NCBI GenBank assembly: GCA_902620585.1
Contig: CACNJC010000007.1
Location: forward strand, 1 to 57,436
DNA length: 57,436 nt
Direction: 5' to 3'
Source of the DNA: an uncultured Pelagibacteraceae bacterium
Lineage (GTDB): Bacteria > Pseudomonadota > Alphaproteobacteria > Pelagibacterales > Pelagibacteraceae
A program made the position numbers and the translations under genes. This document shows, piece after piece, positions 1 to 57,436 of this stretch; position 1 is the stretch's first letter; each line of letters starts with the position of its first letter. Below the pieces are notes generated by a model that saw only the letters and a list, made by a program, of their open reading frames with translations, did no database searches and was not told the DNA's origin.

Positions 1-1
1 A

Positions 2-376
2 AAGGCTATACCCTACTTCGAAGAAAGTTTATATTGCCCAGTAACAATTTTAAAAAGATGGCTAAATATATCTAAAATAACAAAAGGGCCAATTTTTAAA
101 AGATTTTCAAAAGGATCAAAATTAACAAATTATAGGTTAACAGATCAAAGTGTGGCTTTGATAATCAAAGATTATTTAGACAAAGCTGGCATTGATAGCA
201 AAAATTACTCTGGACATAGTTTAAGATCAGGTTTTGCAACATCAGCAGCGGAGTCTGGAGCTGAAGAGAGAAGTATAATGGCAATGACAGGGCATAAATC
301 TACAGAAATGGTAAGAAGATATATTAAAGAGGCAAATCTATTTAAAAATAATGCATTAAGTAAAATAAAATTATGA
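2..376 (+). CDS. Tyrosine recombinase / phage-type integrase, C-terminal part (cut by window edge)
   Basis: This is the C-terminal catalytic half of a tyrosine site-specific recombinase; the open frame runs in from the left edge, so the real start and the first catalytic Arg lie outside the window. Visible are HSLRSGFAT (the H-x-x-R box, about bases 215-241), TGHKS (second His) and RRYIKEA with the candidate nucleophilic Tyr, in the order and spacing of the family. The GTG at 152 is internal and not the start, since homology-like sequence continues upstream. The stop overlaps the ATG of the next gene (ATGA at 373-376), so a glycosyltransferase gene is coupled to it. It could be a phage/island integrase or a chromosomal XerC/D-like enzyme; the location beside a sugar island favours the former. 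Confidence 0.85.
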   Translation, partial: KAIPYFEESLYCPVTILKRWLNISKITKGPIFKRFSKGSKLTNYRLTDQSVALIIKDYLDKAGIDSKNYSGHSLRSGFATSAAESGAEERSIMAMTGHKSTEMVRRYIKEANLFKNNALSKIKL

Positions 377-1245
377 AAAACATATTAAATAAAATATCTA
401 TAGTATTAGTTTGTTACAATAGTTCATTTAAACTAAAAAAATTCATACAAAAAATACCGAGTGAAACAAAGATTTATATTATTGACAATTCTAAAGATTA
501 TTCTTTAAAAAAAAAATTTAAAAATAAGAAAAATATAAAAATTTATTTTAAAAAAAATGATGGTTACGGATCCTCAATAAATTTTGCTTCAAATAAAATT
601 AAAACACCCTATTTCTTAGTTGTACAACCAGATGTAAGTGGTATTAGAAAAAGTTCTTTAATAAAATTTTATAAATATGCAAAAAAAATGAAAGATAAAT
701 TCTCAGTGATTGGTCCCCACTTTTTAAATGCTTCTAAAAGCGGTCATTTTCAGACAAATCTAAAATACAAAATAAAAGAGATACACAATGTACATGGATC
801 GACAATGTTTTTTAACAAAAAAATATTCAATAAAAACAAAGGTTTTGATAAAAATATTTTTTTGTACTGGGAAGAAACAGATTATAGCAAAAGAGCTAGC
901 AAAAATGGTTATAATGCGTACCAACTAAATATAGTAAAAGTTAAACACGAAAAAGGCAAAGCAGTCAAAACCAACAATCTCAAAGATATAGAAAAATTAG
1001 AAAATCTTTACACATGGCATTTTATATGGTCAAAATATTACTATTTTAATAAACATTATGGAAAACTCTTATCCTTAATTTATTTTACACCGATTTTAAT
1101 AAGAATCTTATTTAGAATGTTCTTCTATAAATTGATTAAAAGCAAAAGATTTACGAAATATTATTGTAGGTGGGATGCTTTAAAAAGCTCTATCTTAAAC
1201 AAAAAATCATTAATGAGATTAGATAAGATACCAACAAATTTATAA
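373..1245 (+). CDS. GT2-family glycosyltransferase (rhamnosyltransferase-like)
   Basis: This 290-residue inverting glycosyltransferase probably adds a sugar to a surface polysaccharide or O-antigen from an NDP-sugar donor. The GT-A nucleotide-binding start SIVLVCYNSS lies at residues 9-18, IIDNS at 36-40, a QPDV element standing for the DxD-like metal site at 85-88, and FLYWEETDYSKRASKNGY at 163-180 matches the acceptor-side ED-x-D-x-x-x-R motif of WbbL-type rhamnosyltransferases. The C-terminal 60 residues are basic and hydrophobic, probably membrane-associated. The start ATG overlaps the integrase stop. Its 3' end overlaps the convergent methyltransferase-like gene by six bases. The donor and acceptor cannot be told from sequence. 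Confidence 0.85.
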   Translation: MKNILNKISIVLVCYNSSFKLKKFIQKIPSETKIYIIDNSKDYSLKKKFKNKKNIKIYFKKNDGYGSSINFASNKIKTPYFLVVQPDVSGIRKSSLIKFYKYAKKMKDKFSVIGPHFLNASKSGHFQTNLKYKIKEIHNVHGSTMFFNKKIFNKNKGFDKNIFLYWEETDYSKRASKNGYNAYQLNIVKVKHEKGKAVKTNNLKDIEKLENLYTWHFIWSKYYYFNKHYGKLLSLIYFTPILIRILFRMFFYKLIKSKRFTKYYCRWDALKSSILNKKSLMRLDKIPTNL

Positions 1246-1809
1246 CATTTTACTAAGTAATAGCTGATTCTCTGTTTCCGCTAATATTCTAAAACCGTTT
1301 TTAACAAAATAGTCCTTTGAATAAAGAGTTTTTGCACCTTTATCGTCAAGTAAAACTAATGAATTTTCATTTAATTTATCAATTACTGCTTTAGCTTCAA
1401 AAAGTTGATGTTGAGAAGCTAACTCAACATCATGACCATCATAAGAATCTAAATATAAAAGATCAATTTTTTTACTGAATTCTTTAAGAAAAAACACACT
1501 GTCTTTAATATAGAAAATTACATTGTTACGGTATTTTTTTGTAAAATCCTTCGCATTATCAATGTTTTCTTTTGAAATATCACAACTATGAAGTTCTCCA
1601 TTTATTAAATGAGCGAATTCTGAAAACATCAAGGTACTCATACCATCTTTCCAATTGAATTTTTTAAAGAAAAAAAATTTTTTTTTGCCTCTTGATGTTC
1701 CAGTTTCTACAATAACTTTTAAACCTCTTCTTTCCGCTATTTGAAGAGTTTTTTTGAATAATTCAAATCTTATATTTTTTTTATTATTATATTTTTCAAT
1801 AAAGTTCAT
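1240..1809 (-). CDS. Putative class I SAM-dependent methyltransferase in sugar island
   Basis: A 189-residue protein with features of a Rossmann-fold methyltransferase of the Methyltransf_24 type: VETGTSRG at 34-41 as the SAM-binding loop, HSCDIS at 74-79 with an acidic residue after strand 2, and DLLYLDSYDG at 116-125 as strand 4. Such proteins in polysaccharide clusters usually modify sugars, but the substrate is unknown and methyl transfer is inferred. Between the SAM loop and NWKDGMST there is a Lys/Phe stretch encoded by an A8/T9 homopolymer tract (1670-1686). The start ATG overlaps the stop of the upstream GT9 gene by four bases, so both are likely cotranslated. Confidence 0.6.
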   Translation of the reverse strand: MNFIEKYNNKKNIRFELFKKTLQIAERRGLKVIVETGTSRGKKKFFFFKKFNWKDGMSTLMFSEFAHLINGELHSCDISKENIDNAKDFTKKYRNNVIFYIKDSVFFLKEFSKKIDLLYLDSYDGHDVELASQHQLFEAKAVIDKLNENSLVLLDDKGAKTLYSKDYFVKNGFRILAETENQLLLSKML

Positions 1810-2837
1810 GAATTATTGATTATATTTGTGGATAAATTTTCAAATGTTTCTCTGTATATATATTTATAATTTTTCATATGTTTTGTAATTTTTGCATAAT
1901 GAGTTTCTTTTTCTTTTTCAATAATATCTAAAATCTTTACGTTATAATTTGACGCAATATGAGTAAAAGCACCGTGACAACAAATGAATAATGAGCTTTT
2001 TGATATGATATGCGAAATTGAAAAAAAACTCTGATCAGTCATTAAATAAATCTTTGAATCTTTGCTGCTATATTCATAAAAAAAATCACTAATCTTATTA
2101 AAAGACTCTTTAAGTTGATTTATAATCTTTGTATCTATTGTACCTGTTGTGATGATGATATCTTTTGATGTCTTTTTTGATAAGATAATTAAAAAATTCA
2201 TCAAGCTTTTGTGATCGATCTTAATATCTGTTAAATTATACGCTTTTTTAAATAATTTAACATAGTTTTCAATTTCCCATTTCTCATCGCAATGAAATTG
2301 TATAAAATTTAATTTATCTAGATTTATTTGTTTGCCATAGACAAATTCTTTTTCAAATTGATTTATTTTTAGATAATGAAAGTCTTCGTCTTTTAACTCA
2401 AATCCAAGAGACAAACAATTCTCAGACAAATTTTTTCTTATTGATTTGCTTACTTGATTATCGTTATCTAAGAAAACGTTTTTAAAAAAGATTTTTAATA
2501 CTCTTTCTTGATACTCTTTTGATACATTAAATATTTTATTATCGGATTTTATAAAAAAACTAAAAAAAATTGATCTGTTTTTTTTGTCTGAGATAATAAT
2601 GTTGTCAAATTTATTTCTTTTAAGATCTTTTAAAAGCTTAATCCTATCAGATATTTTTTTTGATTTTAATAAAAAAACTTTATCAATATAACTATATTTT
2701 TTAATAAAATTGTAATTTTTTTCTGAAGCAACAATAGAAATTTTAGAATTTTTGTCATTTCTCTTAATTGCATTTATTAATGACGATGTTATTAAATAAT
2801 CTCCTATTCGATCTGTTCTAAAAATAAGATAATTCAT
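1806..2837 (-). CDS. GT9-family glycosyltransferase (heptosyltransferase-like)
   Basis: A 343-residue protein with the GT-B fold signature of ADP-heptose:LPS heptosyltransferases. It opens with FRTDRIGDYLITSSL (residues 6-20), the R-x-D-x-x-G-D start typical of GT9, and near the C terminus has CHGAFTHIA at 287-295 followed by VKILDII, corresponding to the donor-binding D/H-S/G-G-x-x-H-x-A region. It probably transfers a sugar to LPS core or another surface glycan at the inner face of the inner membrane. It lies ten bases downstream of the DegT gene and overlaps the methyltransferase-like gene. The second half is divergent, so the donor cannot be predicted. Confidence 0.75.
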   Translation of the reverse strand: MNYLIFRTDRIGDYLITSSLINAIKRNDKNSKISIVASEKNYNFIKKYSYIDKVFLLKSKKISDRIKLLKDLKRNKFDNIIISDKKNRSIFFSFFIKSDNKIFNVSKEYQERVLKIFFKNVFLDNDNQVSKSIRKNLSENCLSLGFELKDEDFHYLKINQFEKEFVYGKQINLDKLNFIQFHCDEKWEIENYVKLFKKAYNLTDIKIDHKSLMNFLIILSKKTSKDIIITTGTIDTKIINQLKESFNKISDFFYEYSSKDSKIYLMTDQSFFSISHIISKSSLFICCHGAFTHIASNYNVKILDIIEKEKETHYAKITKHMKNYKYIYRETFENLSTNIINNS

Positions 2838-2847
2838 AAAATTAACT

Positions 2848-4050
2848 TTATTTTATTTTTTTTTCAATAAAGCTTAAAAAATTTTTTTTTATATACATTA
2901 AATCTTTATTTTTTAATCCATGATGGCAACCAATTAAAATTCCGTTTTTCATTACATCATTGCTATTAATTTCAGCGTTTTTCACCTTTTTATATTTTCT
3001 TTTTTTCATTATTGGCTGTCTTAATATATTCCCAGTAAAAATTGTTCTAGTTTGTATACCTTTTTTTTCTAAAAAAATTTGCAGGTTCTGTCTATTAATT
3101 TTAGATTTTGATTTAATTATTACAGGATATGCTAACCATGGAGTTATAAGATTTTTTATTTGCGATGGTACTTCAAATAGATTAGGAAATTTTGAAAAAA
3201 AATTTCTAAGTATTTCAAAGTTTTTTACTCTAACTTTTATATTTTTTGGTAGCTTTTTTAATTGTTCCAGTGCAAATGCTGCAGAAATTTCCGAGGGTAA
3301 GAAATTGTATCCTACATCATGAAATATATATTTTCCATCATAAGGAATACCATCAACTTTTATGTTGAATCTTTTTTTTATCCCCTCTGACTCATTAAAA
3401 ACTGCAGATGATCTACCCCATCCTCTTAATAGCTTTGCTTTTTCGTATAATTTCTTATCTTTAAAGCAAACCATTCCTCCAAATCCTGCCCCAGTTATAA
3501 TATGTGATGCATACATACTATTTGTAGTAATATCAGAGTACTTTCCCAAATTTTTTTTATTTAGTCTATAGCCGATAGTATCTGCAGAGTCTTCAATGAC
3601 AAATAGATTGTGTTTTTTTGCGATGGTAAAGATTTTATTCCAATCAGGAACATTTCCTAGCAGATTTGGTATCATAATTGCTCTAGTATTGTTATTAATG
3701 GCTTTCTTAATCTGTTCTACATTAGCAACAAAAGTATTTTTTCCTACATCAATAAAATGTGGAATTAAACCTAATTGATATATTGGTGCTACAGTTGTTG
3801 AAAAAGTTAAAGTGGTAGTTATTATTTCACTTCTTTTTTTTAAATTCAAAGATGCAAGAGCTAATAAATTTGCAGATGATCCAGAATTTACCATCAAACC
3901 ATATTTTTTTCCAAATGATGATGAGATCTTAGTTTCTAAGCTTTTTACTAACGGACCATCTATTAGAGTAAGCGATTTATTTTTAAGAACGTTAATAGAT
4001 GCTTGAATCTCTTTTTGGTCGTATACAGCTTTACCATAATAAATTTTCAT
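2848..4050 (-). CDS. DegT/DnrJ/EryC1 PLP-dependent sugar enzyme, His-type (dehydratase-like)
   Basis: A 400-residue fold-type I PLP enzyme acting on nucleotide sugars. Family marks include NSGSSANLLAL at 55-65 (phosphate-binding turn), EDSAD at 153-157 with the Asp that contacts the PLP ring nitrogen, and a C-terminal region with RTIFTGNILRQP typical of sugar aminotransferases. At the site where aminotransferases carry the Schiff-base Lys, the sequence reads YASHIITGAG, placing His183 at the Lys position. Lys-to-His is the hallmark of ColD/RfbH-type 3-dehydratases that make 3-deoxysugars, so a dehydratase is more likely than an aminotransferase. It sits two bases downstream of the two-domain glycosyltransferase and presumably makes its or a neighbour's donor sugar. 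Confidence 0.85.
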   Translation of the reverse strand: MKIYYGKAVYDQKEIQASINVLKNKSLTLIDGPLVKSLETKISSSFGKKYGLMVNSGSSANLLALASLNLKKRSEIITTTLTFSTTVAPIYQLGLIPHFIDVGKNTFVANVEQIKKAINNNTRAIMIPNLLGNVPDWNKIFTIAKKHNLFVIEDSADTIGYRLNKKNLGKYSDITTNSMYASHIITGAGFGGMVCFKDKKLYEKAKLLRGWGRSSAVFNESEGIKKRFNIKVDGIPYDGKYIFHDVGYNFLPSEISAAFALEQLKKLPKNIKVRVKNFEILRNFFSKFPNLFEVPSQIKNLITPWLAYPVIIKSKSKINRQNLQIFLEKKGIQTRTIFTGNILRQPIMKKRKYKKVKNAEINSNDVMKNGILIGCHHGLKNKDLMYIKKNFLSFIEKKIK

Positions 4051-4051
4051 A

Positions 4052-6181
4052 CTAGTTATCCCAATAAAATTTTTTTTTACTATTAATACCTAAAGTTTTA
4101 CTTATAATAAATTCAGCAACTAATGTTGAATTAAAATATTTCATATATTTATTTTTCCCATTTTGACCTAAGGATTTTCTTAATTTTTCATCATTTGAAA
4201 TCTTTAAAATTTTCTCTGAAAGATCGCTTATATTTTTGTAAAAAACCATTTCTCTATCATTAAAAAAATCTCTATATTGGGTTTTTTCATCAATTAAACA
4301 TACTAAACCATTTCCCATTATTTGGGTGATTCTGTCACTACTATAATATTTTATTGCATCACCCCTACTTAAATTTAGTCCCATTTTAGCGTTTTCTATT
4401 GTTTTAAAATAATGATCGGCCCATATAGGTTGAATATTATTAATACCATAAACATCGAATTTGGCATTAGGTGTAAGATCAATTAATCTATTTACAAAAG
4501 TTACTCTATCGTCAGTTTTTCCTGACTTCAAAACTCCTCGATGCACTCCATGACTTAATGCAAAAAAAACATCGACATTACATGATTTATTAAAATTGTT
4601 TAACGTTTCAAAAGATTTATCCGAGGGATTTGGTATGTAAAAAGATTTCTCTTTGGGCACAAATTTAAGTGCTGATGGGCTAGTAGTAAGAAAAGTAGCA
4701 TCAACACTATTAATTTTATCCATTATTCGATTTTTATTTCTTTCATAGTCAGGACCATTTTTATTTAAAGGATCAAGAAACCACTGACCAATTTTTACAT
4801 TAGGATAATCATTTCTTAATTCATTGATTTGTTCTGGAGATATCAAATCAGCATGACCCAATATTATAATGTCAGGCTTATAATTATAACAAGTCTTTTT
4901 AAGTTTATCATTTAAAGTTTTAGCACCTTTTAAATCATTTAAGGACTTATAATATTTCTGAATATCCCTATCACTAAAACCTAAAACACTATGACCAAGT
5001 CTAATAAAACCATTATTTATTCTACGACCGGTATTAAAAAAAAGTCTTCCATCTAATCTCTCGTTGAAGTTTGTTATATGTAATATTCTTAAGTTATTAA
5101 GCTTCTTTTTAGTAAAAAAACTTGGAATTTTACTTATTTTTTCAGATCTATATTCATCTATAAGATTTGAAATAAATTTATGTGTTAAATAAAAATTTCT
5201 AATTGAAAGTTTTTGAAGTTTTTTTCGTAATATCTCTCTTTTAATTAACTCATTAATTGACTGTTCTAAATTTTTTACATTTAAATTTTTTAAAATTTTT
5301 GCATTTGTAACAGTCTCCGGCAAACCACCTCGATTAGTAATTATAACTGCACAACCATTTGCAGATGCTTCTAAACTAGTTCTACCAAAAGGTTCTTCCC
5401 ATCGAGAGCAAGCAACTGCAATGCTGGTTTTTTTAAAAATTTTAATCACATCACTGTGTTTTTTAAATCCAAGAATATCGGCATTTTTATGTGAAAGCTT
5501 TATTTTTTCTCTTTTTTCGTCACCAATAATTTTAGCTTTCCATTTGGGGTTTTTATTTAAAATTTTGATTATTGCTTTTGAAAAAATATCATAACCTTTA
5601 GCTCTGTTTAATTTTCCAACAAAAGTTATCCATTTCTTTTTATTTCTTAATAATCGAATTGAACCTTTTTCTGCTGATTGATAGAAAACAGCCAACTTAT
5701 TACTATTTACAAATTTGTTTTCTAGTCCTTCTAAAAATCTTTTTTTAGACCAATTACTATTAAAAATTATCTTATAACAATTTTTAAGAAGAAACTTTCT
5801 TTCATTAATTGATTTAGAACCATCCATTGAAAGAGGATCGTTGTGAAAATATAATGCTATAACTCTATAATTTAATTGAGAGGAAATAATTTTAACATAA
5901 CTCGGTCTATTATGAATTTCAATAATTGAAGATTGTGTTTTTTTTTCAATTTTGATAAATTTATTTACATAATTTCTTGTTTGACTTGTTAATGGTAAAT
6001 TAAGTAAAGAAATATTTGTATATTTAATTGGAAACCGTGTTTTTAATTTAGTACTCCCATACACCGTGATATTTTTTTTGTATACACTTTTTTTGCTAGT
6101 TTCAAAAACAAATAAGGATACAGCCCCAGGATAATCCGGTGAAAAATTTTCTTTATATGGAAGTAAAATTGAAATTTTCAT
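4052..6181 (-). CDS. Two-domain glycosyltransferase: GT4 domain plus CgeB-like domain
   Basis: A 709-residue protein made of two glycosyltransferase modules. Residues about 1-350 are a GT-B retaining GT4 domain: FVGKLNRAKGYD (187-198) begins the donor half and EEPFGRTSLEASANG (262-276) supplies the E-x7-E pair Glu263/Glu271. Residues about 364-700 resemble CgeB-type glycosyltransferases: LRILHITNF start, KPDIIILGH (435-443), GQWFLDP, then a C-terminal half with GLNLSRGD and MGNGLVCLIDE. The two modules may add successive sugars to one chain. There is no signal peptide, so it acts on the cytoplasmic side. The GIY-YIG stop overlaps its start by four bases. Acceptor and donor are unknown. Confidence 0.8.
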   Translation of the reverse strand: MKISILLPYKENFSPDYPGAVSLFVFETSKKSVYKKNITVYGSTKLKTRFPIKYTNISLLNLPLTSQTRNYVNKFIKIEKKTQSSIIEIHNRPSYVKIISSQLNYRVIALYFHNDPLSMDGSKSINERKFLLKNCYKIIFNSNWSKKRFLEGLENKFVNSNKLAVFYQSAEKGSIRLLRNKKKWITFVGKLNRAKGYDIFSKAIIKILNKNPKWKAKIIGDEKREKIKLSHKNADILGFKKHSDVIKIFKKTSIAVACSRWEEPFGRTSLEASANGCAVIITNRGGLPETVTNAKILKNLNVKNLEQSINELIKREILRKKLQKLSIRNFYLTHKFISNLIDEYRSEKISKIPSFFTKKKLNNLRILHITNFNERLDGRLFFNTGRRINNGFIRLGHSVLGFSDRDIQKYYKSLNDLKGAKTLNDKLKKTCYNYKPDIIILGHADLISPEQINELRNDYPNVKIGQWFLDPLNKNGPDYERNKNRIMDKINSVDATFLTTSPSALKFVPKEKSFYIPNPSDKSFETLNNFNKSCNVDVFFALSHGVHRGVLKSGKTDDRVTFVNRLIDLTPNAKFDVYGINNIQPIWADHYFKTIENAKMGLNLSRGDAIKYYSSDRITQIMGNGLVCLIDEKTQYRDFFNDREMVFYKNISDLSEKILKISNDEKLRKSLGQNGKNKYMKYFNSTLVAEFIISKTLGINSKKKFYWDN

Positions 6182-6426
6182 ACATTTTTCTCTTTTATCT
6201 TATTTCTTAATGATCTATTCTTCTTTATATAAGATTCTCTCGAAATAGCTTTACTTTTTGACTTAAATATTTCTTTATAAATTAGCTTCCAAATTCTACC
6301 TCGAGTAAATTTAGCTCCCTTTCCAGAATTGTGTAAAGCTAGTCTTTTTTTTATATTGTTTGTATATCCTATATAAGTAACTGGCTTTGTGCCCTGAGAT
6401 TTGAGCATATAAACATAATAGCTCAT
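6178..6426 (-). CDS. GIY-YIG domain protein (UPF0213-like)
   Basis: An 82-residue single-domain GIY-YIG protein. The GIY-like strand is YYVYML and the YIG strand is TYIGYT; the conserved Arg in KKRLALHN and the Glu in SRESYIKK occupy the usual catalytic positions, so nuclease chemistry is intact on paper. An ATG at 6426 is preferred over the in-frame TTG at 6429. Small stand-alone proteins of this type are common in Bacteria and their biological role is largely unsettled. Its 3' end overlaps the start of the two-domain glycosyltransferase, so it is cotranscribed with the sugar island, although nothing suggests a role in polysaccharide synthesis. Confidence 0.8.
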   Translation of the reverse strand: MSYYVYMLKSQGTKPVTYIGYTNNIKKRLALHNSGKGAKFTRGRIWKLIYKEIFKSKSKAISRESYIKKNRSLRNKIKEKNV

Positions 6427-6431
6427 CAATA

Positions 6432-7871
6432 CTACTGAATGCCTAAGTGGGTGTACTTGATATTTAGATAATCTTTTATAGCCATTGAACCACCTTCTCT
6501 ACCATAACCAGTTTGTTTAATTCCTCCAAATGGAGCTTCCGGTAAAGCTACCACTCCCGTATTAACAGCTACTGTTCCTGTTTCCATTAATTCAGAAGCC
6601 TTATGAGCTTTTTTTAAATTATTTGTATAAATATAACTTGCTAATCCCAAGTCATTGTTATTTGCTCTTTTTATAACTTCATCAAAATCTTTAAATGATA
6701 AAATAGGGACTAAAGGGCCAAAAGGTTCTTCATTCATTATAGTAAAACTATCTTTGATATTATCAAATATAGTGGGTTCATAAAAATAACCTTTATTAAA
6801 TCCAGCTGGTTTTTTTCCTCCACATAAAACTTTAGCACCTTCTTTTTTTGTTAATTCAACTAAAGATTCTACTTCTTCTAATCTTTTTTTTGTTGTTAAT
6901 GGACCTAAGATTGTATCCTTTTCCATTCCGTTTCCAATTTTTAATTTTTTTGTTTTTTTTACCATTAAGTTAGTAAAGTCATCTTTTTTACTTTCATGAA
7001 TATAAAATCTACTTGGAGAAATACAAACTTGTCCATTATTTCTAAATTTAGCAAATATAGCCATGTCAGTTACTTTTTCTAAATCAACGTCATCAAAAAC
7101 AATGAAAGGTGAATGACCACTTAGCTCCATTGTAACACGCTGTACTTTCTCTGCTGCTTTTTTTAAAATGATTTTTCCAACTCGTGTTGAGCCAGTTATT
7201 GAAACTTTTTTGATAATATCTGAAGACAATAACTGATCTGATATAAATGGTGGATCTCCAGAAAGTAAATTCACAACACCAGGAGGAATACCCGCTTCAT
7301 TACAAATATCTACTAATTCCATCACAGAGCCAGGAGTAATTATATCAGGCTTAACTATCACAGAGCAACCTGCTGATAAAGCTGTTGAAATTTTTCTTGC
7401 AGCAAGAGTTATTGGAAAATTCCATGGAACTAATGCTGCAACCACACCAACTGGCTGGTAGTAAACATGTATTTTTGTATCAGGGGTTCTTCCTTGTAAA
7501 GTTTCTCCATAAATTCTTTTTGCTTCTTCACTGCTCCATTCAAAAATATCAGCAGCCCCATTAACCTCACCCTTTGACTCTGTCAGAGGTTTACCAACTT
7601 CTAAAGTCAGCCATTTAGATAAAATATCATTTTTTTTTCTAATTAGATCTGAAATTTTTCTAATAATTTTTGATCTTTCCCAAGGAGAAGTATTTTTCCA
7701 AACTTCAAAACCTTTTTCAGCTGATCTAAGACACAAATCAATATCATTTTTATTTGCTTTAGAAGCTTTACCAATATTTTCTTCTGTAGCTGGATTAATT
7801 ACTTCATAAGTTTCACCACTAGATGATTTCTGCCACTTACCATTTATAAACTGACCAAATTTTTCGTACAT
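6432..7871 (-). CDS. NAD(P)-dependent aldehyde dehydrogenase (succinate-semialdehyde dehydrogenase-like)
   Basis: A 479-residue aldehyde dehydrogenase that oxidises an aldehyde to the carboxylate in the cytoplasm. Catalytic residues are all present: Asn151 in PWNFP, Glu249 in MELSG, and nucleophile Cys283 in NNGQVC; the dinucleotide contact ITGSTRVG is at 225-232 and EEPFGP and GFGG-type motifs follow near the C terminus. Length and motifs fit the GabD / alpha-ketoglutaric semialdehyde group, but QVCISPSRF differs from the classic SSADH QTCVCxNR, so the substrate is not fixed. It begins 48 bases downstream of tRNA-Glu with no obvious terminator, and the GIY-YIG gene follows five bases after its stop. 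Confidence 0.85.
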   Translation of the reverse strand: MYEKFGQFINGKWQKSSSGETYEVINPATEENIGKASKANKNDIDLCLRSAEKGFEVWKNTSPWERSKIIRKISDLIRKKNDILSKWLTLEVGKPLTESKGEVNGAADIFEWSSEEAKRIYGETLQGRTPDTKIHVYYQPVGVVAALVPWNFPITLAARKISTALSAGCSVIVKPDIITPGSVMELVDICNEAGIPPGVVNLLSGDPPFISDQLLSSDIIKKVSITGSTRVGKIILKKAAEKVQRVTMELSGHSPFIVFDDVDLEKVTDMAIFAKFRNNGQVCISPSRFYIHESKKDDFTNLMVKKTKKLKIGNGMEKDTILGPLTTKKRLEEVESLVELTKKEGAKVLCGGKKPAGFNKGYFYEPTIFDNIKDSFTIMNEEPFGPLVPILSFKDFDEVIKRANNNDLGLASYIYTNNLKKAHKASELMETGTVAVNTGVVALPEAPFGGIKQTGYGREGGSMAIKDYLNIKYTHLGIQ

Positions 7872-7918
7872 AAAATATTATTGATTTAGATTATATTCAA
7901 AAGCTTTCCTTTTCAAGA

Positions 7919-7993
7919 TGGCGGTCCCAAGGGGAATCGAACCCCTCTTTGTTGGATGAAAACCAACTGTCCTAACCGATAGACGATGGGACC
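7919..7993 (-). tRNA. tRNA-Glu (anticodon UUC)
   Basis: Read on the minus strand the 75-base sequence folds as a cloverleaf: acceptor GGTCCCA/TGGGACC with G discriminator and encoded CCA at 7919-7921, anticodon stem GTTGG/CCAAC enclosing the loop TTTTCAT with anticodon TTC, and T arm GAGGGG-TTCGATT-CCCCT. The 5' end lies inside the 3' end of recJ: the recJ stop TAG is formed by the D-arm sequence GGTTAG. Transcription therefore probably passes from recJ through the tRNA into the aldehyde dehydrogenase, or starts from a promoter inside recJ. Confidence 0.97.
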
Positions 7994-9756
7994 GTATTTT
8001 TGATGTTCTTATTAACAGAAATGTCATCGATAATAAACTCTACATTTTTTTGCCCCTTCCATTCATTTAAAGACAATTTTCCTGCAATATTGAACGTGTT
8101 ACTATTTTTTTTTAACAAATAAGCCCCTAACTCGCTGTCTGTAGCGTTAAAGGCTATTGTTTTTATATTGGTGCCTTCAGGCCCCATTAAAATTGATTTT
8201 ATATGCTTATCACCTACTATTTTACTATTAATGGGTTTTAAATTTTCAATTAAAAATTTTGGTTCTGGATTACCTGAGCCAAAAGGTGATAAAATATTTA
8301 CTTTATCAAAAAACTCTAAGTTTATTGCGGAGGGTGCGATTTTGCTATCAAGAAACAAAGGCCTTTGTTTTGAAAGATATTCATTAATACTTTTATATTT
8401 ACGAAAAATGAATTTTTTAAATTCTTCAAGTTTAGAAATCTCTATTGAAAATCCAGCAGCCATCTTGTGACCTCCTCCTTTAATTAAAATATTTTCTTGC
8501 GTGGCAGCAATAACTATAGAGCCTATATCGAAACCAACAATTGATCTTGCTGAACCTTTGCCAATATCATTCTTAGTAGAAATAACAATAGTAGGTTTGT
8601 GATATTTATCTTTAATTCTTGAAGCAACTATACCAATAACACCTTCATGCCAGTTATCTCCATGTAAAACTAGAATTGGATCATTCAAGTTTATATTTGA
8701 TTTTTCTAAAATTTTATCGACTAAATCTTTTTCTAATATCTTTCTTTCTTTATTATATTCTTCTAATTCACAAGCTATTTTAAACACTTCTCTTGGGTTA
8801 GAATTTAACAACAAATTTGCTCCATGAGAACATTTACCAACTCTACCACCTGCATTAATTCTTGGGCCTAGAATATAACCCAAATGATAAATTGACGGAT
8901 TTGTTTCAATTTTACAAATATCTAACAAAGTTTTCAGACCTAAATTTTTTTTGGCTTTAAGTATTTTTAGACCTTGTTTAACTATAGCTCTGTTTAAACC
9001 TACTAACGGAACTACATCACATATGGTTCCAAGTGAGACTAAATCTAAATAGTTTATTAAATTAGGTTCATTAATTGAATTTTTTAAAAACCAATTTTTT
9101 GACCTTAACAAACGATTTATCGAAACTAAAAACATAAATGAGACACCTGCAGCGCATAAATACTGTAGATCAGATTTATCGTCTAATCTATTAGGGTTAA
9201 TTATTGAGTAAGCTTTAGGTAATTTAATTTCAGACTGATGATGATCTAGAACAATAACGTCTATACCATTATTTTTTGCATAATCAATTGCCTCAAATGA
9301 TAATGTTCCGCAATCAACAGTAAAAATAATTTTTACGTTATTTTGGATTAACTCTTTAAAGCCTTTTATAGAAGGTCCATACCCCTCTGATTTTCTATCT
9401 GGTATATAAATCTCGTATTCTACATTTAACTCTTTAAAAAATTTACCAAGTAGAGCAGTTGATGTTGCACCATCAACATCATAATCACCAAAAATACCAA
9501 TCTTTTCTTTTTTTTCTATAGCCTGAAACGTTCTAAGTGATGATTTTTCCATATCTAATAACTCATTTGGATCTGGTAAAAAATTTTTAATTGATGGATT
9601 TAAAAAACTCTTCACATCTTCTTTTTCGATATTCCTTAAAGTTAGTAATTTAGCTGTAATTTCATCTAATAAAAAATTTTCTTTTAGATAAAGTAATTTT
9701 TCTTGATCAAATTTTTTTAAAATCCAATTTTTTCCAGTGACTGAAACTGAATTCAT
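7972..9756 (-). CDS. recJ: Single-stranded-DNA-specific 5'-3' exonuclease RecJ
   Basis: RecJ degrades ssDNA 5' to 3' in recombination and mismatch repair in the cytoplasm. The 594-residue protein has the DHH phosphoesterase motifs: GIFGDYDVDGATST at 87-100, VDCG at 147-150, DHH at 171-173, and the DHHA1 domain with GGGHKMAAGFSIE towards residue 430, followed by an OB-like C-terminal part. Length is normal for the family. The last seven codons and stop lie inside tRNA-Glu, so the C terminus (TVPSSIG) is dictated by tRNA sequence. The start ATG overlaps the glpX stop by four bases, implying coupling in a hom-glpX-recJ transcription unit. Confidence 0.95.
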   Translation of the reverse strand: MNSVSVTGKNWILKKFDQEKLLYLKENFLLDEITAKLLTLRNIEKEDVKSFLNPSIKNFLPDPNELLDMEKSSLRTFQAIEKKEKIGIFGDYDVDGATSTALLGKFFKELNVEYEIYIPDRKSEGYGPSIKGFKELIQNNVKIIFTVDCGTLSFEAIDYAKNNGIDVIVLDHHQSEIKLPKAYSIINPNRLDDKSDLQYLCAAGVSFMFLVSINRLLRSKNWFLKNSINEPNLINYLDLVSLGTICDVVPLVGLNRAIVKQGLKILKAKKNLGLKTLLDICKIETNPSIYHLGYILGPRINAGGRVGKCSHGANLLLNSNPREVFKIACELEEYNKERKILEKDLVDKILEKSNINLNDPILVLHGDNWHEGVIGIVASRIKDKYHKPTIVISTKNDIGKGSARSIVGFDIGSIVIAATQENILIKGGGHKMAAGFSIEISKLEEFKKFIFRKYKSINEYLSKQRPLFLDSKIAPSAINLEFFDKVNILSPFGSGNPEPKFLIENLKPINSKIVGDKHIKSILMGPEGTNIKTIAFNATDSELGAYLLKKNSNTFNIAGKLSLNEWKGQKNVEFIIDDISVNKNIKNTVPSSIG

Positions 9757-10694
9757 TTTTTGTGTTTATTTTTGAACAATTTATTGACTTTAGTATTTTT
9801 ATGTAAGGCTAAAGTGCTAGCCTCATAAAATTCATCTTCTTCTTTTATTCCTTCAGCCAAATCACCATTTGTTATCGCTGTGGCGCAAAATATAACATCT
9901 CCTTTAATCATATCATCAATGTTGTATTTCCTTTTTAAATCTGAAATTCCCATTTTTCTTGCTCTAATCGACTCTTTTTCATCTAACACTAATCTTGTTT
10001 GAATTTGGCCACCATAACAACTCAGAGCTGCTGCAGCTAGTACACCTTCAGGGCCGCCACCTATACCCATATACATATCCACAGGAGAATTATTGTCGAC
10101 TACATAAATTGCACCAGAAACATCACCGTCACTTATTAATTTTAAATTAACATTCATTTTTTTTAATGAATTTATTATTTGTTCATGTCTAGGTCTACCT
10201 AAGATACATACTGTTAATTTATTAGGATCAGTTTTCTTTGCTTTAGCTAAAAGAGATATATTTTTTTCGACACTATTATCTAAGTCTACTAAATTTTTTG
10301 GTAAGTTTGGCCCAATTGCAATTTTTTCCATATAAGTGTCAGGAGCAAAAAACATATTGTTTTGTTCTGCTGCAGCTAATACTGAAAATGAATTAGGTAA
10401 ATTTTTAGCAACAAAATTAGTTCCTTCTAAAGGATCTACGGCTAAATCTAATTTTTGACCTTTCTTAGTTCCAACCCTTTCTCCAATAAATAACATTGGC
10501 GCTTCATCCATTTCTCCTTCCCCAATGACAATTTTTCCATCCATATCTATTTTATTAAACTCCATTCTCATACTATCTACTGCTGCTTGATCTGCTCCTA
10601 TTTTGTCATTTTTTCCAACAAATTTTGAGGCAGCATATGCGGCTTTTTCAGTAGCATTAATTAATAATTTTAAATATTCAGGATTTATGGACAT
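9753..10694 (-). CDS. glpX: Class II fructose-1,6-bisphosphatase GlpX
   Basis: GlpX hydrolyses fructose-1,6-bisphosphate to fructose-6-phosphate for gluconeogenesis (and in some bacteria sedoheptulose bisphosphate). The 313 residues include the two metal and phosphate motifs GEGEMDEAPM (58-67) and VDPLEGT (86-92), plus GGGPEGVLAAAAL in the C-terminal half, all typical of class II enzymes. It overlaps hom by one base and recJ by four. Placement directly after homoserine dehydrogenase and before recJ is an alphaproteobacterial gene order. No class I enzyme is visible in the window. Confidence 0.95.
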   Translation of the reverse strand: MSINPEYLKLLINATEKAAYAASKFVGKNDKIGADQAAVDSMRMEFNKIDMDGKIVIGEGEMDEAPMLFIGERVGTKKGQKLDLAVDPLEGTNFVAKNLPNSFSVLAAAEQNNMFFAPDTYMEKIAIGPNLPKNLVDLDNSVEKNISLLAKAKKTDPNKLTVCILGRPRHEQIINSLKKMNVNLKLISDGDVSGAIYVVDNNSPVDMYMGIGGGPEGVLAAAALSCYGGQIQTRLVLDEKESIRARKMGISDLKRKYNIDDMIKGDVIFCATAITNGDLAEGIKEEDEFYEASTLALHKNTKVNKLFKNKHKK

Positions 10695-11986
10695 TAATTA
10701 GTTCCAATTCTAATTAACTTGGGTTTTTTTGTTATATAAGGTTTTTTTTCAATCTGTTTAATAATTTTGACTAATGACTTATCTTTTGAATTATGAGTTA
10801 TAATTACTATTGAAGAAAATTTTTTTGATTTATTAGGATTTTGTATAAGTCTTTTAATAGAAACTTTATTTTTAGAAAAAATATTTGTTATCTTAGATAA
10901 CACGCCTGGTCTATCAAACACTTCAAAACGTAAATAAGCCGAAAAAGTTCTTTCAGCTATATTTGAGTAATTTAAGCTTTTTCTTTCTTTACTTGATATT
11001 GAAAAGGGAAATTTAACGTTTCCTCTTAAAATTGACGATATATCAGAAACTAATGCTGAAGTAGTTGCTTCTGGACCAGCTCCTTCTCCCTGTATTACAT
11101 TTTCTCCAACAGGTTTTCCATCTACAATTACAGCATTTAAAACACCATCTATACTTGCAATATAGGAACTTTGTTTAATTAAAGTTGGATGTACTCTTTG
11201 ATAAACTTTATTATTAATTATTTCAGCAACTCCAAGTAATTTAATTTTATACCCTAGTTTATTAGCGTTATCTATATCAAAACTATCTATAGAATTAATT
11301 CCTTCTACATGTATCTTGTGATTGATAAAAGAATTAAAACACAAAGATGATAAAATTTTCAATTTTGAAGCAACATCATCGCCATTAAGATCTGAAATCG
11401 GATTTGACTCAGCATAACCTTTTCTTTTCGCATCAAATAATACATCGTTAAAACTTTTACGGTCTTTATCCATATTTGAGAGAATATAATTTGATGTTCC
11501 ATTGAAAATTCCATAAACTCTACTAATCTTGTTTGCAATAAGTCCTTCTTTTAAAGATCTTATAATTGGTACACCTCCACAAACTGCAGCTTCAAATTCT
11601 AAATTGACCTTATTTTTTTCAGCAATTTTTGATAATTGATCTCCATATTTTGCTATTAATGCCTTATTAGCTGTCACCACGTGTTTTTTATTTTTTAATG
11701 CATTAAAAACTAGTTTTTTTGCTGCTCCTTCGGCGCCGCCAATTAGTTCAACTATAACATCAACATTTTTTAAAATGGTGGAGTCTAAATAATTCTTTAA
11801 CCATTTATTTTTGTTAATTTTTATATTTCTTTTTTTATTTTTATTTTTTGCTGAAACATATATTATTTCTGGAATACAATTGTTTTTTTTGGATAGTATC
11901 TTTTTATTTTCTTGTAAATATTTATATAAATAACTACCAATATTACCTAAACCAATTAAAGCTATATTTAGTTTATTTTTTTTCAT
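10694..11986 (-). CDS. hom: Homoserine dehydrogenase
   Basis: Catalyses NAD(P)H-dependent reduction of aspartate semialdehyde to homoserine, on the way to threonine and methionine. The 430-residue protein has an N-terminal Rossmann motif LIGLGNIGSYL (10-20), ELIGG of the cofactor domain, the catalytic-domain signature GGVPIIRSLKEGL with NGTSNYIL, then DLNGDDVASKL, and a C-terminal ACT domain beginning at FEVFDRPGVLSKI, which in this family mediates threonine feedback. It is a monofunctional enzyme, not fused to aspartate kinase. Junctions with the preceding lipoprotein gene and glpX are one-base overlaps, so they form one transcript. Confidence 0.95.
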   Translation of the reverse strand: MKKNKLNIALIGLGNIGSYLYKYLQENKKILSKKNNCIPEIIYVSAKNKNKKRNIKINKNKWLKNYLDSTILKNVDVIVELIGGAEGAAKKLVFNALKNKKHVVTANKALIAKYGDQLSKIAEKNKVNLEFEAAVCGGVPIIRSLKEGLIANKISRVYGIFNGTSNYILSNMDKDRKSFNDVLFDAKRKGYAESNPISDLNGDDVASKLKILSSLCFNSFINHKIHVEGINSIDSFDIDNANKLGYKIKLLGVAEIINNKVYQRVHPTLIKQSSYIASIDGVLNAVIVDGKPVGENVIQGEGAGPEATTSALVSDISSILRGNVKFPFSISSKERKSLNYSNIAERTFSAYLRFEVFDRPGVLSKITNIFSKNKVSIKRLIQNPNKSKKFSSIVIITHNSKDKSLVKIIKQIEKKPYITKKPKLIRIGTN

Positions 11987-12546
11987 TAATTATCTCTTAT
12001 TGTTATATCAGGAAACTTTTTAGCTTTACCTTGTTTGACCAAATATTCAGATATTTCATCAATACTACATTTTTCTAACATAGTACAAATATCCTCGATT
12101 TTACTATTAGTTTTATCAACATCTTTTGTTATCTTTTTCACTTTTTTTTTGTTTTTATTAAGATTCGTCTTTTTTGTTATCTTATTAATTTTGTTTTTTT
12201 CTTTTTTAATAATTTTAGCTTTTTTTTTATTTTTGATTTCTTTTTTTTTCTTTTCAATTTCATCATTTGATAAAATTTTTAACTTTTTTTTTACTAAATT
12301 TTTTTTTGTTACGCTAATTTCTTTTTTTCCTTTAATATCTTTTTTCAAATTAAGTTCAATAAGATCATTTTTTTTTTTACTTGTTTTATTATCTATAATC
12401 TGTACTTCTAAAGTTAAATTTTCTTCAAAATACTGTTCTGCTTCAGCTTTATTTATACAAACATGGTCTCCACAAATTAAAACAGTTTTTGGTTTATTAC
12501 AGCTATATAGAGTTAAAAGAATTATTAAGAAGGAAATTTTTTTCAT
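11986..12546 (-). CDS. Lysine-rich predicted lipoprotein, function unknown
   Basis: A 186-residue protein I do not recognise by function. It starts with a short lipoprotein signal ending LLTLYSC, giving a lipidated Cys16, followed by ICGDHVCINKAEAEQYFEENL, which contains a Cys pair, and then roughly 90 residues of Lys/Asn/Ile-rich low complexity. The C-terminal 40 residues are less biased: EDICTMLEKCSIDEISEYLVKQGKAKKFPDI. The ordered ends with a charged linker suggest an envelope-anchored protein. Its start overlaps the argC stop by four bases and its stop overlaps hom by one, so it is embedded in an amino-acid biosynthesis operon without an obvious link to it. Confidence 0.7.
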   Translation of the reverse strand: MKKISFLIILLTLYSCNKPKTVLICGDHVCINKAEAEQYFEENLTLEVQIIDNKTSKKKNDLIELNLKKDIKGKKEISVTKKNLVKKKLKILSNDEIEKKKKEIKNKKKAKIIKKEKNKINKITKKTNLNKNKKKVKKITKDVDKTNSKIEDICTMLEKCSIDEISEYLVKQGKAKKFPDITIRDN

Positions 12547-13577
12547 TTAAGACCAAGACTTTCTGGATAATTATATATTAAATTCATATTCTGAATAGCT
12601 TGACCTGAAGCTCCTTTAACTAAATTATCAATTGCTGAAAAAATAACAATTTTTTTTTTTATTCTAGTGTTACATACGGAAATCTCACAATTATTTGTAT
12701 TTAAAACATTGCCAGATCCTAAATTAGAATTAAGCTTTAAAATTTTAATAAATTTATGTTTTTTATAAAATCTTATTAGCTCATTCCTAATTTTTACCGA
12801 AGATATCCTTTTATTTAATTCAAGATACATACAAGTTAAAATTCCTCTAAAAGTTGGTAATAAATGAGGATTAAACGTAAATTTAACATTTGATTTTGTA
12901 TATTTTTTTAATTCTTGCTCGATTTCAACAATATGTCTGTGACCCTGAGCACCATAAGCATGTATGGAATTAAAAATATTTTTATGAGAAAATTTACTTT
13001 TTAAATTTTTGCCTGCACCAGAATATCCAGATTTTGAGTCGATAACCAAATTATTCATTTTAATAAGTTTTTTTTTAATTAATGGTATTAAAGGAATTTG
13101 TATTGATGTTGGGTAGCAACCAGGATTAGCTATAATTCTAAATTTGCCGATGTCTTTTTTTACTAATTCTGATATTGAATATATCGAATGTTTTATAAGC
13201 TCTTTAGCTTTATGATCTATGTTGTAGTTTGATTTATATTTTTTTAAATCAGTTACTCTAAAATCACCAGATAAATCAATAAATTTGATATTGCTATATT
13301 TATAATAAATCTTTTTAATTAGCTTTTGAGCTTCACCATTCGGCAACGAAAGAAAAGCTAAATCAATTTTTTTCCAATCAATTTTTTTAGTTGAACTGAT
13401 TTTAGGTAATTTTTTCTTGATTCTTTTATCAAAAAAAGAAATATTTTTACCTAAATTCTTTGTTGCACATAAACATTGTATTTTTACTTTAGGATGTTTA
13501 CAAAGAAGGTAAATTAAATCTAAACCTGTGTAACCAGTTGCTCCTATAATAGCTATATTAATTTTTTTTATAGACAT
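12543..13577 (-). CDS. argC: N-acetyl-gamma-glutamyl-phosphate reductase
   Basis: ArgC reduces N-acetylglutamyl phosphate to the semialdehyde in arginine synthesis, using NADPH. The 344-residue protein has the NADP motif IGATGYTGLDLI (11-22), DLSGDFR (101-107) and the active-site sequence NPGCYPT with nucleophile Cys154, plus a late catalytic His in AYGAQGHRH. Length is standard for the long form found in Proteobacteria. It lies 43 bases downstream of rpsI on the same strand, which matches the alphaproteobacterial order rplM-rpsI-argC, and overlaps the following lipoprotein gene. Confidence 0.96.
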   Translation of the reverse strand: MSIKKINIAIIGATGYTGLDLIYLLCKHPKVKIQCLCATKNLGKNISFFDKRIKKKLPKISSTKKIDWKKIDLAFLSLPNGEAQKLIKKIYYKYSNIKFIDLSGDFRVTDLKKYKSNYNIDHKAKELIKHSIYSISELVKKDIGKFRIIANPGCYPTSIQIPLIPLIKKKLIKMNNLVIDSKSGYSGAGKNLKSKFSHKNIFNSIHAYGAQGHRHIVEIEQELKKYTKSNVKFTFNPHLLPTFRGILTCMYLELNKRISSVKIRNELIRFYKKHKFIKILKLNSNLGSGNVLNTNNCEISVCNTRIKKKIVIFSAIDNLVKGASGQAIQNMNLIYNYPESLGLK

Positions 13578-13620
13578 TAAATCTTATAACATTGTCCAGT
13601 TGATAGTTAAATTTAAATGA

Positions 13621-14061
13621 TTATCTCTTAGAGAATTGGAAACTTCTTCTAGCTTTTCTATGGCCGTATTTCTTTCTCTCTACTACTCGAGAGTCTCGGG
13701 TGGTTAATTTATCTTTTTTAAGATTTTTCTTTAGAAGTTCATCGTGGGAAATTAATGCTTTAGAAATACCCAAAATAATAGCACCAGCTTGACCTGATAG
13801 ACCACCTCCTTTAACTGAACATTTAACATCAAAATTATTTCTAGACTCAGAAATTTCAAGTGGTCTTGTTACTATAATTTGATGCACTGGTCTTTTAAAA
13901 TATTCATTCATTTTAATTCCATTAACATAAATATTACCTGACCCTTTTTTAACCCAAACTTTGGCTATCGATTTTTTTCTTCTACCAGTTGCATATTTAC
14001 TATCTTTAAAATCTAATTTTAACTTTTTAGGTGTGGCTGTTGATGTATTTATATTTTCCAT
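13621..14061 (-). CDS. rpsI: 30S ribosomal protein S9
   Basis: S9 sits in the head of the small subunit and its C-terminal tail reaches the P-site tRNA. The 146-residue sequence has an N-terminal extension of about 20 residues typical of alphaproteobacteria, then YATGRRKKSIAKVWVKKGSG and YVNG, and ends RKKYGHRKARRSFQFSKR with the universal S-K-R terminus. Its ATG overlaps the rplM stop by one base, the normal rplM-rpsI pair. Confidence 0.98.
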   Translation of the reverse strand: MENINTSTATPKKLKLDFKDSKYATGRRKKSIAKVWVKKGSGNIYVNGIKMNEYFKRPVHQIIVTRPLEISESRNNFDVKCSVKGGGLSGQAGAIILGISKALISHDELLKKNLKKDKLTTRDSRVVERKKYGHRKARRSFQFSKR

Positions 14062-14522
14062 TAATTTCTTACTAAGTTTCTTTTATTCAATTTCTTAAAA
14101 TCAATAATTTTTGGTTTTTGAATTTCGTGCGGATGTTTTTCACCACTATAGATTTTAAGTTTTGTTAATTGTTTTTTAGCTAATGGTCCACCCGGCAACA
14201 TTCTTTTTACGGCAAGTTTTAAAATTTCTTGTGTTTTGTTTTTTTCCTTAAGAATTGATGGAGTTGTTTCTTTTATACCTCCAGGATGACCTGTATGCTT
14301 ATAATATTTTTTATCTTTAAATTTTTTACCAGTAAATTTTATTTTATCGATATTAGTAACAACTACAAAATCGCCATTATCCAAATGTGGATTAAAAGTA
14401 GGTTTATTTTTTCCTCTAAGCACTTTAGAAATATATGAAGCCAATCTTCCCACTGCAGCATTTTCAGCGTTAATAATATACCAGTCTTTTTTAATTTCTT
14501 TCTTTTTAATAAATGGTGTCAT
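14061..14522 (-). CDS. rplM: 50S ribosomal protein L13
   Basis: L13 is an early-assembly 23S rRNA-binding protein. I place the start at the ATG at 14522 (153 residues, MTPFIKKKEIKKDWYIINA); an in-frame ATG at 14564 would add 14 residues with no family counterpart and reach the ctaA stop region. Diagnostic parts are DWYIINAENAAVGRLAS, GDFVVVTNIDKIKFTGKK, YKHTGHPGG and RMLPGGPLAKKQL. It heads the rplM-rpsI-argC order; the 42 bases upstream before ctaA may hold its leader. Confidence 0.97.
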   Translation of the reverse strand: MTPFIKKKEIKKDWYIINAENAAVGRLASYISKVLRGKNKPTFNPHLDNGDFVVVTNIDKIKFTGKKFKDKKYYKHTGHPGGIKETTPSILKEKNKTQEILKLAVKRMLPGGPLAKKQLTKLKIYSGEKHPHEIQKPKIIDFKKLNKRNLVRN

Positions 14523-14564
14523 TTTAATAAAGCGATAAATACTCAGAAAATAAATCAAAGTCAA

Positions 14565-15587
14565 TTAATTAATAGATTTAAAATAAAAATTTAGAGTAAA
14601 GAATATTAAAAAAATACTAGAAATTTGATGCAGAGAAGCAATTGCAATATGTAAATTAGTAATTAAAGCTAAAATTCCTAAAAATATCTGAATAAGAATA
14701 AATAATGATAAATATAAATAGGGCTTATATAACGTTTCTAAATTTAATAGAATAACTTTGTAGCCCATATATAACAAAATAAAAAAAATTACATACGCAA
14801 CATTTCTATGAACAAACTGAACTAAGCTACTATTATTAAAATTTAAAAATTCCTTGTAATTCTTAAAACTTATATCTCCAGGTAAGTAAGACTCGTTCAT
14901 TAGGGGCCAGGTTTGGTATACTCTACCAGCATCTAATCCAGAAACAAACGCGCCCAGGATAATCTGAATAAAAATTAGAAAAATGAAAATTTTAATTGAA
15001 AAAAATTTTGATTTATTGTTAAAAAAATTTTTATCTAATTTTTTGTTATGATTAAAATAATACCAAATTAAACTTGATAAAATTACAAATGCAATAAACA
15101 AATGTATTGATAATCTATAGTGACTAACATCCACTCTATCTACTAACCCGCTCGTAACCATATACCATCCGATAACACCTTGTACACATATTAATAAAAA
15201 GACAATGTATAGACTTTTGAGTTTTTTAAATTCCATTTGAAAAGAAAAAAAAATTAATGGCAAAAGCATAACTATACCAATTATTCTACCTAATATTCTA
15301 TGAGCCCATTCCCACCAAAAAATAACTTTGAACTCATTAATAGTCATAGAGTAATTTTGTAATTTATATTCAGGTATCTGTTTGTACAAATCAAAATAAA
15401 CAATCCAGTCGACTTCAGACAAAGGAGGAATTATTCCAGAAAATAGTTCCCACTTTGTAATTGATAGTCCAGAGTCCGTTAATCTTGTAAGTCCACCAAC
15501 TATAATCATTAAAGCTATTAAAGCTATCAATGATTTTAACCAGATATTAAAAAGATTATTGAGCTTTTGATTTAAAACATTATTCAT
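14565..15587 (-). CDS. ctaA: Heme A synthase (COX15/CtaA type)
   Basis: CtaA hydroxylates heme O to heme A in the inner membrane for cytochrome c oxidase. The 340-residue protein has eight hydrophobic segments in two four-helix halves, VGGLTRLTDSGLSITKWE (30-47) as the family start, WWEWAHRILGR with a heme-ligand His at 96, SHYRLSIHL for the second, and VQFVHRNVAY and ASLHQISS for the second half. Its size matches type 2 CtaA of alphaproteobacteria. It is divergent from the chorismate mutase with a 51-base gap that must hold both promoters. Confidence 0.95.
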   Translation of the reverse strand: MNNVLNQKLNNLFNIWLKSLIALIALMIIVGGLTRLTDSGLSITKWELFSGIIPPLSEVDWIVYFDLYKQIPEYKLQNYSMTINEFKVIFWWEWAHRILGRIIGIVMLLPLIFFSFQMEFKKLKSLYIVFLLICVQGVIGWYMVTSGLVDRVDVSHYRLSIHLFIAFVILSSLIWYYFNHNKKLDKNFFNNKSKFFSIKIFIFLIFIQIILGAFVSGLDAGRVYQTWPLMNESYLPGDISFKNYKEFLNFNNSSLVQFVHRNVAYVIFFILLYMGYKVILLNLETLYKPYLYLSLFILIQIFLGILALITNLHIAIASLHQISSIFLIFFTLNFYFKSIN

Positions 15588-15638
15588 ATAACAAAGTATA
15601 TAATTAAATAAAAAAATGAATATAATATTAATGTCGCT

Positions 15639-15920
15639 ATGAAAAATAAAAAGATCATTATTATAAGAAAGAAATTAGACAAGCTGGATTTAAAGATGTT
15701 AGCAATCATCAAAAAAAGAAGTCTGCTTGTTAATAGAATTTTGAGTGAAAAAAAATTTAAGAATCAGATTATCGATCAAAAAAGAATTAAAATCATCTTA
15801 AATAAGATACATAAAGAGTCTAAAAATAAGAAAATAGATCCTAAAATTACAAAACCTATTTGGAAAGCGATGATAAGATCATTTATAAATTATGAATTTC
15901 GTAACTTTAGGAAAAAATAG
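15639..15920 (+). CDS. Chorismate mutase, AroQ type
   Basis: A 93-residue all-helical protein resembling stand-alone AroQ chorismate mutases, which convert chorismate to prephenate for phenylalanine and tyrosine. It has an N-terminal R-x-x-LDKLDLKMLAIIKKRSLL helix with the conserved Arg and Asp, then a basic stretch with IDQKR, and a C-terminal helix ending in FINYEFR. TATAAT at 15621-15626 lies 13 bases before the ATG and is a plausible -10 element of an almost leaderless transcript. Its stop is two bases from the convergent rpmG stop. Confidence 0.8.
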   Translation: MKNKKIIIIRKKLDKLDLKMLAIIKKRSLLVNRILSEKKFKNQIIDQKRIKIILNKIHKESKNKKIDPKITKPIWKAMIRSFINYEFRNFRKK

Positions 15921-15921
15921 A

Positions 15922-16113
15922 TTACTTACTATGAGGTGGTAATTTTTTTTCTACAAAATATTCGTGTTTTCTAGTATTAGGATTGTACTTTTTAAGTTTA
16001 AGCTTATCTTTTGCTTTCTCACCTTTTGTAGGTTTTTTTGCATAATAAATAAATTTACTATCAGGATTGCTTTCAGGAACCATTCTAACTTTAATATGTG
16101 TTTTTTTTGCCAT
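15922..16113 (-). CDS. rpmG: 50S ribosomal protein L33
   Basis: A 63-residue basic ribosomal protein. MAKKTHIKVRMVPES matches the L33 start and LKLKKYNPNTRKHEYFVEKKL the conserved C-terminal half. It lacks the four zinc-binding Cys, so it is the zinc-free type. It is about eight residues longer than usual, with the extra length in the SNPDSKFIYYAKKPTKGEKAK region. Its start lies 23 bases inside the end of the MerR-family gene. Confidence 0.93.
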   Translation of the reverse strand: MAKKTHIKVRMVPESNPDSKFIYYAKKPTKGEKAKDKLKLKKYNPNTRKHEYFVEKKLPPHSK

Positions 16114-16468
16114 TTTTTAATTTTTTAATTTTTTCTAGAATTATCTTACTTTTCTGTTTTATGACTTTTTTATGGTAGTCAGCTTTTAAACTAAAAGAAT
16201 TATCAACGTCAAGAGTATTTATTTTTGATTTAAGTACATTTTTTACTCCATTTATAGTCATTCCTTTATCTTTTAATAGAAATTTAATTAACTTAATTAT
16301 ATTAATCTGTTTTTCTGAATAATATCGTCTGTTTCTAATAATCACTGGTTTGATTTGTTTAAATTCTTTTTCCCAATACCTCAGGATATGATTTGATGGT
16401 TTTTTTGTTTTAATATTAATGATTTTTAATAGTTTTGAAACTTGAGAAATTGTTAATAATTTTTCCAT
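16091..16468 (-). CDS. MerR-family transcriptional regulator
   Basis: A 125-residue DNA-binding protein with an N-terminal winged helix: LLTISQVSKLL at 4-14 is the MerR helix-turn-helix, HILRYWEKEFKQIKP the wing-containing second half, and RRYYSEKQINIIKLIKFLLKDKGMTI the following helices. The C terminus is a short basic helix without metal-binding Cys or an effector domain. The same gene, next to ihfA and downstream of plsX, is found widely in alphaproteobacteria; its target is unknown. It immediately follows ihfA and overlaps rpmG by 23 bases. Confidence 0.88.
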   Translation of the reverse strand: MEKLLTISQVSKLLKIINIKTKKPSNHILRYWEKEFKQIKPVIIRNRRYYSEKQINIIKLIKFLLKDKGMTINGVKNVLKSKINTLDVDNSFSLKADYHKKVIKQKSKIILEKIKKLKNGKKNTY

Positions 16469-16768
16469 TTATATTTTTTCAATTTTTTCTTTAAAATTTA
16501 CTGAAACTTTGAAAATTAAAGAATTTCTTGAGTTTATTTTATAGGGTTTATTATTTTTAGGATTTCTTCCAATTCTCTCTTTTTTTGTTAAAATTTGAAA
16601 AGTTCCAAAATTCTTAATAATTACCTCTTCTTTTTTGATTAATTCTTTTAAAATCACCAATATATTATTTGTGATTTTTTCTGAGTAAGGATTTGATAAG
16701 CCAGTTTGATAATTAATTTTTTTTGAAATTTCTTTTTTTGTTAATTGTAATTTTTTAGTTTTCGACAT
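16469..16768 (-). CDS. ihfA: Integration host factor alpha subunit (HU/IHF family)
   Basis: A 99-residue DNA-bending protein of the HU/IHF fold. N-terminal dimerisation helices occupy residues about 8-48, VIIKNFGTFQI (49-59) the first beta strands, and ERIGRNPKNNKPYKI (64-78) the arm with intercalating Pro70. The downstream MerR gene and upstream plsX identify it as the IhfA orthologue of alphaproteobacterial order. It starts 14 bases inside plsX. Confidence 0.9.
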   Translation of the reverse strand: MSKTKKLQLTKKEISKKINYQTGLSNPYSEKITNNILVILKELIKKEEVIIKNFGTFQILTKKERIGRNPKNNKPYKINSRNSLIFKVSVNFKEKIEKI

Positions 16769-17792
16769 CTAGATGAGATAAATTATTCTTAATTTGATGC
16801 ATAAGATTTCCTTTAATTATTCTATAACATAAATCAATTGAATAATAAAAACCAACTGAGTCTGTGCCACCATGACTTTTTACAACTGGACCATTTAACC
16901 CTAAAAAAATTGCTCCATTATATTTTCTTGGATCTAGTTTAGATTTAAACTTTTTCAGTGCAAAAAATGAAAAAATCAATGATATTTTTGAAAAAATATT
17001 TTCGGTTAAAGAACTTTTTAAATTATCTGTTAGAAACTTTGCTGTTCCTTCTGCTGTTTTTAAAGCTATATTTCCAGTAAAACCGTCTGTTACTATAACA
17101 TTACATTCTCCTCGCATAATTTTGTTAGCTTCTATATACCCTTTAAAAATAAAATTTGTATCATTACTTAGACGTTTTAATTCAGAAAAGGTTTTCTTTA
17201 AAACTTCTGTTCCTTTAATTTCTTCTGATCCTATGTTGAGGAGCGATACAAATGGTTTTTGTTCAGGAAAAATTGATTTATATAAAGCAGCACCCATTTC
17301 AGAAAAATCGATTAAGTTCTTTTCGTTACATTCTATATTAGCTCCTAAATCTAAAACTACACTCATTCCTTTTTGATTTGGCCATAAACCAGCTAATGCA
17401 GGTTTACTCACATCTTTCATCATTTTTAATATCATTTTTGAAATAACAAAAAGTACACCTGTGTTTCCTGCTGATAAACTTATATCAGCCTCTCCATCTA
17501 CTTGAGCATTGATAGAATTCCACATACTGGTATTCTTTGAATTTTTAATTGCTGTTAAAGGTGTTTCTTCATCTGACACAACAGCATCAGTATGTATAAT
17601 TCTTATAAAATCGCTTTTAATTTTTTGTTTTGAAATTTCTTCCTCTAACAATTTTTTATCACCATATAAATGAATCATAAAATCATTATTAGATTTATTT
17701 TTGTTTAAAAAAATACTTAAACCCTCAATGTTTTTCTTTGGTGCATTTTCTCCACCCATTGCGTCAATAGCAATAGTCATTTTTTTTTTCAT
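16755..17792 (-). CDS. plsX: Phosphate acyltransferase PlsX
   Basis: PlsX makes acyl-phosphate from acyl-ACP, feeding PlsY for phosphatidic acid synthesis. The 345-residue protein begins with TIAIDAMGGENAP (6-18), has SAGNTGVLF, RPALAGLWP-like KPALAGLWP, DLGANIEC and VTDGFTGNIALKT, all family motifs. ATG at 17792 is used; ATG at 17780 is an alternative start. The usual alphaproteobacterial neighbour fabH is missing between plsX and ihfA. PlsY, its partner enzyme, is encoded at 52.8 kb. Confidence 0.96.
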   Translation of the reverse strand: MKKKMTIAIDAMGGENAPKKNIEGLSIFLNKNKSNNDFMIHLYGDKKLLEEEISKQKIKSDFIRIIHTDAVVSDEETPLTAIKNSKNTSMWNSINAQVDGEADISLSAGNTGVLFVISKMILKMMKDVSKPALAGLWPNQKGMSVVLDLGANIECNEKNLIDFSEMGAALYKSIFPEQKPFVSLLNIGSEEIKGTEVLKKTFSELKRLSNDTNFIFKGYIEANKIMRGECNVIVTDGFTGNIALKTAEGTAKFLTDNLKSSLTENIFSKISLIFSFFALKKFKSKLDPRKYNGAIFLGLNGPVVKSHGGTDSVGFYYSIDLCYRIIKGNLMHQIKNNLSHLDVEN

Positions 17793-17801
17793 TTTTTTCG
17801 A

Positions 17802-17975
17802 TTAGATATCTAAAATTTTTTTTCCGTTATAAAAGCCGGATTTTAAATCTATATGATGAGATAACTTATACTCACCACTTTTTTTATCTTCCTGAATATT
17901 TATTGAAGAAAGTCTATGATGAGATCTTCTCATTTTTTTTCTTGAATTTGAAGTCTTTCTTTTTGGAACAGCCAT
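17802..17975 (-). CDS. rpmF: 50S ribosomal protein L32
   Basis: A 57-residue ribosomal protein found by reading the gap between plsX and the bc1 chaperone. It begins [20 protein letters not shown], the unmistakable L32 start, continues with the Arg-Leu-Ser-Ser and Gly-Glu-Tyr-Lys-Leu-Ser-His-His segments, and ends in KKILDI. It lacks zinc-binding Cys. The ATG shares its A with the stop of the upstream gene (TAATG), and plsX begins nine bases after its stop, the conserved rpmF-plsX pair. Confidence 0.97.
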
Positions 17976-18469
17976 TATTGTACCTTAAAATTTATGGCAT
18001 CTTTTATCATAGTTTTGGGTTCCAGTTCAAAACAAAAATGATAAAATTTAATGAAATATTGGGCAAATAAGTCATATTTATCAGAATTTGATTTTTTTAA
18101 ATAATCAAAATAGTTAAAAACTAAATTCTCATTAACAACAAACCCTTTTTTTGATTTATTTATTTTCAATAAAATATCATAAAAAATTTTATTTAAATTC
18201 TTCATTTTTTTGTTTACAGCTACATCTCCAAGCCCCAATTCACGTAAATCATTTTCTATGCAGTGAAATAAATCGTCATAATTATTTTGTGAAAAATTAA
18301 TATTTCTATTTTTGAATATAATCAAAAAAATTGAAAAATGAAAAAATATTAAATAAACCCTCGTTTCAAATGTATCTTTCAAATTAACTTTGCTATAAAA
18401 AAATAAATTTCGAGACAAATGTAATAATGTGTTGTAAAGATTAGAATTATGTTTAGTTTTAAAAATCAT
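17975..18469 (-). CDS. Ubiquinol-cytochrome c chaperone family protein (CBP3-like)
   Basis: A 164-residue protein resembling the Ubiq_cyt_C_chap family (mitochondrial CBP3/UQCC1 homologues) that assists cytochrome bc1 assembly. Family features are the [18 protein letters not shown] start, an [16 protein letters not shown] helix and [19 protein letters not shown], the most conserved segment, about residues 71-90. In alphaproteobacteria this gene normally precedes a DUF177 gene and rpmF; here DUF177 is absent and it touches rpmF directly. Its first 21 bases are also the first 21 bases of the divergent BamE-like gene. Confidence 0.85.
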
Positions 18470-18910
18470 AGATTTAAATTATATATAGCTTTATTCATTT
18501 TTTTTTCAAATTGTCAATTACAAGAACCAGCAAAAAACCATGGAATTTTGTTCCTTGAAAATAGATCTGATAAATTAGTCATTAATCAAAGCAATAAAAA
18601 TGATGTTATTCAGATTATTGGACAACCTCATTCTCAATCAATTGATGATGATAATATATGGATTTATTTTGAAAGAACTTTAAGTAAAGGAAAATATCAT
18701 AAACTTGGGCGTCACGTATTAACTAAAAACAATACATTATTATTAACATTTGATAAATTTGGTATCCTAAAAACAAAAAAGATTTATAGTAAGGATGATT
18801 TAAATAAAATAGTTTTTAGTGGTAAAAAAACAGAAAATGATATTACAAAAAAAAGCTTTGTTGAGTCTTTTCTATCCAGTGTTAAGCAAAAAATGTACGG
18901 TAATAAATAA
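18449..18910 (+). CDS. BamE/SmpA-like outer-membrane lipoprotein
   Basis: A 153-residue envelope lipoprotein. The signal segment KLYIALFIFFSNC gives lipidated Cys22, although Asn before the Cys is not the standard lipobox residue. Residues about 44-115 match the BamE/OmlA fold: LVINQSNKNDVIQIIGQPHS, then IWIYFERTL and LLLTFDKFGILKTKKIY. BamE assists the BAM complex that inserts beta-barrels. Here, too, the neighbour is the bc1 chaperone gene, in divergent orientation, as seen in other alphaproteobacteria. Only one in-frame ATG precedes the signal peptide, so the overlap with the divergent gene appears real. Confidence 0.8.
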   Translation: MFSFKNHRFKLYIALFIFFSNCQLQEPAKNHGILFLENRSDKLVINQSNKNDVIQIIGQPHSQSIDDDNIWIYFERTLSKGKYHKLGRHVLTKNNTLLLTFDKFGILKTKKIYSKDDLNKIVFSGKKTENDITKKSFVESFLSSVKQKMYGNK

Positions 18911-18914
18911 TAGA

Positions 18915-21017
18915 TTAATGTGCTATTACAGCTAAAAGCAATAATGCAACGATGTTTGTAATCTTGATCATTGGATTAATTGCTGGGCCAGCTGTATCTT
19001 TATATGGATCTCCAACTGTATCTCCTGTTACTGCTGACTTATGAGCTTCGGAACCTTTGCCACCAAAATTACCATCTTCAATGTATTTCTTAGCATTATC
19101 CCAAGCACCACCTCCTGCAGTCATAGACACTGCAACAAATAGACCTGTTATTATTACTCCTAATAACATTGCTCCTAGAGAAGATAACGCAGCTTCAAGT
19201 CCACCAATTTGAAATATCACAAAGTATAAAACTATTGGCGATAGCACAGGCAACAAAGAAGGGACGATCATTTCTTTAATAGCTGCTTTTGTTAGCAAGT
19301 CAACAAGTCTTCCATAGTCTGGTTTTCTTTTACCTCTCATAATACCAGGTATCTTTTTAAATTGTCTTCTTACTTCAATAACAACAGCTCCGCCTGCTCT
19401 ACCAACAGCTTGCATACCCATTGAACCAAATAAATATGGAAGCATTCCTCCAATAAGCAATCCTGCTACTACAAATGGATTTGATAAATCAAATGTTACA
19501 TTGACTCCTTCTAAAGCTGAATTCTTAACCGAAGAAAAATATTTTATATCTTCAGTGTAAGCTGCAAATAACACCAAGGCCCCCAAACCAGCTGAACCAA
19601 TTGCGTAACCTTTTGTTACAGCTTTAGTAGTATTTCCTACCGCATCCAACGCGTCCGTAGTTTTTCTTACATTTTTTGGTAGTTTGGACATTTCCGCTAT
19701 ACCTCCAGCATTATCAGTTACAGGTCCATAAGCATCTAATGCAACAACCATACCTGTTAAAGCTAACATAGCTGTTACTGCAATTGCTATTCCATAAAGT
19801 CCTGCCAAACTGTTAGTATATAAAATTCCAGCAACGATTATTAAAGCTGGAAGTGCTGTCGCTTCCATAGAAACAGCCAATCCCTGAATGACATTAGTAC
19901 CGTGTCCTGTTGTAGAAGATTTAGCAACTGATTGAACGGGCCTGAAATTTGTTCCTGTATAGTACTCTGTAATCCAAATTAATAAACCAGTAATTAAAAA
20001 ACCAACAACTCCACATAAATAAAGGTCTAGGCCAGAGAAATTTTTATCATTATTTTGGTACTCGTTACTCAATCCCAAAATAGAGTCAGTAATTGGATAA
20101 AGCACTAATAAAGATGTTATCGCTGTAACAATAAATCCTTTATAAAGAGCACCCATTATATTTTTAGATTTACCTAATTTGACAAACCAAGTTCCAATTA
20201 TTGATGTAATAATACAAGAGCCACCAATTGCTAAAGGATAGACCATTAAATTGTAATCATTGGGAAAGAAAATTGACGATAAAACCATTGTAGCTACAAT
20301 CGTTACAGCATATGTTTCGAACAAATCCGCAGCCATTCCAGCACAATCACCAACATTGTCACCTACATTGTCTGCTATCACAGCAGGGTTTCTAGGATCA
20401 TCTTCCGGAATACCAGCTTCAACTTTTCCAACTAAGTCCGCCCCAACATCTGCACCTTTAGTAAAAATTCCACCACCTAATCTTGCAAATATTGAGATAA
20501 GTGAGGCTCCAAAACCCAAAGCAACTAAAGCATTAACTATTTCTCTGCTATCAACTTTGAGATTAATCAAAATAATATAATAAATTGTAATTGCTAATAA
20601 AGCTAATCCAGCTACTAGTAATCCAGTTATAGCACCAGATTTAAAAGCAATAGTCAGACCAGACTGCAAACTCACTCTTGATGCTTCAGCAGTCCTAACA
20701 TTTGCTTTAACAGAAATTAACATACCTACATAACCAGCGACACCTGACAGAAACGCACCAATAAAATAACCTAATCCAACTAAATAATTAAAAAGATAAG
20801 TCACAATTGCAAACACTATTACTCCAACAACAGCAATAGTTTTATATTGTCTATTTAAGTAAGCCTTGGCCCCAATTTGAATTGCTTCAGCTATTTCTTG
20901 CATTCGTGAGTTACCTGGACTTGAAGAAAGTATTTGCCCAGATAATAAATAGCTATATGCTACAGCAAGAATTCCTGAAAAAGATATTAAATATAGTAAT
21001 TCTAAATAGTTGTTCAT
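18915..21017 (-). CDS. hppA: Membrane-bound proton-translocating pyrophosphatase, K+-independent type
   Basis: HppA couples pyrophosphate hydrolysis to proton export across the inner membrane. I start at ATG 21017 (700 residues); a TTG at 21038 would add seven. The protein has about 16 membrane helices and the substrate loops [33 protein letters not shown] and, near the end, [15 protein letters not shown]. At the site that sets potassium dependence the sequence is [10 protein letters not shown] with Lys465, where potassium-dependent enzymes have Ala, so it should be potassium-independent and proton-pumping. It ends five bases from the convergent BamE-like gene. SAR11 genomes typically carry this pump as an energy-saving device. 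Confidence 0.96.
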
Positions 21018-21096
21018 AATTAACCGGATAAATGCCAAAATTATTTAAAAAAGGCAAGCTAAAGTTACTGTTTATTGATGAGAGATTGCAAACTAA

Positions 21097-21495
21097 CTAC
21101 TCTTTTCTAATAATTTTTGATAATTTGTCTAAAATTGCATTTAAATAGCTAATCTGTGCCTTTTCTAAAAAAAATTCAGATGCTTGAACATATTCACTTA
21201 TTACTACATTTTTAGGTGTTCCGTGTTTGAATATAAGCTCAAAAACAGCAGAAAATAAAATTATTTTCAATAGTTTATCAGTTCTTTTAAAATCTATGTC
21301 ATTATCTAAGTGTTTGGATATAGTCTCTTCGATAAATTCAGCTCTCTCTAATGTTCCAGAAACAACGTCCTTAATATATTTTTTGTATTGATTTTTTGGA
21401 TAAACTATTTTTTCATCTGGATTCATTAAAGATCCGTAGATTTTTTGTATAATTCTAACTCTAGGAGAAGAATTTTTAAGTTTTTTTTGGTCCAT
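21097..21495 (-). CDS. nusB: Transcription antitermination factor NusB
   Basis: NusB is a small all-alpha protein that, with S10, supports rRNA antitermination. The 132-residue sequence has RVRIIQKIYGSLM near the N terminus, KRTDKLLKIILFSAVFELIF and the signature PKNVVISEYVQASEFFLEKAQISYLNAILDKL with the conserved E-Y-V. It begins 20 bases inside the end of ribH, the common ribH-nusB coupling. The usual next gene thiL is not here; hppA follows instead. Confidence 0.9.
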   Translation of the reverse strand: MDQKKLKNSSPRVRIIQKIYGSLMNPDEKIVYPKNQYKKYIKDVVSGTLERAEFIEETISKHLDNDIDFKRTDKLLKIILFSAVFELIFKHGTPKNVVISEYVQASEFFLEKAQISYLNAILDKLSKIIRKE

Positions 21496-21883
21496 TTTTT
21501 AAGACAGCAACCACAGCTTTTGCCGCTTCGTTACCTTTATTTAATCTATCATTAGCCTGCTCCATATTAAAACATGTCAATATTGCATTACCAATTGGTT
21601 TTTTTTCTTTTATAGATACATCCATTATACCGTTAGTTATTGCTGTAGAAATTAGATCAAAATTCAAAGTCTCTCCCTTGATGATACAACCAATTGCAAT
21701 AAATCCATCATATTTTTTAGCAATTTTTGATATTGTTACAGGTAATTCGAAAGCTCCAGGCACTTCAATATAATCAATTTCCTTTATTCCAGATTTTTTT
21801 AATTCTTCAATTGATTTGAGACGTATACCACTTGTAATTTCAAGATTATAGGTTGACATAACAATACAAATTTTTTTTTTCAT
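21476..21883 (-). CDS. ribH: 6,7-dimethyl-8-ribityllumazine synthase
   Basis: RibH condenses 5-amino-6-ribitylaminouracil with dihydroxybutanone phosphate to lumazine, the penultimate riboflavin step. The 135-residue protein has the substrate loop VPGAFELPVTISKI (61-74), IAIGCIIKGETLNFDLIS with the conserved GxT/ETxHxD-like phosphate site (here Asn-Phe-Asp), and NRGxEAA-like NKGNEAAKAVVAVL at the end. The canonical catalytic His of ETxHFD is replaced by Asn (ETLNFD), which is seen in some RibH2-type proteins. ATG overlaps the ribB stop. Confidence 0.93.
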   Translation of the reverse strand: MKKKICIVMSTYNLEITSGIRLKSIEELKKSGIKEIDYIEVPGAFELPVTISKIAKKYDGFIAIGCIIKGETLNFDLISTAITNGIMDVSIKEKKPIGNAILTCFNMEQANDRLNKGNEAAKAVVAVLKNGPKKT

Positions 21884-22941
21884 TTCATAATCTCCTGCTT
21901 TATAAGTTTTATACCATAACCTTCTAGGGCTATTACACGTTTAATTGATCTTGAAACTAAGATCATTTTTTTAATTTTCAAATCTTTTATTATTTGAGCA
22001 CCTATACCATAATACCTCAAAATTTTACTACTTTCAGAAACTGACTGATTAAAATTTGATCCTTTAATAAGTATCAAAGCAAAATTATTATATCTATTTA
22101 GATGCTTAAGTGATTTTTTAAAAATATCTTTATTAAAGTTAAAAAAAACGTTTAATACATTTGTAGAGACAACTCTTACTCTTGAAGGTTTGTTGGGACT
22201 AAATTTCCCTTTTGTTATTGCATAATGTTCTGATCCATCCAATTTATTTTTAAAAGTTTTTAAATCAAAAGTTCCAAATTTATTAATCTTTATTTTCTTA
22301 TTTGAAATACATTTGATAAGAATCTCATTTGTTAATCTATAAGAAATTAAATCCTCTATTTTAGCAATTTTGAGTTTATGTTTTTTTGCGAAAGGAATTA
22401 AATCTTTATACCTAGCCATTGTTCCATCTTCATTCATTACCTCACAAATTACAGCACTAGGATTTAATTTAGCTAATTTGGAAATATCCACTGAAGCTTC
22501 AGTATGACCTGCTCTTTCTAGTACACCGCCATCTCTTGCGACTAATGGGAAAACATGTCCAGGTGAAACTATATCATTTCTAGTCGAACTTTTTTTGATT
22601 GCGGTTCTTATTGTTTTGGCTCTATCATGAGCAGAAATTCCAGTAGAAACTCCTCTCTTAGACTCTATTGAAACAGTAAACGCAGTTTGTGTTCTTGATT
22701 TATTTACTGGCGACATCAATGGTAAATTTAATTTTTTAACTTTTTTTGAGGTAAGAGCTAAACAAATTAAACCTCTTCCATGTTTTGCCATAAAATTAAT
22801 CTTTTTATAATCACATTTTGAACCTGGGATAACTAAATCCCCTTCATTTTCTCTGTCACCATCATCAACTAAAACAAACATTTTTCCTTTTTTTGCATCT
22901 TTCAATATTTCGTTAATAGGTGAATAATTTTTTTTTTTCAT
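21880..22941 (-). CDS. ribB: 3,4-dihydroxy-2-butanone 4-phosphate synthase with degenerate GTP cyclohydrolase II tail (RibBX-like)
   Basis: The N-terminal 200 residues are a complete RibB domain converting ribulose 5-phosphate to dihydroxybutanone phosphate: VDDGDRENEGDLVIPG (25-40), MAKHGRGLIC (51-60), ISAHDRAKTI (102-111), SPGHVFPL and AGHTEASVD. Residues about 205-353 align in place with the GTP cyclohydrolase II domain of RibBA but lack the zinc ligands of GDxFGSLRCDCG and the RQEGRGIG motif; this stretch reads STNVLNVFFNFNKD and is Lys/Asn-rich. It therefore should not have cyclohydrolase II activity. Similar RibB-plus-dead-domain proteins are known as RibBX in alphaproteobacteria. Overlaps ribE and ribH by one and four bases. 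Confidence 0.92.
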   Translation of the reverse strand: MKKKNYSPINEILKDAKKGKMFVLVDDGDRENEGDLVIPGSKCDYKKINFMAKHGRGLICLALTSKKVKKLNLPLMSPVNKSRTQTAFTVSIESKRGVSTGISAHDRAKTIRTAIKKSSTRNDIVSPGHVFPLVARDGGVLERAGHTEASVDISKLAKLNPSAVICEVMNEDGTMARYKDLIPFAKKHKLKIAKIEDLISYRLTNEILIKCISNKKIKINKFGTFDLKTFKNKLDGSEHYAITKGKFSPNKPSRVRVVSTNVLNVFFNFNKDIFKKSLKHLNRYNNFALILIKGSNFNQSVSESSKILRYYGIGAQIIKDLKIKKMILVSRSIKRVIALEGYGIKLIKQEIMK

Positions 22942-23540
22942 TAGTTTGATAATTTTAATATATATTTACTAAATATATCTAATTCTACATTTACTAAGTC
23001 ATTCTTTTTTAAATCTTTCAAATTTGTTAATTTCAAAGTATGAGGAATAACACTTATCTCAAAAAAGTTTCTAGCTACTTTTGAAATTGTTAAAGATATA
23101 CCGTTAATAGAAATTGAAGCTTTTTCTATCAAATATTTAAATAATTTACGATTTTCTAATTCTAATTTTACATTCCAGGATTTATCGATAATATCTATTG
23201 ATTTGACCTTAGCTCTTGTATCGACATGACCCTGAACATAATGACCAGATATTTTTTGGCCATGAAAAATTGATTTTTCTATATTTATCTTTTTGCCTAT
23301 TTTAGCGTATTTAAAATTTGATCTTTTTAAAGTTTCTTTAGAAAGATAAAATAAAAAAGATTTTTTCTTTATTCTAATCAAAGTCAAACACACGCCATCA
23401 CAACAAACTGATTCTCCTATATCAGTTTTATTAAATCTAATGCTTGAAGCTATTTCTATAACAAGACTACCTGAAACATATTTGGAACTCTTTCTTATAC
23501 TCTTAATAGTTCCTTGATTATAAATAATTCCATTAAACAT
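22941..23540 (-). CDS. ribE: Riboflavin synthase alpha subunit
   Basis: Dismutates two lumazine molecules to riboflavin and the ribityl-diaminopyrimidine. The 199-residue protein shows two lumazine-binding repeats: [15 protein letters not shown] with GESVCCDGVCLTL, and GHYVQGHVDTRAKV with ASISINGISLTI. The start MFNGI is the conserved MFTGI-type N terminus used in the active site. It overlaps ribD by eight bases and ribB by one, within the nrdR-ribD-ribE-ribB-ribH-nusB operon. Confidence 0.96.
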   Translation of the reverse strand: MFNGIIYNQGTIKSIRKSSKYVSGSLVIEIASSIRFNKTDIGESVCCDGVCLTLIRIKKKSFLFYLSKETLKRSNFKYAKIGKKINIEKSIFHGQKISGHYVQGHVDTRAKVKSIDIIDKSWNVKLELENRKLFKYLIEKASISINGISLTISKVARNFFEISVIPHTLKLTNLKDLKKNDLVNVELDIFSKYILKLSN

Positions 23541-24612
23541 ACTTCAATTTTGCCTTATAAATATTTTCACCATTTAGATTAACTTTAATCTTTTTAGTTA
23601 GTTTTATTTTTTTGATAAATCCAATTGAGATATTGTTTTTTCCCATTTTCTTCAAAAAAGCAGCTGACTTAAAAATGTATAGGTTAAAAATCAAATTATT
23701 TTTAATTAATGTATCCAAAAAAACTAATCCGCTTTCTACAAGAATTCTATTAAAATTATAATTTTTTAAAATTCTAAATAATTTTATAAAATCATTTTTA
23801 TTTTTCAAAGATTTTACGTAAATCATTTTTACTCCTTTTTTTCTTAAAAAAGTAATCTTTTTGCTTTTATTTACCTCAGAAACAAGAAAAATTTTTCTTT
23901 TAATTTTGCTTTTAAATATTTTTAAGTTTTTTTTAATTTTCAATTTTCTATCTATTATTATCAAATCAGGTTTATTTTTATCAAGACCATTAATCCTACA
24001 ATTTAGCGATGAATTGTCCTCATTAATAGATTTAGATGTAGACATAATACCCTCGTATTCTGATCTAAGTAAATGAGCTCTTTTTCTAGAAAGACTATTT
24101 GTTATCCATTTTGAGTGGCCTTTTTTGATTGTACAGAAATCTTTTGAAATTGCTATTTTAGCATCTATATAAGGTGAAGAACTTTTTTTTGTAAAAAAAT
24201 AACTCTCATAAAAATCATTAAAACTCTTTAGATTTAGCCTGTACGTCTTAATCTTTTTTTTTATAAGAACGGTTTTTGATTTTTTAGCCGTTCTTGAATC
24301 AACATCATTAAAAGAAAAAAAAACTCTTTTTATTCCTTTTTTTGCAATAATGTTAGTACAAGGAGGTGTTAAACCATAATGAGTACATGGTTCCATTGTT
24401 ACGTAAAGATCTGAATTATTGAATTTTTTTTTTGAATTTAGTGCATTATATTCAGCATGTGGTCTTCCATTTAAAGAAGTATGTCCAGAACCAATTACAG
24501 AATTATCTTTTATAACCACACATCCAACTGAAGGATTTGAGCTTGTTTTTCCTACATTAATTTTTGCTATGTTGAAAGCTAATTTTAAAAAGTTATTATG
24601 ATTTGTTTTCAT
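23533..24612 (-). CDS. ribD: Bifunctional diaminohydroxyphosphoribosylaminopyrimidine deaminase / 5-amino-6-ribosylaminouracil reductase
   Basis: RibD carries out steps two and three of riboflavin synthesis. The N-terminal deaminase has the zinc site His52-Ala-Glu54 (RPHAEYNAL) with Cys76 and Cys85 in [13 protein letters not shown]. The C-terminal reductase from about residue 145 has [33 protein letters not shown] and ILVESGLVF. The 359-residue length is usual. The second half is unusually Lys/Asn/Phe-rich. It starts 17 bases inside nrdR. Confidence 0.95.
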
Positions 24613-25057
24613 CTAAATTGCCGACAAATTGTTCAAAATCCTTTGCTTCTTTAAAGTTTTTATATACTGAAGCAAAACGAACATAGGCGACCTTATCTAG
24701 ATAAGACAATCCTTCCATGATAAATTTTCCAATAGTAGATGTTGGAACTTCGCTTTCACCAAGTCCTTCGACTTTCATAACTATCCTGGATATAAATTTT
24801 TCAATAGTTTCTGAGTCAATTGGTCTTTTACGAGTTGCGATTCTTACAGATTTTGAAATTTTATCTCTATCAAATGGCTCTCTTTTGCTATTCCCTTTAA
24901 TTACTGTTAACTCTTGAAACTGAATCCTTTCAAATGTTGTAAATCTCATTCCTCCATTGCAAGTACATAATCTTCTTCTTCTAACTGCAGTGCCCTCTTC
25001 GCAAGGCCTGGAATCAACAACTGAAGTATCTTTCTCTCTGCAAAATGGACAAAGCAT
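24596..25057 (-). CDS. nrdR: Transcriptional repressor NrdR
   Basis: NrdR represses ribonucleotide reductase genes in response to dATP/ATP. The 153-residue protein starts with the zinc ribbon [18 protein letters not shown] and has an ATP-cone from about residue 49 ([18 protein letters not shown]) to 139 with [11 protein letters not shown]. The second zinc knuckle is atypical: [17 protein letters not shown] instead of C-x-x-C, i.e. two Cys separated by one residue plus an extra residue before RFTTF. It is upstream of ribD, the normal alphaproteobacterial position after glyA. Confidence 0.95.
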
Positions 25058-25073
25058 AGTTATGTATTTTTAT

Positions 25074-26375
25074 TTAATTACTATATATAGGGAAAGAAGA
25101 GCAAAGATCAATAACCTCTTTTTGAACTTCTTTTTCTATTTTTGAATTATTCTCAGGGTTTTTGCTTAAACCTTTAACTACTTTTGTGATTAAATCAGCA
25201 ACTAAGCTAAATTCACTAGAACCAAATCCCCTTGTTGTGCAAGCTGGGGTTCCAAGCCTTATCCCAGAAGTTATCATTGGACTTTGCGTATCAAATGGAA
25301 TTCCATTTTTATTACAAGTAATATTTGAACGAACAAGTGAAGCTTCGGCATCTTTACCAGTTACATTAAAGTCTCTTAAGTCTACAAGCATAAGATGAGT
25401 ATCTGTGCCGCCAGAAAAAATTTTAAAACCATTTTCAATTAGTCTATTAGATAAAATTTTTGCATTTCCAATGACATTTTGTGAATATACTTTAAAATCT
25501 TTTGAAAGAGCTTCTTTAAAACAAACAGCTTTAGCTGCTATTACATGCATCAAGGGTCCACCTTGAAGTCCTGGAAAAATTGCACTATTAAATTTTTTTA
25601 TTAAATCTTCCCTATTAGTTAAAATTATTCCACCTCTAGGACCTCTTAAAACTTTATGTGTTGTAGAAGTTACTACATCCGCATACTTTATTGGATTAGG
25701 ATAAACTTCACCCGCTACAAGTCCTGAGAAATGAGCCATATCAACTAGCAAATAAGCATTAACCTTGTCACAAATATTTCTAAATTTTTTGAAATCTATA
25801 ACTCTTGAATAAGCACTACCTCCAGCTATAATTAATTTTGGTTTGTGCTCCAAAGCCAACTTCTCAACATTTTCATAATCAATCAAACCTGTTTCTTTGT
25901 TTACATCGTAATGGATTGCATTAAACCATTTGCCTGACTGTGCTGGCTTAGCTCCATGAGTTAGATGTCCACCTGAGTTCAGGCTCATACCTAATATAGT
26001 ATCTCCAGGTTTAATTAGAGCTAGATAAACCGCTCCATTAGCCTGAGCACCTGAATGTGGCTGAACATTCGCAAAATTACATTTAAATAATTTTTTAGCA
26101 CGCTCAATTGCTAAAGACTCTGAAAGATCAACGTGCTCACACCCGCCATAATATCTCTTGCCTGGATATCCTTCGGCATATTTATTTGTTAAAACTGACC
26201 CTTGAGCCTCTAGGACTGCGTTTGAAACAATATTTTCAGAAGCTATTAATTCTATATGATTTTGTTGTCTTATAAATTCATTCTTAACTGAATCGTAAAG
26301 TTCAGCATCAACCTCTTTTAAATTAGATTTAAAAAAGTTATTCAAAAATTTATTTACTTTTATTACCGTAGACAT
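25074..26375 (-). CDS. glyA: Serine hydroxymethyltransferase
   Basis: Interconverts serine and glycine with tetrahydrofolate, supplying one-carbon units; SAR11 cells are known to depend on glycine or serine precursors. The 433-residue protein includes [11 protein letters not shown] (38-48), [14 protein letters not shown] (66-79), VDMAHFSGL (211-219) and the PLP-binding [14 protein letters not shown] with Lys241. It lies upstream of nrdR with a 16-base gap and directly behind rpiB. No glycine riboswitch is seen in front of it. Confidence 0.97.
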
Positions 26376-26376
26376 T

Positions 26377-26814
26377 TTATATCTTCTTAATTCTTTTTAG
26401 ATGCCTTCCACCTTCAAATTTAGTTTGTAAAAAAACTGAAACAAGTTTTAAAGCATCTTTTTTATTAATTAATCTTGATCCTAAAGTAATAATATTAGCA
26501 TTATTATGTTGTCTACACAATCTTGTAGATTTTAAGTTATAGCACACTGCAGCCCTAATTCTTTTAGTTTTATTAGCACTTATAGCCATTCCAGTGCCAG
26601 AACCACAGACTAATATTCCAACATCACTTTTACTTGATTTAACTCTATTTGAGACTTTTTTTGCATAGTCGGGATAGTCAACTGAACTTTCATTTGAGGG
26701 ACCCAAATCAATTATAGAAATATTCTTATTTATTAAGAAATCTTTAATCAACTCTTTTAACCTGTAACCAGCATGATCCGAACTTATACAGACTTTTTTG
26801 AATAAAGATTTCAA
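26377..26814 (-). CDS. rpiB: Ribose-5-phosphate isomerase B
   Basis: Isomerises ribose 5-phosphate and ribulose 5-phosphate, the latter feeding RibB nearby. The 145-residue protein has [11 protein letters not shown] (11-21) with Asp13/His14, [15 protein letters not shown] and [17 protein letters not shown] (67-83) with catalytic Cys70, then CRQHNNANI. The only start in a suitable place is TTG at 26814, since an in-frame ATG upstream is absent, suggesting weak initiation. One base separates its stop from glyA. Confidence 0.93.
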
Positions 26815-26815
26815 T

Positions 26816-27412
26816 CTATTGAAATGGATTTTCTAAAACACAAGCTACTAAATGAATACGCGATTGTTCGCCACCATTAAAAAAATTATGGTATTTTGTA
26901 TTGTTAGTTATTGTTACTCGACCGTCTGCAGGTAAATGTTTGGCAACATCTTCAATTACCATTTTACAGCCAGGGTTAGTAATTATCGGTATATGTAATC
27001 TTGGTTCAGGATCTTTGTGCCAACTTAATGTTGATCTTGGTTCTTTAAGTAGTATTCTTACTCTTCCTAATTTAAATTTTGAACTTAAAATATTATATAC
27101 TTCTTCAAAATAAGTATTTTTAAATTCATTTGTTAATTCTGTATACTTAGATTCATCAATGGGTTTATCTCTCGCTACCTCTTTTCCTGATTCATCTGGT
27201 TTTGTCCAATATATACCTCGTACGTTATGACCTTTAATAGAATTTTCATCACCAGGAATTTTGTTCATTGGTATCGCAGCAAAGTTTGTTATCCCTAAAG
27301 TTTGGTATTTTGATTTTTTTAAAATTTTCTCTAGATCAGATCTAAGTTTGTTTACATCAAAAGTAAGATCTGGAACTTGATAAAAATCTTCAAATGTTAC
27401 TGAATTGGACAT
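26816..27412 (-). CDS. Aspartyl/asparaginyl beta-hydroxylase-like Fe(II)/2-oxoglutarate oxygenase
   Basis: A 198-residue cytoplasmic protein whose C-terminal half resembles the double-stranded beta-helix of aspartyl/asparaginyl hydroxylase-like oxygenases. TLSWHKDPEPRLHIPI provides His132 and Asp134, KYHNFFNG a distal His175 and SRIHLVA Arg185, the arrangement expected for iron (H-x-D...H) and 2-oxoglutarate (Arg) binding. The N-terminal 110 residues do not match anything I know. The gene directly precedes rpiB and glyA and is divergent from hemB. The substrate, protein or small molecule, is unknown. Confidence 0.65.
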   Translation of the reverse strand: MSNSVTFEDFYQVPDLTFDVNKLRSDLEKILKKSKYQTLGITNFAAIPMNKIPGDENSIKGHNVRGIYWTKPDESGKEVARDKPIDESKYTELTNEFKNTYFEEVYNILSSKFKLGRVRILLKEPRSTLSWHKDPEPRLHIPIITNPGCKMVIEDVAKHLPADGRVTITNNTKYHNFFNGGEQSRIHLVACVLENPFQ

Positions 27413-27491
27413 ATTTAACTATTAAATTACTTTGCTTATAAGGTATAATATTATATTTGTCGCATAAATAATAATACATAAAAATAAAAAA

Positions 27492-28493
27492 ATGAAGATT
27501 TTAGGGAAATTTCCATCAACAAGATTGAGAAGAGTTCGCAAGTCAGGGTGGATAAGAAGACTCGTCTCAGAAAACAGTTTGAGTGTTAATGATTTAATAT
27601 TACCTATTTTTGTTAGAAATGGAAAAAATAAGATTGAGTCAATTAAAACTTTGCCAGGAGTTAATAGATATTCTGTTGATAAATTAAATGTAATTATGAA
27701 CAAAGTTAGAAGCTTCAGAATACCAATGGTTGCTTTATTTCCTTATACAGAAAAAAACAAGAAAGACAGATACGGCACCGAAGCATTAAACAAGAATAAT
27801 CTTATTTGTAAGTCTTTAAGGTTTATAAAAAAAAAATATCCAGATATAGGGGTAATGTGCGACGTAGCTCTAGATCCATATACTTCACACGGACATGATG
27901 GCATTATAATTGATAAAAAGATTGATAATGACAAAACAATTGAAGTTTTAGTTAATCAAGCTTTACTTCAAGCAAAAATGGGGTGCGATGTAATCGCGCC
28001 ATCTGATATGATGGATGGTAGAGTTGGAGTCATTAGAAAGGCTCTAGACAAATATAGTTATCAAAATGTAAGCATTCTCTCTTACGCAGTTAAATATGCA
28101 TCAAATTTTTATGGACCATTTAGGGACGCAGTAGGATCAAAATCTAATTTAAAGTCAGATAAAAAATCCTATCAAATGGATTTTAAAAATTCAAATGAAG
28201 CTTTTAGGGAAGTTGGGTTGGACATTAAAGAAGGAGCAGATATGGTTATGGTTAAACCAGGAATGCCGTATCTGGATATCATTAAAAGTATTAAGGATAA
28301 TTTTAGGATTCCAGTTTTCGCTTACCAAGTTTCCGGTGAATACAGTCTGATAAAACATGGTATTAAAAAAAAATTAATAAATGAAGAAAGTATAATTGAA
28401 AGTTTGATGTCGTTTAAAAGAGCTGGCGCATCTGCCATAGTAACCTATTTTGCATTGGATGCAGCAAAAAAAATAAAAAATCAGCTAAAATAA
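27492..28493 (+). CDS. hemB: Delta-aminolevulinic acid dehydratase (porphobilinogen synthase)
   Basis: Condenses two 5-aminolevulinates to porphobilinogen for heme. The 333-residue protein carries catalytic Lys201 (SYAVKYAS) and Lys255 (VMVKPGMPY). At the metal site it reads CDVALDPYTSHGHDG (123-137), with Asp where zinc enzymes have Cys, so it belongs to the magnesium-type enzymes, as in other alphaproteobacteria. The N terminus RLRRVRKSGWIRRLVSE is typical. Its last 13 bases overlap the convergent recO. Confidence 0.97.
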   Translation: MKILGKFPSTRLRRVRKSGWIRRLVSENSLSVNDLILPIFVRNGKNKIESIKTLPGVNRYSVDKLNVIMNKVRSFRIPMVALFPYTEKNKKDRYGTEALNKNNLICKSLRFIKKKYPDIGVMCDVALDPYTSHGHDGIIIDKKIDNDKTIEVLVNQALLQAKMGCDVIAPSDMMDGRVGVIRKALDKYSYQNVSILSYAVKYASNFYGPFRDAVGSKSNLKSDKKSYQMDFKNSNEAFREVGLDIKEGADMVMVKPGMPYLDIIKSIKDNFRIPVFAYQVSGEYSLIKHGIKKKLINEESIIESLMSFKRAGASAIVTYFALDAAKKIKNQLK

Positions 28494-29161
28494 TTTTCTA
28501 AAATGATTCTAGATTTAGGGAATAATAAATTATTTGGAATAAAAAATTTATTTAATAACATACTTCGTGTAAATGTAAGTGATTTTTTGACTAAAAAGTT
28601 TGATATTTCTTTTGGAACGCTTTGTTGAATCAAAAAATTTGGTACTTCATAAGTATACCCATCTATTTTTATCTTCCTTAATTCAAGTATATTATCAGAG
28701 GAATGATCGAATTTTTTTAAATTAGTATCGTATCCTAATTCTTTAATAAGATTAATTTCAAATAAAATATAAACTATGATCCAATTTTCTAATTTTAATG
28801 CTTCTATAAATTTTTCAAAAGAATTGTAAATATTTTTGTAAGGTTGAGACTCAGGTAGTAGAGAATTTAACAAGGAGCATAAAGAAATAATTGCAGAAGT
28901 TCTTTCCTTATCATTGAAATATTTAGGTGAAATTGCTTTGACTAATTCTGTTCTAAAGTAACCAATTTTATTGTCATTTTTTGAATTATTAAAAACAAAT
29001 AACTTATTAGAAATTTGTAAGTAATTTCTAATTTTTCTCGAGTTACCGCCGTAAACAATGCCATTGACTCTACCTTTGTCTGGCGTAAAAACATTTATTA
29101 TATTTGCATTTTCTCTAAATTTCCTTTTAGATAAAAGGTAGCATTCGTCTTCCCAGTTCAT
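28481..29161 (-). CDS. recO: DNA repair protein RecO
   Basis: RecO loads RecA in the RecFOR pathway. The 226-residue protein has an N-terminal OB fold starting MNWEDECYLLSKRKFRENANIIN with GRVNGIVYGGNSRK, followed by an all-alpha middle and C-terminal domain without zinc-binding Cys. The conserved GG motif is present. Its start overlaps the rnc stop by four bases. In most alphaproteobacteria era lies between rnc and recO; it is not here. Confidence 0.9.
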   Translation of the reverse strand: MNWEDECYLLSKRKFRENANIINVFTPDKGRVNGIVYGGNSRKIRNYLQISNKLFVFNNSKNDNKIGYFRTELVKAISPKYFNDKERTSAIISLCSLLNSLLPESQPYKNIYNSFEKFIEALKLENWIIVYILFEINLIKELGYDTNLKKFDHSSDNILELRKIKIDGYTYEVPNFLIQQSVPKEISNFLVKKSLTFTRSMLLNKFFIPNNLLFPKSRIILENYFS

Positions 29162-29826
29162 ATAATTTTTAGAGAGCGTAATAATTTACTTGCTGCATTC
29201 TGTTGTGCATTTTTTTTAGAATTTCCCGTACCAATATATTTTTTTGAATTTGGTATTTGAACATCTGTTTTGAAGATAGGCTTATGTTCAGGACCCGATT
29301 TTTTATAAAAAGTATATTTAGGAAGTTCTTTATATTTTTTAAGACTATGCTCTTGTAATTGAGTTTTGGCATCTATTAAAGGTATCTTTGAATTTTCTAA
29401 ATATTTTTTCCAATGATTTAAAATAAATTTTTCAGCAGAATTTAAGCCACCGTCCAAATAAATTGCTCCGATTAGAGCTTCTAGACAATCGCCAACTATT
29501 TTATTTGTAGACTTTTGACTTGATTTATTTGATGAACCTAAAAACATAAATTTTTTTATATTCAGTGTGTCAGCTATATTGGAACATGTTTTTTTGTTTA
29601 CTAAATTTGCAAATTTCTTATCGATTATTCCCTCTTTTTCATTTGGATAATTCTGAATTAATTTTTTAGAAATAATTAATCCTAGAACACGATCACCTAA
29701 AAATTCTAATTTTTCATTATTATGAGTATTATCGTAACTTTTATGCACTAATGACTCTTTAAATAAATTAGGGTCTTTGAAATTATATTCTAAAGTGTTT
29801 TCTAGTTCTTTTAAATTCTTTATCAT
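29158..29826 (-). CDS. rnc: Ribonuclease III
   Basis: Cleaves double-stranded RNA, including rRNA precursors. The 222-residue protein has the catalytic signature NEKLEFLGDRVLGLIISKKL (37-56) with the metal-binding Glu and Asp, DCLEALIGAIYLDGG later with the second Glu, and a C-terminal dsRNA-binding domain from DAKTQLQEHS to KKNAQQNAASKLL. It overlaps lepB and recO by four bases each, in the acpS-lepB-rnc-recO run. Confidence 0.96.
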   Translation of the reverse strand: MIKNLKELENTLEYNFKDPNLFKESLVHKSYDNTHNNEKLEFLGDRVLGLIISKKLIQNYPNEKEGIIDKKFANLVNKKTCSNIADTLNIKKFMFLGSSNKSSQKSTNKIVGDCLEALIGAIYLDGGLNSAEKFILNHWKKYLENSKIPLIDAKTQLQEHSLKKYKELPKYTFYKKSGPEHKPIFKTDVQIPNSKKYIGTGNSKKNAQQNAASKLLRSLKII

Positions 29827-30566
29827 TTTATTTTTTTTAAAGTTCTGTTTAATCTAAATGATTTTTTTAAAGTCCAAAATTCAAACAACCCTCCCTTTAA
29901 TGTATCATTAGAGAAAAAAATTAGTTGAGCTTTGCCTACTAAATTTATTAGATTTACGTACCCAACACTATCAAGATATCTACTATCTTTTGAGCAATCC
30001 CTGTTATCACCTAATAAAAAAAAATGATCTATTGGAACTTTAAATTTTCTTGAGTTCTGTAGTGTTCCCTCTTTATTGTATACTGCGTAATAAGAAACAC
30101 CATTAGGCAAAGTTTCTTCAAAAGCATTTACTTCAAATGAAAATTGTCCACATCTAACATTAGAAATACTTTCAACTTTTTTTCTTTTAATTTTATTATC
30201 ATTAATAAATAAATCTCCATTAATAAATTGGATTTCATCGCCAGGAAGCCCTATTAATCGTTTTATATAATCAGTTCTATTGTCTACTGGAGTTTTAAAA
30301 ACAACTAAATCACCCTGAGTGGGTTTTTTATAAAAAAATCTATCATCAGATATTTTTGGGCTAAATGGAAAAGAATGTTTGCTAAAACCATAAGTAAATT
30401 TAGACACAAAGATACGATCACCTATAAGCAAAGTAGGTTCCATTGAAGAAGAAGGTATATAAAAAGGTTGTATGATTAATGATCTAATAACTATAGCAAT
30501 TATTAAAGCATAAATTATAGTTTTGATATTTTCTTTTACAGAATTTATAAATTTTGTTTTCTTCAT
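29823..30566 (-). CDS. lepB: Signal peptidase I
   Basis: Removes signal peptides from exported proteins at the outer face of the inner membrane. The 247-residue protein has one clear N-terminal membrane segment (about 16-34), the catalytic Ser41 in PSSSMEPTLLIGD and the general base Lys102 in DYIKRLIGLPGDEI, followed by GDNRDCSKDSR near the C terminus. It overlaps acpS and rnc by four bases each. Confidence 0.97.
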   Translation of the reverse strand: MKKTKFINSVKENIKTIIYALIIAIVIRSLIIQPFYIPSSSMEPTLLIGDRIFVSKFTYGFSKHSFPFSPKISDDRFFYKKPTQGDLVVFKTPVDNRTDYIKRLIGLPGDEIQFINGDLFINDNKIKRKKVESISNVRCGQFSFEVNAFEETLPNGVSYYAVYNKEGTLQNSRKFKVPIDHFFLLGDNRDCSKDSRYLDSVGYVNLINLVGKAQLIFFSNDTLKGGLFEFWTLKKSFRLNRTLKKIK

Positions 30567-30946
30567 ATTGAAATCACAACTGTTGCTACTGCATAAGGCT
30601 TATCATCCGTTAAAGACAAAAAAATATCAATTTTCTTTTTATTCATAATTTTATGAACAATTTTATTTGTGTTTCCAGTTAATCTAATCCTAGGTTTTCC
30701 AGATTTTACATTAAAAATCACTATTTCTTTAAAACTAATTCCTTTAGAAATCCCTAAACCTATAGCTTTTGAAAAAGCTTCTTTGGCAGCAAATCTTTTT
30801 GCGTAACAACTGGCAACATTTTTTACTCTTGCACATTTTTCAATCTCTTTTTTATGAAATAGTTTTGTAATAAATTTTTTATTTTTAATGGATTCTTTAA
30901 TTCTACTTATGTTCGCTATATCTGTACCAATTCCATAGATTTTCAT
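30563..30946 (-). CDS. acpS: Holo-[acyl-carrier-protein] synthase
   Basis: Transfers the phosphopantetheine arm from CoA to acyl carrier protein. The 127-residue protein begins IYGIGTDIANISRIK with metal-binding Asp9 and has AKRFAAKEAFSKAIGLGI with the catalytic Glu in AKEA. LSLTDDKPYAVA near the end matches the family C terminus. Overlaps pdxJ by one base and lepB by four. Confidence 0.95.
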   Translation of the reverse strand: MKIYGIGTDIANISRIKESIKNKKFITKLFHKKEIEKCARVKNVASCYAKRFAAKEAFSKAIGLGISKGISFKEIVIFNVKSGKPRIRLTGNTNKIVHKIMNKKKIDIFLSLTDDKPYAVATVVISI

Positions 30947-31668
30947 TATTTTATAATTTTTCTAAATTTTTTGATACAATTAGGTAAGCCTACGAATATT
31001 GACTCGCCAATTAAAAAATGGCCAATATTGAACTCTTTTATACCTTTAATTTTAGACAATATCTTTGATGATTTGTAAGTAAGACCATGACCTGCATGAA
31101 CTTCTAGGCCTAACTTGTTGCCTAAATAAACAACATTTCTTATTTTATCAAATTCTTTTTTATAATTTTTATTTTGATTTACTAAATTACAGAATTTACC
31201 TGTATGGATTTCGACACAATCTGCGTTAAGCAACTTCGATTTTATCAAATCTTTTTTGCTTGGCTCAATAAATAGACTTACTCGAGAATTATTTTTTTTT
31301 AATTTATAGATTATTTCTTTTAAAAAATTTTTTTTGTAATCTAAATTTAAACCACCCTCCGTTGTAATTTCTTTTCTTTTTTCAGGTACAATACAAATAA
31401 AAGGTGGTTTGTTCTTTAAAGCTATTTTTAACATTTCCCTTGTAGCTGCAATTTCTAAATTTAAGGGAATTCTTAATTTAGATTTAATGATTTTTAAGTC
31501 AGTATCTTTTATATGACGTCTATCTTCTCTTAAGTGTATAGTTATTGAGTCAGCTCCAGATTTTTCAGATAAAATTGCAGCTTTTAATGGACTCGGGTAC
31601 TTTTCACCACGAGCGTTTCTTACAGTTGCAACATGATCTATATTTACTCCAAGTCTAATATTTTTCAT
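30946..31668 (-). CDS. pdxJ: Pyridoxine 5'-phosphate synthase
   Basis: Forms the pyridoxine ring from 3-amino-2-oxopropyl phosphate and deoxyxylulose phosphate in the DXP-dependent route. The 240-residue TIM barrel has GVNIDHVATVRNARG (7-21), HLREDRRHI, CVEIHTG and VHAGHGLTY, all family motifs. It overlaps pyrE and acpS by one base each. Confidence 0.97.
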   Translation of the reverse strand: MKNIRLGVNIDHVATVRNARGEKYPSPLKAAILSEKSGADSITIHLREDRRHIKDTDLKIIKSKLRIPLNLEIAATREMLKIALKNKPPFICIVPEKRKEITTEGGLNLDYKKNFLKEIIYKLKKNNSRVSLFIEPSKKDLIKSKLLNADCVEIHTGKFCNLVNQNKNYKKEFDKIRNVVYLGNKLGLEVHAGHGLTYKSSKILSKIKGIKEFNIGHFLIGESIFVGLPNCIKKFRKIIK

Positions 31669-32249
31669 TAAAGATTTCTACTGCCTGGTTTTATGGCTTT
31701 AATCAAAGATAGACTCTCTGGCAGGTTATCTTTTGTATAAGTAGGTATATCCAATTTAATTTGAGAAATAATTTTTTCTTTGATTACTGATTTACCATTT
31801 GATCTATCAATAATACACGAATAGCCTACAATTTCACCACCAGACTCGATTACCAATTTAGAACATTCTAAACTTGATTTACCTGTTGTTATAACATCTT
31901 CTACTATTAAAACTTTTTTATTTTTAGCTATATTAAAATCTCTTCTGAGCTTAAATTCACCATTTATTCTTTCCGAAAATATTGTCTCTTTATTTAAAAT
32001 TTTTCCAATTTCATAACCTATAATAATCCCTCCCATTGCAGGTGACAATACTATGTCAAAGTCTGCTAATGACGATTTTATTTTTTCAGCCAGAGAATTA
32101 CATATTTTGGAAGCTTTTTGGGGTTTGCTTAGTAGCTGTGCGCACTGCACATATTTTGGACTATGCAGACCTGACGATAAAATAAAGTGGCCATCTTGCA
32201 AAGCTTTAGTTTCTTTTAAAATTTTCAAAGATTCTTCTAATGAAAGCAT
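31668..32249 (-). CDS. pyrE: Orotate phosphoribosyltransferase
   Basis: Converts orotate and PRPP to OMP in pyrimidine synthesis. The 193-residue protein has GHFILSSGLHSPKYVQCA at the N terminus (20-37), the orotate loop, and the PRPP motif VLIVEDVITTGKS (113-125). The start lies 44 bases inside the end of the rel gene in another frame; no later start keeps the conserved HFILSSG segment, so the overlap is probably genuine. Confidence 0.95.
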   Translation of the reverse strand: MLSLEESLKILKETKALQDGHFILSSGLHSPKYVQCAQLLSKPQKASKICNSLAEKIKSSLADFDIVLSPAMGGIIIGYEIGKILNKETIFSERINGEFKLRRDFNIAKNKKVLIVEDVITTGKSSLECSKLVIESGGEIVGYSCIIDRSNGKSVIKEKIISQIKLDIPTYTKDNLPESLSLIKAIKPGSRNL

Positions 32250-33954
32250 TTTTTTTCTGTTTATGACGAACTATTCTAAAATTAAACTTATTTTGTTTTA
32301 TTTGACTTATCAAGTTTGTAAAGTTTTTTAAATCTTTTATTTGTAAATCAAACGAAAATTGTAAATAATCTTTTTTCCTTTTTAACATTTCAACATTCAG
32401 GATATTGCCCTTATTTATTCCAATAAGTGAACTAATATTACCAAGAACACCGGGTTTATGGGGTAAATCAACAACTAAAGTTGTTTTATAATCTTTTTCT
32501 TTAATTTTATTGTTTTCAAGTGACTTATCTTGCCAATATCTTTTAATAGATGCTCTTGCTTTTCCGGTTTTAGTGGAAGACAGCCAATGAAGAGATGGCG
32601 AAGCATTTTTTGAAGTAAGAATTTCAATCATATCTCCATTTTTTAATTCTGTTTGCAAAGATGATTCTCTACCATTAATATTGCATCCAATAGCGCTATC
32701 ACCAATCTTTGTATGGACGGCATAAGCAAAATCTATTGGGGTTGCATTTTTAGGTAATTTAATTACCGCACCTTTAGGCGTGAAACAAAAAACATTTTCT
32801 TGAAACATTTGTAATTTTGTAAATTCATAGTAATGTTCAGGGCTATTACCTGTTTCAATAATCTCAACTAAATCTCTTAACCAATCATACTCTTTCCACG
32901 ATAACTCTGAAAATTTTTCAGAAGATTTATATTTCCAATGAGACGCGATCCCTCTTTCAGCAAATTCATGCATTTCATTTGTTCTTATTTGAATCTCAAT
33001 TCTATTTTTCTTAGGTCCTATAACAGATGTATGAATAGATCTGTACTTATTGATTTTTGGTGTAGATATATAATCCTTAAATTTTCCAGGTATTGCTGAA
33101 AACTTGCTGTGAAAAATTCCCAAAGTTTTGTAACATTCGTCGATATCTTTAACTAAAATTCTAAATCCAATTATGTCAGTAAGTTGCTCCAAGGAAATTT
33201 TTTTGCTTTGAATTTTTCTCCATATTGAAAAAGGAGTTTTCTCCCTACCTGTAATTTTTGCATTAACACCATTTTTTTTTAATAATTCAATCAATTCTGC
33301 AGCTATAATTTTAAAAGTGTCTTCTCTATTGCTTTTAATAAAATTTAGTCTATCCAAAATTAATTCTCTTGCCGGTTTATTTAACACAGAGAAAGAAAGA
33401 TCCTCTAATTCATCTCTTATTCTATTCATTCCCATTCTATCCGCCAATGGAGCATAAATTTCCATTGTTTCTTTTGCTTTTCTAATAATTTTTTCTTTGT
33501 CTTTAACAAATTGTATTGTTCTCATATTATGTAATCTATCTGCAAGTTTCACTAACAAGACTCTTATATCTTTAGAGGTTGCTAATATTAATTTTCTAAA
33601 ATTTTCTGCTTTTGAATTATCAGAAACTTTATCCTCTAATGCAGACAATTTTGTTACACCATCAACTAAATTTGCAACTTCTTCTCCAAACTCCTTTTTA
33701 ACAGTTTCGTAAGTTACTTTTGTATCTTCAATTGTATCATGTAACAATCCGGTTGTAATAGTTGCGCTGTCAAGTTTTAACTCGGTTAAAATATTTGCAA
33801 CTGCTACAGGATGAATAATATAAGGAACTCCTTCATCTCTTTTTTGATTTTGATGTGCATCTAAAGCAAAACTGTAAGCTTTATTTAATGAGTCGGAGTT
33901 TAAAAATTTATTATATGATTTTATCTTATCAATTAATTCACTATTATTAATCAT
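32206..33954 (-). CDS. Bifunctional (p)ppGpp synthetase/hydrolase, RelA/SpoT family
   Basis: Makes and degrades the stringent-response alarmone. The 582-residue protein has an HD hydrolase domain with His48 and HDTIED (72-77), RLHNMRT, then a synthetase domain with GREKTPFSIWRK, LEQLTDIIGFRILV and YRSIHTSVIG, a TGS domain from CFTPKGAVIKLP, and a C-terminal ACT domain from LVVDLPHKPGVLG. It is shorter than the usual 700-740 residues, the shortage being between TGS and ACT. As the hydrolase HD is intact, it is probably the sole Rel enzyme. The usual upstream rpoZ is not present. Confidence 0.95.
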   Translation of the reverse strand: MINNSELIDKIKSYNKFLNSDSLNKAYSFALDAHQNQKRDEGVPYIIHPVAVANILTELKLDSATITTGLLHDTIEDTKVTYETVKKEFGEEVANLVDGVTKLSALEDKVSDNSKAENFRKLILATSKDIRVLLVKLADRLHNMRTIQFVKDKEKIIRKAKETMEIYAPLADRMGMNRIRDELEDLSFSVLNKPARELILDRLNFIKSNREDTFKIIAAELIELLKKNGVNAKITGREKTPFSIWRKIQSKKISLEQLTDIIGFRILVKDIDECYKTLGIFHSKFSAIPGKFKDYISTPKINKYRSIHTSVIGPKKNRIEIQIRTNEMHEFAERGIASHWKYKSSEKFSELSWKEYDWLRDLVEIIETGNSPEHYYEFTKLQMFQENVFCFTPKGAVIKLPKNATPIDFAYAVHTKIGDSAIGCNINGRESSLQTELKNGDMIEILTSKNASPSLHWLSSTKTGKARASIKRYWQDKSLENNKIKEKDYKTTLVVDLPHKPGVLGNISSLIGINKGNILNVEMLKRKKDYLQFSFDLQIKDLKNFTNLISQIKQNKFNFRIVRHKQKKNAFIRRIFENFKRN

Positions 33955-33956
33955 AC

Positions 33957-34466
33957 TTAAATAATAACACTTTTAGACAATCTTGTAATCTCTATCCTTG
34001 ATTTTTGACTTAATTCATTAATTAAAAAATCAACATTTTTCTTAATAATAGGATGAGTCCATTTAGGATCTATTTCTTTAATTGGATAAAGTACAAAATT
34101 TCGATTGTGAGACCTGGGATGAGGAATTTTTAATGATTTGCCCACTTCAATCAATCCTTTGAAGTCTATTATGTCAATATCACAAACTCTAGGGTCATTT
34201 TTCTTTGTTTTTACTCTTCCAATCTTTTTTTCTATTAAAAAAATTTCTCTTAATAATTCAGTTGGATTAAATTCATAATCTATTAGCAAACCTATATTAG
34301 CAAATTTCGGCAATCTCTTATTTGGATAAGATGGAGTTTCATAAAAACTTGAAATCTTTTTTATTTTTATTTTTGAATTAATTAACAAATTGATTGCTAT
34401 GGAAATATTTTCAAATTTTGATCCAAATTTTGAGTTGAGATTAGAGCCAATATTTAAATGAATCAT
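33957..34466 (-). CDS. folK: 2-amino-4-hydroxy-6-hydroxymethyldihydropteridine pyrophosphokinase
   Basis: Transfers pyrophosphate from ATP to the pterin precursor of folate. The 169-residue protein begins [10 protein letters not shown] and contains the metal- and substrate-binding signature [10 protein letters not shown] (91-100), then [16 protein letters not shown], the family's second conserved block. It lies two bases after the smpB-proximal overlap (four bases with smpB) and two bases ahead of the rel gene. Confidence 0.95.
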
Positions 34467-34936
34467 TTGTTATTCTTACTTAATAGTCTAGCTTTTTCTC
34501 TTTTCCAATCTCTAGTTTTTTTGACTTGTCTCTTATCGTAAAGTTTTTTTCCTTTTGCAACTGCTATTTCAACTTTTACTTTTCCTTTCAAGAAATACAT
34601 TTTTGTAGGAATTATCGTTAAACCTTCTTGATTAATTTTGCCGATCAATTTATTTATTTCTTTTCTATTTAAAAGAAGTTTTCTATTTCCTTTTGGATCG
34701 TGATTATTGTATGACGACTGTCTGTACAAAGGTATATGTGAATTAATCAAAAATAATTCACCGTTGCTATCTACAGCATATGAGTCTGCTATACTACCTT
34801 TACCATCTCTCAAAGATTTTACTTCTGAGCCTTTAAGAGAAATTCCAGCCTCGATCGTTTCTAAAAAAAAATAATTAAAACTTGCTTTTCTGTTTAGACA
34901 GATAATCTTGTGACCGGGGGTTAATTTATGTTTCAT
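34463..34936 (-). CDS. smpB: SsrA-binding protein SmpB
   Basis: SmpB binds tmRNA and enables trans-translation on stalled ribosomes. The 157-residue protein has [22 protein letters not shown] split as [12 protein letters not shown] and [15 protein letters not shown], then [16 protein letters not shown], and a basic C-terminal tail [18 protein letters not shown] that mimics mRNA in the A site. It overlaps dapA by one base and folK by four. No tmRNA gene is visible nearby. Confidence 0.96.
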
Positions 34937-35805
34937 TAAAGCAATTTTGCAGATTTAAGCGCTTTCGAAATTTGCTTTTTTGTTTCTTCTTTAACGCCAA
35001 CCAAAGGCAATCTTACTTCCGGTTTGCAAAGTCCAATTAACGAAGCTGCGTATTTTACGGGGGAAGGATTGCTTTCTATAAACATTGCTGCATGTATTGG
35101 CTGAAGAATTTTATCTAATTTTTCAGAATCTTTAAATCCATCTTCACAAGAAGATTGAAAATCTGAACAAAGTTTAGCAGCAATATTAGCCGTCACACTT
35201 ATAGATCCTATACCTCCTCTCTTATTAAACTCTAGTGCGTTATCATCGTTTCCTGTTAATTGAATAAATTCTTTACCCATCTTTTTTAATTGCTCATCTA
35301 CTCTACTAAGATCTCCTGTAGCATCTTTTACACCCACTATATTTTTTAATTCATACAATTTAGCCATTGTTTCAACTGACATATCTATAACTGAGCGTGA
35401 AGGTATATTGTAAATAACGATAGGTATGCCAACATTATCATTAATCTTTTTGTAGTGTTGATATAAACCTTCTTGTGTTGGTTTATTATAATACGGTGTA
35501 ACTACAAGCAAAGCATCTGAACCAGCTTTTTCGGCATATTTAGAAAGTTCAACGGCTTCAGAGGTAGAATTTGAACCTGTGCCTGCTATTACAGGAATTT
35601 TCCCATTACATTCTTCTACAGAAATCTTAATTATTCTTTTGTGTTCATCATGGGACAAAGTCGGCGACTCACCTGTAGTACCTCCTGGAACAACGCCGTT
35701 TGTTCCATTTTTAAGGTGATAATGAATTAATTTACGATAAACATCCTCATTTAGAGCGTTGTTTTCGAATGGAGTAAGTAAGGCTACAATTGATCCTTTA
35801 AGCAT
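34936..35805 (-). CDS. dapA: 4-hydroxy-tetrahydrodipicolinate synthase
   Basis: Condenses pyruvate with aspartate semialdehyde for lysine and peptidoglycan diaminopimelate. The 289-residue aldolase-class TIM barrel has [10 protein letters not shown] (41-50), Tyr132 in YNIPSR and Schiff-base Lys160 in VGVKDATGD. It is divergent from the lytic transglycosylase gene with only 31 bases between, so their promoters must overlap or extend into the genes. Confidence 0.97.
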
Positions 35806-35836
35806 AAAACAATATAAGGTAATTAATTTTTAACTT

Positions 35837-38074
35837 ATGCCTTATAAATTAATTAGTCTAGTATTTTTATTATCTTTTTTAATTATTGATTTAGCTCATT
35901 CTGATACAGGTTTCGTTTTACCTTTAAAAAAACCGTCGATTTTTAAAAAAATTGAAAAAAGTAGAAATTTAGAGTTAGGCTCAAACTTACCTAAACAGAA
36001 ACCAATTTTAGGATCACCTAAAATTGAAAAAACGATCACTAAAGAAAAAGAAGTAATTAAAAAAGAAACAACAAAAAAGGACAAAATAGTAAAAATCGAT
36101 ACTAGTTTTATTTTTCCAGAGAAAAAACCTGCTACTTTTAAAACATCAAGCAAAGAAGCTAAAAGTTCAACTATTTTAAATTTAAAAGATTTTGCTAAAG
36201 CTAAAGAAGTTATGAAATTTGTTAAAGCCAAAAAGTGGAATAGCGCAATGAAAACAGCTGAAAAAGTTAAAGATAGAGATTTCAGAACTTTGATTACATG
36301 GATGTATTTAAAAACAACAGGTAACGCTGCTACTTTTAATGACTATAAAAAGTTTATTGAAAGAAATTCAGATTATCCAAGAATAAATAGAATAAAGTAC
36401 CTTGCTGAAAAAAAAATTTATTTAAAAAATACCTCTCCGACATCTGTAATAAATTGGTTTGAAAAAAACCCTCCATTAGGAGGTTTAGGAAAAATTAAGC
36501 TTGCTGAAGCTTTTTTAGAACAAGGAAAAAATAAAGAGGTTGAAATTTTATTGAAAGATGGTTGGGTTACTGCTGATATACCAAAAAACGATTTAGGTTA
36601 TTACAGAGCTAAGTTTAAAAAATTTTTAACAGCGGAAGATCATTTAAAAAGAGCTGATTATCTTGCATGGGAGAGAAAATATTGGGATTTAAAAAGAATG
36701 TTAAAATATCTGCCTACAGATGAGAGAGCTCTTTATAATGCTAGACAAATATTAATGAGTAACTCTTACGGTGTTGATAATGCAATATCTAAAGTACCTG
36801 CACATCTTAAAAATGATCCTGGTTTAGAGTTTGATAGATTAAGATGGAGAAACAGAAGAGGAAGATTAGAAGGATCATTAGAAATTCTTTACAAAAATGC
36901 TAATAAGACCGAAAGACAAATGATAAGACCAGATTTGTGGTGGGAACAAAGAAAAAGCGTTACAAGATCTTTAATTTACAAAAAAAGATATAAGACGGCT
37001 TACAAAATATCAAGTGAGCATTCATTGTCTTCTGGCGCTTCTTTCGCAGAAGCTGAATGGCTGTCTGGTTGGATAGCTTTATCTTTTTTAAATTCAGCAG
37101 AATATGCAATAAATCATTTTGAAAATTTTTATAACAATGTTGGCTATCCAATTAGTTTAGCTAGAGGTGCTTACTGGTTAGGTGCTGCCTATAAAGAAAT
37201 AGGGAATGAGGAAATAGCAAATAAATATTTTACAGAGGGAGCAAAATTTCCAATGACTTATTATGGGCAACTTTCATTTAATGAAATTAAACCTGGTGAA
37301 AATTTTGAACTAATTGATCAATCAAATTTCGATAAAGATTATGAAAAAATATTCAGAAAAAATAGATTGATAAAGCATGTTATTCTCCTTAAGGAACTTG
37401 ACTCAACAAAATACACAAAGGACATTCTTAAACATCTTGCTGCTTTAAACGTGGAAAAAGGGAGCGAAATCTTAGCAGCAAAATTGTCTACGGATGTTGG
37501 TAGGTATGATTTTGCAATACAAATATCTAAGCAAGCTTCATATGAAAAAAGATTTTATAATAAATTCAATTATCCAATTATAACAACCCCTAAAGAAATT
37601 AATAATAAGACTATGCCTAGCTCTGAGGTAGTTTTAGCCATAATAAGACAAGAAAGTGAATTCGATGCAAAAGCTAATAGTTGGGCTGGAGCTAGAGGAA
37701 TGATGCAGCTAATGAAATATACTGCTAAGGTAGTAGCTAAGCAAGCTAAGCTGCCTTATAGTATAAGTAGGTTAACTCGCGATCCAGAATATAATATAAA
37801 ACTTGGAACATATTATTTCAATTCATTAATAGAGGATTACAACGGTGTTTATCCATTTGCTATCGCTGCTTATAATGCGGGACCTAACAGAGTAAAAACT
37901 TGGAGAAGGGTTAATGGTGATCCATCAAAAGGAAAATTATCATATGTAAATTGGATAGAACTAATAAGATTTAAGGAAACAAGAAATTACGTACAAAGAG
38001 TTTTAGAAAATATAAACGTATACAAGTACATGCTTAGTAAAGAACCTGTAAAAATTGACAGTTTCTTTAATTAG
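35837..38074 (+). CDS. Soluble lytic murein transglycosylase (Slt70-like)
   Basis: Cleaves peptidoglycan glycan strands with formation of 1,6-anhydro-muramyl ends. The 745-residue protein starts with a signal peptide (about 1-22), followed by a Lys/Thr-rich linker with repeated VLPLKKPS / FPEKKPAT-like P-x-K-K-P motifs (about 28-105), a long alpha-helical superhelical region, and a C-terminal SLT domain: AIIRQESEFDAKA with catalytic Glu near residue 605, GARGMMQLM and AIAAYNAGPNRV. It is the only plus-strand gene between hemB and rarD. Confidence 0.93.
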   Translation: MPYKLISLVFLLSFLIIDLAHSDTGFVLPLKKPSIFKKIEKSRNLELGSNLPKQKPILGSPKIEKTITKEKEVIKKETTKKDKIVKIDTSFIFPEKKPATFKTSSKEAKSSTILNLKDFAKAKEVMKFVKAKKWNSAMKTAEKVKDRDFRTLITWMYLKTTGNAATFNDYKKFIERNSDYPRINRIKYLAEKKIYLKNTSPTSVINWFEKNPPLGGLGKIKLAEAFLEQGKNKEVEILLKDGWVTADIPKNDLGYYRAKFKKFLTAEDHLKRADYLAWERKYWDLKRMLKYLPTDERALYNARQILMSNSYGVDNAISKVPAHLKNDPGLEFDRLRWRNRRGRLEGSLEILYKNANKTERQMIRPDLWWEQRKSVTRSLIYKKRYKTAYKISSEHSLSSGASFAEAEWLSGWIALSFLNSAEYAINHFENFYNNVGYPISLARGAYWLGAAYKEIGNEEIANKYFTEGAKFPMTYYGQLSFNEIKPGENFELIDQSNFDKDYEKIFRKNRLIKHVILLKELDSTKYTKDILKHLAALNVEKGSEILAAKLSTDVGRYDFAIQISKQASYEKRFYNKFNYPIITTPKEINNKTMPSSEVVLAIIRQESEFDAKANSWAGARGMMQLMKYTAKVVAKQAKLPYSISRLTRDPEYNIKLGTYYFNSLIEDYNGVYPFAIAAYNAGPNRVKTWRRVNGDPSKGKLSYVNWIELIRFKETRNYVQRVLENINVYKYMLSKEPVKIDSFFN

Positions 38075-38077
38075 TTT

Positions 38078-38169
38078 TGGCGGAAGAGGAGAGATTCGAA
38101 CTCTCGGTACGATGTTACTCGTACGGTTAGTTAGCAACCAACTGGTTTAAACCGCTCACCCACTCTTCC
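38078..38169 (-). tRNA. tRNA-Ser (anticodon GCU)
   Basis: On the minus strand the 92-base sequence has acceptor stem GGAAGAG/CTCTTCC with G discriminator and encoded CCA, anticodon stem GTTGG/CTAAC around loop TTGCTAA with anticodon GCT, a long variable arm of the class II type (CGTACGAGTAACATCGTACG, which forms a hairpin), and T arm GAGAG-TTCGAATC-TCTC. It reads serine AGC/AGU codons. It is convergent with the transglycosylase gene, four bases from its stop. Confidence 0.97.
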
Positions 38170-38238
38170 ATTAAACCAAATTTATTTAGTACTATTTATT
38201 AAATAATTAACTTATAAATCAATCAAAAAAATGGTCAA

Positions 38239-39111
38239 ATGAAGAAAAGCTTATTAAAGGGTTCATTATTTACTATTGGAGCTTCGCTTTGGTGGGGAGT
38301 AATAGGAGTTCTGTACTTTAAATTTGTTTCGTTTGCTTCTGCACTTGAATTATCAATTCATAGAGCTATTTGGACTGCAGTACTACTATTATTTACTACT
38401 CATTATTATTCTAAATGGAATGAGCTTAAAAAGATAATAATAAAAAAAACTAACATTTTTATTTTTTTTTTTACTGGACTTTTGATCTCAATAAATTGGT
38501 TTACTTGGTTATACGCAGTACAAACAAACAATCTTTTAGATGGTGCTTTAGGCTACTATATTTTTCCAATCTTAAGTGTTTTTTTTGGTTTTATTTTTTT
38601 AAAAGAGGAATTAAATAGAAATCAAGCGATTTCGATTGGTCTCGTAATTTTTGCATTAATCTATTTTTTGTTAAAATTAGGTGAAGTTCCTTGGATTGGT
38701 ATTACCGTAGCATTAACATTTAGTTTATATAATTTGATTAGAAAGAAAATCAAAGTTTCATCAGATATAGGTTTATTAGTTGAAACTTTGCTTATTTCAC
38801 CTTTAGCAATTGGACTCTTTATTTTCTTAATTAATAATGATTCAAATATATTTTCAATAAATAACCCAAGACAATCTTTTTATCTTTTTTGGGCTGGGCT
38901 TATGACTCTTGTGCCTCTTTTTTGGTATACAAAAGGATTTAAAATTATTGGTATAGGTCCAGCAAGTATGATATTTTTTCTTACACCAACTGCACAGTTT
39001 GTTTTAGGACTTTTTTATTATAATGAGCCTTTAATTTTTGATGAGATAATTTCATTTGTATTTATTTGGATTGCAGTAGTAATTTATCTTAATGAACTAC
39101 GTAAAGAATAA
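38239..39111 (+). CDS. rarD: RarD-like EamA-family transporter (DMT superfamily)
   Basis: A 290-residue inner-membrane protein with ten predicted helices, two EamA repeats, resembling chloramphenicol-sensitive protein RarD. Motifs include GASLWWGVIGVLYFKF at the start, ELSIHRAIWTAVLL, INWFTWLYAVQTNNLLDGALGYYIFPILSVFFGFIFLKEEL in successive pieces, and GIGPASMIFFLTPTAQFVLGLFYYNEP near the end. Substrate is unknown; relatives export metabolites. The ATG at 38239 is out of frame with an ATG at 38231. Its end overlaps the convergent transporter by 28 bases. Confidence 0.85.
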   Translation: MKKSLLKGSLFTIGASLWWGVIGVLYFKFVSFASALELSIHRAIWTAVLLLFTTHYYSKWNELKKIIIKKTNIFIFFFTGLLISINWFTWLYAVQTNNLLDGALGYYIFPILSVFFGFIFLKEELNRNQAISIGLVIFALIYFLLKLGEVPWIGITVALTFSLYNLIRKKIKVSSDIGLLVETLLISPLAIGLFIFLINNDSNIFSINNPRQSFYLFWAGLMTLVPLFWYTKGFKIIGIGPASMIFFLTPTAQFVLGLFYYNEPLIFDEIISFVFIWIAVVIYLNELRKE

Positions 39112-40535
39112 ATTATTATTATTGTTACAGGAACAATTATTGAAACCAAAAATGAAATAAATAATAAATTTGTTTGTATTATCGTGTTAAACATTTCTTT
39201 TGAAAATAAATTTCCAACCAAAATACTACTTTGAAAATCAGTGCTTGGAAAAAAAAGCAAACCACTAATCAAACCAAATATTATCGATAAATAAGCCAAC
39301 TTATAATTTATCTTTTTGTTAAAAAAACCATAAAAAATAGTAACTACTGCAGCACAACATAATAAATCAGCTAATAAAAAAAGATAAAGTATACTATATC
39401 CTTTTGATGCAAAAATAAAAACAATTACACTCAGTACTAATATTATTAAATTTGCTTTTTCTTTAATTTTTTTTCCTGAAATTTTTTTATGTATTTCATT
39501 TCCATTTATAATTATTAAACTAGATATAGCGTTTATTAATGTATCTATAGTGCTTAACGTAAGTGATAGAGCAAGGATTAAGACCCCTAAAGTAATAAAA
39601 AAGTGTTTTTTATCAAGTATCAGTTCAAAAAAAGCTAGATCCGGAATAACTTTTGAATTTAATGAATAGGAAATAAGCCCAGTGTAGCCCATCCAAAATA
39701 CAATTAAGAAAATAATTATAAAAGCAATTATTAAACTTGATTTTAAAATAGTTTCATTTTTTGCAGAAAATACTCTTTGCCAATTTCCTTGATGAAATAA
39801 ATTTGTAGCTGCTACAGCTATAAAAAAAGTTAATCCAGCCGTATAGTTTGGCAAATATTTTATATCAATTAAATTTGAAGAATTTTTTTTTATAATTTCA
39901 TAACTTGATAAATCTAACTTTCCTAGGATGATAAATACAGAGACTAAAAGTATTAACAGTATAAAACTAAATTGATATTTATCAGTTATAATAGAAAGTT
40001 TAAATCCTCCCTTAAGAATATATAACAAGCAAATAATTAATGTTATTCCTGATGTTATCCATAAAGGTATTTTTGAGATATAGTTTAATAAGAAGGCTAT
40101 AGCTGTAACTTCAGCTATCAGAAATATCGTTAAATAAAATAATATTAAAAAAAGACTTATTTTTAATATCTTATCTCCAAATCTCTTCTTAATAAATTCT
40201 GTTAAGGTTAAACCTCTTGGAAATTCTTTTCTAATTTTCGGTCCAAAATTATATAAAAATAACATTGGAGATGCTGCTCCTAATGCATATCCAATTACAG
40301 CTCCTATTCCTCCCCAAGTAGCTGCTGATGCTGGTCCAAACAAAATCCACGCTCCTAAAGCAGATGCTGTTAAACTTGCAGTTAATGAAAAAATATTTTC
40401 ATTCCTATTTCCAACGATATAACTTCTATTATTAGTAATTTTTCTTGAATATAAATAACCTAATCCAATAAAAAAAATGCCAATTATTATTATGGTTGTT
40501 AATGATGTTTGTATTGATATATAAGCTTTTTCCAT
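39084..40535 (-). CDS. thiV: Sodium:solute symporter family transporter, ThiV-like (predicted HMP/thiamin precursor uptake)
   Basis: A 483-residue inner-membrane protein with about 13 helices and SSS-family motifs: SYIVGNRNENIFSLTASLTASALGAW with GPASAATWGGIGAVIGYALG, LTLTEFIKKRFG and the TDKYQF element. The leader is a TPP riboswitch whose P1 contains the ATG, so expression should fall when thiamin pyrophosphate is plentiful. In SAR11 an SSS transporter with a TPP riboswitch was named ThiV and proposed to import the thiamin pyrimidine precursor HMP. The riboswitch supports a thiamin-related substrate; the exact substrate is inference. Confidence 0.85.
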   Translation of the reverse strand: MEKAYISIQTSLTTIIIIGIFFIGLGYLYSRKITNNRSYIVGNRNENIFSLTASLTASALGAWILFGPASAATWGGIGAVIGYALGAASPMLFLYNFGPKIRKEFPRGLTLTEFIKKRFGDKILKISLFLILFYLTIFLIAEVTAIAFLLNYISKIPLWITSGITLIICLLYILKGGFKLSIITDKYQFSFILLILLVSVFIILGKLDLSSYEIIKKNSSNLIDIKYLPNYTAGLTFFIAVAATNLFHQGNWQRVFSAKNETILKSSLIIAFIIIFLIVFWMGYTGLISYSLNSKVIPDLAFFELILDKKHFFITLGVLILALSLTLSTIDTLINAISSLIIINGNEIHKKISGKKIKEKANLIILVLSVIVFIFASKGYSILYLFLLADLLCCAAVVTIFYGFFNKKINYKLAYLSIIFGLISGLLFFPSTDFQSSILVGNLFSKEMFNTIIQTNLLFISFLVSIIVPVTIIIIYSLRSSLR

Positions 40536-40602
40536 AAATCCCTCACTGAATTACCGGTCAGGTTCTTAGGGTATGATCTCAGTCCTTTTGACACCCCTTA
40601 TG
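40533..40602 (-). promoter_or_regulatory. TPP riboswitch (THI element), compact, covering the thiV start codon
   Basis: Read on the minus strand it contains the conserved TPP-binding elements in order: GGGGTG, CTGAGA, ACCC, GAACCTGA and GTGAGGGA. P1 is CATAA (40598-40602) with TTATG (40533-40537), and its 3' strand includes the thiV ATG. P2 is AGGG/CCCT, P3 a very short GUC/GAC hairpin around the CTGAGA approach, and the P4/P5 arm is ACCGGTAATTCAGT. GAGGGA, part of the aptamer core, also sits four bases before the ATG as the only Shine-Dalgarno candidate. This implies translational control with no separate expression platform. Helix assignments are by eye. Confidence 0.93.
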
Positions 40603-40605
40603 TTA

Positions 40606-41883
40606 TTATACGTTTATTTTTGGTAATAAGTCAAATGATGCTGTGTCTATTCTTGATGAATGTTCTCTTCTCATCTTCCAATCATTCTTTATCCCTGCTT
40701 GGGCAATACTAATAGCGTTTCGGCCATATTTTGCATTAGTAAAATCTATCGCCTTCATTAGTGTTTTTGATTTATTCTCTAAGATTGGTGTTAATAGATT
40801 AAACTCTTTCTCTGATGACTCTTTTAATTTAGAAAGAATAATTCCTGCTTTTTGATAGAAATATCCATACTTATAAATTTTTTCTAAACCTTTGATTGCC
40901 GTTTTTACAAGTTCAAAGCTATTGTTTGAAGATACCGGTAGTTCAATAGTAATTGAATTTGAATAATACTTTCTATTTCTATCAAATGGACTTGTTCTTA
41001 TGAAAACCGTTATTGCTCTTGTTGTTTGTTTATCTATTCTAATTTTCTCTGCTGCATTTAAGCAATGAGTTGTTATTGATTCTCTTAATTTTTCTAAACT
41101 TTCTACTTTTTTTCCAAAAGATCTTGATACACAACAGCTTTTTCTTTTTGTATCCTCTGTTTCTAAATCGATGCAAGGAATGCCTCTCAATTCCATCACT
41201 GTTTTTGCACCTAACACGTTGGTGCTTTTTTTAACCCAAGTATTTGAAATATTTTTTAATTCCAAAGCATTGTTAATACCATTTTTTTTATATAACTTAG
41301 ATAATTGTTTCCCTACTCCCCAAATATCTGCGATATCAAAATTTTTCAAAACACTATCGATATTTTTTTTTAGGTACATAACACCTGTTTTATCTTTTTT
41401 AGCTATATGATTTGCCACTTTGCTCAAAGTTTTCGTGCTTGAGATACCCACGCTTGTTGGTATTCCTGTCCATTTTAAAACTCTTTCTCTTATTTTTTTT
41501 CCATATTCTTCTATTTGACTATCTTTTATGTGAGTTAAATCTATAAAGGCTTCATCTATAGAATAGATTTCAATTTTATCAGAAAATCCTTTTAAAACTT
41601 TCATTACTCTTCTAGATAAATCGCCGTACAAAGCATAGTTCGAAGAAAATATTTGTACATTATTTTTCTTAACTAATTCTTTGACTTTAAAATATGGCTC
41701 ACCCATTTTAATTCCAATTTTTTTAGCTTCTGTCGATCTTGATATAACACAACCATCATTATTAGATAATACCACTACAGGCATACTTTGTATTTTTGGA
41801 TTGAATAGTCTCTCGCATGAGACGTAAAAAGAGTTGCAATCGATTAGCGCAACTTTATTTTTACTGTTGTTTGTGAATGACAT
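40606..41883 (-). CDS. umuC: Y-family DNA polymerase, UmuC-like
   Basis: Error-prone polymerase for translesion synthesis with UmuD as partner. The 425-residue protein has the catalytic IDCNSFYVSCERLF with Asp15, NNDGCVISRS (41-50), YSIDEAFIDL (107-116) with Asp110/Glu111, and the WGVGKQLSKLYKKNGI helix-hairpin-helix, then SFGKKV and a little-finger region; C terminus contains KNDWKMRREHSS and IDTASFDLLPKI. The start overlaps the umuD gene by 23 bases. An SOS box precedes the pair. Confidence 0.93.
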   Translation of the reverse strand: MSFTNNSKNKVALIDCNSFYVSCERLFNPKIQSMPVVVLSNNDGCVISRSTEAKKIGIKMGEPYFKVKELVKKNNVQIFSSNYALYGDLSRRVMKVLKGFSDKIEIYSIDEAFIDLTHIKDSQIEEYGKKIRERVLKWTGIPTSVGISSTKTLSKVANHIAKKDKTGVMYLKKNIDSVLKNFDIADIWGVGKQLSKLYKKNGINNALELKNISNTWVKKSTNVLGAKTVMELRGIPCIDLETEDTKRKSCCVSRSFGKKVESLEKLRESITTHCLNAAEKIRIDKQTTRAITVFIRTSPFDRNRKYYSNSITIELPVSSNNSFELVKTAIKGLEKIYKYGYFYQKAGIILSKLKESSEKEFNLLTPILENKSKTLMKAIDFTNAKYGRNAISIAQAGIKNDWKMRREHSSRIDTASFDLLPKINV

Positions 41884-42256
41884 AAGTCACTACTCCCCAA
41901 ATTATTATTTCTGGATTATCTGCTAAATCTATTTTATCTAACGCATTTTTCGATCCAGAAGTTAAATAATTAGTTTCTTTGCTTTTAACTAAAGTTTTTA
42001 CTACAAGTTCTTCATTGATATTTGCTATAACAGTTGAAAAATTTTTTGGATTTATACTTTTATCAACTATTAATAAATCACCATCATATATACCAACATT
42101 TGTCATGGACTTCCCTTGTACTCTGATAATAAAAGTTGCAGGTGGGTTTGTTACGAGATGTGAATTTAAATCTATATCGTCTTCAATATAGTCAGTTGCA
42201 GGCGATGGAAATCCAGCTCCCACTTTATGTAAATAATAAGGTATTGTTAACTTCAT
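41861..42256 (-). CDS. umuD: UmuD-like S24 peptidase (SOS mutagenesis protein)
   Basis: Self-cleaving UmuD homologue that activates the UmuC polymerase after DNA damage. The 131-residue protein begins with a short arm and the cleavage context GAGFPSPATDY, where the scissile bond would be Ala14-Gly15. The Ser-Lys dyad is Ser50 (GKSM) and Lys87 (VVKT), spaced 37 residues as in E. coli UmuD, followed by a conserved GVVTYVIHK C terminus. There is no DNA-binding domain, so it is UmuD not LexA. A GTTC-N7-GTTC box lies five bases upstream of its ATG. Confidence 0.93.
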   Translation of the reverse strand: MKLTIPYYLHKVGAGFPSPATDYIEDDIDLNSHLVTNPPATFIIRVQGKSMTNVGIYDGDLLIVDKSINPKNFSTVIANINEELVVKTLVKSKETNYLTSGSKNALDKIDLADNPEIIIWGVVTYVIHKQQ

Positions 42257-42260
42257 AAAT

Positions 42261-42275
42261 GTTCTTGTTTTGTTC
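42261..42275. promoter_or_regulatory. Predicted alphaproteobacterial SOS (LexA) box GTTC-N7-GTTC
   Basis: GTTC at 42261-42264 and GTTC at 42272-42275 are separated by exactly seven bases, a perfect match to the alphaproteobacterial LexA operator. It lies five bases upstream of the umuD ATG and 100 bases before the divergent substrate-binding protein gene. The direct repeat reads on the plus strand, so relative to umuD it is inverted (GAAC-N7-GAAC). Binding is inferred; a lexA gene is not in the window. Confidence 0.6.
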
Positions 42276-42374
42276 TTTATAGCTGATAAACTGCCTTTCA
42301 GTCAACCCTTTTTCAAAAGATTATTAAAGTGGGTCAAATTGCAAATCGAAAAAAAGAGAGAGATTAGCTATTAA

Positions 42375-43151
42375 GTGTGTGTGATTAAAAAAATTTTTTC
42401 AATATTATTTGTGTTGTTTATAACAACAAGTGTTCAAGCAGCATCTAAGTTAGATTCAATTAAAAAAAGTGGCGAGTTAAGAGTTGGAACAACAGGAGAC
42501 TGGGATCCAATGTCAATGAAAGATCCTGCAACTAATAAATATAAGGGATTTGATATAGATGTAATGAAGGAATTAGCTAAAGATTTAGGTGTTAAGGTAA
42601 AATTTGTTCCAGCTGAATGGAAAACAATAGTTGCTGGTATAACGGCTGATCGATACGACATTTCTACAAGTGTAACAAAAACTCCTAAAAGAGCAGAAGT
42701 AGCAGGCTTTACAGCTACGTATTATAAGTATGCAACAGTTCCACTTGTTTTAAAAAAGAATTTAAAAAAATTTCCTACTTGGGAGTCGTTAAATAATAGT
42801 AACGTAAAAATAGCCACTACATTAGGTACTTCACAAGAGGAAAAAGCAAAAGAATTTTTTCCAAAATCAAAATTACAATCTGTTGAGGCTCCTGCAAGAG
42901 ATTTCCAAGAAGTATTAGCAGGAAGAGCTGATGGAAACATCACAAGCTCAACAGAAGCAAACAAATTAGTAATTAAATATCCTCAATTAGCCATAGTTCC
43001 CGATGGAGGAAAAAATCCAGCATTTTTAGCAATGATGGTGCCAAAAGGTGATAAAGTTTGGAATAATTATGTAAGTAATTGGATTAAGAAAAAGCAATCC
43101 TCAGGATTTTTCAAACGATTACTAGCTAAGTATAACTTAAAGAGCTTATAA
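42375..43151 (+). CDS. ABC transporter substrate-binding protein (amino acid / cyclohexadienyl dehydratase-like SBP family 3)
   Basis: A 258-residue periplasmic binding protein. The signal peptide [22 protein letters not shown] is followed by [17 protein letters not shown] and [23 protein letters not shown], the SBP_bac_3 ligand-binding start, and [17 protein letters not shown] with IVPDGG... later; the layout is closest to PheC-like binding proteins. The start is GTG at 42375, with GAGAGAGA eleven bases upstream; GTG at 42381 is an alternative. A polar amino acid permease gene follows 42 bases later. Whether it binds an amino acid or an aromatic precursor cannot be told. Confidence 0.85.
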
Positions 43152-43192
43152 TTTAAGTTTCAATACCCTCAATTAACAAATATAGTCGATTA

Positions 43193-43927
43193 GTGAAGTT
43201 TTTAAAAATAATTGCTCTATTATTTTTGCTACAAGGGTGTAGCTCAAATTATGAATGGGGCTGGTATATTTTAAGTCCAGAAAATATAGATGGGTTAACT
43301 AATCTAAAATTTTTAATAAGTGGTATTACTACAACTATTTATATTTCTGTTGTGTCAATCATTCTAGCAATGATTATTGGCTTGGTCGTAGCTCTTCCCT
43401 CTCTTTCCAATAATAAATTTCTAAGTTATTTTAATATCGCTTATGTAGAAATTGTTAGAGCTATTCCTTTATTAGTCTTAATTCTTTGGATTTATTACGG
43501 TCTACCAATTATGATGGGCGTAAGTTTTTCTCCATTTGTTTCAGGTATAATCGCTTTGACTATAAGTGAAAGTGCCTTTCAAGCAGAAATTTTTAGAGCT
43601 GGAATTAATTCTATATCCAAAGGACAGCATGAAGTTTCTGAGTCATTAGGAATGGATTTTTGGAGAAAAATGAGATTAGTAATCTTGCCCCAGGCAATTA
43701 AAGTAGTACTACCTGCCATGGGAAATCAATTTGTATACGTCTTAAAAATGTCTTCGCTAGTATCAATTATTGGTATTGGTGATTTAACAAGAAAAGCAAA
43801 TGAGCTTGTTACAACTACTTATAGACCTCTAGAAATTTATACTTTTTTAATATTAGAATACTTAGTGCTAATTCTAATTGTTTCGTACCTTGTCAGAAAA
43901 TTAGAAAATAAATTAAAATACAAATAA
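43193..43927 (+). CDS. Polar amino acid-type ABC transporter permease
   Basis: A 244-residue permease of the His/Glu/Arg type with about five helices. It has the C-terminal EAA loop GQHEVSESLGMDFWRKMRLVILPQA and, before it, SESAFQAEIFRAGINSI. Unusually, the N terminus KIIALLFLLQGCSSNYEWGWY looks like a lipoprotein signal with Cys16. The start is GTG at 43193. It pairs with the binding protein upstream; no ATP-binding gene follows, since the next gene is convergent and overlaps by 15 bases. The ATPase must be supplied from elsewhere. Confidence 0.87.
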   Translation: MKFLKIIALLFLLQGCSSNYEWGWYILSPENIDGLTNLKFLISGITTTIYISVVSIILAMIIGLVVALPSLSNNKFLSYFNIAYVEIVRAIPLLVLILWIYYGLPIMMGVSFSPFVSGIIALTISESAFQAEIFRAGINSISKGQHEVSESLGMDFWRKMRLVILPQAIKVVLPAMGNQFVYVLKMSSLVSIIGIGDLTRKANELVTTTYRPLEIYTFLILEYLVLILIVSYLVRKLENKLKYK

Positions 43928-45274
43928 TCTTTTAAAGTTCATCCTAAATTTATTCTTTAAAAAGAATGGAACAAACGTTAATACAACTAAACCCATCATC
44001 CAATTTGTAACTAAAATTGTATAAAATATATCTTGGTATTCACCATTTCTTATATTTATCACATACCATAGAGACGAGAATGGTATCACGGTAAGTCTTA
44101 GTATTGTCATATACAAACTGTAAATTGGTTTTTTGAGTGCTTGAAATAAAGCTGAAGTTATAAAAAATACTGGATAAACCGGACCAATTAAAGCTGCAAC
44201 TTGTAAATATAGTGCCCCACTTTGAATGACTTGAGAGTCATTGGTAAAAAAAGAAATAATGATTTCAGATGTTAGAAAAACGAAAATACCAGCCAAAACC
44301 ATGAATCCAGAGCCAAACATCAAAGCTTTTGCATATACTTCTTTAACTCTAGAATGCATTTTAGCCCCAAAGTTTTGACCAGCTATAGATAAGACTGCAG
44401 TGTTCAAACCAATTACAGGAAGAAGTAAAACCTGTTCAATTCTTACTGCTGTACCATAACCTGCCGTTGCTAGTTCTCCAAATTGACCAACGAAATAAAA
44501 AATATTAAACACTCCAAACATAATCATTAACATAGTAAACATTATAGGAACTGACTGTTTAAATAAGATATTTAAATAATCTATTTTTGGTTTAAAACAT
44601 TCTATTTTTAAATATTTTTTCAATTTACAGATATAAACTTTATTAGCTAAATATAATAAACCTACACATTGAGATACTATTGTTGCTATAGCTAAACCAG
44701 CTATTCCATAAGCAGGTATAAATCCATATCCAAAAATAAATAATGGATTTAAAAAAATATTTAGAAAGAAAGTGAATATAAGTACGTTTCTATAACTTTT
44801 TGTATCACCTTGTGCGTTAAGTGTGCCATTCAAAGATAATTGTACTAAAATAATTATAGCGCCAAAAAATATTATATTTAAATATTCCTGTGTTAAGATT
44901 ATACTTTCTTCAGTTGATCCCATTATTCTTAAAAGGTCATCTGAAAAATTTAATCCAAAGAGAGTTACAAAAATAGAAATTGCAATTGCTAATACAATTG
45001 ACTGGGCAACATACATTGATGCTTTCCTATCCTCTTTTGCTCCAATGGCGTTACTAATAAGAGCGGTGGTACCAGCTCCAATACCAACTGCTACTGCTAT
45101 TGCTATAAAGTAAATTGGCCATGATTTTGCAATTGCTGCAAGCGCTTCTGGTGAAATTCTTCCCGCAAAATAAGTGTCGACTAAATTATAAAAAGTTTGA
45201 AAAAGAGATCCTGTGCTTGCAGGTATGGTTACTTTTCTTAGAAGTTGCCAAATTGAACCTTTAGTTAAATCCAT
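43913..45274 (-). CDS. MATE-family multidrug/toxic compound efflux transporter
   Basis: A 453-residue inner-membrane antiporter with twelve predicted helices in two homologous halves. The N-terminal half starts LRKVTIPASTGSLFQTFYNLVDTYFAGRISPEALAAI in parts, followed by IGAGTTALISNAIGAKEDRKA, which matches the NorM/DinF motif; the second half has VLLLPVIGLNTAVLSIAGQNFGAK. Substrate and coupling ion are unknown. It overlaps the convergent permease by 15 bases; trhO lies two bases upstream. Confidence 0.9.
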   Translation of the reverse strand: MDLTKGSIWQLLRKVTIPASTGSLFQTFYNLVDTYFAGRISPEALAAIAKSWPIYFIAIAVAVGIGAGTTALISNAIGAKEDRKASMYVAQSIVLAIAISIFVTLFGLNFSDDLLRIMGSTEESIILTQEYLNIIFFGAIIILVQLSLNGTLNAQGDTKSYRNVLIFTFFLNIFLNPLFIFGYGFIPAYGIAGLAIATIVSQCVGLLYLANKVYICKLKKYLKIECFKPKIDYLNILFKQSVPIMFTMLMIMFGVFNIFYFVGQFGELATAGYGTAVRIEQVLLLPVIGLNTAVLSIAGQNFGAKMHSRVKEVYAKALMFGSGFMVLAGIFVFLTSEIIISFFTNDSQVIQSGALYLQVAALIGPVYPVFFITSALFQALKKPIYSLYMTILRLTVIPFSSLWYVINIRNGEYQDIFYTILVTNWMMGLVVLTFVPFFLKNKFRMNFKRLFVF

Positions 45275-45276
45275 AA

Positions 45277-46182
45277 TTAAAATTCCTTCTGAAACTTATG
45301 CTTTCTTCCACCTTTTTTAGCAAGATTAATTTGATTTTGCCTCATACGAAATCTTATTTTTTGTGAATTTGAGAGTGTGTCATAACACCTTGGACATGAA
45401 ACACCCTCCTCATATTTGTAAGATTTTTTATCTTTTATTGAAAAAGTCATTCGACATCCGCTACATACTGAATAAGTTCCTTGTTTTAATTTATGTTTAA
45501 GAGAAACTCTGTTATCAAAAACAAAGCATTCTCCTTTCCATAAACTATTTTTTTTCTCAGTTTTATTTAAATAATTAAGTATTCCACCTTTTAATTGGAA
45601 AACATTTTTAAAACCTTTTCTTTTTAGAAATATTGAGGCCTTTTCACACCTAATTCCTCCAGTACAAAACATTGCTACGGGTTTAGTTTTGTTAATTTTT
45701 TTTAGAAATTTTGGAAAATCTCTAAAATTTTTAATTTTCGGATTTATCGCATTTTTAAAAGTACCCACATCATACTCAAATGGCTTTCTAGCATCTACTA
45801 CTACAGTTTCTTTTTTTGAAATAAGTTTATTCCATGACGTTCCAGTAATGTATTTATTAAGTCTTTTATTTTTAGAGTTTATTTTAAAACCTAATGGAAC
45901 GACTTCATTTTTAATTTTTATTTTACCTTTGTGAAATGGTTGGAAACGACTTTTTGACAAATTCTTACTATCAAAATCTTTAAACTGAAATTGTCTTTTT
46001 AAAATCTTTATAATTTTATTTATATTATCTATTCTGCCTGCAATTGTTCCATTTATACCTTCTGATGATAAAATTATTGTACCTTTAATATTATTGTTAG
46101 AAATTTCTTTTTGAAATAATAATTGGTATTTTTTTAAAGATCTAATCTTTTTAAACTTATAAAAACCGTAAACTGTATACAT
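45277..46182 (-). CDS. trhO: tRNA uridine(34) hydroxylase TrhO (rhodanese-domain YceA family)
   Basis: TrhO makes 5-hydroxyuridine at wobble position 34 of tRNAs. The start is put at ATG 46182 (301 residues), which forms TAATG with the preceding stop; an upstream TTG at 46197 would add five residues. N-terminal UPF0176 domain has SSEGINGTIAGR; the rhodanese domain has VVDARKPFEYDVGTF and the catalytic loop MFCTGGIRCEKAS with Cys173 and Cys179. The C-terminal half contains CSGC and CPRC knuckles. It sits behind the O-methyltransferase gene. Confidence 0.9.
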   Translation of the reverse strand: MYTVYGFYKFKKIRSLKKYQLLFQKEISNNNIKGTIILSSEGINGTIAGRIDNINKIIKILKRQFQFKDFDSKNLSKSRFQPFHKGKIKIKNEVVPLGFKINSKNKRLNKYITGTSWNKLISKKETVVVDARKPFEYDVGTFKNAINPKIKNFRDFPKFLKKINKTKPVAMFCTGGIRCEKASIFLKRKGFKNVFQLKGGILNYLNKTEKKNSLWKGECFVFDNRVSLKHKLKQGTYSVCSGCRMTFSIKDKKSYKYEEGVSCPRCYDTLSNSQKIRFRMRQNQINLAKKGGRKHKFQKEF

Positions 46183-46835
46183 TATTTTTTTATACAAATT
46201 GTAAGTCCATCACCTATCGGAATAATATTTTTTACAATTCTGTTATCTTTCTTAATGTGTTCATTGAATTGTCTTATAATGTTTGTAAATTTATCATTAT
46301 TTGTTTCATCAACTACTTCTCCGTGCCATAAAACATTATCTATAACAATAAGGCCATTTTTATTAATTAGTTCTATACATGTTTCATAATAATTAAGGTA
46401 GTTTTCCTTATCAGCATCTATAAAAATTAAATCGAATTTTTGACCTGAGTCTTTTAATTCTTTTAGACTTTCAATTGCAGGTTTAATAATTTGCTTTATT
46501 TTTTTTTCGTTTGCTTTTTCATAAAATGATTGTGCTTGCATACTAAATTCAGAGCTTTTATCTAAGCTTATTAAAAACCCGTCAAATGGAAGTGCTAATG
46601 CCATAGACAAAGCACTAAAACCTGTAAAACTTCCTATTTCTAAAATCTTTTTAATATTAGAAATCTTAATTAATGTTTGTAGAAATTGTGCTTGAGAAAC
46701 TGAAATCTGCAATCTCTGATGATTGCCAAGACTTATATTATATCGAATTATCTCTTTCTGAACATCAGTTAAGGCTTCAGAATGGTCAATAATGTATTTT
46801 TCAAGATTTTCAGTTAAATCTAATTTTTTAGGCAT
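46182..46835 (-). CDS. Class I SAM-dependent O-methyltransferase (COMT/CCoAOMT-like)
   Basis: A 217-residue O-methyltransferase of the catechol/caffeoyl-CoA group. Motifs are EIGSFTGFSALSMAL (66-80) for SAM binding, ISLDKSS (89-95), FDLIFIDADKENYLNYYE (134-151) with metal-binding Asp, and LIVIDNVLWHGEVVD (162-176) with the second Asp-Asn pair. The substrate is unknown. The stop overlaps the trhO ATG as TAATG; gatB follows upstream with two bases between, so it belongs to the gatCAB transcript. Confidence 0.87.
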   Translation of the reverse strand: MPKKLDLTENLEKYIIDHSEALTDVQKEIIRYNISLGNHQRLQISVSQAQFLQTLIKISNIKKILEIGSFTGFSALSMALALPFDGFLISLDKSSEFSMQAQSFYEKANEKKIKQIIKPAIESLKELKDSGQKFDLIFIDADKENYLNYYETCIELINKNGLIVIDNVLWHGEVVDETNNDKFTNIIRQFNEHIKKDNRIVKNIIPIGDGLTICIKK

Positions 46836-46837
46836 AA

Positions 46838-48307
46838 TTAGCCTTTTAAAAGTTTTTTTAAAATTTCATTTGTTAATTGAGGATTTGCTTTTCCACCAGA
46901 TAATTTCATAACCTGTCCAACAAAAAAACCAAATAATTTTTCTTTTCCAGCTTTATATTGATCAACTTTATCTTTATTTCTTGATATTATCTCATTAATT
47001 ATTTTTTCTAATTCTTTAGGATCACTTTGTTGCTTCATCCCTTTTGACTCAATAATTTTTTTTGGATTATCTCCAGTTTCAACCATAATTTCAAAAACTT
47101 CTTTTGCTATTCTTCCTGAAATTTCTCCAGATTTAATTGATTGAACTAACTCTGCAAAATGCTTAGCTGATATAGGAGATCTTGATATATCAAGTCCCTT
47201 ATCATTTAACATTGCAAATAAATCTCCCATCATCCAAGTAGCTGCAAGTTTTTTATCAGATAATTTTGCAACTTCTTCGTAATAGTTAGATATTTCTTTT
47301 TCAGAAACTAAAACATTTGCTTCATATACATTTAATCCATACTCTTTTATAAATCTTTCCTTTTTTTTATCTGGAAGCTCTGGAAGAGATTTTTTTAAAT
47401 CATCAATTAATTTTTGTTCTAACTTTAAAGGCAGAAGATCTGGGTCAGGAAAATATCTATAATCGTGCGCATCCTCTTTTGATCTCATTGATCTTGTCTC
47501 ATTTTTTTTGGTGTCAAAAAGTCTTGTTTCTTGATCTATTTTTTTTCCATTCTCTATTAATTCAACTTGTCTTGCTGCTTCATATTCTATTGCCATCTGC
47601 ATAAATTTTATAGAGTTTACATTTTTGATTTCACAACGTGTTCCAAATTTTTTATCACCTTCTTTCCTTACTGAAACATTAACATCAGCTCTAAGTGAAC
47701 CCTCTTGCATGTTTCCATCGCAGGTACCTAAATATCTCATGATTGATCTTAATTTCTTTATGTAAGCATTAACCTCATCTGGTGATCTAAGATCTGGTTT
47801 GCTGACTATTTCCATTAAAGCAATTCCTGAACGATTTAAATCAACGTATGTATTAGATGGATCCATATCATGAATACTTTTACCCGCGTCTTGTTCGAGA
47901 TGAAGTCTCTCTATGCCAATTTCTTTTGATCCATAAGGCATATCTAATAAAACTTTACCTTCTCCTACGATAGGATTCTTATATTGAGATATTTGATAAC
48001 CTTGAGGTAAATCTGCGTAGAAATAATTTTTCCTATCAAAAACTGAGTAATTATTTATTTTAGCATTTAAACCAAGGCCAGTTCTTACTGCTTGCTTAAC
48101 ACATTCTTCGTTGATGACCGGTAACATTCCTGGAAAGGCAGAGTCAATAAAACTTACCTGGTTATTAGGATCAGCGCCAAATTTAGTTGATGAACCAGAA
48201 AAAAGTTTAGATTTAGATAAAACTTGAGCATGAACTTCAAGACCTATCACAACTTCATATTTATCTTTTTCTCCCTTAATAAAATAATCAAATTTTTCTT
48301 TACTCAT
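46838..48307 (-). CDS. gatB: Aspartyl/glutamyl-tRNA amidotransferase subunit B
   Basis: GatB recognises mischarged Glu-tRNA(Gln) or Asp-tRNA(Asn) and activates it for amidation. I use ATG at 48307 (489 residues), which overlaps the gatA stop as ATGA; a GTG at 48316 would lie inside gatA. Motifs: [41 protein letters not shown] and [20 protein letters not shown], and a C-terminal YqeY-like tail ending [18 protein letters not shown]. Confidence 0.97.
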
Positions 48308-49761
48308 GACCACCACTTTTTAATTTCATTTTTAAAACCACAATTTTTTTCAAATGCGTAACCAATATTAAGAATTTTTTGCTCATCTAATGCCTTGCCA
48401 ATAAGTTGCAAACCCAAGGGATAGCCTTGCTTATCAACACCAGCTGGCAATGATAGAGCTGGTAATCCAGCCAAATTTACAGGCACTGTAAATATATCAT
48501 TTAAATACATTGATACTGGATCATTAGTTTTTTCTCCTATTTTAAATGCTGAACTTGGTGTTGAGGGTGTTAAAATAGAATCAACTTTTTTAAAAGCATC
48601 ATCAAAATCTTTTTTTATTAGTTGTCTAACTTTTTGAGCTTTTAAATAATAAGCATCATAATATCCTGAAGACAAAACATAAGTACCAATTAAGATTCTT
48701 CTCTTAACTTCATCACCAAATCCTTCAGATCTAGTTTTTTCATACATTTCAATTAGATCTTTCCCTTTTTCCGATCTGTAACCATATCTAACACCGTCGT
48801 ATCTCGCTAAATTTGATGACGCCTCTGCTGGAGCCACTATATAGTAAGTTGGTAAAGCATATTTTGTATGAGGCAAAGAAATATCAATTAATTGTGCACC
48901 AAGATCTTTTAATATCTTTTTTCCTTTTTCCCAAAGCTCATCAATTTCTTTTGGCATACTATCAACACGATATTCTTTTGGAATTCCAATTTTTAAACCT
49001 TTAATATTATCTTTTAAATTTTTTGAATACTGTTCTTTATCTTTATTAATTGAAGTAGAATCTTTTTTGTCAAATCCAGATATTGCTTCCAACATAATTG
49101 CACAATCTTTAATTGTTTTTGTCATTGGTCCCGCTTGATCTAGAGAAGATGCAAAAGCTACGATGCCCCATCTAGAACATAATCCATAAGTTGGTTTCAG
49201 CCCTACAGTTCCTGTAAAAGATGCTGGCTGCCTTATTGATCCACCTGTATCGGTTCCAATTGTTGCTGGGGTTAAGTCAGCTGCTAATGCAGATGAAGAC
49301 CCTCCAGAAGAACCACCAGGAACTAGTTGGTCTCCAACTGGATTAATAACATTTCCAAAATGGCTTGTTTCATTGGAAGATCCCATCGCAAATTCATCGC
49401 AATTTAATTTTCCTAAAAGAAAAGATCCATTTGTCCATAAATTTTTTGTAACTGTTGACTCATAAGATGGAATAAAATTATTTAGAATATTGCTGCCAGC
49501 AGTTGTTTTTGTGTTTTCGGTACAAAACAAATCTTTAACAGCCAAAGGAATTCCAGGGAGTAATTTATTAAAAGTAGGTTTTTTATCAAATTGTTTAGCT
49601 TTATCTAATGCTAGATCAAACGTAGTGGTAACAAATGCATTTAATTTTTTAGCATTTTCAATATTTTTAATATATGCCTTAGTTAAATCTAAAGATGAAA
49701 TTTTTTTAGTTTTAACATTATCAATGATTTCACTAAGACTTTGATTAGTAATATCGCTCAT
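48304..49761 (-). CDS. gatA: Aspartyl/glutamyl-tRNA amidotransferase subunit A
   Basis: GatA is the amidase subunit that releases ammonia from glutamine. The 485-residue protein has the Lys-Ser-cis-Ser triad: Lys76 (LAVKDLF), Ser151 in [14 protein letters not shown] and Ser175 in [14 protein letters not shown], the same spacing as in characterised GatA. It lies two bases downstream of gatC and overlaps gatB. Confidence 0.97.
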
Positions 49762-49763
49762 TA

Positions 49764-50051
49764 TTATTCTACCACCTTAGGTACAACAAAAAACTCCTCA
49801 TTTTTTTTTGGTGAATTTTTTAAGATTTTTTCTCTTATTTTGCCGTCATTAATTTCATCTTTTCTCGATCTTAATGATTGATTAAGAATCGATGTTAGAG
49901 GTTCAACTTTATCTGTATTTAATTCATTTAATTGCTCAATAAATTTAAAAATTGAGTTTAAATCTTTAGTCAGACTATCTACCTTAGCTTCATTAACTGA
50001 AATTCGGGCTAATTTAGCTACATCTTTAATTTTTTCTTTATCTATGGACAT
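49764..50051 (-). CDS. gatC: Aspartyl/glutamyl-tRNA amidotransferase subunit C
   Basis: GatC is the small subunit that wraps around and stabilises GatA. The 95-residue protein has [18 protein letters not shown] at the start, [23 protein letters not shown] in the middle and ends FFVVPKVVE, the conserved C-terminal hook. It heads gatC-gatA-gatB and is divergent from ruvX with 50 bases between the starts. Confidence 0.95.
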
Positions 50052-50101
50052 TTGTGAAATATGTTAATTTATTGTGTTTTATCATAGATTGGATAAATTT
50101 C

Positions 50102-50566
50102 ATGCTTGATATTGATGTTTTTATTGAAAAAATTAGGAAAAAATCAAGATTAATAGGTATTGATCCTGGCCGCAAAAGAATAGGTATAGCAATTTCTGAT
50201 GAAAATAAAATTGTAGCGACTCCTTATACTACAATAATCAAAGAAAATTACTCTTATTTGATTTCTCAAATTATTAAGATTATTGAAGAAAATAAAGTAG
50301 ATGGAATAGTTATAGGCAATCCAATAAATATGGATGGCTCTGAGGGGCCCTCTTCGCAGTCGGCTAAGGATTTAGCCAAAAATCTTTCAAAAGATGTTAC
50401 AAAAAATATCACTTTATGGGATGAAAGATTGTCTAGCCAGGGAGCCTTTAATTTGTCTAACGAATTAGCTGTTAATTCATCAAAAAAAGTGAAGAAATTA
50501 GATGAAAATTCAGCACAATTTATCCTTCAAGGAGTTCTAGACTATTATCATAAAAAAAATACTTGA
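50102..50566 (+). CDS. ruvX: Holliday junction resolvase-like protein YqgF/RuvX
   Basis: A 154-residue RNase H-fold protein implicated in pre-16S rRNA 5' processing. ATG at 50102 is preferred; the in-frame ATG at 50054 lies three bases from the gatC start and would add 16 hydrophobic residues not seen in the family. Motifs: RLIGIDPGRKRIGIAISD with catalytic Asp, IVIGNPINMDGSEGP, LWDERLSSQGA and DENSAQFILQGVLD. It heads the plus-strand ruvX-pyrB-pyrC-plsY-topA block. Confidence 0.94.
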   Translation: MLDIDVFIEKIRKKSRLIGIDPGRKRIGIAISDENKIVATPYTTIIKENYSYLISQIIKIIEENKVDGIVIGNPINMDGSEGPSSQSAKDLAKNLSKDVTKNITLWDERLSSQGAFNLSNELAVNSSKKVKKLDENSAQFILQGVLDYYHKKNT

Positions 50567-50601
50567 TATAATATAGTAAAAGGCCTATAGAGTTGATTTT
50601 A

Positions 50602-51546
50602 ATGGCAACTGTAAAAAAAGTTTCAGCTATTAAAAACTCTCCCCAACATCTTTTAGGTATTCAAAATTTATCGATTATCGAAGCTAAAAGAATCTTAACC
50701 GAAGCAAAATCCTTCATTAAATTAAACAGAGGAAGTTCTAAAAAACTAGATATCCTAAGAGGAAAAACTCAAATCAACTTATTCTTTGAACCCTCTACAA
50801 GAACTCAGAGTTCATTTGATTTAGCTGGAAAAAGATTAGGTGCAGACGTAATGACAATGAATATGGGTAACTCTGCATTAAAAAAAGGTGAAACATTAAT
50901 TGATACCGCTATGACGTTGAATGCGATGCATCCCGATATAATTGTTATAAGACATCAAGACTCAGGTGCACCAAATCTTCTTTCTCAAAAAGTAAATTGT
51001 ACAGTAATAAATGCGGGTGACGGAAGAAGAGAGCACCCTACACAAGCCTTGCTAGATGCTTTAACAATTATTAATAGAAAAGGAAATATTGAAGGATTAA
51101 AAATTGCAATATGTGGAGACATTCTTCATTCAAGAGTTGCTAGATCTAATATTTATTTAATGAATATGTTAGGAGCAGAAGTAAATGTAATTGCACCAAA
51201 AACATTAATGCCCAAAGGAATAGATAATTTAGGAGTGAAATCATTTACGGACATGAAAAAAGGATTAGATGGATGTGATATTGTTATGATGTTAAGATTA
51301 CAAAATGAAAGAATGCAAGGATCATTTCTTCCATCAAAGAGAGAATACTATGAATTTTTTGGATTAACTCCTGAAAAAATAAAGTTTGCAAAAAAAGATA
51401 CTTTACTTATGCATCCTGGTCCAATGAATAGAGGTGTCGAGATTGATACTAAACTAGCAGATGACATAAACGTAAGTCTGGTAAAAGAACAAGTTGAATT
51501 AGGTGTGGCTGTAAGAATGGCATGTTTAAAATTGTATTGTAAATAA
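50602..51546 (+). CDS. pyrB: Aspartate carbamoyltransferase catalytic subunit
   Basis: Makes carbamoyl aspartate in pyrimidine synthesis. ATG at 50602 is chosen over a TTG at 50593 (314 residues). Motifs: [19 protein letters not shown] (62-80) for carbamoyl phosphate, [28 protein letters not shown] with HPTQ, and [14 protein letters not shown] near the end. One base separates its stop from the dihydroorotase-like gene; noncatalytic PyrC homologues in such pairs are known to be structural partners of PyrB. Confidence 0.97.
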
Positions 51547-52836
51547 ATGAAAGAAAAAATTTTAACAAACGTTAGAATTATAGATCCCTCACAGAAAATA
51601 GATGAGATTGGCAATATAATTATTGATGGTAAAGGAAAGATAAAATCAATTGGAAAAAATACACAAAATTCTGATATGTCGAAATCAACTGAAAAAATTG
51701 ATTTAAAAGGTCTGATAGCTATTCCTGGAATAGTTGATATGAAGGCTTTTGTTGGTGAACCTGGTTTTGAATATAAAGAAAATTTTAGAACACTTAGTCA
51801 AGCAGCTTTGGCAGGTGGAGTAACATCAATCGTGACAATGCCAAATACTAAGCCAATTATAGACAATGTCTCTATGGTGGACTTTATTATTAGAAGAGGC
51901 AGAGATAAAGCTAAGGTAAATCTTTTTCCATGTGCTTCGATTACTAGACAGAAAGAAGGTAATCAAATGACTGAATTTGGATTATTAAAAGCAAGAGGGA
52001 TTATAGGGTTTAGTGATGTTAATAAAACAATTCAAAATACTGAATTAATGTCTAGAATTATGAACTACGCCTCTGACATAGATGTACTTATCATGCAACA
52101 CGTAGAGGATTATGAACTATCTAAGAATTCATGCATTAACCAAGGAGAGGTAGCAACAAGATTAGGTTTACAAGGAGTTTCAGACATTGCTGAGAAAATC
52201 ATCATTGAAAGGGATTTAACTTTATTAAGTGAATTCCCTTGTAGATATCATATCAATCAAATTTCCTCAAAAAAATCTCTTAATGTTATCAAAAAGAATA
52301 AATCAAATGGAATAAAGTTTAGTACAGGAGTTTCCATAAACAATTTATCGTTAAATCAAAACGACATCGGAGAGTTCAGAACTTTTTTAAAACTATCTCC
52401 ACCTCTTAGAAGCGAAGAAGATAGGCTTTCATTAATAGAAGGTATAAAAGATGATCTCATAGATGTAATTGTATCAGATCACATACCTGAGGATGAGGAA
52501 AGTAAAAGGCTTCCGTTTGCAAAAGCAGCAACGGGTTCGATTGGTATAGAGACTTTGTTATCTCTATCTTTAGAGCTCTACCATAATAAATCATTACCTT
52601 TAGAAAAAATAATCAAGTGCTTAACAATTAATCCTGCTAAAATTTTAAAAATAAATAAAGGTACTCTTAAGGAAGGTTCGGATGCAGATATTTGTATATT
52701 TGATTTAGAGAAACCATGGATGGTTAAAGCTGAAGAGTTGAAATCAAAATCAAAAAATACTGCTATAGAAAATAGAAAATTACAAGGTAAAGTAAAAATG
52801 ACTCTTCTTAAGGGCGAAATAGCATACTCAATCTAA
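51547..52836 (+). CDS. pyrC: Dihydroorotase-like protein lacking metal ligands (PyrC'/PyrX-type)
   Basis: A 429-residue amidohydrolase-fold protein homologous to type I dihydroorotases. Active enzymes have the zinc motif H-x-H in DMHVHLREPG; here the segment is DMKAFVGEPGFE with Lys66 and Phe68, so both ligands are gone. The later H-x-S signature reads YHINQISS with Gln. Still present are FSDVNK (Asp157), QHVEDY (His185) and SDHIPED (Asp311). It is therefore probably noncatalytic and may stabilise PyrB, as with PyrX of pseudomonads. A true dihydroorotase would be expected elsewhere. It overlaps plsY by one base. Confidence 0.9.
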   Translation: MKEKILTNVRIIDPSQKIDEIGNIIIDGKGKIKSIGKNTQNSDMSKSTEKIDLKGLIAIPGIVDMKAFVGEPGFEYKENFRTLSQAALAGGVTSIVTMPNTKPIIDNVSMVDFIIRRGRDKAKVNLFPCASITRQKEGNQMTEFGLLKARGIIGFSDVNKTIQNTELMSRIMNYASDIDVLIMQHVEDYELSKNSCINQGEVATRLGLQGVSDIAEKIIIERDLTLLSEFPCRYHINQISSKKSLNVIKKNKSNGIKFSTGVSINNLSLNQNDIGEFRTFLKLSPPLRSEEDRLSLIEGIKDDLIDVIVSDHIPEDEESKRLPFAKAATGSIGIETLLSLSLELYHNKSLPLEKIIKCLTINPAKILKINKGTLKEGSDADICIFDLEKPWMVKAEELKSKSKNTAIENRKLQGKVKMTLLKGEIAYSI

Positions 52837-53417
52837 TGGATACAAATTTAATTATTGTAGCAATTTATTCATACTTTCTCGGATCGATTCCATTTGGATT
52901 GCTGCTAACTAAAATATTTCTCAAAAAAGATATCAGATCAGTTGGCTCTGGAAATATTGGAACAACAAATGTACTTAGAACTGGAAATAAATTACTTGCA
53001 ATATCTACATTAGCTTTAGATTTGCTTAAAGGATACTTATCAGTTTATATAACAATATTTTATTTTGAAAGTTATACTTCTTTGTCTGCATTAATTTGTT
53101 TTATCGGACATATTTTTCCTATTTGGTTGAATTTTAAAGGAGGAAAAGGAGTTGCAACATACCTTGGAGTAATTTTAGCTTTATCTTATAAATTTTTTTT
53201 AATTTTTGGTATCACATGGATTTTTTTATCATTATTATTTAGATATGCATCATTATCGTCGATGATTTCTACGTTTATAGTTTTTCTCTATGCATATTTT
53301 TTTGAAATAAATAACAATAATCTGATACTTTTTATTTTTTTTATAATTATTCTTTTTACTCATAAGGAAAATATTACGAGACTTAGAAGTTTTACAGAAA
53401 ATAAAATTAAGTTATAA
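52836..53417 (+). CDS. plsY: Acyl-phosphate glycerol-3-phosphate acyltransferase PlsY
   Basis: Transfers the acyl group from acyl-phosphate (made by PlsX) to glycerol 3-phosphate in the inner membrane. The 193-residue protein has about five helices and the three family motifs: SGNIGTTNVLR (38-48), GHIFPIWLNFKGGKGVATYLG, and a C-terminal THKENITRLRSFTENK. ATG is formed with the stop of the previous gene (TAATG). The usual neighbour dprA is missing between plsY and topA. Confidence 0.96.
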   Translation: MDTNLIIVAIYSYFLGSIPFGLLLTKIFLKKDIRSVGSGNIGTTNVLRTGNKLLAISTLALDLLKGYLSVYITIFYFESYTSLSALICFIGHIFPIWLNFKGGKGVATYLGVILALSYKFFLIFGITWIFLSLLFRYASLSSMISTFIVFLYAYFFEINNNNLILFIFFIIILFTHKENITRLRSFTENKIKL

Positions 53418-53485
53418 GTACTGTCTTTTCTAGTTTTTTAATAATAAATTTGACAAACTCGTTTAATTTTGAAAATAAACAATTA

Positions 53486-56053
53486 ATGAACTTAGTAATT
53501 GTTGAAAGTCCTGCTAAAGCAAAAACAATAAATAAATACCTAGGAAAAGATTATTTAGTTTTAGCAAGCTATGGTCATATAAGAGATTTACCTTCAAAAA
53601 ATGGGTCTGTAGATCCTGAAAATAAATTTCAAATGGAATGGGAAATTGACTCTTTTTCAAAAAAATATTTAAAAGAAATAACAAATGCTGCTGAAGACTC
53701 TGACAAAATTATTTTAGCAACCGACCCTGATCGTGAAGGTGAAGCTATAGCATGGCATGTTAAAGAAGTTTTAGAAAAAAAGAAACTTTTAAAGGACAAA
53801 AATTTGGAAAGAGTTGTCTTTAATGAAATCACTAAGAAAGCAATACTTGATGCTATAAAAAATCCAAGACAAATTCATTTACCTCTTGTGGAAGCTTATC
53901 TAGCAAGGCGAGCTTTAGACTATCTAGTTGGTTTTAATATTTCGCCAATTCTGTGGACCAAACTTCCTGGATCTAAATCTGCGGGTAGAGTTCAGTCCGT
54001 AGCTCTTAAACTAATTACAGAAAGAGAAAAAGAGATAGAGCTATTTAAACCGGAAGAATATTGGACACTTACTTCTGACTTCACAAATAAAGATAACAAA
54101 AATATTTTTTCAAAATTAAGTTTGTATAACGGTGAAAAAATTGAAAGATTTTCTTTTAAGAACAAAGAAGAAATACAAAAAGTTATTGATGTAATAAATA
54201 AAACAAAATTTAGCATTTCAGATGTTAACACCAAATTATACCGAAGAAATCCTCTTGCACCTTTCACAACATCTACTTTACAACAAACTGCCTCAGGACG
54301 ATTTGGTTTTGGTGCTTCGAGAACTATGCAAATCGCTCAAAGACTTTATCAAGGGATAGATATAGAAGGTGAAACAACTGGTTTAATTACTTATATGAGA
54401 ACAGATGGTACAAATATATCAAAAGAAGCTATAGAGGATTTTAGAAAATATATTAGTGAAGATTATGGTAACAAGTATATGCCCGACCAACCAAACAGCT
54501 ACACTGGAAAAAAAGCTAAGAATGCTCAAGAGGCTCATGAGGCGATCAGACCTACTAATATAAAAAGAAAACCTGCTGATATAAAAAAATATGTAAATGC
54601 AGATCAGTTTAAGCTTTATGAACTAATATGGAGTAGAGCCCTATCATCTCAAATGACACCAGCTGAATTTGATAGAAATACGATTATAATTTCATCAGGA
54701 GATAAAAAGATTAATTTTAGGGCAAGTGGTTCGGTTATCAAATTTGATGGATTTCTAAAAGTTTATCAAGTTCAAGAAAATGATGAAGATGCTAAGAATA
54801 TTTTGCCTGAAGTAAAAGTTGGAGAAGAGATAAGTGTTCTAAAGCTTAATGATGAGCAACATTTTACAGACCCTCCGCCAAGATATTCAGAAGCCAGTTT
54901 AGTAAAAAAAATGGAAGAATTGGGTATAGGGAGACCCTCTACTTACGCAAGCATTATATCAGTTTTATCAACCAGAAATTACGTTGAATTAATAAATAAA
55001 AGGTTCCATCCAACAGATAGGGGCAAACTAATTTCAGCTTTTTTAGAGAAGTTATTCTCTAAATATGTTGATTATAATTTTACTGCAGATCTTGAAAACC
55101 AGCTTGATGAGATAACAAGTGGGAAAGTAGAATGGGTTCAAGTTCTAAATAATTTTTGGAAAGATTTTTATGAGAATGTAGGAAAAGTTAAAGAAAAAAG
55201 AACTCGAGAAGTTTTAGATTTATTAAATGATAGTTTAGGTGCTCTTATTTTTGAGAGAGATGAAAAAGACGCAATAGATAGAAAGTGTAAAATGTGCACT
55301 AATGGTGAATTAAGTCTTAAAAATAGTTTTAAAGGTGGAGCATTTATAGGTTGTTCAAACTACCCCGATTGTAAATTTACAAGACCCTTGTCTAAAAGTA
55401 AGGCTGCCGCTCAATTTAATTTAGCAGAACCTAAACTTATAGGTCAGAATGATAATGGTAAAGATATTTATTTAAAAAATGGAAGATTTGGCCCATACTT
55501 ACAATACGAAAAAGAAAAAGAAGAGTTAGATACAAAAAAGAAAAAAGGAAGAAAGAAAAAGAATGAAAATGAACATTTAAAAAATGTTTCAATTCCTAAA
55601 GGAATTGATATAGATAGCGTTGACTTAGATAAAGCAAAATATTTATGTTCACTTCCAAAAGTCTTAGGTCAACATCCTGAAAATGGACAAGAAATAACTT
55701 TAAATTCAGGAAGATTTGGCCCATATTTAAAATGTGAAAATAAATCTGCTAGACTTGAAAATGTTGAGGATCTTTTTTCCATTGGATTGAATAGAGCTAT
55801 TACAATGATAGCTGAAGCAAAACCTGGAAGAATTTCATCTTCGTTAATTAAAGATCTTGGGGAACATCCTGAAGATAAAAAGCCAGTAAGAATTATGAAA
55901 GGCCAGTATGGTCCATATATTAAGTATAAATCATTAAATGCTACTATTCCTGAGGAAAAAGATCCAAACGAATTAACGATGGATGATGCTATAATATTAA
56001 TAGAAAAAAGAAAAGAATATGATAAAACAAAAAAATCTAGGAAAAAAAGATGA
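53486..56053 (+). CDS. topA: DNA topoisomerase I (type IA)
   Basis: Relaxes negative supercoils. ATG at 53486 (855 residues, MNLVIVESPAKAKT) matches the family start; a TTG at 53450 would add 12 residues. Toprim motifs LATDPDREGEAIAWH follow; the catalytic Tyr303 is in TGLITYMRTDGTN. The C-terminal part has one clear four-Cys zinc finger CKMC...GCSNYPDC, then repeated GRFGPYLKCE / GPYIKYK modules typical of alphaproteobacterial TopA. Its stop overlaps the next ATG (ATGA). Confidence 0.97.
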   Translation: MNLVIVESPAKAKTINKYLGKDYLVLASYGHIRDLPSKNGSVDPENKFQMEWEIDSFSKKYLKEITNAAEDSDKIILATDPDREGEAIAWHVKEVLEKKKLLKDKNLERVVFNEITKKAILDAIKNPRQIHLPLVEAYLARRALDYLVGFNISPILWTKLPGSKSAGRVQSVALKLITEREKEIELFKPEEYWTLTSDFTNKDNKNIFSKLSLYNGEKIERFSFKNKEEIQKVIDVINKTKFSISDVNTKLYRRNPLAPFTTSTLQQTASGRFGFGASRTMQIAQRLYQGIDIEGETTGLITYMRTDGTNISKEAIEDFRKYISEDYGNKYMPDQPNSYTGKKAKNAQEAHEAIRPTNIKRKPADIKKYVNADQFKLYELIWSRALSSQMTPAEFDRNTIIISSGDKKINFRASGSVIKFDGFLKVYQVQENDEDAKNILPEVKVGEEISVLKLNDEQHFTDPPPRYSEASLVKKMEELGIGRPSTYASIISVLSTRNYVELINKRFHPTDRGKLISAFLEKLFSKYVDYNFTADLENQLDEITSGKVEWVQVLNNFWKDFYENVGKVKEKRTREVLDLLNDSLGALIFERDEKDAIDRKCKMCTNGELSLKNSFKGGAFIGCSNYPDCKFTRPLSKSKAAAQFNLAEPKLIGQNDNGKDIYLKNGRFGPYLQYEKEKEELDTKKKKGRKKKNENEHLKNVSIPKGIDIDSVDLDKAKYLCSLPKVLGQHPENGQEITLNSGRFGPYLKCENKSARLENVEDLFSIGLNRAITMIAEAKPGRISSSLIKDLGEHPEDKKPVRIMKGQYGPYIKYKSLNATIPEEKDPNELTMDDAIILIEKRKEYDKTKKSRKKR

Positions 56054-56355
56054 AAAAAATTATAACCGTATTAATTGTTTTTACAATAAGCTTAAACTTT
56101 TCCTTGTTTGCAACTGAGAAAAAGTGTGGAACTTTTGATTTAGGTTGTAAAACAAAAAAATTTATAGACGATACTAAACAATTCCAAAAAAAAGGTTTTA
56201 AAGAATCAAAAGAAACATTGGGTAAAGCTAAAGATAAGGTTTTTAAAAGTAAAGATGTAGTTTTAGATGATTTGAAAGATACAGTTGGCGGAGTAAAAGA
56301 AGGAGTTGGCGATGCAATTGGAGGAGTTAAAAAAGAATTCAATAAGAAAAAATAA
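56050..56355 (+). CDS. Small exported protein, function unknown
   Basis: A 101-residue protein I do not recognise. A signal peptide ends near FSLFATEKKCGTF; two Cys (KKCGTFDLGCK) follow within 20 residues of the cut. The remainder is a Lys/Asp-rich helical segment with DTKQFQKKGFKESKE, then a Gly-Val-rich tail GGVKEGVGDAIGGVKKEF of the type seen in CsbD or LEA-like stress proteins. Its ATG overlaps the topA stop, and the RidA gene starts one base after its stop, so it is probably cotranscribed with both. Confidence 0.7.
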   Translation: MKKIITVLIVFTISLNFSLFATEKKCGTFDLGCKTKKFIDDTKQFQKKGFKESKETLGKAKDKVFKSKDVVLDDLKDTVGGVKEGVGDAIGGVKKEFNKKK

Positions 56356-56356
56356 T

Positions 56357-56815
56357 ATGTCAGCCGAACAAAATTTAAAAAATTTCAATATTAATTTACC
56401 AGAACCTAAAGATCCAGTAGGTGCTTATGTAGCAAGTAAATTTGTTGGAAAATTACTTTATATATCAGGGCAAATTTCAACAGATAATAATGGTGGATTA
56501 ATCAAAGGAAAATTAGGAAAAGATTTAACAATTGAACAAGGTTACGAAGCCGCAAAAAGATGTGGTTTGGCAATAATTTCTCAAGCTAAAAAAGCCTGTG
56601 CCAATGATTTATCCAAAATAAAATCTTGTGTGAAATTGACTGGATATGTCAATTCAATCGATGATTTCAAAGATCAGCCAAAAGTTATAAACGGTGCGTC
56701 TGAAATAATTTCAAAAATTTTTGAAAATAATGGAGCGCACACTAGAGCTGCTATAAGCTCAAATAGTTTACCATTAGGTGTGGCTGTTGAAGTTGACGCT
56801 ATTTTTGAAGTATAA
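56357..56815 (+). CDS. RidA family protein (YjgF/YER057c/UK114)
   Basis: A 152-residue protein of the Rid superfamily, whose RidA members hydrolyse reactive enamine/imine intermediates of amino acid metabolism. ATG at 56357 is used; ATG at 56306 lies inside the previous gene. Motifs are GKLLYISGQISTDNNG, GYEAAKRCGLAIISQAKKA and the C-terminal AAISSNSLPLGVAVEVDAIFEV. It is in the long YER057c group; at the position of the imine-binding Arg of RidA the sequence has TRAAISS. It is convergent with the sugar dehydrogenase, two bases apart. Confidence 0.85.
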   Translation: MSAEQNLKNFNINLPEPKDPVGAYVASKFVGKLLYISGQISTDNNGGLIKGKLGKDLTIEQGYEAAKRCGLAIISQAKKACANDLSKIKSCVKLTGYVNSIDDFKDQPKVINGASEIISKIFENNGAHTRAAISSNSLPLGVAVEVDAIFEV

Positions 56816-56817
56816 AA

Positions 56818-57436
56818 TTATCTACCTATAGAATAATATTTTATTTTTCTTTTTTTCAATTCATTTGGGGTATATAGATTTCTCAAATCAAAGATCTTAA
56901 AATTGTTATTATTAACAATTCTTTTAAAATCGATAGATTTAAATTCATCCCATTCCGTATTTATTATGATTAAATCGGCTTTATTGCAGGCTTTAGCTAC
57001 GGTATTTTCAAATTTTAAATTTACATTTCTGCCAAAATCTTTTTTTGGACCTGATGGGTCATAATATCTAACTAGTCCTCCTCTTTTTAACAGATAAGAT
57101 ACTAGCGCAATACTAGATGACTCTCTCATATCATCTGTATTTGCTTTAAATGTTACTCCTAAAATTGCAATCTTTTTATTCTTAATCTTATTTTTCATTA
57201 TATGATTAATTCTTTTATTTAATAAAAATTTTCTGTCATTATTTGACTTTATTACTGATTTAACAATTGAAAGATTAGACTTATATTTTTCGGCAATAGA
57301 AATCAGGCCTTTCGTATCTTTTGGAAAACATGATCCACCATACCCAGGTCCAGCCCTCAAAAATCTACTTCCAATTCTTGCATCAGAACCCATTCCAACA
57401 GAAACATCTTCAACATTAATTCCAGCGGACTCACAC
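56818..57436 (-). CDS. UDP-glucose 6-dehydrogenase, C-terminal part (cut by window edge)
   Basis: An NAD-dependent enzyme that oxidises UDP-glucose (or a related UDP/GDP-sugar) to the uronate for surface polysaccharides. The frame continues beyond 57436, so the NAD-binding N terminus is missing. Visible are CESAGINVEDVSVGMGSD, the active-site sequence AGPGYGGSCFPKDTKGL with catalytic Cys, KKIAILGVTFKANTDDMRESS and the C-terminal NDP-binding domain with NTEWDEF. The family cannot be divided into UDP-glucose and UDP-N-acetylmannosamine enzymes from this part with confidence, although GGSCFPKD and FKANTDDMRESS favour UDP-glucose. Confidence 0.93.
   Translation of the reverse strand, partial: CESAGINVEDVSVGMGSDARIGSRFLRAGPGYGGSCFPKDTKGLISIAEKYKSNLSIVKSVIKSNNDRKFLLNKRINHIMKNKIKNKKIAILGVTFKANTDDMRESSSIALVSYLLKRGGLVRYYDPSGPKKDFGRNVNLKFENTVAKACNKADLIIINTEWDEFKSIDFKRIVNNNNFKIFDLRNLYTPNELKKRKIKYYSIGR

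Follow-up and report, generated by a model that had tools for sequence, protein, structure and literature searches.

The thiV locus of SAR11 raises the question of what the short RNA in front of this transporter gene senses and how it could act on the gene. SAR11 bacteria are among the most abundant marine cells and depend on the B1 precursor HMP, and the rationing of HMP uptake depends on the ligand of their only TPP-type RNA. The existence of a TPP riboswitch before SAR11 thiV (SAR11_0811) is already published: in the accessible portions of the papers concerned, it was listed for Ca. P. ubique in 2009, with its short length noted (PMC2704228), drawn in 2014 (PMC4260697) and, in a 2024 kinetics paper that also holds evidence for HMP transport by SAR11 ThiV, described as a riboswitch whose ligand and activity are unconfirmed (PMC11452348). 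The element analysed here, located in a 57,436-nt stretch of Pelagibacteraceae DNA (the window), is of the same kind and precedes the same gene; those portions of the main text make no mention of missing pyrophosphate contacts, of a promoter nested in umuC or of where the element lies relative to the start codon.

A permissive scan with the Rfam model RF00059 places a THI/TPP-type aptamer at 40602-40533 on the minus strand, directly 5' of thiV, in a region that starts 3 nt past the umuC stop codon (40608-40606). The match spans 40608-40522 and scores 42.1 bits, with an E-value of 4e-7 for the 351-base stretch searched and of 2.5e-7 in a genome-wide search. The Rfam gathering score for RF00059 (54.3 bits) is not reached and, for this reason, the leader is absent from a default scan, which reports two tRNAs only; E-values of 2.5e-7 to 4e-7 still indicate that the leader is homologous to RF00059. 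The two other matches in the genome, at 14.8 and 11.4 bits, are noise and, judged by these scores, the thiV leader is the sole credible TPP element of this genome, which is 85% complete. The preliminary description had placed a TPP riboswitch at these positions without naming the strand, and had proposed a search with the Rfam model; the aptamer and its coordinates hold, with a significant match that nevertheless stays below the curated cut-off. ThiV is present in 140 of 169 genomes of the same genus, and an RF00059 match was obtained in 330 of 397 genomes of the order, with the cut-off reached in 15/397. Of the sampled Pelagibacterales genomes with a TPP-type element, about 95% are thus missed at this cut-off, and default annotation therefore under-reports these elements. 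The features of the locus are collected in Table 1.

Table 1. Positions of the features of the thiV leader and its surroundings in the window.
Feature	Position	Strand	Remarks
thiV	39084..40535	-	sodium:solute symporter, 483 aa, putative HMP transporter; PF00474, 2.1e-15
Predicted sigma-70 promoter	40605..40634	-	TTGACT (40634-40629), 18 nt, TATAAT (40610-40605); 11/12 consensus match
Predicted transcription start	40597..40599	-	6-8 nt past -10 box, first base of P2; placed from the promoter position
CATAA, claimed 5' arm of P1	40598..40602	-	unsupported as helix arm; probably upstream of the transcript
THI/TPP-type aptamer, P2-P3-P4-P5 without P1	40539..40598	-	RF00059, 42.1 bits; covariation in P2, P3 and P5; nearly the whole predicted 63-nt 5'UTR
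P2-P3 arm, pyrimidine sensor	40568..40598	-	compensatory changes in 50 relatives
P2 pairs	A40598-U40568, G40597-C40569, G40596-C40570, G40595-C40571, U40593-A40572	-	
P3 pairs	G40592-C40582, U40591-A40583, C40590-G40584	-	
T-loop UGAGA	40581-40577	-	invariant in all parsed leaders
P4-P5 arm, internal loop collapsed	40541..40562	-	C77-G78 (E. coli numbering) absent; RF00059 alignment has deletions at the CG columns
P4 pairs	C40562-G40541, C40561-G40542, U40560-A40543; then G40559 x G40544	-	
P5	A40558-U40545, C40557-G40546, C40556xA40547, G40555-C40548, G40554.U40549	-	
L5 UAAU	40553-40550	-	
SD-like GAGG in J5-4/P4	40541..40544	-	direct reading; 5 nt before ATG
thiV start codon	40533..40535	-	3 nt past the conserved AGGGA

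In 50 relatives, pairing in helices P2 to P5 amounts to 97.6-100%; compensatory changes occur in P2, P3 and P5, and the covariation score was reached by 0/500 shuffles. A model of our own, R1, gives the leader 86.9 bits, a score that is high by construction. The UGAGA of the P2-P3 arm is found in 179/179 parsed leaders, an invariance to be read with the parser in mind, as [CT]GAGA was required by it. The plain folding energy of the leader is no better than that of shuffled sequences (z 0.37), and therefore stability must come from tertiary contacts. In comparison with the RF00059 members of known structure (E. coli thiM and A. thaliana), the thiV leader shares the P2-P3 arm with UGAGA, the ACCUG, the L5 UAAU and the AGGGA, as well as a position upstream of a B1-related transporter. 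It differs from them in having no conserved P1, a P3 of about 3 bp, collapsed J4-5/J5-4 strands without C77-G78 and a score below the Rfam cut-off, and in that the aptamer itself abuts the start codon.

The collapse of J4-5/J5-4 concerns the part of the fold that holds the phosphates. The known structures of TPP riboswitches show hydrogen bonds from C77 and G78 to the pyrophosphate, whose metal ion is contacted by these two nucleotides and by G60 (PMC3764141, PMC7824784). All conserved TPP boxes had been described as present in the thiV leader; the RF00059 alignment, however, shows deletions at the J4-5 'AU' and the J5-4 'CG', and the description is wrong at the pyrophosphate-contact positions. 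We parsed 179 distinct leaders from the fetched loci and distinguished four types by their P4-P5 arm. Type A (25 leaders, e.g. CCTG-ATCTAGATAATGCTAGCGG-AGGAA) is canonical, type B (8 leaders, e.g. CCTG-TTGTGTAATTACAACGA-AGGGA) has a shortened J4-5 with the CG kept, type C (142 leaders, including that of the window) follows the pattern CCTG-N-CCGR-UAAU-UCAG-N'-R-AGGGA and type D (4 leaders) reads CCTGG-ATTGG-TAAT-TCAAT-T-AGGGA. Within type C, N-N' is mostly A-U in subtype C1, found in the window's genus and a few others, and U-A in subtype C3. The C77-G78 dinucleotide is missing from every leader of type C (142/142) and of type D (4/4). It is retained by all 33 leaders of types A and B and, outside the order, by 26/26 and 26/27 of the aptamers that were parsed correctly, the single exception having U-G.

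The first P5 position of type C is A-U in 92, U-A in 48 and G-U in 2 of the 142 leaders (AU 30, UA 19 and GU 1 for the pair 40558-40545 in the 50 relatives), a covarying pair, so that helix has taken the place of the internal loop. The nucleotide adjoining P4 is A in 96 leaders and G in 46, and therefore does not behave as an obligatory G78, and the third pair from the loop is a CxA mismatch, invariant in 142/142. The pyrimidine-sensing UGAGA is unchanged in all parsed leaders, the pocket change notwithstanding. A covariance model of type C gives 79-87 bits to the SAR11 members tested, and no other sequence in the class and phylum samples scored higher than 46 bits; the variant core was not found in the viral contigs searched. 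Since P1, C77-G78 and the curated cut-off all fail, we regard the thiV leader, on sequence grounds, as a variant of the TPP family and not as a plain TPP riboswitch.

In the ThiV tree, a single branch with 100/100 support splits CG-bearing leaders (types A and B) from CG-less ones (types C and D), so that the loss of C77-G78 follows one ThiV clade; no case of it was seen beyond the order. ThiV homologues in sister genera stand behind canonical aptamers, and in some genomes of the same genus a type B cassette takes the place of type C. Three loci (L163 in G013, L172 in G165 and L152 in G330) combine a type B aptamer with a divergent ThiV (45-48% identical where the genus is the same), as if aptamer and transporter had been swapped as a cassette. 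Type C is also found 5' of an NMT1-like gene in another genus (L153), and the genes behind these aptamers are mostly transport-related (ThiV, NMT1-like protein and solute-binding proteins). We also noticed TPP-type aptamers before a Gcw_chp protein and a short-chain dehydrogenase (L120, L115) and, elsewhere in the phylum, a THI-like element with an unusual P4-P5 region (ACCUGAUUGGCAGGAAACCGGUGUUGCAGCG; L285 in G985).

The missing pyrophosphate-contact nucleotides could mean a loss of ligand binding. In the window's ThiV clade, the internal loop that contacts the pyrophosphate in known TPP aptamers is replaced by a continuous P5 of five positions, and the RNA would therefore either bind TPP differently or sense another vitamer with the same pyrimidine. 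TPP most likely remains the ligand, because the homologous transporters of sister genera are preceded by canonical aptamers, and a vitamer without the pyrophosphate, or with fewer phosphates, is a serious alternative. We tentatively entertain the possibility that the remodelled aptamer of type C, as found in the SAR11 ThiV clade, forms a variant class of its own within the TPP fold, with the pyrophosphate pocket removed, and senses an HMP-ring vitamer (thiamin, TMP, HMP, HMP-P or HMP-PP) instead of TPP. Such a class would account for an intact UGAGA next to an absent C77-G78 in all type C and type D leaders and for the confinement of the change to one ThiV clade, and it agrees with the import of HMP by SAR11, for which the riboswitch ligand is the one stated as unconfirmed (PMC11452348); nevertheless, the canonical aptamers of the sister genera and the type B leaders of the same genus make TPP plausible as a common ligand, and new pyrophosphate contacts could come from the region of the CxA mismatch. 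The HMP-PP riboswitch (thiS motif, PMC6478431) is likewise a very small RNA that senses a B1 precursor with an HMP ring, a likeness that concerns the vitamer reading proposed for the thiV leader. It is a different aptamer, embedded in an intrinsic terminator, and its architecture is unlike that of the thiV leader, where neither such an Rfam match nor a terminator was found. If the pocket change alters specificity, the most widespread riboswitch would have a natural variant class in this leader and, if the ligand is an HMP-ring vitamer, the RNA would regulate the uptake of the precursor on which the cells depend. If TPP is still bound, there would be a second way to hold the pyrophosphate, which is relevant to TPP riboswitches as drug targets. 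Sensing of an HMP-ring vitamer refines, rather than excludes, the model of a P1-less aptamer acting on translation initiation, to which we now turn.

All 142 type C leaders have the start codon 2-5 nt past AGGGA (ATG in 140, GTG in 1 and TTG in 1), and in 85/94 C1 leaders ATG stands 3 nt past it; the only replacements being GTG and TTG is as expected for a true start codon, and use of a downstream start, which would have spoken against the preliminary description, is not indicated. In type A and B leaders of the order, ATG lies 2-8 nt past AGG(G/A/C)A. The preliminary description had also placed the only Shine-Dalgarno (SD) candidate, GAGGGA, in the aptamer core. In fact, GAGGGA is the only SD-like stretch of the thiV leader and an SD-like GAGG or AAGG lies in the 3' strand of P4, with GGAGG in the order's other family; the usual anti-SD (CACCUCCUU) is present in a genome of the same genus, from which it was taken, the 16S 3' end not being found in the window's own assembly. 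However, an SD of at least 4 bases precedes 9/51 ORFs of the window (random 8%), and with SDs so scarce, it may be the AUG region, and not the SD, whose occlusion matters: the nearness of the folded RNA to the AUG may be the important feature. In the order's second family (L122-L143), a canonical TPP aptamer stands before a signal-peptide or solute-binding protein, and AGGGA is changed to AGGAA, which creates a GGAGG SD in the aptamer 2-8 nt before ATG. Aptamers a few nt before a start codon were also found in other Alphaproteobacteria (e.g. L246, probably L240 and L242), and therefore this layout is not unique to SAR11.

No terminator was found in the leader region and, across the 142 type C leaders, the ribosome-binding region is integrated in the aptamer with no separate expression platform, as had been proposed. 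In this respect the leader resembles the first, direct-occlusion group of riboswitches (SAM-II, SAM-III and preQ1; PMC10907184), in which aptamer and platform are one and the initiation region is in or adjacent to the aptamer, whereas TPP riboswitches are given in the same review as an example of the strand-exchange group. Base stems of actinobacterial THI and RFN elements have been described as overlapping the initiation site, with Actinobacteria called the only such group (PMC1262725); the thiV leader belongs to Alphaproteobacteria and, unlike those elements, uses the P4 strand and proximity to the AUG, not the base stem. An exchange of strands within the aptamer, in which a CUGA/UCAG hairpin would free the SD, was considered and rejected, since this hairpin is 4 kcal/mol weaker than P4-P5 (-2.3 vs -6.3 kcal/mol in the window) and is absent in type D.

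The predicted promoter is embedded in the last codons and the stop codon of umuC, with the -10 box ending at 40605, 7 nt 5' of the first G of P2. The 18-nt spacer and a 5-of-6 -35 box recur in 80/93 C1 leaders, the distance from the -10 box to P2 is 7-9 nt in most of them, and a long ORF ends 3-11 nt 5' of P2 in 79/94 leaders of the same type. The Asp codon inside TTGACT is GAC in 75/75 umuC tails, which are related and so do not amount to 75 independent events, and 17.5% GAC was counted for the other Asp codons of the same ORFs; therefore, the promoter DNA sequence itself appears to be under selection. Upstream of thiV, and in the same direction, lie umuD-like and umuC genes (S24 peptidase and DNA polymerase V-like; 40605-42256, minus strand), with a gap of 70 nt, and read-through from this SOS-type umuDC operon could give extra thiV expression with a longer leader.

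Taken on comparative sequence evidence, the leader is likely to be a minimal, P1-less riboswitch of the TPP/THI family that makes up nearly the whole thiV 5'UTR and occludes the initiation region directly. Transcription would start at or beside P2, from the promoter nested in the end of umuC. With enough of the sensed B1 vitamer, the P2-P3 and P4-P5 arms would dock around the ligand; P4 would then hold the SD-like AGG strand, with the folded aptamer 3 nt from the ATG, and the 30S subunit would thus be kept from loading, with less ThiV as a result. Without ligand, the marginally stable P4-P5 arm would open and thiV would be translated, which is the direction of control that we infer. Control at the level of transcription, by Rho or polymerase pausing instead of at translation start, has a precedent in TPP riboswitches with combined translation/Rho control (PMC10907184), and is unlikely here in view of a leader that lacks both an intrinsic terminator and the space for a platform; Rho may still act as a consequence of blocked translation. 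The economy that the preliminary description had attributed to this switch is borne out by a strong compaction that fits a streamlined genome, with the promoter in the end of the previous gene, the aptamer as 5'UTR and the ribosome region at the edge of the aptamer.

Direct occlusion of the start codon and ribosome site had been proposed before, through a P1 helix CATAA/TTATG that encloses the ATG and hides it upon ligand binding. Direct occlusion at the level of translation does seem the most likely mechanism, but not by way of P1, and a helix of this kind is very improbable. The two pentamers (40602-40598 and 40537-40533) are both present and complementary in this genome. Nevertheless, A40598, the last base of CATAA, is the closing base of P2 and covaries as such (AU 18, CG 14, UA 10 and UG 2 of 50 rows), and is therefore contested between P1 and P2, and the 5' arm lies past the -10 box and ahead of the predicted transcription start, so that most of CATAA would probably be outside the thiV mRNA, umuDC read-through transcripts excepted. 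Conservation of the pairing was assessed by a swap test, in which the longest stem between cognate flanks is compared with that between flanks swapped between genomes. The mean longest stem is 2.78 bp for cognate and 3.17 bp for swapped flanks in C1 leaders (74 distinct), and 4.53 vs 4.59 bp in C3 leaders (40); cognate flanks are thus no better than swapped ones, and the pairing is not conserved in relatives, an outcome that the preliminary description itself had named as refuting. Relatives do keep the 2-5 nt between AGGGA and the start codon, and a weak SD in P4. In a control of 26 aptamers of other Alphaproteobacteria with a P1 visible by eye, the values are 4.08 vs 3.27 bp (sd 0.22). A few of the control rows were anchored on a wrong GGG; this makes the control weaker and leaves the SAR11 result untouched. 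The ATG lies within a stem of at least 4 bp in just 8% of the leaders of the same type, vs 14% by swapping. Pooled over clades, the canonical P1 register is slightly more often paired than in shuffles (51.3% vs 42.9%; 2/500 shuffles), an excess that we put down to clade composition, since it disappears within single clades, and P1 is 51% paired while P2 to P5 reach the values given above.

A decaying, non-functional TPP riboswitch, to which the score below the Rfam cut-off, the loss of the canonical pocket and the absence of P1 might point, is hardly credible, as the cores barely vary across many species, compensatory changes occur and the distance to the start codon is fixed, all of which shows strong purifying selection. 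At its other end, thiV meets a convergent EamA/RarD transporter gene, and the 3' ends of the two genes overlap by 28 nt (39084-39111).
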